Assembly: GCF_030315685.1 (NCBI RefSeq)
Contig: NZ_JASXSI010000001.1
Location: forward strand, 62,001-126,000
Source: Gordonia sp. ABSL11-1
Lineage (GTDB): Bacteria; Actinomycetota; Actinomycetes; Mycobacteriales; Mycobacteriaceae
Length of the DNA: 64,000 nucleotides
Direction of reading: 5' to 3'
Below, piece after piece: positions 1 through 64,000 of this stretch. Under the pieces are notes generated by a model. That model did not search any database. It saw only the letters and a list, made by a program, of their open reading frames with translations, and was not told where the DNA came from. A program made the translations under genes and the position numbers. Each line of letters starts with the position of its first letter. The first letter of the stretch is position 1.

Positions 1-1628
1 CAGTGGTGCACAACTGCTTCCTCTTGCGCATCGAGGACAACATGGAATCCATTGGCAGGTCGATCAATTCGGCTCTCCAGCTCTCCAAGCGTGGCGGCGG
101 CGTCGCGCTGCTGCTGTCCAACATCCGCGAGCACGGCGCGCCGATCAAGAAGATCGAGAACCAGAGTTCGGGCGTCATCCCGATCATGAAGCTGCTCGAG
201 GACTCGTTCTCCTACGCCAACCAGCTCGGCGCGCGCCAAGGGGCCGGTGCCGTCTACCTGCACGCACACCATCCGGACATCTACCGCTTCCTCGACACCA
301 AGCGGGAGAACGCGGACGAGAAGATCCGCATCAAGACGCTGTCGCTCGGCGTGGTGATCCCCGACATCACCTTCCAGCTCGCCAAGGACAACGACGACAT
401 GTACTTGTTCAGCCCGTACGACGTAGAACGCGTCTACGGGGTGCCGTTCGCCGACGTGAATGTCACGGACAAGTACCACGAGATGGTCGAGGACAAGCGC
501 ATCCGCAAGACCAAGATCAAGGCGCGCGAGTTCTTCCAGACCCTGGCCGAGCTGCAGTTCGAGTCGGGCTACCCGTACATCATGTTCGAGGACACGGTGA
601 ACCGCGCCAACCCGATCGACGGCAAGATCACCCACTCCAACCTGTGCTCGGAGATCCTGCAGGTCTCGACGGCGTCGGAGTTCAACGACGACCTGTCCTA
701 CTCGCACATCGGCAAGGACATCTCCTGCAACCTCGGCTCGCTGAACATCGCGAAGGCCATGGACTCACCCGACTTCGGACAGACCATCGAGACCGCCATC
801 CGTGGGCTGACCGCCGTCAGCGATCAGACGGCGATCACCTCGGTGCCGTCGATCGAGAAGGGCAACAACGACTCCCACGCCATCGGCCTGGGGCAGATGA
901 ACCTGCACGGCTACCTCGCACGGGAGCGGATCTACTACGGCAGCGAGGAAGGTGTCGACTTCACGAACATCTACTTCTACACGGTGCTGTTCCATGCTCT
1001 CCGGGCATCGAACAGGATCGCCCGGGAGCGCGGTCAGGCGTTTGCCGGCTTCGAGAAGTCGAAGTATGCGAGCGGGGAGTTCTTCGACAAGTACACCGAG
1101 AAGCTGTGGGAGCCGGAGACCCAGAAGGTCCGGGATCTGTTCGGCGAGGCCGGGATTCACATCCCGAACCAGGACGACTGGCGTGAGCTGAAGGCCGCTG
1201 TGCAGCGCGACGGCATCTACAACCAGAACCTGCAGGCAGTGCCGCCGACCGGTTCGATCTCCTACATCAACCACTCGACCAGCTCGATCCACCCGGTCGC
1301 CGCGAAGATCGAGATCCGCAAGGAAGGCAAGATCGGCCGCGTCTACTACCCGGCACCGTACATGACCAACGACAATCTGGACTACTACCAGGACGCGTAC
1401 GAGATCGGGTACGAAAAGGTGATCGACACCTACGCGGCGGCGACTCAGCACGTCGACCAGGGCCTGAGCCTGACGCTGTTCTTCAAGGACACCGCAACCA
1501 CCCGCGACGTCAACAAGGCGCAGATCTACGCGTGGCGCAAGGGGATCAAGACGCTGTATTACATCCGTCTGCGTCAGCTCGCTCTCGAGGGGACTGAGGT
1601 GGAAAATTGCGTCAGCTGCATGTTGTGA
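1..1628 (+). CDS. nrdE: Class Ib ribonucleoside-diphosphate reductase alpha subunit (5' end cut off)
   Basis: This is the catalytic subunit that reduces ribonucleoside diphosphates to deoxyribonucleotides in the cytoplasm. The open frame runs in from the window edge; about 541 residues are present of the roughly 700 usual for NrdE, so about 170 N-terminal residues lie upstream. Numbering from the first visible GTG (base 3), the active-site set is readable: Cys5 in NCFLL (equivalent of E. coli NrdA C225), Asn213, Cys215 and Glu217 in NLCSEI (thiyl-radical cysteine), and Cys242 in SCNLGSLN. The radical-transfer tyrosine pair is Tyr519-Tyr520, and the tail ends CVSCML, with the two redox cysteines that accept electrons from NrdH or thioredoxin. 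The nrdF partner follows after 48 bases. No frameshift is seen. Confidence 0.97.
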
Positions 1629-2681
<1,053 letters not shown>

Positions 2682-2717
2682 CCTCGGATCGTCATCGGCA
2701 CCTCCGGGTCGCCGGCA

Positions 2718-2804
2718 GGGCACGATCGGCGAGATCCAGGGCACGATCGGCGAGATTCCAGGGCACGATCGGCGAGATTCCGGGGCCCGGTCGGCGAGGT
2801 GACG
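2718..2804. repeat. Four-copy 21-22 bp tandem repeat between convergent genes
   Basis: Four head-to-tail copies of a unit close to GGGCACGATCGGCGAGATTC fill most of the gap between the nrdF stop and the stop of the convergent SWIM gene. Copies two and three differ only in their last base, copy one lacks one T, and copy four is more diverged. The unit contains the palindrome CGATCG. It could be a folded bidirectional terminator or simply a slippage product; no protein is likely. Confidence 0.85.
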
Positions 2805-2809
2805 TTGTC

Positions 2810-3634
2810 CTACGAGATCGACGGATTGCGGAGACGTTCGTAGAGATCGTCGAGCAGGTCGAGGGTTTCGCCGATCTCGGCCGGCGGCACCCCGGACGCG
2901 CGCAGCGCCTTGCGCAGTGCGTCGGGGTCCAGGTCCATGATCGGGTTCGTACGCGCGGGCGTGGGCAGCGGCGGCAGCACCGCGTTCGTCCCGTAGAAGT
3001 CCACCGACGGCATCGCCGACGACCCGGTGTCATGTTCTCCACCGTCGTGATCCCCACCGTCGTGATCCCCACCGCCACCCGCGGGTGGACGATCAGAGGC
3101 CGCGGCGAGGAGTGCAGCGATGTCGGTGCCCATCACTGTCAGCAACGTCGCTGGGCTGCGGTCGATCTCGGCGGCGACCTCGTAGGCGACACACAGCGTG
3201 TGGATGCAGCGCGGAAACTCGTCCGGGCACGTGCAGTCCGCCACGATGTCCGCCGACTCGGTCGGGATGATCAGTTCGCCCAGAATCGTGGGCTGTTCGC
3301 CGCGCGCGAGTGTCATCAGATCGCCCGTCGCGTCGCGATCACGGAGGAGTGACACGACCGTCTCGGGGTCGACCGGTCGGGAGGTCAGCGTGACCTCGAA
3401 CGGATCGAGTTGACTGCCCCGCACGGACGCGGTCACCCGTCCGTCGACGATCCGTACGCGTTCGGCATGGTGATCGCGGAAGTATCGTCGGGCCTGCGTG
3501 ATCCGGCGGCGATCGACATCGCCGGTGTGAGCGCCCTCGACGACGTCGACAAACGCCCGGCCCCAGCGGGACACGCCGTAACCGCGGGTCGCGGACGCCC
3601 GTGCCCGGCTCCGGCTGCTGCCGCGTGGGCTCAT
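2810..3634 (-). CDS. SWIM zinc-finger domain protein, partner of the SNF2 ATPase
   Basis: A 274-residue protein with a SWIM-type zinc motif (CxCxnCxH) at about residues 134-145, read as CTCPDEFPRCIH. SWIM domains bind DNA or proteins and are often encoded beside, or fused to, SNF2-family helicases in actinobacteria. Its ATG overlaps the stop of the upstream SNF2 gene by four bases (ATGA), so the two are translationally coupled. A low-complexity patch near residues 187-202 is made of repeated GGDHDGG-like units that could bind metal or be a linker; the matching DNA near 3030-3070 is a short tandem repeat. Function beyond partnership with the ATPase is inferred. Confidence 0.85.
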   Translation of the reverse strand: MSPRGSSRSRARASATRGYGVSRWGRAFVDVVEGAHTGDVDRRRITQARRYFRDHHAERVRIVDGRVTASVRGSQLDPFEVTLTSRPVDPETVVSLLRDRDATGDLMTLARGEQPTILGELIIPTESADIVADCTCPDEFPRCIHTLCVAYEVAAEIDRSPATLLTVMGTDIAALLAAASDRPPAGGGGDHDGGDHDGGEHDTGSSAMPSVDFYGTNAVLPPLPTPARTNPIMDLDPDALRKALRASGVPPAEIGETLDLLDDLYERLRNPSIS

Positions 3635-6576
3635 TCGCTGACCGCCTCGTCGCGCAGCCGGAACAGATCGAACAGTTCGTCATCGCCGAGGTCGGACATC
3701 CAGTTCTCACCGGCGCTGACGGTGAGCCGGGAGAGTTCGCGCTTCGCGGCGATCATCTCGTCGATCCGCTCTTCCAATGTCCCGACGCACAGAAACCGAT
3801 GGACCTGCACACGCTGGTGCTGGCCGATGCGGTAGGCGCGGTCGGTGGCCTGGTCCTCGACGGCGGGATTCCACCATCGGTCCACGTGCAGAACATGATT
3901 GGCCGCCGTCAGGTTGAGTCCTGTTCCGCCGGCCTTGAGCGTCGCGATCATGGCCGGCGGCCCACCGCCCGCCTGGAATCGGGCCACCATCGCGTCGCGG
4001 TCGGTCCGGTTGACCCCGCCGTGCAGAACGGGCACGGGGTCGCCCAGTATCGGCGACAACCACTCCGACAGCAGTTCGCCGAACGCGGCGAACTGGGTGA
4101 ACACCAATGCCCGATCGCCTTCGGCGGCCGCGGTGGTCAGGATGTCGACGAGTAACTCGACCTTGCCGGAGCGATGTCGGTTGCGCCGCATCATGTCCGA
4201 TGCGTCCGCCAGATAGTGGGCCGGGTGGTTGCACACCTGCTTGAGCCGTGTCAACGCGGCGAGGATGTTGCGTCGACGAATCGTGCGCTGTTGTTTGCTG
4301 CGCAGCGCCTCCATGAGTTCGTCGATCACTGCGCGGTACAGCGCGGCCTGCTCGAGTGTCAGGTTGGCGCGGACAGTGATGTCGGTCTTCTCCGGCAGAT
4401 CGGAGATGATCGTCGGATCCGTCTTCTCGCGCCGCAGGATGAACGGCCGGGTGAGCGCGGTGAGCCGGCGGATCGTTGCCTCGTCCCGGTCCCGTTCGAT
4501 GGGCTCGGCGAACCGTGCGCGGAAGCGGGAGGCCGATCCCAGCAGACCCGGATTGACCAGATCGATCACCGCGCGCAGATCCTCGAGCCGGTTCTCGACC
4601 GGGGTGCCGGTCAGCGCGACGCGATGATCGGCGGGCAGCGATCGGACGGCCTTCGCGGCCTTGGTGGCGACATTCTTCAGATGCTGCGCCTCGTCGACGA
4701 CGACACGTCGCCAGTGTCGGCCACCGAGGAGGTCACGATCGCGGGTGGCTATCGCGAACGTCGTCAGGACCACATCGGCCCCCGACAAGACCTCCCCGAT
4801 GGTGGCGCGGCCGGCGCGGGAGGTGCCGTGATGGACGACGACGCGCAGATGCGGTGCGAATCGCGCGATCTCACGCTCCCAGTTCCCGACGACCGACATG
4901 GGGCACACGATGAGCGTCGGCGTGCCCGACCCGGGCGTCGCGGCACCCGCTGCCCTCTCATGGCAGAGCAGAGCGATGATCTGCACGGTCTTTCCCAACC
5001 CCATGTCGTCGGCGAGGACCCCGCCGATCCGATGATCAGAGAGGTAGGCGAGCCATTCCAGGCCGCGCTGCTGATAGGGCCGCAGTTCGGCGTGCAGTGT
5101 CGACGGTGAGGTGATCGGCTCGGGCCGGAGCCGACCACCGGAGGCGATGTCGTCGAGCCATGACAGGCCCTCGATCGATGTCACCGGTACGGGAACGGTA
5201 TCGACGACGAGGTTGAACAGTTCACCCATGTCGGCGGGATGATCCGAACGGGCCTGTGCTCGTTGACCGACGATGAAGGCGGCGGCACGGGTCAGCGCGG
5301 CTCCCTCCGCACGGACCCAGATCCCGCGGATCCTCACCAGGTCGCTCTGTCGTCGGGCCAGGTCGGCCAGGTCGGCGTCGGACAGCGTCATGGCCGCCGG
5401 ATCGTCGCCCAGCGCGAGGCGCCATTCGAACTCGTCGATCTCGGTGGCGCCGATCTGCGCGGCACGTCCGGTGCTGGTGGCCACCGGTCGCGCGCGCAGA
5501 CCGAGTGTCGGGCGGACCTCGGCGACGGTCCGCGGCAGCAGGACCGGGCAGCCGGCCTCGGTGAGCGCGGCGGCTCCCTCGACGAACAGCTTCTCGACCA
5601 TCGGCGTGGTGAGCAGGAAATCGAGCGAGTGAGGATCGGGTTCGGCTCCCGACAACTCCGGGAAGGCGCGGGCCGCGGTGGCGAGTCCGCTGGTGACACG
5701 GTCGAGTTCGTGCTGGTCGAGGCGATGCGGTTGGACACCGATGATGCGTCCGTCGGCATGTCGCCGACAGACCTGCAGACGCCACAGCGGTTCGTCCGAG
5801 ACCACGTGCGGGCGCCGCGTCCCGGCGGCGTCGGGGTCGTCCACCTCGGGTTCGTGAAGTCGCAGGACGACCATCGAGTCATCGTGTGGGGCAGCGGTGT
5901 TCCACTGCATCCAGGTGCCCGCGGCATGGCGCAACCGAGCGCGCTGCGTCTTGGTCGTCTCAGGTGGGTCGGCGGCGAGTGCGCGGATGATCCGGCCGCC
6001 CGCGTGATCGTCGGCGACGATGGGGCCGCTCGCCGCGATCCTCCCGCGGCACTCGTGGTCGACGAGTTCGCCGACGAGATCCGCGATCGAGTCGGATCCG
6101 CCGTTGTCGGCCACCACTGCGGGGGCGGTGGTGTGCGCGACCGCAATCCAACTGCGCCACGACGGAGTGGGGACCGGGTGCCATCGCAGCATCGGCTCAC
6201 CGTCGATCTCGTCGACACCGGGAGCGACCCCGCCGGCCGCGACGTGGCGCCGAACTCCGTCGAGAAGGTAGCGATACCAGGCGATCTCACCGCTGACGGC
6301 GTGCGGGCGGGTGAGGTCCAGGAGAGTGACCGTCGATCCGATGCCCAGGGTGATGGTGCTCAGGAACTCTCGACGGCCGGTCGCCCCGATCAGGGGGATC
6401 TCACGGCGGGAGCGACGCCGTGACAGTTGGGCGGCGATCTCCGGGGGTAGATCCGCGGGTCCTGCGTCCGGCCGGGTCCACCACAGCGCCAGGCCGACCC
6501 CCGGCCGCCAGAGGGCATGGATCGGCAGGGTGTGGGCGGGTTCGGACGACATGTGTCGTGCTGCGTCGAGTGGCAT
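3631..6576 (-). CDS. SNF2-family DEAD/DEAH-box ATPase (HelZ-like)
   Basis: A 981-residue SNF2 ATPase resembling mycobacterial HelZ (Rv2101, from memory). The N-terminal half matches the bacterial SNF2-associated region. The motor follows: Walker A in DDMGLGKT near residue 525, the Walker B/DEAH-type box DEAQH near 627, motif III in ALTGTPVENR, and in the second RecA lobe the GGTGLNLT and QATDRAYRIGQ motifs. SNF2 proteins translocate on double-stranded DNA and remodel protein-DNA complexes; the bacterial substrate is not known. A second possible ATG lies eight codons in (6552); neither start has a convincing ribosome-binding site. It may be read through from the siderophore operon, whose last gene ends 81 bases upstream. 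Confidence 0.9.
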   Translation of the reverse strand: MPLDAARHMSSEPAHTLPIHALWRPGVGLALWWTRPDAGPADLPPEIAAQLSRRRSRREIPLIGATGRREFLSTITLGIGSTVTLLDLTRPHAVSGEIAWYRYLLDGVRRHVAAGGVAPGVDEIDGEPMLRWHPVPTPSWRSWIAVAHTTAPAVVADNGGSDSIADLVGELVDHECRGRIAASGPIVADDHAGGRIIRALAADPPETTKTQRARLRHAAGTWMQWNTAAPHDDSMVVLRLHEPEVDDPDAAGTRRPHVVSDEPLWRLQVCRRHADGRIIGVQPHRLDQHELDRVTSGLATAARAFPELSGAEPDPHSLDFLLTTPMVEKLFVEGAAALTEAGCPVLLPRTVAEVRPTLGLRARPVATSTGRAAQIGATEIDEFEWRLALGDDPAAMTLSDADLADLARRQSDLVRIRGIWVRAEGAALTRAAAFIVGQRAQARSDHPADMGELFNLVVDTVPVPVTSIEGLSWLDDIASGGRLRPEPITSPSTLHAELRPYQQRGLEWLAYLSDHRIGGVLADDMGLGKTVQIIALLCHERAAGAATPGSGTPTLIVCPMSVVGNWEREIARFAPHLRVVVHHGTSRAGRATIGEVLSGADVVLTTFAIATRDRDLLGGRHWRRVVVDEAQHLKNVATKAAKAVRSLPADHRVALTGTPVENRLEDLRAVIDLVNPGLLGSASRFRARFAEPIERDRDEATIRRLTALTRPFILRREKTDPTIISDLPEKTDITVRANLTLEQAALYRAVIDELMEALRSKQQRTIRRRNILAALTRLKQVCNHPAHYLADASDMMRRNRHRSGKVELLVDILTTAAAEGDRALVFTQFAAFGELLSEWLSPILGDPVPVLHGGVNRTDRDAMVARFQAGGGPPAMIATLKAGGTGLNLTAANHVLHVDRWWNPAVEDQATDRAYRIGQHQRVQVHRFLCVGTLEERIDEMIAAKRELSRLTVSAGENWMSDLGDDELFDLFRLRDEAVSE

Positions 6577-6657
6577 CGAGAATCGTCCACCAGACTAGCG
6601 TCGGCGTCGGACAGGCCCGGCCGCCCAGGCAGGAGTCCGTCCGTCGGTCGGACAGTG

Positions 6658-8034
6658 TCAGCCTCCGACGGCGTCGGCGCCGTGCGCCGCTGCGCGTGCG
6701 GTCGGTGTCCGGCCGGATGAGGCCCGGTCCCGTGCGACGGCTCGGACGATCTCACCGGTCCGGACGGCCACGTTGGACAGCAGCGACGACGAGATGCCGT
6801 GCGTGTGTTCGGTGCCGCCCTGCAGGTAGATCGATCCCTCGGTGGTGGCGGTCCGGGTGATCAGTCGGTAGTCGCGGGTCACCGCCGGGCCGCCGTCCTC
6901 GGTGACGACGTCGGCGGCCAGGTCGCCGAGGACCGCACCCAGATCCATCTGATGGAAGCCGGTGGCGCACACGACGGCATCGCAGACGAGGTCCTCGGTG
7001 AGGCCGGTGGGCTCGTGCGCCACCGTCACCACGACGCCGTCGCCGCGGTCGTCCACGCGGAGCGCCCGGGACGCGCCGTGCATGAAGAGCCGCCGCTCGC
7101 CGGACACACGTTCCGCGTATTCGCGGGCGTAGAGCTCCTCGATCAGCGGCAGGTCGACCGCCGAGTAGTTGGTGGCGCGGTGGTAGGACATCAGTCGACG
7201 TCGGAAGTCGGGTGTCGACGAGTGGAAGTCGTCGACGGCGCTCGGATCGAAGATCCGGTTGGCGTACGGGCTGTCGTCGGCCGGGCTGTACCCGTACTTG
7301 GCGAACACGGCGTGGACCTCGGCGTCCGGATGCGTGGAATGGAGATACTCCACCGTCTCGGCCGCGCTCTGCCCGGCGCCGAGGACGACGAACCGGCCGT
7401 GACGGGGTGTGGGGAGATCGGCGAGCCGACCGAGGAGATCATGGTTGTGGAACACCCGCACCGACGGCGTGACACCCTCGGGCAGGCGCGCGGTGAGGCC
7501 GGTGGACACCACGACGTTGCGGGCCCGGACGACGCCGGCGCCGACCCCGGCCAGGGTGACCTCGAAGTGGTCGTCGACCGGGCGGACGGCGGTGGCCGTC
7601 GTCGCATAGGTGACGGCGGCGCCGACGGTGCGTGCCGCCCACTCCAGGTAGTCGTGGAACTCGTGTCGAGTGGGGAAGAAGGTCTGGTGATTCACGAAGT
7701 CGATCAGCCGTCCCTGGGCGGCGAGATAACTCAGGAACGAGTACCGGCTGTGCACATTGCGTTGGGTGACCAGGTCCTTGAGGAACGAGATCTGCATGGT
7801 GGTGCGGGGCAACAACATTCCGGTGTGCCAGCCGAATCGGTGCTGGCGCTCGACGAACCCGAGGGTCAGCGGTGGCCCGGCGTGCTCGGCGTTGTACTCG
7901 GCCGCCGCGATCGCGAGTCCGAGGTTCGAGGGGCCGAACCCGACACCGAGGACGTCGACCGGGCCGGGGTCGTCGGTGCCTGATGCGCCGTGCAGCGTCG
8001 GTGTCTGATGGTGGCCGGGGGCTGAGTCGTTCAT
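6658..8034 (-). CDS. L-ornithine N5-monooxygenase (siderophore hydroxylase)
   Basis: A 458-residue flavin N-hydroxylating monooxygenase of the SidA/PvdA/IucD family, which converts the side-chain amine of ornithine (or lysine) to a hydroxylamine using FAD, NADPH and oxygen. Visible motifs are the FAD site GVGFGPSN near residue 30, the NADPH site VLGAGQSA, the substrate-loop stretch MQISFLKDL, and ATGFH near the C-terminus. The stretch around GRLIDFVN is closer to ornithine than to lysine hydroxylases by recollection of SidA. The ATG overlaps the upstream transporter stop as ATGA, making it the last gene of the coupled NRPS operon. It should supply N5-hydroxyornithine for formylation and assembly; the amine donor is inferred, not proven. 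Confidence 0.9.
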   Translation of the reverse strand: MNDSAPGHHQTPTLHGASGTDDPGPVDVLGVGFGPSNLGLAIAAAEYNAEHAGPPLTLGFVERQHRFGWHTGMLLPRTTMQISFLKDLVTQRNVHSRYSFLSYLAAQGRLIDFVNHQTFFPTRHEFHDYLEWAARTVGAAVTYATTATAVRPVDDHFEVTLAGVGAGVVRARNVVVSTGLTARLPEGVTPSVRVFHNHDLLGRLADLPTPRHGRFVVLGAGQSAAETVEYLHSTHPDAEVHAVFAKYGYSPADDSPYANRIFDPSAVDDFHSSTPDFRRRLMSYHRATNYSAVDLPLIEELYAREYAERVSGERRLFMHGASRALRVDDRGDGVVVTVAHEPTGLTEDLVCDAVVCATGFHQMDLGAVLGDLAADVVTEDGGPAVTRDYRLITRTATTEGSIYLQGGTEHTHGISSSLLSNVAVRTGEIVRAVARDRASSGRTPTARAAAHGADAVGG

Positions 8035-9971
8035 CGGTGATCCTCGGGATGGTCGTGCGGGGGAGGCTGTTGGTGGGGGTGGATGGACGGGTGGGGGTGA
8101 CTGGACGGGTGGGGGTGACGACTGGATGGGTGGGGGTGGATGGACGGGTGGTGGGGGCGGTGATCCGGGTGGGGAGGTACGGCGTCGGAGGCGGAGGCGT
8201 CTCCGGACACGGTGGGCCCCGCCCACGCCGTCCACAGACGGGTCAGATGTCCGCCGGCGGCGATGAGGTCGTCGGGGGTTCCGTATTCGATGACGCTTCC
8301 GCCGTCGAGGACCGCGACCGCATCGGCGGACCGGATCTGACTGAGGCGGTGGGCGATGATCACGGCGGTTCGTCCGGCGATGGCGATGTCGGCGGCCTCC
8401 TCGAGTTCGACGGCGTGGTGGCTGCCCGCTTCCGCGGTCGCCTCGTCGAGGACGACGACCCGGGGGTCGGCGAGCAGGAGCCGCGCCAGCGCGACCTGTT
8501 GGGCCTGGGCGTCGGTCAGGCGGTAGCCGCCGTCTCCGACGACGGTGTCGACTCCGTCCGGCAGCGCGTGCACCCAGTCGGTGGCGCCGACCCTGCGCAA
8601 CGCCTTCTCGGCCTCGGCGGCCGACGCGTCGGGAGAGGCCAGCCGGAGATCGTCGATCAGTGGCCCGGCGAAGACATGCACCTCCTGGCTGACGGTGTAG
8701 ACGCTGTGGTCGCCCCCGACGACCACGCGACCGGCGTCCGGGATGAGCGTGCCGCCGACGATGCCGGCGATCGTGGACTTGCCGGCACCGCTCGCGCCGA
8801 CCAGGGCGAGACTGCGTCCCGCCGGGACGTGCAGGTCGATCCCGCGCAGGACCGGCCGTCCGGTCCGGTAGGAGAAGCCGACGCCGTCGAGGGTGAGGTC
8901 GGCGGGGGCGTGCGCGTCGGACGCAGAGGTCGGGTGCGCAGCTCCCCGCTCGGCCTGGGTGACGCCGATGAGGCGGGCGAGGCCGGCGGCGGCGAGCTGC
9001 AGATCGGCGGCGCTGTAGAGGATCATGCCGATCGGATTGAAGAGTCGGTGGAACATCAGTGCGGCCGCCGTGGTCGCACCGACTGTTGTCGCCCCGGACG
9101 ACACCGCCCAGTAGCCGACGACCAGAATCGCTGCCAGACCGGCGAACTCGGCCCGGTTGACGCGGCCGACGAGTTGGGTGAAGAGAGCGAACGCCGCCAT
9201 CGCCAGGTCTCGGGTGCGGCCGGATGTACGGGCCACCTCGCCGAGGGCCCAGGTCTCGGCGGCGTAGGCGCGGACGGTGTCGCGTCCGCCGATCGTCTCC
9301 ACGAGTGCATGCGCACGGTCGGCGGCAGCGCGGCGTTCCGCGGCGTAGACCGGACCGGAGCGGGGGAGATACCACCGCAGTGCGACGACGTAGAACGGAA
9401 CGGCCAATGCGCCGGCGAGTCCGAGTCGCCAGTCGAGGCCGAGCATCGCCACCAGGGTGACTCCCGCCAATGCGACAGCGGTGACGACCGTCGGCAACAC
9501 GGTGGTGACCGCGCGGTTGACGGCGGTCACGTCGTTGCTCACCCGCGAGAGCAGATCGCCGCGGCCGGCGTCCTCGATGAGATCTCGGCGCATGTGCAGC
9601 GCACTCGTCAGGGCCGCCTCCCGCGTGTCCGCGAGCAGGTCGGCGCCGAGGTGGGCGACTGCATGCATGGTGGCGCCCGCGGCGAGGCCGCCGATGAGTG
9701 CGGCCACTCCGGCGATGGCGGCGATGGGGATCAGCGTCGACACGGCAGCGTGCTCGGTGACGCGATCGACGAGGACCCCGAGGGCGAGCAACGGCACCAC
9801 GCCGGCGACGGCGGCGACGACACACAGCAGGAGCACCGACGACGACCGCACCGGGCGCCGACGAAGGCCTTCGGCGAGGTGCCGCAGGGTCTGGCGTGCC
9901 GTGGCGATCGGCAGGATCACGGTTCCGCCGATCGGATCGGCTGATCCCGCGAGGTCGGGCGGGTCGCTCAT
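8031..9971 (-). CDS. ABC exporter-fold half-transporter with intact Walker motifs and degenerate signature
   Basis: A 646-residue fused membrane-ATPase half-transporter: six membrane segments over about residues 30-320, then a nucleotide-binding domain. Walker A (GASGAGKST), the Q-loop region, Walker B with its glutamate (VVVLDEAT) and the H-loop (IIAHRLSQI) are all intact. The signature reads LTDAQ in place of LSGGQ. That is the mirror image of its partner gene, so the two should form a heterodimer with one working ATP site. It overlaps its upstream partner (ATGA at 9968-9971) and the downstream hydroxylase (ATGA at 8031-8034). About 50 C-terminal residues form a His/Pro-rich tail. Likely role: export of the siderophore, or uptake as for exporter-fold IrtAB and YbtPQ. 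Confidence 0.9.
   Translation of the reverse strand: MSDPPDLAGSADPIGGTVILPIATARQTLRHLAEGLRRRPVRSSSVLLLCVVAAVAGVVPLLALGVLVDRVTEHAAVSTLIPIAAIAGVAALIGGLAAGATMHAVAHLGADLLADTREAALTSALHMRRDLIEDAGRGDLLSRVSNDVTAVNRAVTTVLPTVVTAVALAGVTLVAMLGLDWRLGLAGALAVPFYVVALRWYLPRSGPVYAAERRAAADRAHALVETIGGRDTVRAYAAETWALGEVARTSGRTRDLAMAAFALFTQLVGRVNRAEFAGLAAILVVGYWAVSSGATTVGATTAAALMFHRLFNPIGMILYSAADLQLAAAGLARLIGVTQAERGAAHPTSASDAHAPADLTLDGVGFSYRTGRPVLRGIDLHVPAGRSLALVGASGAGKSTIAGIVGGTLIPDAGRVVVGGDHSVYTVSQEVHVFAGPLIDDLRLASPDASAAEAEKALRRVGATDWVHALPDGVDTVVGDGGYRLTDAQAQQVALARLLLADPRVVVLDEATAEAGSHHAVELEEAADIAIAGRTAVIIAHRLSQIRSADAVAVLDGGSVIEYGTPDDLIAAGGHLTRLWTAWAGPTVSGDASASDAVPPHPDHRPHHPSIHPHPSSRHPHPSSHPHPSIHPHQQPPPHDHPEDHR
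8071..8157. repeat. G-rich tandem repeat encoding a His/Pro-rich protein tail
   Basis: About four 18-21 bp units close to GGGTGGGGGTGGATGGAC lie inside the 3' end of the half-transporter gene. On the coding (minus) strand they specify HPHPS-type units. The plus strand has closely spaced G3 and G5 runs that could form a G-quadruplex. Repeat number is probably variable between strains. Confidence 0.85.
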
Positions 9972-11836
9972 CGGTCGGCCCTCCGGTGGGACCGAGCGCT
10001 CTCGGGCGCCGTCGGCTGGTCCGGTCCACCGGGGATGTCGCGCGTGGCGACGACCCGGTCGGCGACCGCCGCCCACGCGGGGCTCGTGGTCACGACCACG
10101 GTCGTCCGGTCGTGGCGGACACCGTGCCGCCGCGCATGCACCACCCGCGCGATCGTGCTCTCGGTGACCGAGTCGACCGCGGTCGTGGGCTCGTGGAGGA
10201 CGAGCACGGCCGGGTCGGTGAGCAGCGCACGGCTCAACGCCAGGCGCTGCCGCTGGCCGCCGGAGAGCGACTGCCCCCGATCGGCGACCGGAAGCGACCA
10301 CGCCACATCGGCATCGGCATGTCGGGTGACGGCGTCGTCGGTGGCCGGGGAGCCATCGGTGGGGAGGGCATCGCCGGCGGGGAGAGCGCCGTCGATGATG
10401 TCCCGACTCCCCATGGCCCTCAGGAGATCCAGAGCGTCGCGCCGGTCGATGGCGGCCCGGCCGAGGGTGAGATTGTCGCCGATGGTGCCGGTGAAGAGGT
10501 CGACACGGTGGGGTTCGACGAGCAACCCGCCGGGGCGGACGTCGGTCGGGAGATCGCTCGCATCCCGGCCCGGCATCGCGGCCCGGCCGGACACCGCGGC
10601 CCGTCCGTCGTGGGGTTTCTGGACCCCGCCGAGCAGCTCGACCACGCGCTGCGCCGAACGTGCGGTCGGTGCGGTCACGACGACGAGTTCGCCGTCAGCG
10701 ACCCGGACCTCGCCGACCTCGTCGACGATGTCGATGACCGGGCCGTGCGGGGAGTGGATATCGGGGACCGCGTCGGGCAGCGGCCGGCCGGAGAACTGCC
10801 GGTCAGGTAGCCGTTGGGCAGGCGACGGCTCGGCATGCGACGGCTCGGCAGCCGACGGGGAACCGCCGCCGATCACCGATGCCACCCGTGCGGCCGACGC
10901 GCGGGCCGTCGCGACGCGACCCGGGAACATCGCGAGCAGCGCGAGCGGCTCGGTGAGGAACTGGGCGAGTCCCAGGACGGCGATGAGAGCGCCGACGCTG
11001 ATGCGGTCGGTGAGGGCGAACCATCCGGTGAGCGTCGCGACCGCGACGGCGAGCACGCCGGTCACGCCGGTCGCCGTGCCGAAGAACGTGCCGTGTCCGA
11101 TCGCAGCCCGCTGCATGGCCGTACGGGCGTCGTCGTTGACCGCTCGATAGCGGAGTGCGGCAACTGATTCGGCGCGGATACCCCGTAACGGCCGCAACCC
11201 GGTGATCAGGTCGGTGGCGATCGCGGTGGCGCGGCCGATGTGGTGCTGCTGCGTGCCGACACGACGGGTCACGATCGGCGTGACGATCTGTACGAGGGAC
11301 AGCGCGAGCGGCACACCGATCAGCACGATCACACCGAGCACGACGTCGACCGAGAGCAACGCGACCGCACATGCTGCCAGAGCGGCGACGGCCGAGCCGG
11401 TCTGCGGGACGAACCGCAACAGATTGCCCGTCTCGTCGGCGTCGGAGTTGGCGATGGACAGTACGTCCCCGGATCGGCGGCCAGGGTCGTGCGACACTCG
11501 GGTCAGGACCGACTCCGCACATCGCATCCGCAGTCGATGGGCCTCGTCCTGGGTGGTCTGCATGGCTGCCCGCGCGCCGAGACGGTAGGAGATCGTCAAC
11601 GTGACGAACACTGCGGCGAGCACGCCGATCCACGCCGACAACGCAACCGGGTCGGTCGTGGCGATGGCCCGGTCGACCATCACGCCGATCAGCACCGGCA
11701 CCGCGACCTCGCAGAGCTGATGGACCGACATCAGTGCCGTCGCCGCGACGAGACGCCCGCGGTGGATGCGCACGCCCTCACGGAGGAGGCGGGTGCCGGT
11801 GGCGGGTTCCGGTGCGGTGTGGTCGGCGGCCACCAT
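9968..11836 (-). CDS. ABC exporter-fold half-transporter with a degenerate ATPase but intact LSGGQ
   Basis: A 622-residue half-transporter with a six-helix membrane domain (about residues 30-310) and a C-terminal nucleotide-binding domain that lacks key residues. The Walker A position reads APTARSAQRV, with no Gly-Lys-Ser/Thr. Walker B reads VLVLHEPT, with His in place of Asp, and the H-loop histidine is gone (VVTTSPAW). The signature LSGGQRQRLALSRALL is perfect. Paired with the downstream half, it would complete one ATP site and leave the other dead. Between the domains is a linker of AEPS-like repeats near residue 330. The start is chosen at ATG 11836 because it shares its A with the NRPS stop (TGATG); in-frame codons upstream lie inside the NRPS gene. 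Confidence 0.9.
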   Translation of the reverse strand: MVAADHTAPEPATGTRLLREGVRIHRGRLVAATALMSVHQLCEVAVPVLIGVMVDRAIATTDPVALSAWIGVLAAVFVTLTISYRLGARAAMQTTQDEAHRLRMRCAESVLTRVSHDPGRRSGDVLSIANSDADETGNLLRFVPQTGSAVAALAACAVALLSVDVVLGVIVLIGVPLALSLVQIVTPIVTRRVGTQQHHIGRATAIATDLITGLRPLRGIRAESVAALRYRAVNDDARTAMQRAAIGHGTFFGTATGVTGVLAVAVATLTGWFALTDRISVGALIAVLGLAQFLTEPLALLAMFPGRVATARASAARVASVIGGGSPSAAEPSHAEPSPAQRLPDRQFSGRPLPDAVPDIHSPHGPVIDIVDEVGEVRVADGELVVVTAPTARSAQRVVELLGGVQKPHDGRAAVSGRAAMPGRDASDLPTDVRPGGLLVEPHRVDLFTGTIGDNLTLGRAAIDRRDALDLLRAMGSRDIIDGALPAGDALPTDGSPATDDAVTRHADADVAWSLPVADRGQSLSGGQRQRLALSRALLTDPAVLVLHEPTTAVDSVTESTIARVVHARRHGVRHDRTTVVVTTSPAWAAVADRVVATRDIPGGPDQPTAPESARSHRRADR

Positions 11837-14800
11837 CACGGTTGCTCTCGGTGTGCGGCAGACGATTGGGCGGCGTCGGACCGGGACAGGTGTGCATCGA
11901 TGCGGGGACCGATCGTGGCGAGGGTCTCGTAGGAGCACATCTGCCAGTGCGTCGACGCGACCGAGTCCGCGTCGATCACACCCTCGATGTGGGCGTCCCA
12001 GCCGCCGCGGTCTGCGGCGAGGTGCATGCGGTCCGGATCGGCGCCGATGTACAGGAGATCCACTGCGACGGCGGCCGGTCGGTGCTGCGTCAGCAGACCG
12101 TGGGTGTGGGCGGCGGCCTCGATCAGATAGGTGACGGTGTCACCGTGGATGCCGACGGGAGCGTCTTCGATGTGCGCGAGCAGCTCGTTGACCGCGTCCG
12201 CCGAGACGGGATCACCCGGGCTCGCGCCGGTGTCGAGGGACTGATGGTCGAGACCCAGTGCGCCGAGCAGATCGTCCATCCGCAGACCTGTCGGCGCCGG
12301 ACGGCCCGTACTCGCCGGAGCCACGCTGTCGAGCATGGTCAGCGACGCCACGGTCTCGTCGTCGGCGATCAGACGAGAGGCCATGGCGTGGGCGATGACT
12401 CCACCCATCGACCAGCCGAGCAGATGGTAGGGACCGGTCGGCTGGACCCGCCGGATCTCGTCGACGTACCGGCCGGCCAGGTCGTCTATCGACGCGACGT
12501 CGGTGACGGGGTCGTCGCCGGTGATACCCGGCACTTGGACGCCGTAGAGAGGGCGGTCGGTGATGTGGCGCGTGAGACCGCCGTAACCCCAGGACAGTCC
12601 GATCGCCGGGTGGATGCAGAACAGCGGCGCACCCGAGCCGCTGGCACGGATCGGCAGGAGGGTGCCCAGGGCGGCGTCCTGGGCGACGGGTTCGGGATCG
12701 TCGAGGAGGCGGGCCAGTCCGCGAGGGGTGGGGTCGTCGAGGACAACGGAGATCGGGAACGGGACCCCGACCCGATCGCGCAGCCGGGCGACCAGGGCGA
12801 AGGCGGACAGCGACGTCCCGCCCATCGCGAAGAAGTCGTCGTGGACACCGACCCGGTCCACGCCGAGCGCCGTGGCGAACTCGTCGGCGACGAGTTGCTC
12901 GGAGTCGGTGGCCGGCGGCTCGAAGGGGCGCGAGGAGACGACATCCGGTGCGGGCAGGGCGCGCTCGTCGACCTTGCCCGACGGCGTCGTCGGGATCCGG
13001 TCGACGATCACGATCGCGGACGGGACCGCATATCGGGGGAGCGAGGACCTCAGCGCGGCCAGGATGTCGACCGGCCGTGGGTGCCCGGGTGCCGCCGCCG
13101 CGTCGGCGACGACATATCCGACGAGGTGGGCGGAGGACTGCGGGCCGGTACGTCCGACGGTGACCGCATGTCGGACACCGGGATACCGCATGAGTGCGGC
13201 GTCGATCTCGCCGAGCTCGATCCGGTGGCCGCGGATCTTCACCTGACGATCTGCGCGCCCGAGGTACCGGAGTGAGTCGTCGTGCGAGACCGACACGAAG
13301 TCGCCGGTGCGATACATGCGGTCACCGGGTGCGCCGAACGGGTCGGCGACGAATCGCTCCGCAGTCAGCCCGAATCGGTCGTGGTATCCGCGGGCCAGCC
13401 CGGGTCCGGCGACGTACAGCTCGCCGACGACGCCGCGGGCCACGGGACGCAGTGCCCGGTCGAGGACCAGCAGCGCGAACCCGATGACCGGACGGCCGAT
13501 GGTCACCGGCTCGCCGGCTCCCACGGCAGCCGCATCGAGCTCGGCGACGGTCGCGATGTCGGTGGCCTCGGTGGGGCCGTAGCCGTTGCGCATCGCACGG
13601 CCCGGTCCCCATCGCAGCACCAGTTCCGGACCCACGGCCTCGCCGCCGGTTCCCAGGACCCGCAGGCGTTCGAGCTCCGATGGTTCGGTCACCGACAGCA
13701 GCGCGGGCGGCAGGACGGCGTGGGTCACCTGCTCGCGGTCGATGAGATCCGGCAGTGCGTCGGGTCCCTGTTCGGGATCGCTGACGACCAGGGTCGCCGA
13801 TGCGGAGAGCGCGGCGAGGAGTTCGCCGATCGACATGTCGAAGCTCGGAGAACTGTTGTGCAGGTAGCGGGCCGACGGCTCCACGAGGTACCGCAGTCGT
13901 CGTTCGGTCGCGAGGTTGGCGAGCCCGTGGTGGGTGACGACCACACCCTTGGGCCGACCTGTCGAACCCGAGGTGTAGATCATGTAGGCGCCGTCATCGA
14001 CACGGTCGGAGGTCGCCGGGAGCTCGGACGCCGGTCCCCGCTCGAGGTCGTCGAGGACGGCGTCGTCGAGGACGATCCAGGCCACGTCATCGGGGAGACC
14101 GGATCGCGTCGGGCGATCGGTGATGCCGATGCGTGCTCGGCAGTCGCCGAGCATGAACGAGATCCGGTCGGCCGGATACGCCGGGTCGATCGGCACGAAG
14201 GCCGCACCGGTCTTGGCGACGGCCCACGTCGACAGGACCGAGTGGGCGCTGCGCGACAGCGCGATCGCGACGAAGGTGTCGGGCCCCGTCCCGGCGGTGA
14301 TCAGCTTCTCGGCGAGCGCATCCGACCATCTGTCTGCTTCGGCATAGGTGAACGAGGTTCCGGCCCATCGGATCGCGATGTTCTCGGGAGCGCGGTCGAC
14401 GGCGCGTCGGACGATCTCTCGCAGCGTCAGCGGCGATTCGGGATCCGCACCACGCAGCGGGACCAGATCACGTCGTTCCTCCTGCGTCAGCACCGGGATC
14501 GATCCGGCGGCGATGGTGGGGTCGTCGACGACTGCACGCAGGATCTGCTCGAAGCGCACCGCGATGTCGCGAACGGTCCTCTCCGGCAACGCGTCCTGTC
14601 GGTATCCGAAGGTGATCCGCGGTTGCGGGTGCAGGGTCACCGTGAGGCTCAACGGATAGTGGGTGAGCTCGTCGGTCACGATGTCGACGACGCGGACACC
14701 GTCGACCGGCGTGGACGCACTCATCGTGGCGGCATCGATCGGATAGGACTCGAACACGACCAGGGTGTCGAACCGGGCTCCGTCCCCGGCGGCCCGGTGG

Positions 14801-17800
14801 ATATCGGTGAGGCCCAGGTACTGGTGATCGAGGATCGACGCCTGGGTGTCGTGAAGGCGTCGCCAGACCTGCTCCACGGCGTCATCCGGCCGAGCACGCA
14901 CCCGGACCGGCAGGGTGTTGATGAACAGGCCGACGATGTCGGCGACGCCCTCGACGTCGGCGGGCCGGCCGGAGACGGTGGCGCCGAAGGTGACGTCGGT
15001 GCCGCCATCGTCGGTGCGGGACTCGGTCAGACGTCCGAGCAGCAGTCCCCAGAGGCCCTGGATGACGGTGTTCGGGGTGACCTCGGCCGCGGTCGCCTGC
15101 GCGATCATCCGATCCCAGAGTGCGGCGTCGAGGTCGACGACGATTCTCCCGGGAGTCGGTGGCGCGGTCGAGGGATCATGTTCCGGCGCGAGAAGAGTGG
15201 GCAGTGATACGTCGTCGAACGCCTGCCGCCAGGCCTCCGTCGACCGCGAGACATCTTGTCGGGACATCCATTCGAGGAAGGCCCGATAGGACGGGGCCGG
15301 ACCCAGGAGCTCCGCCACCGACGGGCCGGCCGTGTAGCAGCTGAGCAGATCACGCAGCAGCAGCGGCATCGACCAGCCGTCGACGACGATGTGGTGCAGC
15401 GTGACGATGAGGTCATGGAGCTCGCCGGCCCGGCGGACGAGGGTGAACCGCAGCAGCGGCGGGCGATCCAACGTGAACGGCCGGGACAAGTCCTCGGCGC
15501 GGACGGCGGCCGCGGTCACATCGACACCGCCGGCCGTCGAGGTCAGATCGACGTGCCGCCAGCCCGGGGTGCAGCCCTCGACGACGACGGCGACGAGATC
15601 GCCTCGGGCGGTGGGAACGAATGCCGACCGGAGGGCCGGATGGCGGGCCACGACCTCGTCGGCGGCGCGACGCACCCGCTCGGGGTCGACCGGACCCTCG
15701 AGCGTCACCACGGCCTGCGAGACGTAGACGTCGCTGCGGTCGGCCGCCCGCACCGGCCCGGTCGAGGCGGTCAGGGCCGAGTGGAAGGCGAAGCCCTTCT
15801 GCAGCGGCGCGGTCGGCCACACATCGGAGAGCCCCGGGAAGCGTCGCGCCAGCAGGTCCAGATCGGGCTGATCGACCGGGGCCGGCGCGACATCCGACGG
15901 TGTCCATCCGTGTGCGCCCGCGCGGACCGCTGCGTCGACTTCCTGCAGAGCGGTGCGCCAACCGGACGCGATCCGAGCGGCGGCGTCCGACGTGATCAGG
16001 CGGTCGACATGATCGAGGGTGGCCTGCAGGGTCGCGGGCTCCTCCGCGGCGCCGATGACGATCGCGTTGACGTCCAACGGGACCGCCGCGGGCATGTCGC
16101 CGTCGGGCCGGAGTTCGAGAGTCCCGACGGTCTCGGTGGGTACCCAGCCGATCTCGGCGACCCCGGCGGGAAGCTGTGCGCTCGACACCCGCCCCAGATA
16201 GTTGAACCCGACCGTCGCCGCGATACTCGGGATGTCGCGGGCCGAGAGATACCGTGCCACACCGTATCCCGCGCCGCGCGTGGGAACCCGACGGATCGCC
16301 TCCTTCGCGATCTTGACGGCGGCGATCGCTCGCTCGGCCGCGGGTGCGGCCGCTGCGGCGACGAGATCCACCGAGACCGGGTAGGCGGCGGTGAACCATC
16401 CGACGGTCCTCGACAGGTCGGCGCCGGGCACCAGATCGTCCTCACGCCCATGGCCTTCGAGTTGCACCACCGGATCGCTGATCCCCGCATCGGCGACGGC
16501 GACCATCAGTGTGCCGAGCAACACTTCCTCGGCGGTGGCGTGCAGGGCGATCGGTACGGCGTCGACCGCCGCGCGGGTCAGATCGGCGTCGAGGGAGAGC
16601 TCGACCCGCGAGACGGTCGACATGACGTCGCGCACGGTATCGAGCGCCATGTCCGGCACCCGCGAAATGTCGGCGAAATGCTCTGTCCAGTAAGTGCTCT
16701 CGGCATCGGCGATCGCATCGGCACGTTCGGTGAGTGCGTGCGCCCAGCGACGCAGCGACGTACCGGTGTCGGGCAGCGTCGGCGTGCGGCCGTCGGCGAC
16801 GGCGGTCCACGCGGTGATCAGATCGGGCACCAGGATTCGCCAGGACACACCGTCGACCACGAGATGATGGACGGCCAGGACCGCCAGGTCTCGCAGAGGT
16901 GCGGTGCGACGCAGCCAGACGAGATGCACCATCCTGCCCGACCGGGGATCGAGACGGGTCAGCGCCGAATCCAGCGCGGCCTGGGCCGCCGCGCGCGGGT
17001 CGCCGTCGCCGATGTCGTGTGTGCTCAGCACCGCATCCGGATCCAGGGGAGAGGTCGGCGGGATCTCCAACCGGGGTTCGGAGGCCCCGTCGGCCAGCCG
17101 GGCGCGCAGAGCGTCATGCCGGTTGATGACGGTTGTCAGCGTCGCCAGAATGCCTTCGCGGGTGATGCCGTGCGGGAGTTCGAGGACGAGATGCTGCGCG
17201 TAGCGGTCGATCCCGCCGGGCCGATCGAGCAGCCAGCGCATGATCGGTGTCGTCGGGAGCGAGCCCACTCCGCCGCCGTCGAGTTCGGCGAGTCGGGGTC
17301 GGTCGTCCGTCGTGGCCATGGTGGCCAGCGCGCGTACGGTCTTGCGTTCGAACACATCTCGCGGAGTGATGTGCAGTCCCGCGGCGCGGGCCCGGGACAC
17401 CAGGGTCAGGGCGGCGATGCTGTCGCCGCCGAGCCCGAAGAACGAGTCGTCGGCGCCGACGCGGGCGACCCCGAGGACCTCGCCGACGACCTCGGCGAGC
17501 GTCTGCTCCGTCGGCCCGGACGGCGCACGGTAGGCGACATCGGCGGAGAATGTCGGCAACGGCAGTCGCGCGTGATCGAGTTTGCCGTTCGCCGTGCGGG
17601 GCAGTTCGTCGAGCACCACGAAGGCATCGGGGGACAGACCGGTCGGGAGTCGGGTCTCGCAGTGCTGTCGCAGAGCCGACACATCAGCGGTGGCATCGGC
17701 CACGACATAGGCGACGAGCCGCGGACCGAGATCGGTGTCGCGCACCGTGACCACGCTCTGCGTGACAGCCGGGGCGCCGCCGACGACGGCCTCGATCTCG

Positions 17801-20466
17801 CCGAGCTCGATACGCCGGCCGCGGATCTTGACCTGGTTGTCCGACCGTCCGTGGTAGCGCAGTTCGCTTGTGGCGCCGTCGCTCCCGGTCCAGCTGACGA
17901 CGTCGCCGGTGCGATACATCCGGCCGCCGGCATGCCAGGGGTTCGCCACGAACCGGCCGGCGGTCAGATCGGGACGACGGTGATAGCCGCGGGCGACGCC
18001 GGGGCCGGCGACATACAGTTCCCCCCGCGTGCCGGGCAGGACCGGCCGGAGCCGGGAGTCGAGGACGAGGAGTTCGAAGCCGTGCACGCCGCGTCCGATC
18101 GTGACCGGTCGGTCGGCGTGCAACTCGGCGACCGTGGAGATGTCGGTCGCCTCGGTCGGGCCGTAGCCGTTGCGCATCGAGCGCCCGGGCGCCCACCGGC
18201 GGACGAGATCGGTGGTGACCGCCTCGCCGCCGACGCCGAGCATGCGGAGCCCGTCGAGGTCGGTGACGTCGAGTGTGGCAAGCACCGTCGGGGTGAGCAG
18301 GGCGTGCGTCACCCCGGTGTCGCGGATCAGGGCCGCGAGTTCGGCGGGTGTGAGACCGGGGGGCGCGACGACGAGTCCGGCTGCCGCGGACAGCGCCGCG
18401 ATCTGCTCGCCGACAGCCATGTCGAAACCGGGCGACGTGTTGTGCAGGAACCGCGACGAGGGCTCGACCCGATATCCGATCCGGCGCTCGGCGGCGAGGT
18501 TCGCGATCCCGTGGTGGGAGACGACGACGCCCTTCGGCCGGCCCGTCGACCCGGAGGTGTAGATGAGGTACGCCGGTTGCTCGAGCCGGAGCGGCGTGCG
18601 CGGACGAACGGGAGTAATAACGGGAGTAATGACGTCGGAGTGGGTGGCAACGGCCGGATTCTTGCCGACGACGTCGGCGACCGCGATGTCGTCGAGCACG
18701 ATCCAGTCGACGTGATCGGGGAGTCGGTCGCGGAGTGCCGCGGTCGTGACGCCCACCGTCGCGCCGCTGTCGTCGAGCATGAACGCGATGCGTTCGGTGG
18801 GGTAGTCGGGGTCGATCGGGACGAATGCCGCACCGGTTGCCGCGACCGCCCACATCGCGCGGACGGAGCCCGGTGATCGTGGCACGACGACCGCGACGAA
18901 CTCCTCGGGTTCGGCGCCCGCGGCGATCAGGCGATCCGCGAGTCGGGCTGCCTGCATCCACGTCTTCCGGTACGAGAGCGTGCCGTCGGGGTGGACAATT
19001 GCGTCGCCATCCGGATTCGCCTCCACCGCAGTCGATATGAGGCGCGCGAGCGTGATCGGTTCGACCGAGGGTCGTCCGGTCGCGGGGACGAGCGCGGCGC
19101 GTTCGGGGCCGGTGAGGATGTCGATGTCGCCGATGCGGTCACCGGCGGCGGCGTCGGCCAGGTGGTCGAGCACACGGACGAGACGCCGGTGGTGATCGTC
19201 GAGGGTCTGCTGGTCGTACAGAGCATGATTGGCGTGCAGGTCGACCTGCATCGCGCCGCCTGCGCCCGGGTGGACGCTGATCGTGAGATCCGCCACCGGT
19301 CCGGTGGACAGCACCGAGAAGTGGCCCTGCACCGGGCCCAGGGCGATGTCGGTCGGGAAGTTCATGATGTTGATCGTCGGCCCGTAGAGTCCGCCGAGTG
19401 ACGGGCTGTCGCCCTGACCGCCGAGCTCGCGCAGGAGATCTTCGCTCCGGTAGCGCTGATGTCGCAGAGCGCCGGTCAGTTCCAGCGCCACGGCGCGGAC
19501 CAGGTCGCCGATCGTCGTGTCGGGGCGGATGCGCAAGCGGATGGGGACGACGTTGGAGACCATGCCCGCGGAGCGTCGCAGGACCGCATTGGTGCGGGCC
19601 GTCACCGGGAGGCTGAGGACGACGTCCTCGGTGTCGGTGGCCACGGACAGATAGGTGGCGACGGCGGCCACGATCAGGGCGGCTTCGATGCTCCCGTGGC
19701 GCTCCGCCGCGCCCGCCAGGCGCTCGGCGAGGTCCGACCCGAAGGGGCCACCCGCCCGGATGGGGACGATGTCGGGCACGGCGGCTCCGTCGGCGAGCGA
19801 GATGGGCTCGGGGAGATCCGCAGCCTTCGCCACCCAGTGGTCGCGGTCGGTGCGGAAGCGTCGGGACCCACGGTAATCTCTTTCCGCAGTGAGCAATTCG
19901 GTCAACTCGGGTGCCGAGTAGCCCGCGTCGTCCGCGTCGGACAGCAACGCGGAATAGAGTTCCGCGGCACGGTTGATGAACCGGATCGCGCCATATCCGT
20001 CGACGACGATGTGGTGGATGCACGAGTACCAGAACCAGTGGTCGTCGCCGAGTCGCAGTACGGCGCCACGGATCAGGCGATCCTCGAGTAGGTCGAACGG
20101 CGCTGTGTAGTCGGCTCTCATCCACTCGTGTGCCGCCGCGACCGGGTCGGCACGGTCGCGGAGGTCGATCCGGGCGAACGCCTCCGACTGGGTGTGATCG
20201 ATCACCTGGAACGGTTCGCCGTCGATCTCGACGAGCCGGAGCATTCCGCTGCCGACGTCATGCAGGCCGCGCCGGCACACCTCGTCGAGCAGATCCACGT
20301 CGAGTCCGCCGGTGAACTCGATGACGTCGGCGATGACGATCGGGACCTCGGGCAGCAGATGCTGGGCGAACCAGATCCCTCGTTGGGCGGCGGTCAGCGG
20401 GAACGGCTCGCCCACCGTCGCGGTAGGGGAGTCAGACGGGACACCGTCGTATCGGCCAGACGTCAT
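11836..20466 (-). CDS. Two-module non-ribosomal peptide synthetase with epimerase and thioesterase (siderophore)
   Basis: A 2876-residue synthetase ordered C-A-T-E-C-A-T-TE. Approximate residues: C1 18-440 (HHIVVDG near 151, EntF-like start), A1 470-960 ([11 protein letters not shown] near 639), T1 near 1012 (GGDS), E 1075-1500 (HHLVVDG near 1200, EGHGRE), C2 1530-1960 (HHIVVDG near 1694), A2 1990-2490, T2 near 2548 (GGTS), TE 2600-2860 (GWSMGG near 2684). By-eye specificity residues are D-M-G-L-G-G-G-D-I for A1 and D-M-G-V-G-G-G-D-I for A2, so both modules probably load the same amino acid, with module 1 giving the D form. Neighbouring hydroxylase and formyltransferase genes suggest formyl-hydroxyornithine; this is inference. 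All catalytic motifs look intact. The N-terminal C domain implies an acyl or aryl starter, or an iterative cycle. No MbtH-like gene is in the window. GAGGAAG precedes the ATG. Confidence 0.93.
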
Positions 20467-20509
20467 GTACTTCCTCGCGGTCCCGGACGCGCTACCCCGG
20501 CCCAGCGCC

Positions 20510-20528
20510 TCAGGTAATCGTAACCTTG
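20510..20528. promoter_or_regulatory. Candidate IdeR/DtxR iron box upstream of the NRPS operon
   Basis: The core AGGTAATCGTAACCT (20512-20526) is an imperfect palindrome with AGGT and ACCT ends. It matches 11 of 15 core positions of the mycobacterial IdeR consensus TTAGGTTAGGCTAACCTAA. It lies 44 bases upstream of the NRPS ATG, inside the divergent promoter region, where an iron-loaded repressor would block transcription. The match was made by eye. Confidence 0.55.
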
Positions 20529-20534
20529 CAAAAG

Positions 20535-20553
20535 TCAGGGTTGCATATCCTCA
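20535..20553. promoter_or_regulatory. Second, weaker iron-box-like element near the formyltransferase promoter
   Basis: TCAGGGTTGCATATCCTCA matches about 12 of 19 positions of the IdeR consensus, with AGG and CCT arms. It sits between the better box and the formyltransferase start, so it may control the divergent gene. The rest of the 20467-20648 gap shows no gene. Confidence 0.3.
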
Positions 20554-20648
20554 CCCGGTCGGCAAAGGTGGGCGTGGATCGATCGCACGGCCCGCGACGA
20601 TCGCGAGCTCATCGACTCTCCGCCCGTTCTCCGACATGAGGTTCATCC

Positions 20649-21584
20649 ATGCGCGTCGTCACCTTCGGCTACCAGACGTGGGGGCACAAGACCCTCGAGG
20701 CCCTCATCGACTCGCGACACGACGTCGTGTTGTCGGTGACCCATCCGCCGAGTGAGCATTCCTACGAGACGATCTGGTCGGACTCGGTCGAGGAGTTGGC
20801 CCGCGCGCACGACATCCCCGTCCATCTGGCCCAGCGGCCGGATGCCGACCTGATCGCCCGGGTCAAGGCCGCCGAACCCGACATCATCGTGGCCAACAAC
20901 TGGCGGACGTGGCTGCCGAGCGAGCTCTTCGACCTCCCGCCCCACGGCACGCTCAACCTGCACGACTCGCTGCTGCCCAAGTTCACCGGCTTCTCACCGG
21001 TCATCTGGGCGCTGATCAGTGGGGAGTCCGAGGTGGGTCTGACCGCGCACCGGATGGACGACGGCCTCGACACCGGAGACATCGTGCTGCAGAAGTCGGT
21101 GCCGATCACCTCGACGTCGACCGCGACGGAACTCGTGCGCGCCACCATCGACATCATCCCGGAGGTGCTCACCGAGGCGCTGGAGTTGATCGAGACCGGC
21201 ACCGCGGTGTGGACCCCTCAGGATCTCGCCGCGCGGACCTTCTTCCACAAGCGTGCCGACAGCGACTCGCGCATCGACTGGACATGGCCGGCAGACCAGA
21301 TCGACCGGCTGATCCGGGCACAGTCCGATCCGTACCCGAATGCCTACACGCATTTCCGGGGGGAGCGGATTCGGGTGACGAAAGCCTCGGTGTCGCAATG
21401 CATCTACGGCGGTACTCCCGGCCGTGTCTTCATCCACGAGGGCGACGGGATGGTGATCGTCGCCGGTGCGGACGCCCATCTCGGCCGCAACCGGGGTCTG
21501 GTGATCGAGCGACTGCGCACCGACGACGGGGTGGAGCACGACGGGAAGAGGTTCTTCCCGCACGGGGGCGGCTACCTCGGCTGA
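20649..21584 (+). CDS. Formyltransferase for N5-hydroxyornithine (methionyl-tRNA formyltransferase fold)
   Basis: A 311-residue member of the formyltransferase family that uses 10-formyl-tetrahydrofolate. The catalytic triad aligns with E. coli Fmt: Asn103 and His105 in NLHDSLLP and Asp141 in GLDTGD, followed by a C-terminal OB-like half. Its position, divergent from the NRPS operon and sharing the iron-box region, argues for siderophore tailoring rather than initiator-tRNA formylation. Known parallels are Rft of the rhodochelin pathway and the coelichelin enzyme, which formylate N5-hydroxyornithine. A housekeeping fmt would normally sit beside def or rsmB, neither of which is here. ATG at 20649 follows a GAGG element. 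Confidence 0.85.
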   Translation: MRVVTFGYQTWGHKTLEALIDSRHDVVLSVTHPPSEHSYETIWSDSVEELARAHDIPVHLAQRPDADLIARVKAAEPDIIVANNWRTWLPSELFDLPPHGTLNLHDSLLPKFTGFSPVIWALISGESEVGLTAHRMDDGLDTGDIVLQKSVPITSTSTATELVRATIDIIPEVLTEALELIETGTAVWTPQDLAARTFFHKRADSDSRIDWTWPADQIDRLIRAQSDPYPNAYTHFRGERIRVTKASVSQCIYGGTPGRVFIHEGDGMVIVAGADAHLGRNRGLVIERLRTDDGVEHDGKRFFPHGGGYLG

Positions 21585-21658
21585 ACCGGCAGCGCCGGCC
21601 CGGTCTCGGCTCCGCCGTCGGTCGTGCCCTCTCGGGCGCGACACTCAGGCGCGACCTT

Positions 21659-22150
21659 TCAGACCGTCACCTCGTTCAGCACACCGGTGGCCACGTCGAA
21701 CACGAATCCGCGCAGCGAGCTCGTCTTGGTGATGAATGGGCTGTTCGTGATCCGGGTGATCGACTGTCGGACGTCCTCATCGGGATCTCCGAACGCCTCG
21801 GCCGCCCATTCGGGCTTCTGTCCGGTCTCGGTCTGGATGTCGCGCTTGAAGTCGTCGTCGGTGAAGGTCAGCATCCCGCAGTCGGTGTGATGGATGAGGA
21901 TGATCTCGGTGGTGCCCAGCAGTCGCTGACTGATGGCGAGACTCCGGATCTCGTCGTCGGTGACGACGCCGCCGGCGTTGCGGATCACGTGCGCCTCCCC
22001 GTCCTTCAGTCCCAGGATCCGATAGACATCGAGTCGTGCGTCCATGCAGGCGACCACCGCGACATGTCGACTCGGGGGAAGCGGAAGGGGACCGGAGAAC
22101 GACTTCGCGTACTGGGCGTTGTTGGCCAGGTATTCGTCCGTGACACTCAT
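21659..22150 (-). CDS. Beta-class carbonic anhydrase
   Basis: A 163-residue zinc enzyme that interconverts CO2 and bicarbonate. The zinc and active-site residues are Cys35, Asp37 and Arg39 in ACMDARLD, and His88 and Cys91 in HHTDCG. These are the same positions as in the 163-residue M. tuberculosis enzyme Rv1284, as remembered. It is the last of three minus-strand genes, 73 bases after the PEP-mutase family gene, and converges on the formyltransferase. It supplies bicarbonate for carboxylases or aids pH balance; no link to the siderophore genes is visible. Confidence 0.93.
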   Translation of the reverse strand: MSVTDEYLANNAQYAKSFSGPLPLPPSRHVAVVACMDARLDVYRILGLKDGEAHVIRNAGGVVTDDEIRSLAISQRLLGTTEIILIHHTDCGMLTFTDDDFKRDIQTETGQKPEWAAEAFGDPDEDVRQSITRITNSPFITKTSSLRGFVFDVATGVLNEVTV

Positions 22151-22223
22151 GCGTCGATGTCTATATGTCCGGGCATCCCGGCGTGAGGGTTGGGCCCAGG
22201 GTGAGGAAAACCCGTGCGTGTGG

Positions 22224-22982
22224 TCAGCGCCAGTCAGTGAGCAGTTCGGTGGCCCGTTCGGCGAGATTCATCTGCCACAGCGGTCCGAAGCTGACCCGGC
22301 CGACACCCAGCTCGGCGAAGTGAGCGCGGGAGCCCTGCGCGGGATTGCCGATCGCGTTCACCGGCAGCGGCAGTTCGGCGGTCAGCCGGCGCTGGACGTC
22401 GTCGGAGTGGAAGCCCACGGGATACAGCGATCGCGCCCCGGCGTCGGCGCACAGGCGCAGTCGCGAGATGGCGAGGTCGACACGGTCGGCCTCCTCGCCG
22501 ACCTGCTTGAGGAACACGTCGGTGCGAGCGTTGACGACCAGCGGCACTCCGGCGCCGTCGGCCGCCTGGCGGAGTGCGCCGACGAGATCGGCGTGTTCGG
22601 TGGCCTCGCGAAGCCGCCCGCCCTCGGAGTGCACGGTGTCCTCGATGTTGAGTCCGACGGCACCGGCGTCGAGAAGTCCCTCGATGAGGCGTTCAGGGGT
22701 CTCCCCGTACCCCGATTCGATGTCGACGGACAACGGGACGTCGACCGCGCCGCTGATCTGGCGCACCCGGGTGAGCAGTTCGTCGAACGTCATGCCCTCG
22801 TTGTCCGCGCGTCCGATCGAATCCGCCACCGGATGGCTGCCGATGGTCAGCGCGGCGAATCCGCCCTCGACCGCCAGTCCGGCCGACCAGGCGTCCCACA
22901 CGGTGGGAAAGACGCCGGGATCGCCCGGACGGTGCAGATCGAGCAGTGCCTGTGCCGAGGTCGCGAGATCACGAGTTGCCAT
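22224..22982 (-). CDS. Isocitrate lyase / PEP mutase superfamily enzyme
   Basis: A 252-residue TIM-barrel protein of the PEP mutase/isocitrate lyase family (oxaloacetase, methylisocitrate lyase, phosphonopyruvate hydrolase relatives). The metal-binding and loop motifs are visible as VDIESGYG and GLNIEDTVH, with VNARTDVF further along. The classical isocitrate-lyase KKCGH catalytic loop is absent, so it is not a true glyoxylate-cycle enzyme; the substrate cannot be told from sequence. Its ATG lies inside the last codons of the upstream binding-protein gene (14-base overlap), so the two are coupled. Confidence 0.85.
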   Translation of the reverse strand: MATRDLATSAQALLDLHRPGDPGVFPTVWDAWSAGLAVEGGFAALTIGSHPVADSIGRADNEGMTFDELLTRVRQISGAVDVPLSVDIESGYGETPERLIEGLLDAGAVGLNIEDTVHSEGGRLREATEHADLVGALRQAADGAGVPLVVNARTDVFLKQVGEEADRVDLAISRLRLCADAGARSLYPVGFHSDDVQRRLTAELPLPVNAIGNPAQGSRAHFAELGVGRVSFGPLWQMNLAERATELLTDWR

Positions 22983-24003
22983 CGAGGGAGCCCTTCACGT
23001 CGTTGAGTACCAACCATGCTGCCGACAATCCTGCTCCGCCGTACCAGATCTGGTCGTCGACTGCGAGAACCCGTTTCCAGGTCGGCGCACCCATGTCGAG
23101 CCAGCGGTCGCTCTCGAGGACCTCCTTGCCGTGTTCCAGGCCGCGGTCACCCTGGAAGCTGACGTAGATGAGGTCGCCATCCGCGTCCGTGAAGTTCTTG
23201 TCGGTGACCGTGAACGACTGCGGCGACCGTTGCGATTCGGGGCGCTGCACACCGATGTCAGCGAGGATCCCGCCGGCGAACGAGCCGGTACCGGCGATCA
23301 TCTCCGAGTCGCCGGTGAACCGGACGAGCGACACCTGATTGTGTTGCGCATCCATGCGCAGTCCCGTCTTCTGGGCCTCGGTCCGGAACTCCTCGAGTAA
23401 CCGGGCGCCGGTCTCCGGGCGACCGAGGCCGTCGGCGACGGACTGGAATCGCGCCTGCCAGTCGGCCGACGGTGCGACAGTGACGACCCGGGCGTCCGGG
23501 AAGGCGGTCGAGGAGCCGGTGGTCCGGGGTGTCGTGAGGACGACGTCGGGCGCCGCCGCCGACGCCGCTGCGGCATCCGGGGTGCTCCCGATCGTGGGCA
23601 CCGAGGTGAGTTGGGGCCCGAGGTAGGCCGGAACCGAGCCGGGGCCGGCGGTGACGGCGACGACCTCGGGACCGAGGCCGAGGGCGCAGACGGCGTCGAG
23701 CAACGACGGGTCGGTGACGACGATGCGTGTGACATCGGTCTGTCCGGCGTCGGGGGCGGTCGGTGCCAGGCAGGTCTTCGACAGGTCGCGGTCGGCGTTG
23801 ACGATGTTCACCTCGGCGACGCGGGTGGTGACCGTCGAGATGGGTGACCCGTCGGGTGTGGTGAGCGGTCCCTCCTCGCTGCAGCCGGCGAGTACGGCGA
23901 CCGCACAGGCCGTCACGGCGATCGCCCGGGGGACGACCCCAGGCGTGCGGAGACGGCGGGTGGGACGGACCGTGTGAACCGGGGTTTCGCCGCTGCGCTG
24001 CAC
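22969..24003 (-). CDS. Iron-siderophore-type ABC substrate-binding lipoprotein (FecB-like)
   Basis: A 344-residue exported lipoprotein. A basic N-terminus and hydrophobic stretch end in the lipobox VLAGC, with lipidated Cys41. The rest is a two-lobed periplasmic-binding fold of the iron-complex class. The gene order binding protein, ctaD, serB2 mirrors fecB-ctaD-serB2 (Rv3044-Rv3042c) of M. tuberculosis, where FecB has been linked to heme and carboxymycobactin handling. No permease or ATPase is adjacent, so it must work with a transporter encoded elsewhere or with the exporter-fold pair in the siderophore operon. No iron box was found in its upstream region. Confidence 0.85.
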   Translation of the reverse strand: MQRSGETPVHTVRPTRRLRTPGVVPRAIAVTACAVAVLAGCSEEGPLTTPDGSPISTVTTRVAEVNIVNADRDLSKTCLAPTAPDAGQTDVTRIVVTDPSLLDAVCALGLGPEVVAVTAGPGSVPAYLGPQLTSVPTIGSTPDAAAASAAAPDVVLTTPRTTGSSTAFPDARVVTVAPSADWQARFQSVADGLGRPETGARLLEEFRTEAQKTGLRMDAQHNQVSLVRFTGDSEMIAGTGSFAGGILADIGVQRPESQRSPQSFTVTDKNFTDADGDLIYVSFQGDRGLEHGKEVLESDRWLDMGAPTWKRVLAVDDQIWYGGAGLSAAWLVLNDVKGSLDGNS

Positions 24004-24150
24004 GCGAACACGCTAGCACCGGCGCGACCGTGCACCTCCTGTGCGCACACGGGTGCCGCGGAGGGTGGTCGGCAGACCCGCTCACAGGCCCCGCGAGTCG
24101 CCCGTCCCAGATACCCTGAACTGGGTGTTTCCCACCGTCCCGGAATGAAA

Positions 24151-24164
24151 TACGACGGATCGTA
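24151..24164. promoter_or_regulatory. Short inverted repeat in the fecB-like/ctaD divergent region
   Basis: TACGA-CGGA-TCGTA is a perfect five-base inverted repeat in the 286-base gap between the two divergent genes (24004-24289). It could be an operator or chance. No other gene or structure is seen in that gap apart from the ctaD ribosome-binding site. Confidence 0.25.
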
Positions 24165-24289
24165 GGACCCGTTCGGCCACCGCCCCTTCGAGGGTTTAGG
24201 ATCAGTAACCAGCGCTCGTTTTGTTCATGTGGCGACCGAGGGGAAACGGCAGGTGACCGGCCCCGTTGGTTGCGCAACGAGGAGGATCT

Positions 24290-27323
<3,034 letters not shown>

Positions 27324-27405
27324 CGCTGTCGTGAATCTTCTATCGGCTGCCGACCTGGGGGCGCGATGATCATGGTGTGCGATCCGACGACGAGAGGACA
27401 CCCTG

Positions 27406-27789
27406 ATGACCACCACCGACCCCATCGCCGACCTCGCGATGGTCACGCTCGACTGCGCCGACGCCCAGGTCTCCGCCGAGTTCTGGTCCGCCGTGCTCGG
27501 TTGGGAGATCACCGCTTCCGGCGACGGATACGCCATGCTGAAGGCGGCGGGCGTTCCGGCGCTCGGATTCGGCTCCGTTCCCGACTATCGGCCACCTGCA
27601 TGGCCGAACCAGCACGGCAGCAAGCAGTTCCACTTCGACCTCGCGGTCGCCGACCTCGACGACGGAGCGGCCCGGTGTGTCGCGTTGGGCGCGACGGTGC
27701 CAGATGATCAACCCGGCGAGACATGGCGTGTGCTGCTCGATCCGGGCGGACATCCGTTCTGCCTCACCAGGGCCGAGAACTGGGGGTGA
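27406..27789 (+). CDS. VOC/glyoxalase-superfamily protein
   Basis: A 127-residue protein of the vicinal oxygen chelate fold with the usual beta-alpha-beta-beta-beta halves: TLDCADAQVSAEFWSAVLGW at the start and HFDLAVADLDDG followed by DPGGHPFCL at the end. The final His is a possible metal ligand, as is His76 in FHFDL. This subgroup is common in actinobacteria and mostly uncharacterised; lyase, resistance or binding roles are all possible. It starts with ATG at 27406 after GAGAGGA. Confidence 0.8.
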   Translation: MTTTDPIADLAMVTLDCADAQVSAEFWSAVLGWEITASGDGYAMLKAAGVPALGFGSVPDYRPPAWPNQHGSKQFHFDLAVADLDDGAARCVALGATVPDDQPGETWRVLLDPGGHPFCLTRAENWG

Positions 27790-27795
27790 CCCGGC

Positions 27796-28563
27796 TTGAC
27801 CGATGCCGCAACGGAATCCGACGCCGACGGTGACGACACCGGTCGATTCGATGACGTGTACCGACGACTCGTCGGCTATGTGGGTGGTGGTGATGATCCC
27901 GCCGATCCCGCCGATGTGCTCGCCATGCAGGTGGTCGTGCGGATCGAGAAGACGCAACCGCCGGCCCGCGCCGACCTGCTCGGCGCGGCCGCTCGGGCCG
28001 CCGTCCTGTTGTGCCTCGACGACCGTGCCGGTGGTGACGGTCCGTGGGCCGCTCCGATGGCGGCGTGGTGCGATGCTCGTATCCGGAAGATCGCCCGCCG
28101 AGCTCGCGGGGCGCAATGGGCTGCCGCGCAGGAGGTCTGGGGGCTGACCGCTACCGACGGCGGCGGACAGGCGCGTGCGATCGTGCCCGGCCGGGTCGGC
28201 GACGTGGACCGGCGGATCTCTCGTCTGCAGATCGGCGGGACCGAGGTCGACGGCACGCTCCCGAGCGATCCGCCCGGACACGGCGTGTGTCTGTGGATGA
28301 ATCCTGATCTCGACATGTCGGTCGGAAAGGCCGCGGCACAGGTCGGTCACGGCTCGATGCTCGCGGTCACGGTGATGGATCTGCCCGCCGCTCGCGAATG
28401 GCGATCGGCCGGATGCCCTCTCGTGGTCCGGGAGGCCACCGGTGACCGGTGGCATGCGTTGCTCGAGGCCGACGGCCGGGGTGAAGCTGTCGCTGTTCGC
28501 GATGCAGGCTTCACCGAGGTCGCGCCGGGTTCGGTGACGGTCATCGCGGAGGTGATCGGGTGA
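27796..28563 (+). CDS. PTH2-like peptidyl-tRNA hydrolase family protein
   Basis: A 255-residue protein whose C-terminal 110 residues resemble the Pth2 peptidyl-tRNA hydrolase fold: LWMNPDLDMSVGKAAAQVGH matches the family's conserved D-M-x-x-GK-x-AAQ-x-H core. The N-terminal 140 residues are an acidic, Ala-rich extension not typical of archaeal Pth2. It may release peptides from stalled tRNAs or act on another ester; activity is inferred. TTG at 27796, six bases after the previous stop and preceded by GGGGGTGA, is the likeliest start. It shares GTGA with the next gene. Confidence 0.7.
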   Translation: MTDAATESDADGDDTGRFDDVYRRLVGYVGGGDDPADPADVLAMQVVVRIEKTQPPARADLLGAAARAAVLLCLDDRAGGDGPWAAPMAAWCDARIRKIARRARGAQWAAAQEVWGLTATDGGGQARAIVPGRVGDVDRRISRLQIGGTEVDGTLPSDPPGHGVCLWMNPDLDMSVGKAAAQVGHGSMLAVTVMDLPAAREWRSAGCPLVVREATGDRWHALLEADGRGEAVAVRDAGFTEVAPGSVTVIAEVIG

Positions 28564-29021
28564 CCGCCGACGAACGGCTGCCGGACTGGGCGCGCGGCCT
28601 GGGATTGAACCCCCACCCGGAGGGCGGTTGGTTCCGGGAGACGTGGCGCAGCGCGGACACCATCCCCGTGGCCGTGTTGCCGGAGGGTTATCCGGGCGAC
28701 CGTGTGGGTGGCACCGCCATCCTGTTCCTGCTGCTGCCGGGTGAGCAGTCGGCGTGGCACACCGTGCGGGGAGCGGAGCTCTGGATGCACCATCGGGGGT
28801 CGGCGGTGCTGCTCGAACTCGGCGGCGACGACGATCGACCGGGTGTCCCGGACGGCGTCGTCGTGGGCCCGCACGTCGAGGTCGCGCAGCAACCACAGAC
28901 GGTCGTCCCACCGGGGGTCTGGCAACGTGCGCGTCCGGTGGGAGACGAGCCTGCGCTGGTCAGTTGCGTGGTCGTGCCGGGCTTCGACTTCGCGGACTTC
29001 CGGCTCGAGCCACCCCGCTGA
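28560..29021 (+). CDS. Cupin, DUF985 family
   Basis: A 153-residue single-domain cupin. Family marks are LNPHPEGGWFRETWRS near the N-terminus and the double-stranded beta-helix motif with WHTVRGAELWMHH, whose histidines could hold a metal. DUF985 members are of unknown function, with sugar or epimerase-like roles proposed. GTG overlaps the preceding stop (GTGA), so it is coupled to the Pth2-like gene. Confidence 0.85.
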   Translation: MTADERLPDWARGLGLNPHPEGGWFRETWRSADTIPVAVLPEGYPGDRVGGTAILFLLLPGEQSAWHTVRGAELWMHHRGSAVLLELGGDDDRPGVPDGVVVGPHVEVAQQPQTVVPPGVWQRARPVGDEPALVSCVVVPGFDFADFRLEPPR

Positions 29022-29037
29022 TCCCCGCCGCAGTGGG

Positions 29038-30036
29038 TCAGTCGCCGGCAGGTGACAGCGACCGCGCCGGTGCGATGTGCGCCAACGTGTTCCGCCAGAT
29101 CTCCCGGTCCGGGGCGATGGAGGCGACGATGAGCTCGTCGGCATCGGCGTGCCCGGCGAACCACTCGAGGTAGTGGTGCACCTCCGTCGGCGTGCCGACG
29201 CCCGCGTAGGTCATCATCGAGTCGATCTGACGACCCTGTGGCATATCGAGGATCATGTCGGCCTCCTCGTCGGTGAAGCGGCGGCCGTTGCGGCCGAAGA
29301 GCGCGTTGACGCGATGCCGTTTCGCCAGCCGCAGTTGTTCGTGCGCCACCGACGCGTCGTCGTCGGCGATCACGCAGACCCCCGCGATCACGTACGGCGC
29401 CTCGAGCTGGTCCGAGGGCTGGAACTCGCGCCGGTAGAGCGCGACCGCCTCCTCGAGAGCCTGCGGCGCGAAATGCGACGCGAAGGCGTACGGGAGGCCG
29501 AGGGTGGCGGCGAGCTGTGCCCCGAACAGAGACGACCCGAGGATGTAGAGGGGAACGTTCGTACCGGCACCGGGAGTGGCATCGACGCCCTCGACGCGCG
29601 ACTGACCGCGGAGGTAGCCCTGCAACTCGAGGACATCCGACGGGAAGCTGTCCGCCGAGGCCATCGTCCGGCGCAGCGCCGAGAACGTCTGCTGATCGCC
29701 ACCGGGCGCGCGACCGAGGCCGAGATCGATGCGACCCGGGTGCAGTTCCGCCAGGGTGCCGAACTGTTCCGCGATCGCCAGCGGTGAATGGTTCGGCAGC
29801 ATCACCCCGCCCGCGCCGAGTCGGATCGACTCGGTGTTCGCCGCGACGTGCGCGATCAGGACCGCGGGGGCTGCCGAGGCGATGCTGGACATGTTGTGGT
29901 GCTCTGCGTACCAGATGCGTCGGTAGCCCCAGCCCTCGGCACGACGGGCCATGTCCACGCTCGCGGCGAAACTGTTCCCGACACTCTCGCCGGTACCGAC
30001 TTGGGCGAGGTCGAGGATCGACAGATCAACACTCAT
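29038..30036 (-). CDS. Luciferase-like (LLM class) flavin-dependent oxidoreductase
   Basis: A 332-residue bacterial-luciferase-fold monooxygenase that would use reduced FMN or F420. Family marks are WYAEHHNM near residue 47, [14 protein letters not shown], and [14 protein letters not shown]. It resembles the alkanal-monooxygenase-like (YhbW type) group whose substrates are unknown. The ATG at 30036 begins [10 protein letters not shown], a typical start for the group; the longer frame upstream reads as non-family sequence. It is divergent from the ABC ATPase gene. Confidence 0.88.
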
Positions 30037-30151
30037 GTGAAGGTCAAGGCGATGTCGTCGTCTCTTATTCCGTCCCGATGTATTCCGTTGTCGCCGAGCA
30101 CGTGTCGCATGGGTTCGCGCGGCCGGACCACCGGTGGTGCACGATAGGGGA

Positions 30152-31012
30152 GTGACCGACGAGAGTGCTGCGATCAGCGACGTGTACGAATCCGATCCCG
30201 ACCTGCTGGTCGACTTCAGGGACGTGACCCTCGTTCGTGGCGGGAACACCCTGGTCGGTCCGGTCACCTGGCAGGTCGAGCTCGATGAGCGCTGGGTGGT
30301 GATCGGTCCGAACGGTGCCGGGAAGACGTCGCTGATGCGTCTGGCGGCTGCTCAGGAGCACCCCACGTCGGGTACCGCGTTCGTCCTCACCGAGGAACTC
30401 GGCAAGGTCGAGTTGCGCGAACTGTCCACCCGGATCGGCGTCTCGAGTGCGGCGCTCGCCGAGCGCGTCCCCGCCGGCGAGGTAGTCAGTGACGTGGTCA
30501 TCTCCGCCGGCTACGCCGTGATGGGCCGCTGGCGTGAGCGCTACGACGACGTCGACCGCGCGCAGGCGGTGGAATCACTGGAGTCGATGGGTGCCGAACA
30601 TCTGGCGGATCGCCTGTTCGGCACCCTGTCCGAAGGCGAACGCAAGCGTGTGCTGATCGCCCGGGCGTTGATGACGGACCCGGAACTGCTCCTGCTCGAC
30701 GAGCCGGCCGCCGGACTGGACCTCGGCGGGCGCGAGGAGCTGGTCGACCGGCTCGGCCGTCTCGCCTCGGACCCGGAGGCCCCGGCCATCGTCCTCATCA
30801 CCCATCACGTGGAGGAGATCCCCGACGGTTTCACCCACGCACTGCTGCTGTCCGAGGGTGACATCGTCGATCAGGGTCTGCTCGAGGATGTGCTCACCGG
30901 CAAGAACCTCTCGACCGCGTTCCGACAGCAGATCACCCTCGACAAGGTCGACGGCCGATACTTCGCGCGCCGCACCCGTCGGGCCGGCGGCCATCGGCGT
31001 GCGGCGGACTGA
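30152..31012 (+). CDS. Stand-alone ABC transporter ATP-binding protein
   Basis: A 286-residue ATPase with Walker [10 protein letters not shown] near residue 51, signature [15 protein letters not shown], Walker [13 protein letters not shown] and H-loop TTHHVEEIP. No permease gene is adjacent, so its membrane partner is unknown. Position between serB2 and the NUDIX gene matches Rv3041c of M. tuberculosis. GTG at 30152 follows TAGGGGAG; an upstream in-frame GTG at 30134 is less well placed. Confidence 0.88.
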
Positions 31013-31065
31013 ACCGCGGAGGCTAATGTCGAGGCGATCGCCCGTCGAGGAGGAGATGTTTCGTC

Positions 31066-31881
31066 ATGGCCACATCGGAGTCCCCTGCGCCCGCACCGCT
31101 GCGTGATGCGGCGACCGTCGTGTTGGTCCGCGACACCGCGAGCGGCATCGAGGTGTTCCTGCAGCGCAGGGTGAAGCAGATGGCCTTTGCCGGCGGCATG
31201 ACAGTGTTCCCGGGAGGCGGTGTCGATCCCCGGGATGCCGAGGTCGACCTCGGGTGGACGGGCCCGGACGCGCAGTGGTGGGCCGATGCCTTCGGCACCG
31301 ACGCCGACACCGCGAAGGCGCTGGTCTGCGCGGCGGTCCGGGAGACCTTCGAGGAGTGCGGGGTACTGCTGGCGACCGGTTCCGACGGCTCGTCCCCGGA
31401 ACCGCAGACGTTCGCCGCACAACGTACCCAGCTCGTCGACAAGTCGTTGTCGCTCGCGGATTTCTTCGGGGCACAGCAGTTGACCCTGCGTGCGGACCTG
31501 CTACGGCCGTTCGCGCACTGGATCACCCCGGTCAACGAGAAGCGACGCTACGACACCCGGTTCTTCGTCGCGGCGCTGCCCGACGGCCAGGACCCCGACG
31601 ATCAGACGAGTGAGGCGGAGGTCGCACGGTGGATCGGTGCGCAGGACGCCCTCGATGCGTGGGCAGCGGGCCTGCATTTCCTGCTCCCGCCGACATGGGC
31701 GCAACTGACCGCGATCGCTGAATACGATTCAGTCGCCGATCTGCTCGCCGCCACTCATGAGATCGAGCCCATCCAGCCGTCGATCACGCCCGGCGCCGGT
31801 CTTTCCGGCTTGAGTTTCGCGGGCTCTGATCGCTACTTCGCGACGCTCGGTGAGCAGAAGGCCCCCGACATCACGCTGTAG
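31066..31881 (+). CDS. NUDIX hydrolase
   Basis: A 271-residue NUDIX protein that would hydrolyse a nucleoside diphosphate linked to another group. The NUDIX box is split by an insertion: FPGGGVDPRDAE near residue 47, then AAVRETFEECGVLL near 95, which supplies the catalytic Glu pair. This extended form is typical of the mycobacterial Rv3040c type and of NUDT19-like CoA-active enzymes; the substrate is not determined. Its stop codon lies in a 17-bp tandem duplication. Confidence 0.88.
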   Translation: MATSESPAPAPLRDAATVVLVRDTASGIEVFLQRRVKQMAFAGGMTVFPGGGVDPRDAEVDLGWTGPDAQWWADAFGTDADTAKALVCAAVRETFEECGVLLATGSDGSSPEPQTFAAQRTQLVDKSLSLADFFGAQQLTLRADLLRPFAHWITPVNEKRRYDTRFFVAALPDGQDPDDQTSEAEVARWIGAQDALDAWAAGLHFLLPPTWAQLTAIAEYDSVADLLAATHEIEPIQPSITPGAGLSGLSFAGSDRYFATLGEQKAPDITL

Positions 31882-31904
31882 TCGACCTCACGCGGTAGTC
31901 GACC
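31871..31904. repeat. 17-bp tandem duplication spanning the NUDIX stop codon
   Basis: TCACGCTGTAGTCGACC is followed directly by TCACGCGGTAGTCGACC, one mismatch in 17. The TAG stop of the NUDIX gene lies in the first copy and is duplicated in the second. Confidence 0.9.
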
Positions 31905-31980
31905 GCACGGCCGTGGCCGAGGTCCCCGGCACCTCGACCGCGTCGGTGCGGCCGGCGAACACCATCAGGATGTCGCCGAC
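31888..31980 (-). pseudogene. Possible 3' remnant of a lost minus-strand gene
   Basis: The minus strand reads about 30 codons in frame, with VGDILMVFAGRTDAVEVPG, ending at TGA (31890-31888). It looks like the tail of a real protein but has no start and no recognised family. It stops abruptly where the MarR-like remnant begins on the other strand. Confidence 0.3.
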
Positions 31981-31982
31981 CG

Positions 31983-32135
31983 GGGCCTCGGCGTGGACTC
32001 GAACTGTGCGAGGTGGTCGGACGTGAGGTCGTCAGCGTCGAACAGGACTGGCGAGAACACCTGGGGGACAGCAGGTTCGAGGCCCTGCGAGACGTCCGGG
32101 TGTCTCTGCGGCAGATCACCGATCCCTGTCGATGA
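31983..32135 (+). pseudogene. 3' remnant of a MarR-family regulator gene
   Basis: Fifty codons end at TGA 32133-32135 and read RRGLELCEVVGREV, then DWREHLGDSRFEALRDV and RQITDP. That is the typical C-terminal dimerisation helix pair of actinobacterial MarR regulators (compare LTPRG...WREHLG..RFEAL). No start codon or DNA-binding part is present. It overlaps the end of the LigD-type gene on the opposite strand. Together with the minus-strand fragment it marks a deletion scar. Confidence 0.5.
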
Positions 32136-33099
32136 CCTCGTCGTCGAGGTCATCGGCGGAGATGTCGTCGCGGTCGGCCCACTCCAGCAGCGTGTCGAGG
32201 CGATGCGCCACGTCGTCGATCTCTGCGTGCAGGTCCCCGATCTCCGCGAATCGCGCCGGCATCGTCGCGATCGTGAAATCGTCCGGTGCGACATCGTCGA
32301 TCTCCGACCACAGGATCGGCGCCGACACGGTCGCCCGCGGATTGCCCCGCACCGAGTACGCCGAGGCCATGGTGTGGTCGCGGGTGTTCTGGTTGTAGTC
32401 GACGAAGACGGCTGCAGGATCCCGGTCCTTGCGCCACCACGTGCTCGTCACGTCGTCGGGCGCCCGTCGTTCGACCTCGCGCGCGAATGCGAGGGCGGCG
32501 CGCCGGACCTGGGGAAAGCCCCATTCGGGCTCGATCCGCACGTAAATGTGCAGTCCGCGACCGCCCGAAGTCTTCGGGAAACCCCGGATGCCGAGTTCGT
32601 CGAGCACCTCCTCCACGACGTGGGAGACGCGCTGGATGCGCGAGAACGGGCAGTCCGGCATCGGATCGAGGTCGATGCGCCACTCGTCGGGCGATTCCGG
32701 GTCGTCGCGCCGGGAGTTCCACGGATGGAACTCGACGGTCGACATCTGCACGGCCCAGATCACACTCCCGAGCTCGGTCACGCACAGTTCATCGGCGGTC
32801 CGGCCGAAGCGTGGGAACCAGAGCTCCACGGTCTCCAGCCAGTCCGGGGCGCCGGCCGGAATCCGCTTCTGGTGGACCTTCTTGCCGCTGACGCCCTTGG
32901 GGAACCGGTGCAACATGCAGGGGCGGTCCCGCAGCGCGCGGACGATGCCCTCTCCGACGGCGAGGTAGTAGTCGGCGAGATCCCGCTTGGTCTCGCCGCG
33001 CTCGGCGAAATAGACGCGGTCGGGACTCGACAGGCGGATCACCCGCTCGCCGACCTCCAACCCGATGGGTTCACCCGCGTCGCTCGAGGCCTTCGCCAT
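32116..33099 (-). CDS. LigD-type DNA polymerase/primase domain protein
   Basis: A 327-residue archaeo-eukaryotic primase-like polymerase of the LigD PolDom family, which fills gaps with a preference for ribonucleotides during end-joining or excision repair. Metal-binding carboxylates are in WRIDLDP near residue 140, with SGGRGLHIYV near 183 and FVDYNQN near 233. It is a stand-alone polymerase: no ligase or phosphoesterase domain is attached and no ku gene is nearby, as in PrimC-type mycobacterial proteins. The C-terminal acidic tail overlaps the MarR remnant. Confidence 0.9.
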   Translation of the reverse strand: MAKASSDAGEPIGLEVGERVIRLSSPDRVYFAERGETKRDLADYYLAVGEGIVRALRDRPCMLHRFPKGVSGKKVHQKRIPAGAPDWLETVELWFPRFGRTADELCVTELGSVIWAVQMSTVEFHPWNSRRDDPESPDEWRIDLDPMPDCPFSRIQRVSHVVEEVLDELGIRGFPKTSGGRGLHIYVRIEPEWGFPQVRRAALAFAREVERRAPDDVTSTWWRKDRDPAAVFVDYNQNTRDHTMASAYSVRGNPRATVSAPILWSEIDDVAPDDFTIATMPARFAEIGDLHAEIDDVAHRLDTLLEWADRDDISADDLDDEVIDRDR

Positions 33100-33156
33100 G
33101 CGTCAACTCTATGGCCTGGGGGCCGAGCCGGGGAGGGATGACGGTAGCCTTCGACC

Positions 33157-33945
33157 ATGGCTGAGTTCGTCACCCTCGAGACATCCGATGATCACCCGGG
33201 CGTGGGCACCATCCTGCTCAACCGGCCGCCGATGAACGCCCTGAATCGTCAGGTGCAGAGCGAGCTCGCCGCGGCAGCCGACGAGGCCACCCGGCGCGAT
33301 GACATCAAGGCCGTCGTGGTCTACGGCGGGCCGAAGGTCCTGGCTGCGGGCGCCGACATCAAAGAGATGAACGACATGACCTATGCCGAGATGAGCAAGG
33401 TCGCCGGTCGCCTCCAGTCGGCGCTGGGCTCGATCTCCGAGATCCCCAAGCCCACGGTCGCCGCCATCACCGGTTACGCCCTGGGTGGAGGGCTCGAGGT
33501 CGCCCTCGGCGCCGATCGCCGGATCGCGGGCGACAACGCCAAGCTCGGTGTGCCCGAGGTCCTGCTGGGTGTGATCCCGGGTGGCGGCGGCACGCAGCGG
33601 CTGGCACGCCTGATCGGGCCGTCGAAGGCCAAGGACCTGATCTTCACCGGGCGGTTCGTCGGTGCCGAGGATGCGCTCGCGATCGGCCTCGTCGACGAGG
33701 TCGTGGCGCCCGACGAGGTCTACGACGCCGCCCTCGCGTGGGCCGGACAGTTCGCGAACGCGGCCTCGATTGCGCTGGCGGCCGGCAAGAAGTCCGTCGA
33801 CCAGGGGTTGGGCGTGGATCTTGCCACCGGGCTCAAGATCGAGGAGCAACTCTTCGCCGCGCTGTTCGCCACCGAGGACCGTGCGATCGGAATGGCGTCC
33901 TTCGTCGAGAACGGACCGGGCAAGGCCCGGTTCACCGGCAAGTGA
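33157..33945 (+). CDS. Enoyl-CoA hydratase/isomerase family protein (EchA17-like)
   Basis: A 262-residue crotonase-fold enzyme. The oxyanion-hole segments AAGADIKEM near residue 65 and GYALGGGLEVAL near 107 are intact, and Glu near 117 and Glu near 137 (VPEVLLGVIPGGGGTQRL) sit where the hydratase catalytic acids are expected. It should hydrate 2-enoyl-CoA in beta-oxidation. Gene order matches echA17 (Rv3039c). The next methyltransferase starts 45 bases on, as in mycobacteria. Confidence 0.92.
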   Translation: MAEFVTLETSDDHPGVGTILLNRPPMNALNRQVQSELAAAADEATRRDDIKAVVVYGGPKVLAAGADIKEMNDMTYAEMSKVAGRLQSALGSISEIPKPTVAAITGYALGGGLEVALGADRRIAGDNAKLGVPEVLLGVIPGGGGTQRLARLIGPSKAKDLIFTGRFVGAEDALAIGLVDEVVAPDEVYDAALAWAGQFANAASIALAAGKKSVDQGLGVDLATGLKIEEQLFAALFATEDRAIGMASFVENGPGKARFTGK

Positions 33946-33990
33946 CCCACTCACCGCGACCAACCCCGACGACGAGGAAGTAGCCGAGAG

Positions 33991-34962
33991 ATGACGACGA
34001 ACGTGACCCCGGGGACCGATCCCGAACCGAATCCGCACGCCACCGAAGACCAGGTCAAGGCCGCGCTCAGCGACACCAAGCTGGCGCAGGTGCTCTATCA
34101 CGACTGGGAAGCCGAGACCTACGACGACAAGTGGTCGATCTCCTATGACGAGCGGTGCATCGACTATGCGCGCGGACGTTTCGACGCCGTCGCCGCCGAT
34201 GCGGCGCTGCCGTACGGGCGGGCGATGGAACTAGGTTGTGGCACAGGATTCTTCCTTCTCAACCTCATGCAGTCCGGTGTCGCGACGAAGGGTTCGGTCA
34301 CCGATCTGTCGCCCGGGATGGTGAAGGTCGCGCTGCGCAACGCGGAGAACCTCGGCCTCGACGTCGACGGCCGCGTCGCCGACGCGGAGAAGATCCCGTA
34401 CGAGGACAACACGTTCGATCTCGTCGTCGGACACGCGGTGCTGCATCACATCCCGGACGTCGAGCAGGCCCTGCGCGAGGTCCTCCGCGTCCTGAAGCCG
34501 GGAGGACGGTTCGTGTTCGCCGGCGAACCGACGACCATCGGCGACTTCTACGCCCGGTGGATGAGCAGGGCCACCTGGGCTGCCGCGACCACCGTCACCA
34601 AACTCGGACCCCTGCAATCGTGGCGTCGTCCGCAGGAGGAGCTCGACGAGTCCTCACGTGCCGCGGCCCTCGAGGCGGTCGTCGACATCCACACATTCGA
34701 TCCGGCCGAACTCGAGCGGCTCGCACGGAATGCTGGTGCCGTGCGGGTCGAGACGGCCACCGAAGAGCTCGCCGCTGCGATGCTCGGGTGGCCGGTACGG
34801 ACGTTCGAGGCCGCCGTGCCGGCCGAGAAGCTCGGGTGGGGTTGGGCGATGTTCGCGTTCAACGGCTGGAAGCGACTGTCGTGGCTGGACGAGAAGGTCC
34901 TGCGAAAGATCGTGCCGCCGAAGTTCTTCTACAACGCGATCGTCACCGGGACCAAGCCGTAG
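33991..34962 (+). CDS. Class I SAM-dependent methyltransferase
   Basis: A 323-residue methyltransferase with motif I AMELGCGTGFFLLNL near residue 76, the acidic residue of motif II in VTDLSPGM, and motif IV/post-I NTFDLVVGHAVLHHIPDV near 135. The C-terminal 110 residues form a helical cap. It is the counterpart of Rv3038c; the acceptor is unknown but the place beside an enoyl-CoA hydratase suggests a lipid or polyketide-like substrate (inference). Confidence 0.88.
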   Translation: MTTNVTPGTDPEPNPHATEDQVKAALSDTKLAQVLYHDWEAETYDDKWSISYDERCIDYARGRFDAVAADAALPYGRAMELGCGTGFFLLNLMQSGVATKGSVTDLSPGMVKVALRNAENLGLDVDGRVADAEKIPYEDNTFDLVVGHAVLHHIPDVEQALREVLRVLKPGGRFVFAGEPTTIGDFYARWMSRATWAAATTVTKLGPLQSWRRPQEELDESSRAAALEAVVDIHTFDPAELERLARNAGAVRVETATEELAAAMLGWPVRTFEAAVPAEKLGWGWAMFAFNGWKRLSWLDEKVLRKIVPPKFFYNAIVTGTKP

Positions 34963-34983
34963 CGGCCTGCCGGACCGGTCGGC

Positions 34984-35340
34984 TCAGTCGCCGACCGGGA
35001 GGAATGTCGAGGTGGCGGCCGGGATCCCGAGTACCGAGTTGATCGCCTTGTAGCCGTCGGCCGTCCTGATCAGGGTGATGCGGCTGACCGGCGGCAGTTC
35101 CGCATAGCCGCCGGTGGGGGTGTCGACGAGGGTCAACGCGGTGCCGTTGGGGCCGATCAGTGAACTGCCCTCGACGCGGTAGACGGCGCACTTCTCGTCG
35201 ACCGAACTTCCGTATCGGGTCTGGATGCAGAGGTTGTAGGTGCCGTCCTCGACGTCGGCGTTCGCATGTCCCGCACCGGCGATGAGTCCGGCGCCGGACG
35301 TAGCGACGATGATGAGTGTGGCAGTGGCAGTCCGTGTCAT
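34984..35340 (-). CDS. Small exported two-cysteine protein, probably iron-regulated
   Basis: A 118-residue protein of no family I recognise. The N-terminus is a clear Sec signal peptide (MTRTATATLIIVATSG...) with likely cleavage at ANA-D after residue 28. The mature 90 residues contain only two cysteines, Cys38 and Cys51, placed to form one disulfide, and are mostly beta-type sequence (YNLCIQTRYG, ISRITL-like strands). An iron box begins 12 bases upstream of the ATG, so it is likely expressed in iron starvation. A role in surface iron or siderophore handling is a guess. Confidence 0.75.
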   Translation of the reverse strand: MTRTATATLIIVATSGAGLIAGAGHANADVEDGTYNLCIQTRYGSSVDEKCAVYRVEGSSLIGPNGTALTLVDTPTGGYAELPPVSRITLIRTADGYKAINSVLGIPAATSTFLPVGD

Positions 35341-35351
35341 GGTCCTGAATC

Positions 35352-35370
35352 TTTCCTTAGGCTTACCTAA
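35352..35370. promoter_or_regulatory. Strong IdeR/DtxR-type iron box
   Basis: TTTCCTTAGGCTTACCTAA contains the arms TTAGG and CCTAA around four bases and matches 15 of 19 positions of the mycobacterial IdeR consensus. It lies 12-30 bases before the ATG of the small exported protein (minus strand) and 40 bases before the divergent methyltransferase gene, so iron could control either or both. Confidence 0.7.
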
Positions 35371-35409
35371 CTCGTCAATTCGCTTCCGCGGAGGGAAGGA
35401 TGGTCGGCG

Positions 35410-36621
35410 ATGGGATATCGGTTCACGCTCGACGACGTCGACTTCCTGCGGTCGCGCCACGGCTCGAAGGCGCTCTCGACCGCCGGCGAGCTCGACCTGT
35501 CGTCGTCGTCGATGCTCGGCGACGTCGGTCAGCTCCGTCGCCGGTACCCGCCATACGACGGCGCGCTGATCGAGACGATCCTGTGTCGTCGGCGCGCCCG
35601 GACGAAGCTCGCTGCGGCGCAGGACATGTTGTTCACCGACGATGCACTGCAGCAGGCTACGGCCTCCGCGGTGGCGCATCATCGTGCCGCGGAGATCGGC
35701 GATCGCTTCCCCGGCGCCGTGGTGCATGACCTCACTTGTTCGATCGGTGCCGAACTCGTCGAACTCTCCGCCTGCCCGGACCTGGCGGGTGTCATCGGCA
35801 GTGACATCGACGCGGTTCGGTTGTCGATGGCGCGACACAACACGTCGCTCGGCGGCCGCGTCCCGACCCTGTTGCGCGCCGACGCCCTGGCCCCGGTCTC
35901 GACCGCCGATGTCGTCATCGCCGATCCCGCACGGCGTTCGGGCTCCGGGCGGGTCTTCCGCCTCGATCAGCTCACCCCGCCGCTGCTCGACATGCTCAGC
36001 ACGTGGGCGGGTCGTCCGCTGGTCGTGAAATGCGCTCCGGGACTGGATTATCGGGTGCTGCGGGATCGCTACGGCTTTTCCGGGCAGGTCCAGATCACCT
36101 CGCTGGACGGGGCGGTCCGCGAGGCCTGCCTGTGGACCGAGCGGGATGGTGAACCGCGGCGCCGTGCGACGGTGCTGCGGACGCGGCCGAATGCCACCGT
36201 GGGTTCCTACGAGGTGACCGATGACATCGACGATGACGTCACGGTCGGCGAGGCCGGCGAGTGGATCGTCGACCCCGACGGGGCCGTCGTGCGGGCGGGT
36301 CTCGTCCGCCAGTACGCCGCGACCCATGGACTCTGGCAACTCGACGCCCAGATCGCCTATCTGACGGGTGACTCGGTCCCCGAGGGGGAGAGGGGATTTC
36401 GTGTCATCGAGACCACGGGCGTGGCGGAGCGCGAGCTACGGCGCAGATTGTCGACGCTGGATTGCGGCACCCTGGAGATCCTCGTGCGCGGTCTGGACGT
36501 CGACCCGGACGCACTGCGGAAGCGAGTGAAGCCGAGGGGCTCACGATCCCTGTCTCTGGTACTGACCCGGATCGGTCGGAAGGGTGTCGGATTCATCTGT
36601 GAGCCCGGCGTCCGGTTCTGA
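35410..36621 (+). CDS. Class I SAM-dependent methyltransferase with C-terminal THUMP-like domain
   Basis: A 403-residue protein, counterpart of Rv3037c. The central Rossmann fold shows the SAM motif HDLTCSIGAELVEL near residue 110, the acidic residue in GSDIDAVRL, and the catalytic-type VVIADPARRSGSGR near 173, resembling the DPPR/NPPY motif of RNA and DNA methyltransferases. The C-terminal 70 residues (about 330-400) match a THUMP-like RNA-binding domain. RNA methylation is the best guess; the target base is unknown. GGAGGGAAGG precedes the ATG. Confidence 0.88.
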   Translation: MGYRFTLDDVDFLRSRHGSKALSTAGELDLSSSSMLGDVGQLRRRYPPYDGALIETILCRRRARTKLAAAQDMLFTDDALQQATASAVAHHRAAEIGDRFPGAVVHDLTCSIGAELVELSACPDLAGVIGSDIDAVRLSMARHNTSLGGRVPTLLRADALAPVSTADVVIADPARRSGSGRVFRLDQLTPPLLDMLSTWAGRPLVVKCAPGLDYRVLRDRYGFSGQVQITSLDGAVREACLWTERDGEPRRRATVLRTRPNATVGSYEVTDDIDDDVTVGEAGEWIVDPDGAVVRAGLVRQYAATHGLWQLDAQIAYLTGDSVPEGERGFRVIETTGVAERELRRRLSTLDCGTLEILVRGLDVDPDALRKRVKPRGSRSLSLVLTRIGRKGVGFICEPGVRF

Positions 36622-36635
36622 CCGGTGGCATCGGA

Positions 36636-36894
36636 TCAGTCCGCACAGGTCGCGGCGAGGATGCAGAGCCCGGCCGCGATGTGGAACGCGTTGTCGTAGC
36701 TGCCCTGGGCGTCACGGATGTACCCGGCGCCGAAGGCGGCGACCGCCGCGCCGAGCTGATGGGAGGCGAACACCCAGCCGAACACGACCGGGGTGTCCGC
36801 GCCGAAGTACTCGTGATAGATCGCGATCGTCGGCGGAACGGTCGCGACCCAGTCGAGGCCGTAGAAGATGATGAACACCCAGGTGGCACCTGGG
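36636..36894 (-). pseudogene. 3' remnant of a major facilitator transporter gene
   Basis: About 85 codons read as the last three membrane helices of an MFS permease: TWVFIIFYGLDWVATVPP, then VFGWVFASHQLGAAVAAFGAG and a final helix AFHIAAGLCILAATCAD before TGA (36638-36636). This is the usual end of actinobacterial MFS exporters. The frame continues upstream only into antisense of the AraC remnant, so the first nine helices are gone. Not likely functional. Confidence 0.7.
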
Positions 36895-36895
36895 T
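36877..36895. repeat. Perfect inverted repeat at the junction of two gene remnants
   Basis: ACCCAGGT-GGC-ACCTGGGT, eight-base perfect arms with a three-base centre. Each arm encodes Thr-Trp-Val in one of the two facing remnants (MFS on minus, AraC on plus). Confidence 0.9.
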
Positions 36896-37097
36896 GCGGG
36901 AACGGCGTGTCGATCTCGCCCGGCGGCTGCTCGAATCCGCGGACCTGTCCGTCGATCTCGTCGCCGAGAGATCCGGGCTGGGGACGGCCGACAACCTGCG
37001 TCACCATCTCCGCAAGTGGCTGGGCATGTCGCCGTCGTCGTACCGGAAGACGTTTGCGGGCAATCACGCCGAGCGGTCGGCGGGCACCGCGGACTGA
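36888..37097 (+). pseudogene. 3' remnant of an AraC/GlxA-family regulator gene
   Basis: Seventy codons from the inverted repeat to TGA 37095-37097 read as the C-terminal helix-turn-helix of an AraC regulator: WVRERRVDLARRLLES, DLVAERSGLGTADNLRHH, MSPSSYRKTF. The sensing domain and first helix-turn-helix are missing and no start fits. The 489-base stretch 36622-37110 holds only this and the MFS remnant. Confidence 0.7.
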
Positions 37098-37110
37098 TCG
37101 GGCCGTCCGA

Positions 37111-38445
37111 TCAGTCGATCGCGGCTCTGCTGTCGAAGAAGTAGACTTTGCCGATGTTCGTCGCCGTCGCGATCTGACCGGACGGCGACACCGAGACACC
37201 GGTTGCGAATCCGCCCGACTCGGGGAGCGGCAGCGACCGCTTGGTGGTGCCGTCGGTGCTCGAGACCTCGGTGAGGGACAACGAATCCCGGCCCCGGTCG
37301 CGCACGACCGTCCAGGCTGTCTTCTGATCGGTCAGGGTGGAAAGGCTCACGACGGCGAGATCCTTGCGCTGCCAGACCTGTTCGGCATGGTCACCCGCGT
37401 CGCGCAGCAGTGTGAGCGGTGCCCCGAGCACACCCGTGGGGATGATCAGTCCGTCCGGCGAGACCGACATCGTCGCGAAACCGTAGCCGCCGTTCTCGTA
37501 GGTCCAGCGAGTCTTGCCCGAGGTCGCGTCGAGGGCGACGATCCGCCCGAGCCGACTGAACGCGTAGACGGTCGAGCCGTCGGCCGACAGGGTCGGTGTA
37601 CCGACGACCCCGCCGGGGATGTCGGCGTGCCAGAGCTCGCGGATGGTGCGACCGTCGTCGGCGGTGGAGTAGTCCATCCCGCGCACCTGGGAGGCGATGG
37701 CGCCCGGTGGCCAGAAGTTCACGAAGAGGCGTTCGTGCTGGTTGTCGACCGCCGGCGGGGACGGAATCGCGCAGCGCGGGCCGTTGGTGACGCACTCGCC
37801 GAAGCCGAAGGTCGGGTCAGCCGGGTCGGCGTCCGGTCGCAGTCGCACCTCGGGAGCGGCGAGTTCGCCGGTCTGCGTGTCCACGAGCAGCAATTGTCCC
37901 TGTGTCGTCGCGATCAGGACCTGTCCGGGAGCGGCGAACTTCGCCGACAGCGGAACTCCGAGGACGGGGAGTCGCCAGCGGATGGCGCCACCGGCGTTGA
38001 ACGCGAGGAAGGTCGTCTCCTCTCCGACGTATGGCTGGTCGAACTGATCGACGAGCAGTGCGTTCACCTCGATGCCGGTACGCATGCGCTTGCAGAAATT
38101 CTTGCGCCCGCTGTTCGGATCGAGGACGAGGACGTTGCAGCCGCTCGCCGTGTTCGAGGTGACCCCGACGTTCGACTGGTTGGACAGGGTGATCGGCGCC
38201 GTGACCGGACCACCCGTCGGACGTGTCCAGGCCAGCGCGAGGTCGTCGGGCACGGCCGGGTAGGCGAAGTTGGAGTTGGCCGCGTTGCCGCCGTAGCTCG
38301 ACCAGCCGGGTCCGGCGACGGAACGGACGTCGATGTGCCCGTCGGAGCAGGCGGACACGATCACCGCGATGACGGTCGCCAGGATCGCCGCGAGGGTCGT
38401 CGGCACCTGACGGGCGACCCCGCGCCCACCGGCTGACACAGCCAT
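37111..38445 (-). CDS. Exported PQQ-like beta-propeller lipoprotein
   Basis: A 444-residue lipoprotein with a hydrophobic N-terminal stretch ending in lipobox VSAC (Cys33). The remainder is a repeated blade pattern typical of PQQ/BamB-like propellers, for example STVYAFSRLGRIVALDATSG and QLLLVDTQTG. No PQQ-binding catalytic residues are evident, so a scaffold or binding role at the cell envelope is likelier than dehydrogenase activity. It corresponds in place to Rv3035. Confidence 0.85.
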   Translation of the reverse strand: MAVSAGGRGVARQVPTTLAAILATVIAVIVSACSDGHIDVRSVAGPGWSSYGGNAANSNFAYPAVPDDLALAWTRPTGGPVTAPITLSNQSNVGVTSNTASGCNVLVLDPNSGRKNFCKRMRTGIEVNALLVDQFDQPYVGEETTFLAFNAGGAIRWRLPVLGVPLSAKFAAPGQVLIATTQGQLLLVDTQTGELAAPEVRLRPDADPADPTFGFGECVTNGPRCAIPSPPAVDNQHERLFVNFWPPGAIASQVRGMDYSTADDGRTIRELWHADIPGGVVGTPTLSADGSTVYAFSRLGRIVALDATSGKTRWTYENGGYGFATMSVSPDGLIIPTGVLGAPLTLLRDAGDHAEQVWQRKDLAVVSLSTLTDQKTAWTVVRDRGRDSLSLTEVSSTDGTTKRSLPLPESGGFATGVSVSPSGQIATATNIGKVYFFDSRAAID

Positions 38446-38539
38446 CTGACTCCTGTTCTGTCGCGATCTGCCTCGTCGTTCGACGTGCCAGCAGAGAGCC
38501 TATCGTGCCGAGAATTCGGGTCGATTAGGGTTTGTCGTC

Positions 38540-39289
38540 ATGACCACGATGTGGAACGCCTCCTACGGGTCCCGATGGCGGGCCGGTCGTCGGCGGGACC
38601 CCGCGCAGGCGCGGTTCCTGACCCGGGACTCGCTGCGCTGGGTCATCCGTAACAAGGCGTACTCGCCGTGGTACCTGGTCCGCTACTACCGACTGGCGCG
38701 TTTCCGGCTGGGCAATCCGCACGTCGTGCTGCGCGGCATGGTGTTCCTCGGCCGCAACGTCGAGATCCATGCGACCCCGCAGATGTCCCGGCTGGAGATC
38801 GGTCGGTGGGTGCACATCGGCGACGGGAACTCGATCCGCTGTCACGAGGGCAGCCTGAGGATCGGTGACAAGACCGTCTTCGGCTGCAACAACGTGATCA
38901 ACTCGTACCTCGACCTCGAGATCGGTGGATCCACCCTGGTCGCGGACTGGTGCTACATCTGCGACTTCGACCACAAGATGGACGACATCACGCTCCCCAT
39001 CAAGGATCAGGGGATCGTGAAGGGGCCGGTCCGGATCGGACCCGACACCTGGATCGCCGCGAAGGTCTCCGTCCTGCGCAACACCGTCGTCGGACGTGGG
39101 TGTGTCCTCGGCTCGCACGCGGTGGTCCGCGGCGTCATCCCGGACTATTCGATCGCCGTCGGCGCACCCGCGCGAGTCGTGAAGAACCGCAAGGACGACT
39201 GGGCCAAGACCGCGGAGGAACGCGCCGAACTCGAGCGTGCGCTCGCCGACATCGAACGCAAGAAGGCGGCCGCCGCGCGCAAGTCGTGA
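38540..39289 (+). CDS. Left-handed beta-helix (hexapeptide) acyltransferase
   Basis: A 249-residue acyltransferase of the LbH family with hexapeptide turns such as LEIGRWVHIGDGN, LRIGDKTVFG, VRIGPDTWIAAKVSVL and VLGSHAVVRGVIPDYSIAVG; the catalytic-type His is in CDFDHKMDD near residue 151. It matches Rv3034c, placed beside the methylglucose lipopolysaccharide genes and proposed to acetylate that polymer; this link is from gene context. A short Lys-rich coiled tail ends the protein. Confidence 0.85.
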   Translation: MTTMWNASYGSRWRAGRRRDPAQARFLTRDSLRWVIRNKAYSPWYLVRYYRLARFRLGNPHVVLRGMVFLGRNVEIHATPQMSRLEIGRWVHIGDGNSIRCHEGSLRIGDKTVFGCNNVINSYLDLEIGGSTLVADWCYICDFDHKMDDITLPIKDQGIVKGPVRIGPDTWIAAKVSVLRNTVVGRGCVLGSHAVVRGVIPDYSIAVGAPARVVKNRKDDWAKTAEERAELERALADIERKKAAAARKS

Positions 39290-39308
39290 TCGGGCTGTGC
39301 GCTCGTCC

Positions 39309-39979
39309 TCAGCGGGAGCCCGGGGTGCTCGGCCTGCCTTCACTGGGCTGGACGACGACGAAACCCGGTCCGTGGAAGGCGAGTTGGAACGATTCGCCGG
39401 AACCACGCCCGATCAGTGAGCCGATCGTGAAGTCGTTCTTCACGATCGGCGCGAGGTTGGCCGACCAGCAGACGGCCGCCTGCGGATCGACGAAGGTCGG
39501 CTGGAGCGAACAGTCGAGCAGCATGGGCGGGCCGTCGCTGGTGATGCCGACGGTCCCAGGCCCGTCAGCGTCAGGTTGAACAGGCCGCCGGCGAGCATGC
39601 CCGCGTTGCCGACCGACGTGATGTGCCTCCTCGAGTGAGGCGTCGAAGGCCAGCAGACTGGACGTGTTGATGGTGATCGCATCACCCTCGAGGTCGATGG
39701 TGAAGACGTTGCTGTTGCGGCGTGCGAAGAACACCTCGCCGACCGCGGACCCGCATGAGTTGGCCGCCCTCGTTGGTGACTGCCTTCTTCAAGAAATTCG
39801 ACATGCTGCCGGCACCCTCGTGGGCGAAGTCGAACTGACCCTGGTAGGCGTCCATCGCACCCTTGGCGGCCAACGCCTCCGGTCCGAAACCGACGCGAAG
39901 CATCTTGTCCGACTGCATGGTCCAGCGTGTGGTGCTCTGCTTCTCGCGGTTGGGCCTGGTCGAAGATCGGGCTGCGCAC
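39309..39979 (-). pseudogene. Frameshifted AIM24-family protein gene
   Basis: Pieces of an AIM24 (TIM-barrel-like, DUF124) protein occur in order but in changing frames: RSPIFDQA, then KMLRVGFGPEALAAKGAM and AYQGQFDFAHEGAGSM, then EVFFARRNSNVFTIDLEG, then ITSVGNAGMLAGGLFNLTL, then TVGITSDGPP through SLIGRGSGESFQ and VVVQPSEG. Four one- or two-base shifts are needed, near 39950, 39745, 39627 and 39555, each in or beside a G/C run. Family motifs are otherwise well kept, so the damage is recent or reflects base-calling errors. Confidence 0.8.
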
Positions 39980-40022
39980 GGTGATGGCTCATTCAGGTAT
40001 CTGCCGCGGCTCTCGGCGCGGA

Positions 40023-41297
40023 CTACTCCGATTGTCCGGGATCCCGTTCGGGTAGGGGCCGTTCCGGGATGTGCGGTCGGCCGAGCAGATGACGGACCCG
40101 CCGTTTCGAGGCCAGGTACACCCCCGCGGTGCGTTCGGCGACCTCTGCCCACGAGAACTCATCGGTGAGCCGGTCGCGGGCCGCCACGGCGCGGGCCGCC
40201 GTGGCCGACGGATCGGCCAGGGTGGCGCGGACGGCGGACGCGATGCCCGCGACATCGCCGGGGTGGAAGGTGAGTCCGGTGGTCGGGTCGCTCACCGCCT
40301 CGCCGAGCCCACCCGCCGTCGAGACGACCAGGGGCGCACCGGTGGCGGCAGCCTCCAGCGCGACGATGCCGAAGGGCTCGTAGCGGCTGGGCAGCACGAT
40401 GGCCGCGCACCGGTGCATCAGGCCGACCAGGCCGTCGTGGTCGACGGCGCCGAGGAATCGCACCGCCTTGGTGACGCGATGTCGCCTGGTCTCGTCGGCC
40501 AGCCACTCCGCCTGGGTACCGGTGCCGGCAACCGTCAGCGTGGTGCCGGGATGCGTCCGCCGAATCCGGGGGAGCGCGGCCAGCAGGTCCTGCACACCCT
40601 TCTCGTACTCGAGTCGGCCGGCGAAGAGCAGTTCCGGGGGACCCGCGGCGGGACCGCGCGCAGCGAACGGCCAGGTGCGGATGTCGATCCCGTTGTGGAT
40701 CACCGAGACATCGGGGATATCCGGTCCGAAGAGTCGGGTCACCTCGTCACGCATGGAGGCCGAACAGGTGATGAGCGAATCGGATTCGCGGGCGAGCCAC
40801 CATTCGACCGAGTGCACCTGACGATTGGTCGGACCACTCACCCAGCCGCTGTGCCGTCCGGCCTCGGTGGCGTGGACGGTGGACACGAGCGGGACGTCGA
40901 AGTACTCGGCGAGCGCGATCGCGGGATGGGCCACCAACCAGTCGTGGGCGTGTACGACGTCCGGCTCCCAGCCGCCTCCATCAGGCGAATGACGTTCGCC
41001 GGCAAGAACTCTGAGTCCCGCACGGACGAACGAGTGACCCATGGCGAGGGTCCACGCCATCATGTCGCGCCCGAAGTCGAACGCGACCGGGTCCTCGGCG
41101 ACCGCGACGATCCGCACCCGGTCGACCGTCATGTCGGTGGTCGGATGGCTGAGCGCGTCGGTGCCGGTGGGCCGGCGCGTCAGCACGATGATCTCGTGCC
41201 CCTGACCGGCGAGTTCCGTCGCGAGGTGGTGGACGTGGCGACCCAGGCCGCCGACGACGACAGGCGGGTACTCCCACGAGACGATCAACACCCTCAT
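40023..41297 (-). CDS. GT4-family glycosyltransferase (MGLP alpha-1,4-glucosyltransferase, Rv3032-like)
   Basis: A 424-residue GT-B enzyme. It opens MRVLIVSWEYPPVVVGGLG, the glycogen-synthase-like donor loop, has HAHDW near residue 105 and ends with the nucleotide-sugar motif LPSRYEPFGIVALEAAATG. In mycobacteria the counterpart Rv3032 extends the alpha-1,4-glucan of 6-O-methylglucose lipopolysaccharides and contributes to glycogen. ATG 41297 gives the canonical N-terminus; codons further upstream overlap the GH57 gene. It ends a minus-strand trio with the GH57 and methyltransferase genes. Confidence 0.9.
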   Translation of the reverse strand: MRVLIVSWEYPPVVVGGLGRHVHHLATELAGQGHEIIVLTRRPTGTDALSHPTTDMTVDRVRIVAVAEDPVAFDFGRDMMAWTLAMGHSFVRAGLRVLAGERHSPDGGGWEPDVVHAHDWLVAHPAIALAEYFDVPLVSTVHATEAGRHSGWVSGPTNRQVHSVEWWLARESDSLITCSASMRDEVTRLFGPDIPDVSVIHNGIDIRTWPFAARGPAAGPPELLFAGRLEYEKGVQDLLAALPRIRRTHPGTTLTVAGTGTQAEWLADETRRHRVTKAVRFLGAVDHDGLVGLMHRCAAIVLPSRYEPFGIVALEAAATGAPLVVSTAGGLGEAVSDPTTGLTFHPGDVAGIASAVRATLADPSATAARAVAARDRLTDEFSWAEVAERTAGVYLASKRRVRHLLGRPHIPERPLPERDPGQSE

Positions 41298-41331
41298 CCG
41301 ACATCCCCCGTCGCGTTCATCCCCCTGGCAG

Positions 41332-42885
41332 TCATCCCCGTGCCCTCCCCGGCGCGTCGATCGTGGGCAACCGTCTCGCATCCAGACCGGCGAACAGGTT
41401 GTCGGCGCGCGACCAGTTCGCCGCGAGCCTCGCAGCCTGCTCGTCGCGACCGGACAGCGCGGCATCGCAGATCTCCCGCGTCGCGTGCGCATGTTTGTGT
41501 GCCCGGTCGACAGCGTACTGGGCCGCGGTGTCCTTGGAGACCATGAACGGCCAGTCCGACGCGACGGTCAGGAGGGTCTCCCGCACGATCTGATCGGCGA
41601 TCCTGCTGCGGGTTGGGCCGCCCGTGGCCAGCACCTTCTCGACGGCACTCACCGCGGTCTCGGTCACCTCGGTGTTCAACTGCACGAGGTGTTGCACCTG
41701 TGGTCCGTTCCAGACACGCCAGTCCTTGCCCGATCCCCACGACGACGCCGGGAGGTCGACCGGTGTCCCGACGAAGCCGTTCCGTCGTGCGGACGCCAGT
41801 GTGCCGACCCGGACGCCGGCCTCCGGCAGTCGGCGCAGGACGCGTTCGAGCCACACCGGTCCCTCATGCCACCAGTGCCCGAACAACTCGGTGTCGAAGG
41901 CGGCGACGACCAGCGCGGGACGTCCGATGCGGGCAGACTCGTCGACGAGACGCCGACGTATCTGATCCACGAAGTCGTCGACGTGCCGATCGATGACCGC
42001 GTCGGCACGCTGCGGGTCGTAGGGCCTCTTGTCCTTCGCCTCCACCGTGCGGCCGGTCACACGTGCCGGCTTGAGTCCGCTCGCATGGTCGTAGGTGTGG
42101 AAATCGCGGTAGGCGGCGTGACCGGGATACCCGGACCTCGGCGACCACACCCGATAGCTGACGACGAGATCGCGACCGAACGCGATGACGCCGGAGTCGC
42201 CCACCGGGCGGCCGAGAGCGGTGTCGCCCTTCAACGTCGGGCCGTCGACCAGGAAGTGGCCGACCCCCGCCGATCGGTATTCGTCCTCCATCCCCGGCGC
42301 GAAGGCGCATTCGGGTGCCCAGATGCCGGCCGGGTCGACGGCCCACCGCGCGCGGGCGTCGGCCAGCCCCTCGGTCAACGAGAACCGTCGCAGACGCGGA
42401 TCGAGCAGGGGGGCGAACGGATGGGCGAGGGGACCGCCGAGCAGTTCCATGACCCCCGACGACGCGAGGGTGCGGATCATCGGGGCGCCGCCGTGGCGCC
42501 ACTGCGACTCGAACTCGGCGATCGCGTCGGCGGCGCACCGGTACTCACGGGCACCGAGCGTCCGGCGATCCGCATCCGCTGACGTCGCGGCCTCGGTCGC
42601 ACGCAGCTGCCAGTCGGCCAGCCATTCGTACATCGATGCGGCACAGTGCGGGTCGTCGAGTTGGGCCGCGAGCACCGGGGTGATGCCCAGCGACAGCTGA
42701 TCGGCCAGGCCGTCGTCGGCGAGGCGGCGGAGCATGGCGAAGACCGGCAGATAAGACCCGGCCCATGACTGGTAGAGCCATTCCTCTCCGACAGGCCACC
42801 GGCCGTGGTTGGCGAGCCACGGCAGGTGGGAGTGCAGCACCACGGTGAACTGCCCGGGAACGGGAGAGCGCGACGAGTCCGACAC
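41332..42885 (-). CDS. GH57-family 1,4-alpha-glucan branching enzyme
   Basis: A 517-residue glycoside hydrolase family 57 protein. Family motifs are HSHLPWL near residue 13, the nucleophile Glu in IWAPECAFAPGM near 192, the acid/base Asp in AAFDTELFGHWWHEG near 333, and a C-terminal helical DUF1957-type domain with DWPFMVSKDTAAQYA. It should introduce alpha-1,6 branches in the MGLP or glycogen glucan, as proposed for Rv3031. The start is GTG at 42885, 13 bases after the upstream methyltransferase stop; the glucosyltransferase starts 34 bases downstream. Confidence 0.92.
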   Translation of the reverse strand: MSDSSRSPVPGQFTVVLHSHLPWLANHGRWPVGEEWLYQSWAGSYLPVFAMLRRLADDGLADQLSLGITPVLAAQLDDPHCAASMYEWLADWQLRATEAATSADADRRTLGAREYRCAADAIAEFESQWRHGGAPMIRTLASSGVMELLGGPLAHPFAPLLDPRLRRFSLTEGLADARARWAVDPAGIWAPECAFAPGMEDEYRSAGVGHFLVDGPTLKGDTALGRPVGDSGVIAFGRDLVVSYRVWSPRSGYPGHAAYRDFHTYDHASGLKPARVTGRTVEAKDKRPYDPQRADAVIDRHVDDFVDQIRRRLVDESARIGRPALVVAAFDTELFGHWWHEGPVWLERVLRRLPEAGVRVGTLASARRNGFVGTPVDLPASSWGSGKDWRVWNGPQVQHLVQLNTEVTETAVSAVEKVLATGGPTRSRIADQIVRETLLTVASDWPFMVSKDTAAQYAVDRAHKHAHATREICDAALSGRDEQAARLAANWSRADNLFAGLDARRLPTIDAPGRARG

Positions 42886-42898
42886 GGTGACGTCGGTG

Positions 42899-43672
42899 TC
42901 AGCGCCGGGCGGCGAGCGCGAGCAGATCGAGGCTGGCGTCGATGTCGCCGTCCGGTCCGGCGGCGTCGCGGATGTCGAAGTCGTCGGTACCCACCGAGGC
43001 GATATCGGCGGACAGGTCGGCCGGCCACGGCTCCCCGGCGAGTGCCCGTTCGATCTGTGCGTCGATCAGCGACCCGCCCCACTTCGTGTCGAGCCGCGCG
43101 AGGCCGTCGCCGTGATGAACGCCGAGCATTGCGCTCACGTCGAATCCACCCTCGGTGAGCAATTCGGTCAGCTCCGCAGCGTCGAGCTCCCGTGTGTGGA
43201 ACGGGTTGAGCGGGGTGTCGCGGCCGGGGGAGAAGGTGATGCGATTGGGTGTCGAGATCAACAGCAGCCCTCCGGGGCGCAACACGCGCCGGCACTCGGC
43301 GACGAATCCCGGCTGATCCCAGAGGTGCTCGATCACCTGGAAGTTGACCACCACGTCGACCGAGGCGTCATCGAGCGGGAGATCGATCAGATTCCCCTGG
43401 TGCACGACGAGCCCGGGGTAGCGGCGACGGGTGTGCTCGACAGCGCTCTCGTCGTAGTCGACACACGTCACCGAGCGCGCGACAGTGGCCAGCATCGCCG
43501 CGCCGTACCCTTCACCCGACCCCGCCTCGAGTACGTCGCGTCCGTCGCACTGCCCGAGCACATGGGTGTAGGCCACCTCATGGCGCCGGAACCAGTAGTT
43601 CTCCTCGGGGATGCCGGGGACGGTGCGCTCGCCGGTCAACGCGAGGGTCTCGTGGAACTCGGTCATCCGCAT
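42899..43672 (-). CDS. SAM-dependent methyltransferase of the MGLP cluster (Rv3030-like)
   Basis: A 257-residue class I methyltransferase with motif I VLEAGSGEGYGAAML near residue 50, acidic Asp in CVDYDESA, and VVNFQVIEHLWDQPGF near 110. As first gene of the three-gene minus-strand block it is the expected sugar O-methyltransferase of methylglucose lipopolysaccharide synthesis, the role proposed for Rv3030. ATG at 43672 or the second Met two codons later are both possible starts. Confidence 0.88.
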   Translation of the reverse strand: MRMTEFHETLALTGERTVPGIPEENYWFRRHEVAYTHVLGQCDGRDVLEAGSGEGYGAAMLATVARSVTCVDYDESAVEHTRRRYPGLVVHQGNLIDLPLDDASVDVVVNFQVIEHLWDQPGFVAECRRVLRPGGLLLISTPNRITFSPGRDTPLNPFHTRELDAAELTELLTEGGFDVSAMLGVHHGDGLARLDTKWGGSLIDAQIERALAGEPWPADLSADIASVGTDDFDIRDAAGPDGDIDASLDLLALAARR

Positions 43673-43827
43673 GAGCCTAGGGCATCGGTTTCCGGCCCAT
43701 CCTTACGCTCACGCTGAACCTATCGTTGACCTGCGCGGCAGCCGGATGCTGACATGGTCTGCACAAGACGTCGGAGGCCGGCCCGGCGTCTCCTGCGAGT
43801 ACTCACTCGTGACCTCATCTCGACTGA

Positions 43828-43842
43828 CACACAACATGTGTG
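43828..43842. promoter_or_regulatory. Inverted repeat upstream of the sfnG-like gene
   Basis: CACACA-ACA-TGTGTG, six-base perfect arms, 40 bases before the ATG of the SfnG-like gene in a 209-base divergent gap. The symmetry suits a helix-turn-helix repressor or activator. The rest of 43673-43881 shows only the AGGAGGA ribosome-binding site at 43864. Confidence 0.4.
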
Positions 43843-43881
43843 GGCATCGCCGTGTCCGCACTCAGGAGGATTGACCACGCC

Positions 43882-45006
43882 ATGACCACCGAAGCGGTCT
43901 CCGACGAGATCAGATTCGCCTACTGGGTGCCCAACGTCAGCGGCGGGCTGGTGACCAGCGACATCGAACAGCGCACCAGCTGGGACTACGACTACAACGT
44001 CAAGCTGGCCCAGACGGCGGAGAACAACGGATTCGAGTACGCGCTGTCACAGGTTCGCTACGAGGCGAGCTATGGGGCCGAGTTCCAGCACGAATCAACG
44101 AGTTTCAGCCTTGCGCTGCTGCTCGCGACCCAGCGTCTGAAGGTGATCGCCGCGGTGCATCCCGGGCTGTGGCAGCCTGCGGTCCTGGCCAAACTGGGCG
44201 CCACCGCCGATCAGCTCTCCGGTGGCCGGTTCGCCGTGAACGTGGTGAGCGGCTGGTTCAAGGACGAGTTCACCCACCTCGGTGAGCCGTGGCTCGAACA
44301 CGACGAGCGCTACCGTCGCAGCGCCGAGTTCCTGCAGGTGCTGCGCAAGATCTGGACCGAGGACGACGTGGACTTCCGCGGCGACTTCTATCGGATCCAC
44401 GATTTCACCCTCAAGCCGAAGCCACTGAACACCCCGGGTCGGCCGAATCCGGAACTGTTCCAGGGCGGAAACTCGCTGGCCGCACGCCGCAACGGCGGCC
44501 GGTACTCGGACTGGTACTTCTCCAACGGCAAGGACTTCGACGGTGTCACCGAGCAGATCGTCGACGTCCGGGCGTCGGCCCGCGAGGCCGGACGAGAGGT
44601 GAAGGTCGGACTCAACGGCTTCATCATCGCCCGCGACACCGAGAAGGAGGCCCGCGACACCCTCCGCGAGATCGTCGAGAAGGCCAACCGGCCGGCGGTC
44701 GAGGGATTCCGCGACGCGGTCCAGCAGGCCGGGAACTCGACGTCGACGAAGACCGGTATGTGGGCGGATTCCTCGTTCGAGGACCTCGTGCAGTACAACG
44801 ACGGTTTCCGTACCGGGCTGATCGGTACACCCGAACAGATCGCCGAGCGCATCGCCGCCTACCGCAAACGTGGTGTGGATCTCATTCTCGGCGGCTTCCT
44901 GCATTTCCAGGAGGAGATCGAGTACTTCGGTGAGCGGGTGCTCCCGCTCGTCCGGGAGATCGAGGCGAGCGAGCGCTCGGACAACACCGCGCTGGTAGGA
45001 GTCTGA
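43882..45006 (+). CDS. sfnG: Dimethylsulfone monooxygenase-like flavin enzyme (SfnG family)
   Basis: A 374-residue luciferase-fold, FMNH2-dependent monooxygenase resembling SfnG, which converts dimethylsulfone to methanesulfinate, and the related alkanesulfonate monooxygenase SsuD. Family segments are FAYWVPNVSGGLV near the start, FQHESTSFSLALLLA, NVVSGWFKDEFTHLGEPWLEHDERYRRS (residues about 118-145, split here by family alignment) and ELFQGGNS. It implies use of organosulfur compounds as sulfur source. AGGAGGA lies 11 bases before ATG 43882. No flavin reductase is adjacent. The gene is followed by a strong terminator, so it is a single-gene unit. Confidence 0.82.
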   Translation: MTTEAVSDEIRFAYWVPNVSGGLVTSDIEQRTSWDYDYNVKLAQTAENNGFEYALSQVRYEASYGAEFQHESTSFSLALLLATQRLKVIAAVHPGLWQPAVLAKLGATADQLSGGRFAVNVVSGWFKDEFTHLGEPWLEHDERYRRSAEFLQVLRKIWTEDDVDFRGDFYRIHDFTLKPKPLNTPGRPNPELFQGGNSLAARRNGGRYSDWYFSNGKDFDGVTEQIVDVRASAREAGREVKVGLNGFIIARDTEKEARDTLREIVEKANRPAVEGFRDAVQQAGNSTSTKTGMWADSSFEDLVQYNDGFRTGLIGTPEQIAERIAAYRKRGVDLILGGFLHFQEEIEYFGERVLPLVREIEASERSDNTALVGV

Positions 45007-45057
45007 CCGACCCCTTCACGCTGCTTCGAATCGCGGCCCACCGGAGGGGTCGCCCAC

Positions 45058-45089
45058 CGTGGCCCGTCGCGCCGACGCGACGGGCCACG
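45058..45089 (+). terminator. Strong hairpin after the sfnG-like gene
   Basis: A perfect 14-base stem (CGTGGCCCGTCGCG and its complement) closes over the four-base loop CCGA, 51 bases after the stop codon. No U-run follows, as is usual in this group. Confidence 0.8.
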
Positions 45090-45171
45090 CTGCGTGTGGA
45101 GTGCGTTCTGTGAGGTAGTCGATGTTTTGCGGCGGGAAGGCAGACGCTAGAGTGGGGGAGACCGATAGCAA

Positions 45172-45187
45172 CTTACTTGTCAGTAAG
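45172..45187. promoter_or_regulatory. Palindromic operator upstream of etfBA
   Basis: CTTACT-TGTC-AGTAAG, perfect six-base arms with a four-base centre, 35 bases before the etfB ATG. This shape is typical of TetR-family sites controlling fatty-acid or lipid catabolic genes in actinobacteria; the regulator is not in the window. Confidence 0.6.
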
Positions 45188-45222
45188 ATGCCGAAACCGA
45201 CGCAGGAGGTCGACGCAGACCC

Positions 45223-46008
45223 ATGACAAACATTGTCGTTCTGATCAAGCAGGTTCCCGACACGTGGTCCGAGCGCAAGTTGTCCGATGACGACTACACC
45301 CTGGACCGTGAGGCCGCAGACGCCGTTCTCGACGAGATCAACGAGCGCGCGGTCGAGGAGGCCCTGAAGATCAAGGAAGCCGACGGCGGCGAGGTCACCG
45401 TGCTGACCGCCGGACCGGAGCGGGCCACCGAGGCCATCCGCAAGGCCCTGTCGATGGGCGCCGACAAGGCGATCCACATCAAGGACGACCAGTTGCACGG
45501 CTCCGACGCGGTCCAGACCGCGTATGTACTGGCCCGCGCGCTGGGCACCGTCGAGGGCGTCGAGCTCGTCATCGCCGGCAACGAGGCCACCGACGGTCGC
45601 GTCGGTGCCATCCCGGCGATGATCGCCGAGTACCTCGAACTGCCGCACCTGACCCACCTGCGCAAGCTCACCGTCGAGGGCGAGACCCTCAAGGGCGAGC
45701 GTGAGACCGACGACGGCATCTTCCACATCGAGGCCGACCTCCCGGCCATCGTCAGCGTGAACGAGAAGATCAACGAGCCGCGGTTCCCGTCCTTCAAGGG
45801 CATCATGGCCGCGAAGAAGAAGGAGGTCCAGGTCGTCACCCTCGCCGAGATCGATGTCGAGGCCGGCGATGTGGGCCTGGAGAACGCCGGCAGCCAGGTG
45901 ACCGCCTCCGCTCCGAAGCCGCCGAAGACCGCCGGTGAGCGTGTCAGCGACGAGGGCGACGGTGGCACCAAGGTCGCCGAGTACCTGGTGTCGCAGAAGA
46001 TCATCTAG
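45223..46008 (+). CDS. etfB: Electron transfer flavoprotein beta subunit
   Basis: A 261-residue ETF beta subunit (FixA). It begins with the family strand MTNIVVLIKQVPDTWSERKL, carries the AMP-binding segment AGNEATDGRVGAIPAMIAEY near residue 122, and the LTAGPERATEAIRKALSMGADK region. With EtfA it forms the soluble heterodimer that takes electrons from acyl-CoA dehydrogenases to the quinone pool. It heads a two-gene operon (58-base gap) behind a palindromic operator. Confidence 0.95.
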   Translation: MTNIVVLIKQVPDTWSERKLSDDDYTLDREAADAVLDEINERAVEEALKIKEADGGEVTVLTAGPERATEAIRKALSMGADKAIHIKDDQLHGSDAVQTAYVLARALGTVEGVELVIAGNEATDGRVGAIPAMIAEYLELPHLTHLRKLTVEGETLKGERETDDGIFHIEADLPAIVSVNEKINEPRFPSFKGIMAAKKKEVQVVTLAEIDVEAGDVGLENAGSQVTASAPKPPKTAGERVSDEGDGGTKVAEYLVSQKII

Positions 46009-46066
46009 TCCTCACGGGCACTGACATCACCAGCGACAACCCAGACATTCAGGAGACAGAAGAATC

Positions 46067-47023
46067 ATGGCTGAAGTACTCGTGCTCGTGGAGCAGGACG
46101 CCGAAGGCGCCCTGAAGAAGGTCACCAGCGAGCTGATCACCGCTGCCCGTGCGCTCGGCAGCCCGTCGGCGGTCGTCGTCGGCAAGCCGGGGTCCGCCGA
46201 CAGCATCATCGACGGCCTCAAGGAGGCCGGCGCGGAGAAGGTCTACGTCGCCGAGTCCGACGACGCCGCGTCCTACCTGATCACCCCGCAGGTCGACGTG
46301 TTGTCGTCGATCGCCGAGCAGGCCTCGCCGGCCGGCGTCCTCGTCGCGGCCACGGCCGACGGCAAGGAGATCGCCGGTCGACTGGCCGTCCGTCTCGGTT
46401 CCGGCGTGCTCGCCGACGTCGTCGACGTCAAGGAAGGTGCCGTCGGTATCCACTCGATCTTCGGTGGCGCGTTCACCGTCGACGCCGTGGCCAAGGGCGA
46501 CGTCCCGATCTTCTCGGTCCGTCCGGGTGGCGTCGAGGCCGCACCGCAGGCCGGCGCCGGTGAGCGGGTCGACGTCGAGGTCCCGGCCCAGGCCGAGGGC
46601 GTTGTCAAGATCACCAAGGTCGAGCCGAACGTGGGCGGCGACCGTCCGGAGCTCACCGAGGCGTCGATCGTCGTCTCCGGTGGCCGCGGTGTCGGCAGCG
46701 CGGACAAGTTCTCCGTGGTCGAGGAGCTCGCCGACTCGCTCGGTGCCGCCGTCGGTGCCTCGCGCGCCGCGGTCGACTCCGGCTACTACCCGGGTCAGTT
46801 CCAGGTCGGTCAGACGGGTAAGACCGTCTCGCCGCAGCTCTACATCGCGCTCGGCATCTCCGGTGCCATCCAGCACCGCGCCGGTATGCAGACCTCGAAG
46901 ACGATCATCGCCGTCAACAAGGATGAAGAGGCGCCGATCTTCGAGATCGCCGACTACGGTGTGGTCGGCGACCTGTTCAACGTCGCACCGCAGCTGACCG
47001 ACGAGGTCAAGAAGCGCAAGTGA
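46067..47023 (+). CDS. etfA: Electron transfer flavoprotein alpha subunit
   Basis: A 318-residue ETF alpha subunit (FixB). The C-terminal FAD domain is clear: [10 protein letters not shown] near residue 204, [20 protein letters not shown]-like segment near 228, [20 protein letters not shown] near 256, and [22 protein letters not shown]-like end segment near 285. It binds the FAD of the heterodimer with EtfB. A ribosome-binding AGGAGA precedes the ATG, and a hairpin terminator follows. Confidence 0.95.
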
Positions 47024-47052
47024 CGCGGGCGCTCTGCGCCTGATCTGCGTCC

Positions 47053-47096
47053 AGACCCCCGGATCGTGTCGGTACACCGGCATGACCCGGGGGTCT
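47053..47096 (+). terminator. Hairpin terminator after etfBA
   Basis: AGACCCCCGG (47053-47062) pairs perfectly with CCGGGGGTCT (47087-47096) around a 24-base loop that is itself partly self-complementary. It lies 30 bases after the etfA stop. Just after it are two copies of GGCGTCCGCGGTCGC-like sequence near 47097-47130. Confidence 0.7.
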
Positions 47097-47223
47097 TCGG
47101 CGTCCGCGGTCGCAGGCGTCCGCGGTCGCGGGTGGTCGCCGCTCGTCGACGTTCACCGCATGAGCACCGACACGACACGTTGTCGTGGCCGTCGCGTCGA
47201 TCGGCGTGGCTGTCATCAGGGAC

Positions 47224-48060
47224 ATGACAGTCACGACATTCGCCCCACCCCTCGGTACCGCCCGCCCGGTCCTAATCGCGGGCCCTTTCACGGTCGAGAT
47301 CACCGACGACCCGCGTGACATCGCCGAGGCCCAGGGTCTCCGATATCGGGTGTTCGCCGCCGAATGCGGATTCGGCGACGGTGTCGGCGACGCGTCGACC
47401 GGGCTGGATGCCGACCGGTTCGACGCCCACTGCGAACACCTCGTGGTGCGACACACCGACGACGGGCTCGTCGGCTGCGCGCGACTCCTGCCGCCGGCGC
47501 GTGCGGTCGCCGCGGGCGGGTGGTACACGAGCACCGAGTTCGACGTCACCGAGCTCGACGGGATCCGTTCGGAGACGGTCGAGATGGGCCGTGCGGTGGT
47601 CTCCGCCGGACACCGTAGCGGCGCGACCACCGGATTGATGTGGGCGGCCGTACTGCAGTACGTCGTCGACGTCGACTGCCGCTATGTCCTCGGATGCGTC
47701 TCGATACCGCTCGGCACGAAGGGGCCCGATGGTCCGATGCCGCGGGGGTCGATGCTGCGTGGGGTCCGCGACGAGGTCCGCGACCGTCACCGTGCACCAT
47801 GGCAGGTCTACCCGCGTGCACGCGCCGTCGTCGACGGCCGCTTCCTCGACGAGATCGACCCACCTCCGGTCCTGCGCCCGCCCGCGCTGCTGCGCGGATA
47901 TCTGCGGCTCGGCGCGCGCGTCTGCGGCGAACCCGCGATCGACGAAGTCTTCGAGGTCGGTGATCTCGTCACCGTCATCGACCGCCAACAGTGCAACGCG
48001 CGCTACCTCGATCGGATGAGATCCGCGGTCACCCGACTCGCCGCCGGGAGCCGGTCATGA
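47224..48060 (+). CDS. GNAT-fold N-acyltransferase, ornithine-lipid (OlsB) type
   Basis: A 278-residue protein of the OlsB/hemolysin-like acyltransferase family, which moves a 3-hydroxyacyl group from ACP to the alpha-amine of ornithine. Family marks are AQGLRYRVFAAECGFG near residue 37, the DRFDAHCEHLVV segment, and VEMGRAVVSAGHRSG near 120. It is the counterpart of Rv3027c and overlaps the next acyltransferase by ATGA, which mirrors olsB-olsA order. ATG 47224 is preferred over a longer GTG start. Activity is inferred from family and pairing. Confidence 0.78.
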   Translation: MTVTTFAPPLGTARPVLIAGPFTVEITDDPRDIAEAQGLRYRVFAAECGFGDGVGDASTGLDADRFDAHCEHLVVRHTDDGLVGCARLLPPARAVAAGGWYTSTEFDVTELDGIRSETVEMGRAVVSAGHRSGATTGLMWAAVLQYVVDVDCRYVLGCVSIPLGTKGPDGPMPRGSMLRGVRDEVRDRHRAPWQVYPRARAVVDGRFLDEIDPPPVLRPPALLRGYLRLGARVCGEPAIDEVFEVGDLVTVIDRQQCNARYLDRMRSAVTRLAAGSRS

Positions 48061-48974
48061 CCGCTGCCGCCGCGACGGTGGTGACCGGGCCGGTCGCATC
48101 GTCGGCGGTCCCGACGCCGACGATGTCCGAATCGCGGGTGCTCGCCCCGGTGGTGCTGGAGATGCCGGCCCCCGTCGTGCGTGCGCCACACGCCTGGTAT
48201 CCGGCGAGTGTGTGCGGAAACCATTGTCGGTCAGGTGATCACATCGACATCGCGGGGCGTGCGTGCAGGGCGTCCCGGCTCGTGTGCCTCGTCTCGTTCG
48301 CGGCGCTCCTGCTGGCGACCGGACCGCTCGTCGCCCTGATGCCGCGCCTCATCCGTCGTCGCTACCTGGTCGGGGCCGCGCGGGGACTCCTCCGCTCGAT
48401 CGGTGTCGAGGTCCGGATCGACGACCGACGGCCGTTCGCCGGGTCCGCGCGTGGACTCATCGTGGCGAACCACATCTCCTATCTCGACATCCTCGCGCTC
48501 GCGGTGATCAGCCCGGCGCACTTCGTGGCCAAGTCCGACGTCGCGTCCATGCCCGTGATCTCGGGACTCGCGCGTCGGCTGGGCGTCATCACTCTCGACC
48601 GGGCGTCGCTGCGGGATCTGCCGTCGGCGGTGCAGTCGGCGGTCACCGAACTGCATCGCGACCGGTCGGTGGCGGTCTTCCCGGAGGGGACCACCTGGTG
48701 CGGCCGCGAGGCGGGACGGTTCCGTCCGGCTTTCTTCCAGGCAGCCATCGATGCCGGGGTCCCGGTCATGCCGGTGCGGCTGCGGTTCACCACCCCCGAC
48801 GGCGCGGTCACCTCGGTGGCGAGTTTCATCGGCGAGGACTCGGTGGCCGAGACGTTGCGGCGGGTGCTGTCGGCGCGAGGGCTCACCCTGCACATCACGG
48901 TGCACGAGATGCAACTCCCCGGCACCGACCGGCGGACCCTGGCGCAACGGTGCGAACGACTCGTCGCCGCCTGA
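48057..48974 (+). CDS. Lysophospholipid acyltransferase (PlsC/OlsA type)
   Basis: A 305-residue acyltransferase with one membrane segment near residues 80-100, the catalytic HxxxxD box in VANHISYLDILAL near 142, and the substrate motif VAVFPEGTTWCG near 205. It would O-acylate a lyso-lipid, either lysophosphatidic acid or lyso-ornithine lipid. The ATGA overlap with the OlsB-like gene favours the second role. A Pro/Val-rich leader precedes the membrane segment. Counterpart: Rv3026c. Confidence 0.82.
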   Translation: MTAAAATVVTGPVASSAVPTPTMSESRVLAPVVLEMPAPVVRAPHAWYPASVCGNHCRSGDHIDIAGRACRASRLVCLVSFAALLLATGPLVALMPRLIRRRYLVGAARGLLRSIGVEVRIDDRRPFAGSARGLIVANHISYLDILALAVISPAHFVAKSDVASMPVISGLARRLGVITLDRASLRDLPSAVQSAVTELHRDRSVAVFPEGTTWCGREAGRFRPAFFQAAIDAGVPVMPVRLRFTTPDGAVTSVASFIGEDSVAETLRRVLSARGLTLHITVHEMQLPGTDRRTLAQRCERLVAA

Positions 48975-49102
48975 CCGCAGATCGCCGACGGACCTTGTCC
49001 GGCGGGCGGGGCGCTGATGACGACGTCACATATCTCATATATGTTTGGGCATTGACCGGTGACCGCCCGGTCGATCAGCCGACACGAGGAGGCGCTCGAG
49101 CC

Positions 49103-49588
49103 ATGACGTCCGCACCCACACTGACCCGCGACGAGGCGAAGGCACGATTCACCGAATTGAGGTCGGTCGACGGCCGCGTGGACGACGCCGAGCTCGATAC
49201 CGTGTGGGCCGGACTGGAGACCCTGCGTCCCGAGGCGATGCTGGGTGCCTGGAAGGGCGGCGAGTTCACCACCGGTCATCCGGTCAACGGGATGTTGCAG
49301 AAGGCCGGATGGTTCGGCAAGACCTTCACCTCGCGCAACGACGTGCAGCCGTTGATGTGCCGGAACGCCGACGGTGAGCTGTATTCCAACACCGCTCTGG
49401 GCAAGGGCGAGGCCAGTCTGTGGGCGGTCGAGTTCCGCGGCGAGATCACCGCGTCGATGGTGTACGACGGCCAACCCATCATCGATCACTTCAAGAAGGT
49501 CGACGACACGACTGTGATGGGGATCATGAACGGCAAGGGCGGGGTCGTCGACGGTCGCCATCTGTACTTCTTCCTCGAACGCGTCTGA
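49103..49588 (+). CDS. GXWXG / DUF4334 domain protein
   Basis: A 161-residue protein with an N-terminal GXWXG domain (AMLGAWKGGEF near residue 53) and a C-terminal DUF4334 domain (VEFRGEITASMVYDGQPIIDHFKKVDDTTVMGIM, residues about 113-146, a lipocalin-like beta fold). Function is unknown; such genes often sit beside short-chain or zinc dehydrogenases, and here the next gene is a broken alcohol dehydrogenase. GAGGAGG lies 11 bases before ATG 49103. Confidence 0.8.
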   Translation: MTSAPTLTRDEAKARFTELRSVDGRVDDAELDTVWAGLETLRPEAMLGAWKGGEFTTGHPVNGMLQKAGWFGKTFTSRNDVQPLMCRNADGELYSNTALGKGEASLWAVEFRGEITASMVYDGQPIIDHFKKVDDTTVMGIMNGKGGVVDGRHLYFFLERV

Positions 49589-49595
49589 GATTCGG

Positions 49596-50674
49596 ATCGA
49601 CGCCGCCGTCGTCTCGACGCCGGGCGGCCCCTTCGAGGTGAAGCCGGTCGACATCGACGAACTCGGCAGGGTGAGGCGTTGGTCCGCATACGCGCGGTCG
49701 GCATCTGCCACACCGATCTCGGGATGAAGGCCACGTGGTCGCGGCGACGGCTGCCGCAGGTCTTCGGACACGAGGGCGCCGGCATCGTCGAGGCGGTCGG
49801 GCCCGGGGGGTGACCCGTGTCGTCCCCGGTCAGACGATCTGCCTGACGTTCCGCAGCTGCGGGGACTGCGTGCATGTGGCGGAGCATCCCGCCTACTGCA
49901 CCGGCGCCTGGAACACCGCGGGTCGGTTCGACGGATCGCCGACGCTGACCCGCGCCGGTACCCCGGGTGCACGGCGGGTTCTTCGGCCAGTCCAGTTTCG
50001 CGACGTACGCGATCGCGCACGAGGACAACACCGTCTTCGTGCCCGCCGGCCTCTCGGCGGCCGGTTGCGGCTCCGCTCGGATGCGGCGTGCAGACCGGCT
50101 ACGGCACGGTGACCCGCGTGGTGAGGCCGGAACCCGGTGCGGCGGTGACCGTGTCCGGGGCGGGCGGCGTCGGGTTGTGCTCGGTGATGGCGGCCGTCCG
50201 CGCCGGAGCCGACGTGGTCGCCGTCGACCCCATCCCGGGCCGGCGCGCGTCGGCGGAGAAGTTCGGTGCGATCGGGACCGTCGACCCCTCGGCGACCGAC
50301 GATGTGGCCGGTGCGGTGTCCGCGCTCCACGGCCGGGGCAGCCGCCACGCCATCGACACGACCGCTCGACAGGACGTGCTCGATGTCGCCGTGTCGGCGG
50401 CCGAGCCCGCGGCGACATCACCCTCGTCGGGATCGGGCGTCGGCTGGAGTTCGGCGTCATGCAGGTGCTCTGCAAGGGCGTGACCATCCGGGGTGTCGTC
50501 GAGGGTGACGTTGTCCCCGCGGAGATCATCCCCGAGCTCGCCGTTCTGTACGTGGCCGGTGAACTGCCGCTCGACGACCTGATCGAGGAGCATCCGTTGG
50601 CCGACATCGAGCGGGCCGCGGCCGACTCGCTGGCGGGCCGCACCGTCAAGCCGGTCCTCGTCTTCGACGACTGA
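49596..50674 (+). pseudogene. Frameshifted zinc-dependent aryl-alcohol-type dehydrogenase gene
   Basis: A complete zinc alcohol dehydrogenase can be followed across six frame segments: [20 protein letters not shown], then [19 protein letters not shown] and [16 protein letters not shown], then TRVVPGQTICLTFRSCGDC, then HGGFFGQSSFATYAIAHEDN, then GVQTGYGTVTRV with the NAD site VSGAGGVGLCSVMAA, then ITLVGIGRRLEFG to the end VLVFDD. Shifts fall near 49665, 49807, 49960, 50083 and 50405, mostly in G or C runs. The catalytic CHTD and GHEGAG motifs survive. It resembles NAD-dependent benzyl-alcohol dehydrogenases. Confidence 0.85.
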
Positions 50675-50739
50675 GGTCACCGTCTTCGACGACTGAGGTC
50701 ACCCCGACGACGACTGAGGTCACCCCCGACGACGACTGA
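50660..50739. repeat. Four-copy tandem repeat that duplicates the dehydrogenase stop codon
   Basis: Two perfect 22-bp copies of GTCTTCGACGACTGAGGTCA(CC), then a 21-bp and a truncated 15-bp copy in which the first bases are CCGACGACGACTGA. Each copy contains the last codons (Phe-Asp-Asp) and the TGA stop of the dehydrogenase frame. It ends 54 bases before the cysteine desulfurase start. Confidence 0.92.
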
Positions 50740-50793
50740 TCGCCCCGTGCAGGAATTGGTGGGTGGTCGTCGCGCGTTTATCCTTGCAAAGAC

Positions 50794-52002
50794 ATGTCCA
50801 CGCCCTCCCGAGCACCCGTCTACCTCGATCACGCCGCTTCGACCGCCATGCTCCCCGAAGCGATCGAGGCGATGACCGCTGTCTTCGCCCAGCCCGGGAA
50901 CGCGTCATCGTTGCACGGTTCTGGCCGCTGGTCGCGCCGCAGGCTCGAGGAGGCGCGCGAGTCGGTCGCGGCGTCCGTGGGTGCACGACCCTCCGAGGTC
51001 ATCTTCACAGGCGGCGGTACCGAGTCCGACAATCTCGCGTTGAAGGGAATCCACTGGGCCCGACGCCGGGAGAATCCGGCACGGCGACGCATCATCGTCT
51101 CGGCCGTCGAGCACCACGCGATCCTCGACCCCGCCGTCTGGCTCGCCGAGGCCGACGACACCGAACTGGTCATCGCCCCGGTCGATGCCGAGGGTTTCGC
51201 CTCGGTCTCGTGGTTGCGCGACGAACTGGCCGCGCACGCCGACGAGACTTCGGTGATCTCGATCATGTGGGCCAACAACGAGGTCGGCACGATCGAGCCG
51301 GTCACCGAGATCGCGGCCCTCGGCGCCGAGTTCGGGGTGCCGGTCCATTCCGATGCCATCCAGGCGGTGGGACACATCCCGGTGGACTTCGGCGCGAGCG
51401 GTCTGTCCGCGCTGAGTCTTGCCGCACACAAGTTCGGTGGCCCGCAGGGAGTGGGTGCGCTGCTGTTGCGCCGCGACGTCGAGTGTGTCCCACTTCTGCA
51501 CGGCGGCGGTCACGAACGCGATGTCCGTTCCGGCACACAGGATGTCGCGGGCGCAGTCGGAATGGCGACCGCGCTGCGGCTCTCGGTGGAACGGATGACC
51601 GAGAGCGTGCGGGAGGTGACCGCGTTGCGTGAGCGACTGTTCGACGCACTGCTCGCACTGCCCGGAACGGTTGCGAACGGCCCGCGCGACGATCGCCGTC
51701 TGCCGGGCAACGTGCACGTGTCGTTCGACGGTTGTGAAGGCGACTCGCTCCTGATGCTCCTCGACGCCAACGGTGTCGAGTGCTCCACCGGTTCGGCCTG
51801 CACCGCCGGGGTCGCGCAGGCCAGTCATGTTCTTCTCGCGATGGGCCTCGACGTCCCGACGGCACGCGGCTCATTGCGGTTCTCGCTCGCTCCGGGCTCG
51901 ACGCCCGCGGACGTCGACGCGGTGACCGAGGTCATCGGAGCGGTCGTCGACCGTGCCCGTGCTGCGGGGCTGGTGTCGTCGCCGTCGGGGGAGGGACGCT
52001 GA
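50794..52002 (+). CDS. iscS: Cysteine desulfurase (IscS/NifS family)
   Basis: A 402-residue PLP enzyme that takes sulfur from cysteine. Lys213 in [10 protein letters not shown] binds PLP, His107 in VEHHAIL stacks on it, and Cys336 in STGSACTAG carries the persulfide. It starts [17 protein letters not shown]. The next gene, mnmA, starts inside its stop (TGATG), so its main job is probably to feed sulfur to tRNA 2-thiolation; a wider role in Fe-S assembly is possible since the Suf desulfurase would be elsewhere. Counterpart: Rv3025c. Confidence 0.93.
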
Positions 52003-53147
52003 TGCGAGTACTCGCAGCGATGAGCGGCGGGGTCGACTCGTCGGTGGCCGCCGCCCGCGCGGTCGATGCCGGGCACGAGGTCGTCGGTGTGCACCTCGCG
52101 TTGTCCACCGCGCCCGGGGCGTTGCGTACCGGGTCGCGTGGCTGCTGTTCGAAGGAGGACGCCTCCGACGCGCGCCGCGTGGCCGACGTCCTCGGTATCC
52201 CCTTCTATGTGTGGGACTTCGCCGATCGCTTCAAGGACGACGTGATCGACGAGTTCGTCGATGCCTACGCGGCCGGTCAGACCCCCAATCCGTGTCTGAC
52301 CTGCAACGAGAAGATCAAGTTCTCGGCGCTGGCGCAGAAGGCGGTGGCGCTGGGGTTCGACGCCCTGGCGACGGGTCACTACGCCCGGTTGGCCGACGGC
52401 GAGTTGCGCCGGGCGGTCGACGAGGACAAGGACCAGTCGTACGTCCTCGCGGTGCTGACCGCCGAGCAGTTGGGGCGGGCGATGTTCCCCGTCGGTGACA
52501 CCCCGAAGGGCGAGATCCGTGCGGAGGCGGCACGTCGTGGACTCGCGGTCGCCGAGAAGCCGGACTCCCACGACATCTGCTTCATCCCGACCGGTGATAC
52601 CCGCGCGTTCCTCGGCGCCCACATCGGCATCCGTCCCGGGGCCGTCGTCGACGCCGACACCGGCGACCGACTTGCCGAACACGATGGTGTCCACGGATTC
52701 ACCATCGGACAGCGCAAGGGGCTGGGGATCGACGCTCCGGCCGTCGACGGCCGACCGCGCTACGTCACCGACATCGATCCCGAATCCGGCACGGTGACAG
52801 TCGGTTCCGCGTCACACCTGGACGTGTGGTCGATCACCGCTCATCGTGCCGTGTGGACCTCGGGCCAGCCACCGGCCGGCCCGATCGACGCGATGGTGCA
52901 GGTGCGTGCCCACGGTGGCCTCGCCCCGGTCCGCGCCACGCCGGTGATCCGCGACGGTCAGCCCATGATCGACATCGCCCTCGCCCGACCGCTCACCGGC
53001 GTCGCCCGGGGGCAGGCGGCTGTGCTGTACCTGCCCGACGACGATCACGGTGACCTGGTGATCGGCTCCGGCCGCATCAGCTCGACCGACTCCGATCCCG
53101 CGACCGGTGTGCGAGCCGAGGCGGTCACGGTCGGTCACGACGCGTGA
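52002..53147 (+). CDS. mnmA: tRNA-specific 2-thiouridylase
   Basis: A 381-residue enzyme that makes 2-thiouridine at the wobble position of Lys, Glu and Gln tRNAs. The PP-loop SGGVDSS is at residues 8-14, the two catalytic cysteines are in [12 protein letters not shown] near 98 and DICFIPTGD near 191, and ATGHYARL lies between. ATG 52002 shares its A with the desulfurase TGA. It overlaps the next gene as GTGA. Confidence 0.95.
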
Positions 53148-54166
53148 TCGCATCCACGCAACTGCTGCACGGCGGTGTCGGCACAGGCGTCGGGTCGATG
53201 CCCGGCACCGACCCGCGCGAGGCGGCCGCAGTCATCAACGGAGAACTCGATCTCGCCCACCTCGCCGAACTGCCCGCCCGCGGACAGGGTGCCGACATGG
53301 TCGGCCGTATGGCCGCAGTCCTGGTCGATCTCCCGATGGACGCCGGAACCTGGGGCTATCGTCTCGCCGGCCGCGGCTCGTCCGTCGCGCGCCGCGCGCG
53401 CGACTTTCTCAACGCCGACCTCGACGCCGTCGAAGAACTCTGGGACACAGCAGGTTTCATCGGTATCGAGCGTCCCTTCAAGCTGCAGGTGTGCGGCCCG
53501 TTCACGCTGTCGGCGTCGGTGGAACTACCCGCCGGGCACAAGGTCCTGCGCGATCGCGGGGCCTGGCAGGATGTCATCGCCTCGACCGCCGAGGGGGTGG
53601 CGCAGCTCGTCGGCGAAGTGCGTCGGCGTCTGGGGGCCGCGGTCGTCCTGCAGATCGACGAACCGATGATCGGTGCGGTGCTCGACGGCGAGGTGCGGCC
53701 ACTGACGCGGTTCGACACCATTCCCGCGATCCCGCTCCCGGAGGTCGCCGACGCCCTCGGCGGACTCGCCGAGACGGTGGACTCCCCGGTGATCGTGCAC
53801 AGTTGCGCGCGTCCCCGATGGGACCTCGTCGACCGGCTGAGCGGAGTGGCCTGGTCTCTCGACGTCACCGACCCCACGTCCGACGACCTCGACGGTATCG
53901 GCTCCCTCGTCGATCGCGGTGGCATCCTCCTCGCCGGGGTGATCCCGTCGTCGTCCGGTGATCGCCGGGTGCGCGCCGAGACCGTGGCCACCGGGCTGGC
54001 CGCGCTGACCGACCGGATCGGCCTCGACCGGAAAGTGCTGTCGCAGAACGTGATCGTCACCCCCACCTGCGGATTGGCCAGCGGGACTCCGCAGTGGGCG
54101 ACGACCGCGCTCGGGTTGTGTGCCCAGGCAGGCGAACTGCTCGCCGCCGATCCCGACGCCCTCTGA
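53144..54166 (+). CDS. MetE-like C-terminal-domain protein (cobalamin-independent methionine synthase family)
   Basis: A 340-residue protein matching only the catalytic half of MetE. It opens with [17 protein letters not shown], shows [18 protein letters not shown] near residue 170, [11 protein letters not shown] near 220 and [14 protein letters not shown] near 307. The zinc ligands His and Cys (HSC) and the final Cys are present, so methyl transfer to a thiol is possible, but the N-terminal MetE half is missing as in Rv3015c. GTG start overlaps the mnmA stop (GTGA). Confidence 0.85.
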
Positions 54167-54208
54167 TCCCGCCGGTGGCAACCGCGAGTCCGCCGGTGGC
54201 AACCCCGA
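54167..54208. repeat. Two-copy post-stop repeat after the MetE-like gene
   Basis: CCGCCGGTGGCAACC occurs perfectly at 54169-54183 and 54190-54204, starting three bases after the stop codon, with GATCCCG flanks at both ends. It lies between convergent genes and may help end transcription. Confidence 0.75.
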
Positions 54209-54229
54209 TCCCGTCGAGGCCACTGTCGG

Positions 54230-54616
54230 TTACGATGCCTCGAGTTTCGCCAATGACCTCTTCGGCGCGATCTGGCGGTAGCTGGCGTCGAGGAGTTCAG
54301 CCACCTCGGTCCAGTCCGTGTCGTCGTCGAGGACGATGCCGAGCCATCCGTAGGCGCCGAGGTAGGCCGGCAGGAAGAACCGGTCGTCGGCCAGCAGCGC
54401 CTCACGTTCCGCCGGATCGGTGATGAACAGCACCGACTGGTCGTACCGCTCCTTGCTGCCCCTGACGCTTCCGCCGTAGTTCCCGAACATCTTGCCGCAC
54501 CGGAACGTCGGACGTCCGTGGGCGATCGCCTCCGTCGTGTCGGGCAGCGCCAGTGCGATCTCGCGAACGCGGGCCAGGATCGGATCGTCGTCGTCGAACA
54601 TGATCGGGTGCGGCAT
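54230..54616 (-). CDS. MmcQ/YjbR-family protein
   Basis: A 128-residue single-domain protein of the MmcQ/YjbR fold: LALPDTTEAIAHGRPTFRCG near residue 23, YLGAYGWLGIVLDDD near 86, and the end SYRQIAPKRSLAKL. This family has a DNA-binding-like fold but no settled function. It converges on the MetE-like gene and is divergent from ligA, 58 bases away. Confidence 0.88.
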   Translation of the reverse strand: MPHPIMFDDDDPILARVREIALALPDTTEAIAHGRPTFRCGKMFGNYGGSVRGSKERYDQSVLFITDPAEREALLADDRFFLPAYLGAYGWLGIVLDDDTDWTEVAELLDASYRQIAPKRSLAKLEAS

Positions 54617-54629
54617 GGACCAACAGTAG

Positions 54630-56762
<2,133 letters not shown>

Positions 56763-56781
56763 CCCTGCCGTCAGGTGTTCC

Positions 56782-56869
56782 TCAGTTCTCGGCACCCGTT
56801 TCAGTTCTCGGTGCCGGTCAGTTCTCGGTACCCGTCTGTTCTCGGGACCCGTCAGTTCTCGGTACGCAG
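56782..56869. repeat. Five-copy 17-19 bp repeat duplicating the stop codon of the ACT gene
   Basis: Units close to TCAGTTCTCGGTACCCG start at 56782, 56801, 56818, 56835 and 56852. The last unit contains the end of the ACT-protein gene on the minus strand (Arg-Thr-Glu-Asn-stop). On that strand four of the five units carry TGA in the same setting; the unit at 56835 has a base change. They fill most of the gap between ligA and the convergent ACT gene. Confidence 0.92.
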
Positions 56870-57523
56870 TACCGTGCTGACGATCCCGGCGAGGTATCCG
56901 AGTCGGGCCACTTCGGAGGGGCGGAAGTCGGGGCCGCCGATCCGGCCGAGGAGGATCGCCTTCTCGCCGCCGCCGAGCGGCGCGGCGGCCAGCCGGGTGT
57001 CCATGTCCTGCCACACGTCGGGCACCCAGGCGGCGCTTGCGTCGAGTTGTCGGGCACGGTCGAGCGGTAGCCAGTCCGCCGTGGTGAGCGGTGTCTCCGG
57101 TGCACCCGAACTGCCGAACAGTTGCAGCACTGCGCCATTTCCTCCGCTGGTGATGACCATGGCCCACGAGACCCGCAGGACGCGCGGGGTGTTGTCGACG
57201 AGGACCTGGAGCCGTTCGTCGTCGGAGGTGGCCACCTGGTCGACGAGTTCGAGCTCGCGGTGGGTGTCGAGGACTCCGGCGTACGGCCGGATCGAGTCCA
57301 CCCGGACGCCCTTGAGTTTCTCCGCCGCGGTGATCAGCCCGTCCGGTAGGGAACCGGGGGCGATGTCGACGACGAGGTCGTCGACCGCATAGCCCTCGCC
57401 CCGTTCGACGACCTCGAGGGAGAGGATGTCGGCTCCGACCGAGCCGAGCTGGACGGCGAGCAGGCCGAGGCTGCCCGGTCGATCCTCGAGGTAGACGCGC
57501 AGCAGGTACGACACGACCGCCAT
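56852..57523 (-). CDS. ACT-domain protein (Rv3013-like)
   Basis: A 223-residue protein with an N-terminal ACT domain (SYLLRVYLEDRPGSLGLLA, residues about 5-75) and a C-terminal half without a named fold (LRVSWAMVITSGGNGAVLQL, EKAILLGRIGGPDFRPSEV). ACT domains bind amino acids, but no enzyme domain is attached, so it may be a regulator or sensor. It faces ligA as in M. tuberculosis. ATG 57523 is chosen because the ACT domain starts at once; its stop is embedded in a tandem repeat. Confidence 0.85.
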   Translation of the reverse strand: MAVVSYLLRVYLEDRPGSLGLLAVQLGSVGADILSLEVVERGEGYAVDDLVVDIAPGSLPDGLITAAEKLKGVRVDSIRPYAGVLDTHRELELVDQVATSDDERLQVLVDNTPRVLRVSWAMVITSGGNGAVLQLFGSSGAPETPLTTADWLPLDRARQLDASAAWVPDVWQDMDTRLAAAPLGGGEKAILLGRIGGPDFRPSEVARLGYLAGIVSTVLRTEN

Positions 57524-57619
57524 TGTCGCACTGCGACGAGTGGGTCGCGCGACGTGCCCGGCGGCGTACTCCGGGGACCCCGCGCTGCGCCGATGCCGGG
57601 CGAACGCCACCATGGGGAC

Positions 57620-58210
57620 ATGGTCGACAACGCATCCCGCGCCGGCGGCGCCGACGGTCCGGCGCAGGTGACGACCTCGGTCGCGCGTCGGATCCAGCCC
57701 GGACGCGAGCACGATTTCGTCAGCTGGACCGACGCGGGTATCGCGCTGGCGCGCACTTTTCCGGGCTTCCTCGGCGGCGGCTGGCTCCGCAACTCCCGGA
57801 TCGACGACGAGTACTACGTCGTCTACCGGTTCGCCGACGAACAGACGATGGACGACTGGGTGTCGTCGCCGGTGCGGAAGGCGTGGCTGTCGCGGGGTGA
57901 GGGCGTCGCCGTCGAGTACGCGACGCATCGTCTCTCGGGTATCGAGGGCTGGTTCGAGCCGCAGCAACACCTGACCCACGCCGTCCGGGTGCACGGCGCA
58001 AGCGCACCGCCTCCGCGGTGGAAACAGGCCATCACCATCTGGCTCGGCTTCTTTCCGCTCTCGCTGGCCATCAACCTGCTCGTCATCGGACACCTCGACG
58101 CGGTGCCGGTGGTGCTCAAGACCCTGATCGCCACGCTGATCAACACTCCCCTGATGGTCTATCTCGTGCTGCCCTGGCTGACTGCCCGCCTCCAGCGCTG
58201 GCTGGGCTGA
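57620..58210 (+). CDS. Antibiotic-biosynthesis-monooxygenase-like membrane protein
   Basis: A 196-residue protein with an N-terminal ABM-like ferredoxin fold ([20 protein letters not shown], then [12 protein letters not shown] and [16 protein letters not shown]) and two C-terminal membrane helices near residues 140-160 and 168-188. This two-part form is common in bacteria and of unknown function; the ABM part may bind heme or a small ligand. ATG 57620 follows GGGGAC; a longer in-frame start at 57554 adds residues unlike the family. Confidence 0.8.
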
Positions 58211-58353
58211 CCGCTGCCGGCCCCGGGTGTTCGCCGCCGGGCCGCACCCGGCGACCCGCCGTCGACCCCGCCGTCGAGACCGCGTCGAGGCGTCGGGGTG
58301 CACTCCCATAGGCTGGTGGGGAACACGCACGACACGGCGAGAAAGGACCTGGC

Positions 58354-58668
58354 ATGTCCAGCGGATCAGAGTCGGCGATCTCTCGGGAGGAGGTCGCGCA
58401 CCTGGCTCGGCTGTCCCGGCTCGCGCTGACCGACGAAGAGCTCGATCAGTACGCGCAGCAACTCGACTCGATCCTGGCGCACGTCGCCCAGGTGTCCGGG
58501 GTGGCCGCCGACGACGTGCCCGGTACGGCGCATCCCGCCGCGCTGGCGAACGTCCTGCGTCCCGACGAGGTCGTGCCCTGCCTGACCACCGAGCAGGCGC
58601 TGTCCGGTGCGCCTGCCGTCGAACAGGATCGTTTCGCGGTCCCGCAGATCCTCGGGGAGGGACAGTGA
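58354..58668 (+). CDS. gatC: Glu-tRNA(Gln)/Asp-tRNA(Asn) amidotransferase subunit C
   Basis: A 104-residue GatC that wraps and stabilises GatA in the GatCAB complex. Family features are [21 protein letters not shown] at the start (21-residue region about 9-29, abbreviated [12 protein letters not shown]) and the end [22 protein letters not shown] follows GAAAGGA. It overlaps gatA as GTGA; gatB is not in the window directly after gatA. Confidence 0.95.
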
Positions 58669-60161
58669 CCAGCGGACCTCGCGCGATCGCCGACGGTGAC
58701 CTCATCGGGTTGTCGGCCGCCGAACTCGCGGAGAAGATCACCGCCCGTGAGGTGTCGTCGGTCGAGGTGACCCAGGCGCACCTGGACCGCATCGCTGCCG
58801 TCGACGACGAGTTGGGCGCCTTCCTGCATGTGAGCGGTGCAGACGCGCTGGTCGCCGCGAAGGCCGCCGACGATGCGATAGCCGCCGGTGACGCGCCGTC
58901 GCCGCTTGCCGGTGTGCCGATCGCGCTCAAGGACGTCTTCACGACCGTCGACGCGCCCACCACGTGCGGTTCGAAGATCCTCGAGGGCTGGGTGCCGCCG
59001 TATGACGCAGCCGTCACCGAACGTCTGCGCGCCGCCGGGATCCCGATCCTGGGCAAGACCAACATGGACGAGTTCGCCATGGGCAGCTCGACGGAGAACT
59101 CGGCCTATCAGGTCACCCGGAATCCCTGGGACACCACCAGGATTCCCGGCGGATCGGGCGGTGGCAGCGCGGCGGCCCTCGCCTCGTTCCAGGCGCCGTT
59201 GGCCATCGGCACCGATACCGGCGGATCGATCCGACAGCCCGCAGCGGTCACCGCGACGGTCGGTGTGAAGCCCACCTACGGCACGGTGTCGCGATACGGA
59301 CTCGTCGCCTGCGCGTCCTCGCTCGACCAGGGCGGTCCGTGCGGCCGGACGGTCCTCGACACCGCTCTGCTGCACTCGGTGATCGCCGGGCACGACAAGC
59401 GTGACTCGACCTCGATCGATGCCCCGGTCCCGGATGTCGTCGAGGCCGCGAGATTCGGTGCGCAGCAAGATCTCTCGGGTGTTCGCATCGGCGTCGTCAC
59501 CGAGTTGCAGGGCGAGGGTTACCAATCCGGTGTGCTCGAGTCGTTCCGGCAGGCGCTGTCCGTCCTGACCGAACTCGGGGCCGAGGTCGTCGAGGTGTCG
59601 TGTCCGCATTTCACCTACGCACTCGGCGCGTACTACCTGATCCTTCCGTCGGAGGTGTCGTCGACCCTGGCCAGGTTCGACGCCATGCGGTACGGGCTGC
59701 GCGTCGGCGACGACGGTACACACAGCGCGGAGGAGGTCATGGCGTTGACCCGTGACCGGGGATTCGGCCCAGAGGTCAAGCGACGCATCATGATCGGGAC
59801 CTACGCGCTCTCGTCCGGCTACTACGACGCCTACTATGGGCAGGCGCAGAAAGTACGGACGCTCATTGCGCAGGACTTCTCGACCGCATTCGAGAAGGTC
59901 GATGTCCTCGTCTCGCCGACCACCCCGACGACCGCGTTCGCGCTGGGGGAGAAGGTCGACGACCCCCTCGCGATGTATCTGTTCGACCTCTGCACACTGC
60001 CGGTCAACCTGGCCGGTACCGGCGCGATGTCGGTGCCCTCCGGTGTATCCGCCGACGACGGTATGCCGGTCGGCCTGCAGATCATGGCCCCGGCTCTCGC
60101 CGACGACCGGCTGTATCGCGTGGGCGCCGCGTACGAGGCCGCCCGCGGCCCGATCGGGTGA
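58665..60161 (+). CDS. gatA: Glu-tRNA(Gln)/Asp-tRNA(Asn) amidotransferase subunit A
   Basis: A 498-residue amidase-signature glutaminase that supplies ammonia to convert Glu-tRNA(Gln) to Gln-tRNA(Gln). The Ser-cisSer-Lys triad is visible: Lys in [10 protein letters not shown] near residue 87, serines in [13 protein letters not shown] near 164 and [11 protein letters not shown] near 186. GTG 58665 overlaps the gatC stop. It converges with the hydrolase gene only three bases beyond its stop. Confidence 0.96.
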
Positions 60162-60171
60162 TCATCACCCG
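60155..60171. other. Palindrome covering both stop codons of convergent genes
   Basis: CGGGTGAT-C-ATCACCCG has perfect eight-base arms around one base. The gatA TGA lies in the left arm and the opposing hydrolase TGA in the right arm. Confidence 0.8.
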
Positions 60172-61400
60172 TCGCCGCTGACCGAGGACATGCTCGACGT
60201 CTGCTCGGTCCCGTAGCGATGCCCCACCCCCGGTGTGCCGTCCAGTGATCCGAGCAGGTCAGCACTGGTCTGGACGAAACCTGCGACCGGCAGCCACGGC
60301 GGCCGGCGGACCGGCCGCCCGATCGTGACGGTGTCCTGCGGCTCGTGGGACGGTCGCCACAGCAGGGAGATCGACCACCGGGGGATGGGATCGGAGGCGT
60401 TCGCGAGCACGACGCGAGGAGCTCCCGATCCCGGTTCGGCGGCGATGGAGTCGCCCGGCACCCCGGTCAGCAGCGTCTCGGTGACCGCTCCGGGGCGTGC
60501 TGTCGCAGCCCACGCTCGCGCATCCTCCGCACCGATGGCCCCGAGACTCTGTCCGTACAGGTGGATCTCGGGCCGGTGCCCGGCAGGTAGGGTGGCGGTG
60601 CGATCGGCGACCGCGCGCAGCAGGGCGATCGCGCTGCGTCCCGCGGCCCCGCGGTCTCCGACGAACGCCCGCCACGACGGCTGATCGGCGTATTGCATGG
60701 CCAGGATCTCGACGTCACCGGCAAACCGGTCGCGGTAGCCGTCCACCGCTGTCGCGTCGACCCAGCCGGATCCGGTCGGGACGGCGATGACCACGGCGTG
60801 GCGGTCGAGGCCGCCCGCCCGCTCCCACCGTGACGCGAGTGCGTGACCGTGCTGGGGCAGATCGGCGCCGTCGCCGAGCTCGTACAGCACCCCGGGCGGG
60901 GTCCGGTGCGATGTCGGGGTGTCGTCGGCGTGCGCGGCCGGCAGATAACCCGCGGCCAGGGCGGTGATCGTTGCGGCAACGATGGCTGTCGTCCGCGGCA
61001 ACCACACCAGCGCGACGAACACCAGCACGGCCGGGACGACCGACCATGTGACCCAACCGATTCCCACGCGCCCGACCTCCAGATCGGCTCGCAGCGCGTT
61101 CTGCCACGTCGCACTGAGCAGGGCCGCACACACGAGCGTGGCCACCGCAGCCGAGGTCGCGGCGACGGCGGCCGCCGGCCGCCAGACACGACGACGGGTC
61201 GCCCCGAGCGCCGCGACGGTGGCGAGTCCCACGCAGACCGCAGTGAGGATGCCGGAGGTGACGGGACCTCTGGGCAGGCCGGACGGCCACAGCCCGACGA
61301 CGGCGCCGATCGCGGCCGCAACCGCGGTGAGCGGATGCGGCATCGTCGTCTGACGTCGGCAGTGGCGTGTCGGGCCGGCCGGAGCCGACGCCGTGATCAC
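60165..61400 (-). CDS. Membrane-anchored alpha/beta hydrolase family protein
   Basis: A 411-residue protein whose N-terminal half has four predicted membrane helices and whose C-terminal half is the alpha/beta-hydrolase family 9 type: HAVVIAVPTGSGWVD, VEILAMQYADQPSW, the nucleophile elbow HLYGQSLGAIGAEDA near residue 300 and LLTGVPGDS. The catalytic serine is in GQSLG. GTG 61400 overlaps the phospholipase-like stop (GTGA) and is preferred; ATG 61343 would also give a full first helix. Substrate unknown; a lipid ester is plausible given the partner gene. Confidence 0.82.
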   Translation of the reverse strand: MITASAPAGPTRHCRRQTTMPHPLTAVAAAIGAVVGLWPSGLPRGPVTSGILTAVCVGLATVAALGATRRRVWRPAAAVAATSAAVATLVCAALLSATWQNALRADLEVGRVGIGWVTWSVVPAVLVFVALVWLPRTTAIVAATITALAAGYLPAAHADDTPTSHRTPPGVLYELGDGADLPQHGHALASRWERAGGLDRHAVVIAVPTGSGWVDATAVDGYRDRFAGDVEILAMQYADQPSWRAFVGDRGAAGRSAIALLRAVADRTATLPAGHRPEIHLYGQSLGAIGAEDARAWAATARPGAVTETLLTGVPGDSIAAEPGSGAPRVVLANASDPIPRWSISLLWRPSHEPQDTVTIGRPVRRPPWLPVAGFVQTSADLLGSLDGTPGVGHRYGTEQTSSMSSVSGDG

Positions 61401-62062
61401 CGCGAGGGGAGGGTTCGCCGGTCCACGAGGTCGGCCCACCCGCGGCCGACACCCGAGGAGAGGATCTGTGAGGCCGACTCCACCGCGGTGGGTGGACCGT
61501 CGTACTGGCGCCAGGTGTTCAGGCGCAGGCCCATGTCGGCGGCCGAGGCCGCGGCCTGACACCACGGGGTGCTGCAGGACGCGTGCATCCGGTCCACGAG
61601 CATCCGGTCGAGGCGCAGGCGTGCCCAGCCGCCGAGCGGGTGGTCGGTGCGGGCGGCGAACCTCAGCACGTCATAGCCGAAGTCGTGCGAACGGCAAAGA
61701 ACCTCGAAGCCCCTGGGCAGCGTCACCGGTGATGAACATCCGCCGGTGGGATTCACCGGGTAGCCGTCCTCCATCAGGGGCCGATAGCCCATCACCGTGG
61801 CGAAGTCGGCGGGCAACTCGCGTGTGACGTCGGCCTCATGACCATTCGTCAGGTCCTGGACGACCCTGCCCGCCGGGGTGTCGAGGTCGCGTGGGTCCGG
61901 GGCCACGACGACACGGCTGCCCCCGGCGCCGTCGGTACCGGTCAGTGGGCGGGCATCCGACGCGCCGAATACGAGTCCGAGAAGCGTTGTGGCCATGACG
62001 ATCAGGACGAGGACAAGGGTGCCCCGGCGGCGTCGGGGCTGGTGGTGGCGGTTCTGTGTCAT
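61397..62062 (-). CDS. Secreted or anchored phospholipase A2-like protein
   Basis: A 221-residue protein with one N-terminal membrane/signal segment (residues about 16-36) and a C-terminal prokaryotic phospholipase A2 domain. The active-site dyad is in CRSHDFGYDVLRF near residue 126, and four cysteines (in GGCSSP, VLCRSH, HASCSTPWC) could form disulfides. It would cleave fatty acids from phospholipids outside the membrane. ATG 62062 gives the shortest leader; the frame upstream is open but unconvincing. It is translationally coupled to the hydrolase gene. Confidence 0.8.
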   Translation of the reverse strand: MTQNRHHQPRRRRGTLVLVLIVMATTLLGLVFGASDARPLTGTDGAGGSRVVVAPDPRDLDTPAGRVVQDLTNGHEADVTRELPADFATVMGYRPLMEDGYPVNPTGGCSSPVTLPRGFEVLCRSHDFGYDVLRFAARTDHPLGGWARLRLDRMLVDRMHASCSTPWCQAAASAADMGLRLNTWRQYDGPPTAVESASQILSSGVGRGWADLVDRRTLPSR

Positions 62063-62243
62063 GGCATCGAAGCTACGAATCCACGACACTGTGCCACATC
62101 GTCCTTAACGGTGAATGAGTGTGCGCCGTCGAGGGTGCCGTGACCTGCGATCTCTGCCTCTGCCGAGGGAGGTCGGGATCCCTCTCGGGGATGAGGACGG
62201 CCGGTGGCCGTGCGCCCTACGGTGGGTAGTCGAGGTGATGGAG

Positions 62244-63569
62244 ATGTTCCGACGAACGAGATCAGCTGCCGGCAGGGCCGGGACCGCGGTGATGCGCGAG
62301 GTCCGTGAGCTGCCCGCGGCGCAGGACCCGGCCGTGCAGCGCTACGTACGATCGCCGGCCAACTGGTTCTTCCTGGCGGTCGCCGTCATCCTGTACTCGG
62401 TGTCGTGGCCCACGCTGCCGCTGACCCATTCGATGCCCGACTACGCACTTCCGGTCGTCGCCGCGTTCGCGGCGTTCCCGATCGCGCTGGCGTGGTCGGC
62501 GCCGGTGGTGGGCTGGGCCGTCTCGGTGGTCTCCGCTCAGCTGATCGGATTGCTCGTTCCGACGCTCAACGGATGGAACTGGTCCATCCAGGTGACCCAG
62601 ATCATCTCGCTGCTCGTGCTGACGTTCTTCGCCTATGCCCGATGCTCGTGGCGCTGGATCCCGGTGGTGTGGGTGAGCACGGCCATCGTGTTCGCGCTGG
62701 CCGCTCCGCCCGAGGCGCGTGGCGGCTGGGTCTTCGGGCTGACGTTCATGGCCGTGGTGGTCGCGTTGGTGCGCGTCCTCGTACGGTCTCGTCGGCAGCT
62801 CGCCGCGAGTACCGAGCAGACCCAGCTGGTCGAGTCGCAGAAGGCCATCCTGCAGGAGCGTGCGCGAATTGCCCGTGACCTGCACGACGTTGTGGCACAT
62901 CGGATGTCGGTGGTGGTCGTGATGGCGCAGACCGCACGCTACCGACTCGCCGACGTGAGCGAGGAAGCGGCGGCCGAGTTCGAGTCCATCGCGGTGTCGG
63001 CCCGCGCGTCACTCGACGAGGTCCGCCAGATGCTCGGTGTCCTGAGGACCGACGGTGAGGCCCCGGCGGCGCCGAATCCCGGTCTCGACGACATCGCCCT
63101 GCTGGTCACACAGACCCGGATGACCGGTGCCACCGTCGATCTGTCGGTGTCCGTCGACCGTGAGAGGGTCGGGGACGCCGCGGGACTGATCATCTATCGG
63201 ATCGTGCAGGAGAGCCTCGCGAACGCGACACGTCACGCGCCGGGTTCCCGCATCGACATCGCGGTCGCGCCGTCGTCCGACGGTGGCACCGACGTGACAG
63301 TGCGCAACACGGCACCGGCGACGGAGCCGGTCCGAATCCCGGGTCCGGGCACCGGGATTCCCGGGATGATGGAGCGGGCGTCGGCCGTCGGCGGCACGCT
63401 CACCACGCAATCCACCGAGGACGGAGGGCATCTCGTCCACGCGGTGTTACCCGGCCATGATGCTCGCACCGGCATCGTCGAACACATACCGACCGACGGC
63501 GCGACGATCGCCGATCAGGCGTCGTCTGCCACCACCACCGCCGGCCCGGTCACGACGACAGACGAATAG
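62244..63569 (+). CDS. Two-component sensor histidine kinase (HisKA_3/NarX-DesK type)
   Basis: A 441-residue kinase with five to six membrane helices in residues 35-185, a short coiled coil (QTQLVESQKAILQERARI), the phosphoacceptor helix ARDLHDVVAHRMSVVVV with its His near 214, and a HATPase domain with YRIVQESLANATRHA and GTGIPGMMERA. No extracellular sensor domain is evident, so it likely senses within the membrane. GAGGTGAT eight bases upstream supports ATG 62244; ATG 62238 is possible. It is followed 10 bases on by its response regulator. Confidence 0.9.
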   Translation: MFRRTRSAAGRAGTAVMREVRELPAAQDPAVQRYVRSPANWFFLAVAVILYSVSWPTLPLTHSMPDYALPVVAAFAAFPIALAWSAPVVGWAVSVVSAQLIGLLVPTLNGWNWSIQVTQIISLLVLTFFAYARCSWRWIPVVWVSTAIVFALAAPPEARGGWVFGLTFMAVVVALVRVLVRSRRQLAASTEQTQLVESQKAILQERARIARDLHDVVAHRMSVVVVMAQTARYRLADVSEEAAAEFESIAVSARASLDEVRQMLGVLRTDGEAPAAPNPGLDDIALLVTQTRMTGATVDLSVSVDRERVGDAAGLIIYRIVQESLANATRHAPGSRIDIAVAPSSDGGTDVTVRNTAPATEPVRIPGPGTGIPGMMERASAVGGTLTTQSTEDGGHLVHAVLPGHDARTGIVEHIPTDGATIADQASSATTTAGPVTTTDE

Positions 63570-63579
63570 GCTCAACGCG

Positions 63580-64000
63580 TGGCTGTCACGGTGGTGGTCG
63601 TCGACGATCAGGCGATGGTGCGTCAAGGGTTCTCCGCACTTCTCGGTGCGCAGGACGACATCTCGGTTCTCGGAGACGCCGCGGACGGGGTGGAGGCGGT
63701 CGCATTGTGCGCCCGCGTCCGGCCGGATGTCGTGCTCATGGATGTCCGGATGCCGCGGAAGGACGGTCTGCGCGCGACCGAGGAGATCCTGCGGGCGTCG
63801 GCCGGCTCGGCGCCGACGACCAGGGTTCTCATGCTGACCACCTTCGACATCGACGACTACGTCTACGAGGCCCTGCGCGTGGGGGCCTCCGGGTTTCTTC
63901 TCAAGGACGCGCCCGCCGACGAGCTCGTGCGCGCGGTCCGTGTCGTGGCGGCGGGGGAGGCGCTGCTCGCGCCGTCGATCACCCGACGGCTCATCGCCGA
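63580..64000 (+). CDS. LuxR/NarL-family response regulator (3' end cut off)
   Basis: The receiver domain is complete: VVVVDDQAMVRQGF, phosphoacceptor Asp in VVLMDVRMPRKDG near residue 53, LMLTTFDIDDYVYEAL and the Lys in GFLLKDAP. The linker RAVRVVAAGEALLAPSITRRL typical of NarL-type regulators runs to the window end; the helix-turn-helix domain lies beyond. GTG 63580 is the start. Partner of the kinase just upstream. Confidence 0.9.

What the first reader, a model, noticed from the sequence alone, without database searches (positions are those of the whole stretch)
6658..21584. Two-module hydroxamate siderophore pathway with a D,L twin-residue design
Seen: a coupled operon NRPS (C-A-T-E-C-A-T-TE), two half-transporters and an ornithine-type N-hydroxylase, with a divergent Fmt-fold formyltransferase. 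Known: hydroxylase plus formyltransferase pairs make N5-formyl-N5-hydroxyornithine in rhodochelin and coelichelin. Inference: the product unit is D-fhOrn-L-fhOrn, which is only tetradentate, so the TE may dimerise it or form a diketopiperazine, or the starter C domain may cap it with an acyl or dihydroxybenzoyl group made elsewhere. This two-module layout matches no siderophore synthetase I can name.
Basis: partly seen in the sequence, partly recalled or inferred. Interest (0 to 1): 0.75.

Follow-up and report, generated by a model that had tools for sequence, protein, structure and literature searches.

The report
Acyl-primed two-unit hydroxamate siderophore synthetase
This Gordonia gene cluster most likely makes a small iron-scavenging molecule in which a fatty acid is joined to two copies of the same iron-binding amino acid, and related bacteria carry one-, two-, three- and many-unit versions of it.

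Summary
11836-20466 (-) encodes one intact C-A-T-E-C-A-T-TE synthetase, coupled to two half-transporters and an N-hydroxylase, with a divergent Fmt-fold formyltransferase. Both A domains carry nearly one pocket code (DMGLGGGDIK, DMGVGGGDIK). An iron-box-like site lies between the divergent genes.

At least 19 sampled genomes have such a cluster (Gordonia 7, Williamsia 8, Millisia 1, Aldersonia 1, Antrihabitans 2), with one, two, three or many modules. A DMG-code A domain is the one A type in all of them.

The starter C domain nests among Rhodococcus/Nocardia starter domains, apart from dihydroxybenzoyl (DHB) starters. Its acyl-length gate is Ala in 14 of 14 family domains against 1 of 12 aryl-type ones. 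No clear entA (DHB synthesis) was found in 8 of 8 Williamsia and 3 of 3 Aldersonia/Antrihabitans carriers. Best reading: acyl-D-fhOrn-L-fhOrn, probably released as a free acid; acylation would exclude a diketopiperazine.

Not proven: that DMG means N-formyl-N-hydroxyornithine rather than its lysine homologue or another residue, that the starter clade uses lipids, and the release chemistry. No exact known product was found. New variant of a known kind.

The parts
6658..8034 (-). flavin N-hydroxylase (Lys/Orn monooxygenase family), last gene of the operon
   Evidence: PF13434 299.8 bits; start at 8034; PDB MbtG 443.7 bits, KtzI 359.3 bits
8031..9971 (-). ABC half-transporter 2: Walker A and catalytic Glu present, signature motif degenerate
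   Evidence: PF00664 + PF00005; ATG at 9971; motifs
9968..11836 (-). ABC half-transporter 1: canonical LSGGQ signature, no Walker A
   Evidence: PF00664 + partial PF00005; motifs; start codon overlaps the NRPS stop
11836..20466 (-). two-module NRPS, 2876 aa, C-A-T-E-C-A-T-TE
19102..20421 (-). C1: starter condensation domain, gate residue Ala ([10 protein letters not shown])
17557..19071 (-). A1, pocket code DMGLGGGDIK
17317..17541 (-). T1 carrier domain
   Evidence: PF00550
15937..17271 (-). E: epimerization domain ([10 protein letters not shown]), residue 1 becomes D
   Evidence: grouped with other E domains in the tree
14452..15846 (-). C2: condensation domain of the type that follows an E domain
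   Evidence: within the family 40-60% (86% in OPL2) to C domains after E, 23-29% to others
12937..14436 (-). A2, pocket code DMGVGGGDIK; 52% identical to A1
12682..12921 (-). T2 carrier domain
   Evidence: PF00550
11836..12651 (-). TE: terminal thioesterase (GWSMGG)
   Evidence: PF00975 91 bits
20512..20526 (+). iron-box-like palindrome AGGTAATCGTAACCT in the divergent promoter region
   Evidence: only match in 64 kb with up to 1 mismatch, 0 of 100 shuffles had one; at most one mismatch upstream of 6 of 7 Gordonia clusters
20649..21584 (+). Fmt-fold formyltransferase, 311 aa, divergent
   Evidence: PF00551 + PF02911; 51-97% relatives
22969..24003 (-). Peripla_BP_2 binding protein; possible ferric-siderophore receptor (membership in the cluster is inference)
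   Evidence: PF01497 36.4 bits, cut-off 27.5

Best explanation
An iron-regulated lipopeptide siderophore pathway. The hydroxylase and formyltransferase make N-formyl-N-hydroxyornithine (fhOrn). The starter C domain joins a medium- or long-chain fatty acyl group, probably from acyl-CoA, to fhOrn on T1. E turns that residue to D. C2 joins it to a second fhOrn on T2. The TE releases acyl-D-fhOrn-L-fhOrn, most simply as a free acid: an amphiphilic bis-hydroxamate that offers four donor oxygens. The ABC heterodimer exports it. Shown here: domain order, intact motifs, near-identical A codes, operon structure, the iron-box-like site, linkage of formyltransferase, NRPS and hydroxylase in the sampled carriers, placement of C1 with Rhodococcus/Nocardia starters, and the open acyl gate. 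Inferred: fhOrn as the substrate, lipid use by that starter clade, the acyl donor, linear release, iron regulation, export.
For: Linkage: in 19 of 19 genomes where I found this formyltransferase beside a C1-type NRPS, that NRPS has at least one DMG-code A domain. Three rows are weaker: G106 has gapped codes, and G328 and G307 have interrupted NRPS frames. Millisia brevis has just one module, C-A[DMG]-T-TE, with both tailoring genes beside it. The hydroxylase follows in 17 of 18 assessable clusters. Cap: in a 119-sequence C-domain tree 14 family starters nest inside 67 starters from Rhodococcus, Nocardia and relatives (joint clade 1.0; nested clade of 19, 0.98), apart from a group of 12 aryl-acid starters (0.90). 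Solved C domains score RzmA 213, CDA 181, EntF 162 bits. The residue that gates acyl length (R148 of RzmA, A149 of HolA; passages of PMC7804268) is Ala in 14 of 14 family and 60 of 67 relatives, but in 1 of 12 aryl starters; position 138 is Ile in 14 of 14. DHB: no clear entA in 8 of 8 Williamsia, 3 of 3 Aldersonia/Antrihabitans and Gordonia G321; entA is not significantly commoner in cluster-bearing Gordonia (5 of 7) than in the rest (27 of 52; Fisher p 0.44). Iron box.
Against: The two characterised lipid starters in the tree, RzmA and CDA, fall outside the family's clade and are no nearer to the window's C1 (3.04, 3.08) than several DHB starters (2.88 upward), so lipid use by that clade is inferred. 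NCBIfam scores C1 best with MxcG (283 bits) and EntF (192), both DHB synthetases; its four hits held no lipopeptide-starter model. The own genome carries entA and a DHB-type ligase. The DMG code also occurs in Rhodococcus/Nocardia NRPSs with no formyltransferase or hydroxylase in the fetched stretch; those genomes have a formyltransferase elsewhere, but two genomes with DMGLCGGDIK have none. Own A domains are 51% to some A domains with hydrophobic codes (L212, L213), little below 53-57% to the Rhodococcus/Nocardia DMG domains, and 36-40% to DINYWGGIGK domains, the fhOrn code as I recall it. G321 has a different second code, DMLLVGGVIK, and G328 has no hydroxylase within 10 kb after ABC2. The hydroxylase is nearer to MbtG than to KtzI. 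MbtH genes were found only on contig C46; I did not scan every window gene for an acyl ligase. Two hydroxamates give four, not six, donors.
Confidence: 0.5

Rival explanations
1. DHB-capped, hexadentate version: C1 takes DHB from the heterobactin-like cluster on contig C100, giving DHB-D-fhOrn-L-fhOrn, a mixed catechol-hydroxamate like mirubactin.
For: Own genome has an EntA-like gene, a DHB-type AMP ligase (FPMSSPG...EGLVC) and an EntS-like exporter at C100; 5 of 7 cluster-bearing Gordonia and Millisia have entA; a catechol would complete six donors; MxcG and EntF are the top NCBIfam models for C1.
Against: The family persists without a clear entA in 8 of 8 Williamsia, 3 of 3 Aldersonia/Antrihabitans and G321; C1 lies outside the aryl-starter group and has the open acyl gate; entA is not enriched in carriers.
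Confidence: 0.18
2. The unit is N6-formyl-N6-hydroxylysine, not ornithine; otherwise the same acyl-D,L-bis-hydroxamate.
For: Hydroxylase 53% to MbtG, named a lysine N6-monooxygenase, 47% to the ornithine enzyme KtzI; related formyltransferases (58-64%) sit beside A domains with codes of the DALHxGxVxK kind, 3 of 5 of them with a salicylate-type ligase seen nearby; the DMG code differs from the recalled fhOrn code.
Against: The hydroxylase groups with that of L050, whose NRPS has the code I recall as hydroxyornithine, DMENLGLINK; several formyltransferases at 52-73% are beside NRPSs with the recalled fhOrn code (L051-L057).
Confidence: 0.13
3. TE-driven oligomer: C1 loads a 3-hydroxyacyl chain and the TE links units through it, giving a cyclic depsipeptide with six or more donors; the one-module Millisia enzyme would make a trimer.
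For: Would explain how a one-module C-A-T-TE enzyme with hydroxylase and formyltransferase could make a useful chelator (L039); by recall, serrawettin W1 synthetase is a single C-A-T-TE module whose product is a cyclic dimer.
Against: The TE was not tested; linear release is simpler; multi-unit products are not needed for the two-module enzyme to bind iron.
Confidence: 0.08
4. DMG codes select an ordinary hydrophobic residue; the NRPS makes a lipodipeptide and the hydroxylase and formyltransferase serve another pathway.
For: DMG domains in Rhodococcus/Nocardia chains without tailoring genes in the fetched stretch; two DMGLCGGDIK genomes without the formyltransferase; 51% identity to A domains with hydrophobic codes.
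Against: Tailoring genes flank the NRPS in five genera and the hydroxylase is in its operon; in the window's genome the two other siderophore loci seen have their own hydroxylase-family hits, strong on C100 and weak on C13.
Confidence: 0.07

Closest known systems
Coelichelin / exochelin / rhodochelin / rhequichelin fhOrn pathways (rhodochelin: passages of PMC5550956 and PMC7347517; coelichelin formylation: PMC7347517 passage; the rest recalled)
   Same: N-hydroxylase plus Fmt-fold formyltransferase feeding an NRPS; related formyltransferases at 52-73% beside DINYWGGIGK-code NRPSs (L051-L057)
   Different: Those NRPSs carry DINYWGGIGK and mostly Thr/Ser-type and hydroxyornithine-type codes; the family here has DMG codes and a different starter C domain
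Mirubactin / chlorocatechelin (PMC9609785, passages)
   Same: Two ornithine-derived residues and a hydroxamate; small product
   Different: Two DHB groups and both residues D; DHB genes belong to the pathway. Here no clear entA is found in most carriers and module 2 has no E domain
Dimodular DHB-D-X-L-Ser synthetases VabF and CbsF (recalled, not compared)
   Same: C-A-T-E-C-A-T-TE layout with TE
   Different: By recall a DHB starter and a Ser module; here both modules share one code and C1 is not in the aryl group
Rhodococcus lipopeptide-type NRPSs (humimycin and relatives described in passages of PMC5550956; that the loci here are humimycin-like is my label, not tested)
   Same: Closest C1 relatives; the R. 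wratislaviensis chain ends in the same DMG-E-C-DMG-TE tail (L113/L200)
   Different: Many modules, no hydroxylase or formyltransferase in the fetched stretches
Marine acyl-peptide hydroxamate siderophores such as amphibactins and marinobactins (recalled)
   Same: Fatty acyl cap on N-hydroxyornithine peptides
   Different: Gram-negative, N-acetyl, four or more residues

Membership tests
Hydroxylase + formyltransferase (fhOrn) NRPS siderophore clusters | N-hydroxylase of the Lys/Orn family in the cluster | tested here: met
   PF13434 299.8 bits
Hydroxylase + formyltransferase (fhOrn) NRPS siderophore clusters | Fmt-fold formyltransferase beside the NRPS | tested here: met
Hydroxylase + formyltransferase (fhOrn) NRPS siderophore clusters | A domain with the fhOrn code DINYWGGIGK (recalled) | tested here: not met
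   Codes are DMGLGGGDIK and DMGVGGGDIK
Lipid-initiated (starter-C) NRPS | First C domain groups with lipid starters | tested here: inconclusive
   Nested in 67 Rhodococcus/Nocardia-type starters (1.0, 0.98), whose lipid use is inferred; characterised RzmA and CDA lie outside
Lipid-initiated (starter-C) NRPS | Small gate residue after HHxxxDGxG, needed for medium or long chains | tested here: met
   Ala, 14 of 14 (PMC7804268 passages)
Lipid-initiated (starter-C) NRPS | Acyl group in the product | not testable with these tools
   needs MS
DHB-primed synthetases (EntF/VabF kind) | Starter C in the aryl-acid group | tested here: not met
   profile scores point the other way
DHB-primed synthetases (EntF/VabF kind) | DHB synthesis genes accompany the synthetase | tested here: not met
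   Present elsewhere in the own genome; no clear entA in 13 of 19 family genomes
DHB-primed synthetases (EntF/VabF kind) | Serine-specific last module (recalled) | tested here: not met
   A2 code DMGVGGGDIK
Iron-regulated operon | IdeR/DmdR-type box upstream | tested here: met
   15-bp core AGGTWA-N3-TWACCT, 0 mismatches; the 19-bp consensus with up to 3 mismatches was not found

The most novel reading that the evidence does not exclude
A family of very short, lipid-primed hydroxamate siderophores in mycolic-acid bacteria in which module number sets how many identical chelating residues follow the fatty acid: one in Millisia, two (D,L or L,L) in Gordonia and Williamsia, with an extra spacer in other Williamsia, and the same pair ending long lipopeptides in Aldersonia, Antrihabitans and Rhodococcus. 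An A-domain code that I have not seen tied to a hydroxamate residue would mark them.
Probability: 0.4. Interest if true: 0.68.

Novelty: new variant of a known kind. Interest (0 to 1): 0.5.

Why it matters
If true, it adds a lipid-capped fhOrn class to Gordonia and Williamsia (the window's genome also carries mycobactin-like and heterobactin-like loci); it gives a new A-domain code to look for when mining for hydroxamates; and the one-, two- and three-module series is a natural experiment in how few chelating groups a siderophore needs.

Tried and rejected
My first working idea was a DHB cap (own genome has DHB genes and C1 matches EntF/MxcG profiles). I dropped it as the leading model after the entA survey, the C-domain tree and the gate residue. 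I first took entA-negative Gordonia G321 and G328 as two counter-examples. G328's NRPS frame is interrupted and no hydroxylase was found within about 10 kb after ABC2, so I rely only on G321 there (a fragmented assembly, about 260 contigs, so a gap is possible); G307's NRPS frame is also interrupted.

The first code extraction was off by one at position 278; codes are from then on. For the hydroxyornithine-type domains reads DMW where and the motif FDMSWEE give DME, so position 239 of that group is an alignment slip. The 19-bp IdeR consensus gave no match; the shorter 15-bp core did. Rfam found nothing at gathering scores. Full-text search for the code strings found 0 papers. Ten paper searches were run; from their listings no title or abstract start described this system, and only four papers were opened, by passages. 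Acyl-ligase neighbours as proof of lipid priming: 25 of 80 named loci have a candidate ORF, some of which are ends of NRPS frames; of five typed, two are acetoacetate-CoA ligases, two match a fatty-acid-CoA-ligase family and one weakly FadD11, the last three below cut-off, so this is weak. The tree's aryl group of 12 includes four heterobactin-like or unusual-ligase starters placed there by neighbourhood; the union of that group with RzmA has low support (0.28). Two relatives' domains and one non-starter family row were set aside before counting, and not every carrier's C1 was in the tree (14 domains). No structure was predicted.
Full report
WHAT IS THERE. The window lies in a 5.7-Mb genome of the genus that holds a near copy of the cluster in Gordonia sp. 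OPL2 (C1 91%), so it is a Gordonia. The NRPS at 11836-20466 (-) has C1-A1-T1-E-C2-A2-T2-TE, with intact motifs. It is followed by two ABC half-transporters and an N-hydroxylase, joined by overlapping stop and start codons. The Fmt-fold formyltransferase is divergent. The 182-bp gap holds AGGTAATCGTAACCT, the only match to AGGTWA-N3-TWACCT in 64 kb with up to one mismatch, none in 100 shuffles. A site with at most one mismatch lies in the same gap in 6 of 7 Gordonia clusters, 2 of 2 Antrihabitans and 1 of 1 Aldersonia, but in only 2 of 7 Williamsia loci examined and not in Millisia. The 19-bp consensus was not found.

THE TWIN RESIDUE. Codes were read by aligning each A domain to A1 at the ten GrsA positions; Ser (DVWHFSLVDK), Thr (DFWNIGMVHK) and Gly-like (DILQLGMIWK) codes, recognised from memory, came out of the same alignment, which calibrates it. 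A1 gives DMGLGGGDIK, A2 DMGVGGGDIK; the domains are 52% identical, so this is shared specificity rather than a fresh duplication. E in module 1 and a C2 of the post-E type give D then L.

THE FAMILY. Formyltransferase relatives above 50% identity occur in 75 of 151 family genomes (my count). Of 20 loci first fetched around them, 5 are of the present kind; of the other 15, 7 lie beside DINYWGGIGK-code NRPSs, 3 beside other NRPSs and 5 beside none that my queries matched. In all I found 19 genomes with the formyltransferase beside a C1-type NRPS: Gordonia 7, Williamsia 8, Millisia 1, Aldersonia 1, Antrihabitans 2; there may be more, since not every hit was fetched. Genus names come from matching contigs; G106 of the Williamsia group carries the record title Kitasatospora arboriphila. 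Layouts: Gordonia C-A-T-E-C-A-T-TE; four Williamsia the same without E; four Williamsia with an extra first module coded DAFVVGS(I/V)VK, the E domain seen in three of the four; Millisia a single C-A-T-TE; Aldersonia and Antrihabitans long chains ending in DMG-E-C-DMG-TE. All 19 have at least one DMG-code domain (G106's codes are gapped; in G328 and G307 the last letter of one code reads R). G321's second code is DMLLVGGVIK. The hydroxylase follows in 17 of 18 assessable clusters; it was not found after ABC2 in G328, and G321's contig ends first. NRPS frames are interrupted in G328 and G307.

WHY fhOrn. The tailoring pair stays with this NRPS across five genera while other modules change, and in Millisia the DMG module is alone. 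That is an argument by elimination, not a measurement. Against it, DMG codes also occur in Rhodococcus and Nocardia NRPSs where the fetched stretches show no such pair. Each genome in which I read a DMGxGGGDIK code has a formyltransferase somewhere, but so do most sampled members of those genera, two genomes with DMGLCGGDIK have none, and I did not read the codes of every genome in the list. Ornithine against lysine is open: the hydroxylase is 53% to MbtG and 47% to KtzI, and in the tree it groups with that of L050, whose NRPS carries the recalled hydroxyornithine code.

WHY AN ACYL CAP. In a 119-sequence FastTree the 14 family C1 domains nest in a clade with 67 starters from Rhodococcus, Nocardia and relatives, apart from 12 aryl-type starters that include EntF and actinobacterial domains beside DHB ligases. 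This does not by itself show lipid use: RzmA and CDA, the two characterised lipid starters, lie outside that clade and about as far from the window's C1 as several DHB starters do. Solved-structure scores rank RzmA and CDA above EntF; NCBIfam ranks MxcG first and EntF second, though it listed no lipopeptide-starter model. The more telling test is mechanistic. Passages of PMC7804268 show that residue 148 of RzmA gates acyl length: Arg gives C2, smaller residues up to C8-C10, with longer chains after further changes at 138 and 143. The family has Ala at 148 in 14 of 14 and Ile at 138 in 14 of 14; aryl-type starters have Ala at 148 in 1 of 12. EntA is clear in 3 of 14 genomes (own, Millisia, and G119, in which I found no such NRPS); 8 of 8 Williamsia and 3 of 3 Aldersonia/Antrihabitans carriers lack it. 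In 59 Gordonia genomes 32 have entA; of the seven cluster carriers five have it (Fisher p 0.44), and intact G321 does not, in a fragmented assembly. So DHB is available to the window's bacterium, from a heterobactin-like locus on contig C100, but the family as a whole does not seem to depend on it.

MECHANISM. Ornithine is hydroxylated and formylated. C1 acylates fhOrn on T1; E inverts it; C2 couples the second fhOrn; TE releases the product. With the amine acylated, a diketopiperazine cannot form. Linear release leaves four hydroxamate oxygens plus a carboxylate. Such tetradentate ligands bind iron in 3:2 complexes (rhodotorulic acid, recalled). A 3-hydroxyacyl chain would let the TE make cyclic oligomers; this is the boldest release model and untested.

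NOVELTY. Components are known; the combination of this starter, the DMG code and one to three chelating modules matched no named pathway in what I could see: ten paper searches (listings) and passages of PMC5550956, PMC7347517, PMC9609785 and PMC7804268. antiSMASH/MIBiG comparison was not available.

Noticed in passing
window 8031-11836: The half-transporters are complementary: ABC1 lacks Walker A but has LSGGQ; ABC2 has Walker A and DE but LTDAQ for the signature, leaving one complete ATP site. No Walker A was found in ABC1 of 16 of 16 loci (some the same genome twice); 9 of 10 loci scanned gave an ABC2 line, all 9 with Walker A and a degenerate signature.
   Followed up: partly
G000 contig C100 about 30-65 kb (L080, L081, L193): Second siderophore locus: EntA-like, DHB-type AMP ligase, EntS-like exporter, a weak enterobactin-binding-protein match, multi-module NRPS and another N-hydroxylase; looks heterobactin-like.
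   Followed up: partly
G000 contig C13 about 96-121 kb (L078, L079): Mycobactin-like locus with salicylate synthase and salicylate-type ligase; in G. hankookensis (L101) a salicylate-type ligase and an NRPS A domain lie within a few kb of the formyltransferase.
   Followed up: partly
L222-L225 (other Gordonia): Formyltransferase relatives (58-61%) sit beside DALHxGYVSK A domains, 3 of 4 with a salicylate-type ligase, suggesting formyl-hydroxylysine mycobactin-like products.
   Followed up: no
L082, L087, L064-L068 (Williamsia): Unusual aryl-AMP ligase with HSFAMRSPG in place of HNFPxxSPG-type motifs; in L082 it lies with a hydroxylase, ABC pair and a Thr-coded NRPS module. Its acid may be neither DHB nor salicylate.
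   Followed up: no
L200, L201, L202, L203: Long Rhodococcus-type NRPSs end in two DMG-code modules and a TE without tailoring genes in the fetched stretch; in L200 an arginase-family gene lies just downstream.
   Followed up: partly
G000 contig C46: Very large NRPS locus with an open frame of 18,315 aa and further long frames.
   Followed up: no
L048 (Williamsia faeni): Formyltransferase, hydroxylase, ABC pair, siderophore-interacting protein and an aspartate decarboxylase with no NRPS matched in the 20 kb.
   Followed up: partly
L102 / G106: A record titled Kitasatospora arboriphila NRRL B-24581 falls in the Williamsia group; perhaps a mislabelled strain or culture.
   Followed up: no
window 23258-26323 (-): A 1021-aa open frame with low-complexity translation, mostly opposite a cytochrome oxidase subunit I gene (24266-26071 +); probably spurious.
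   Followed up: no
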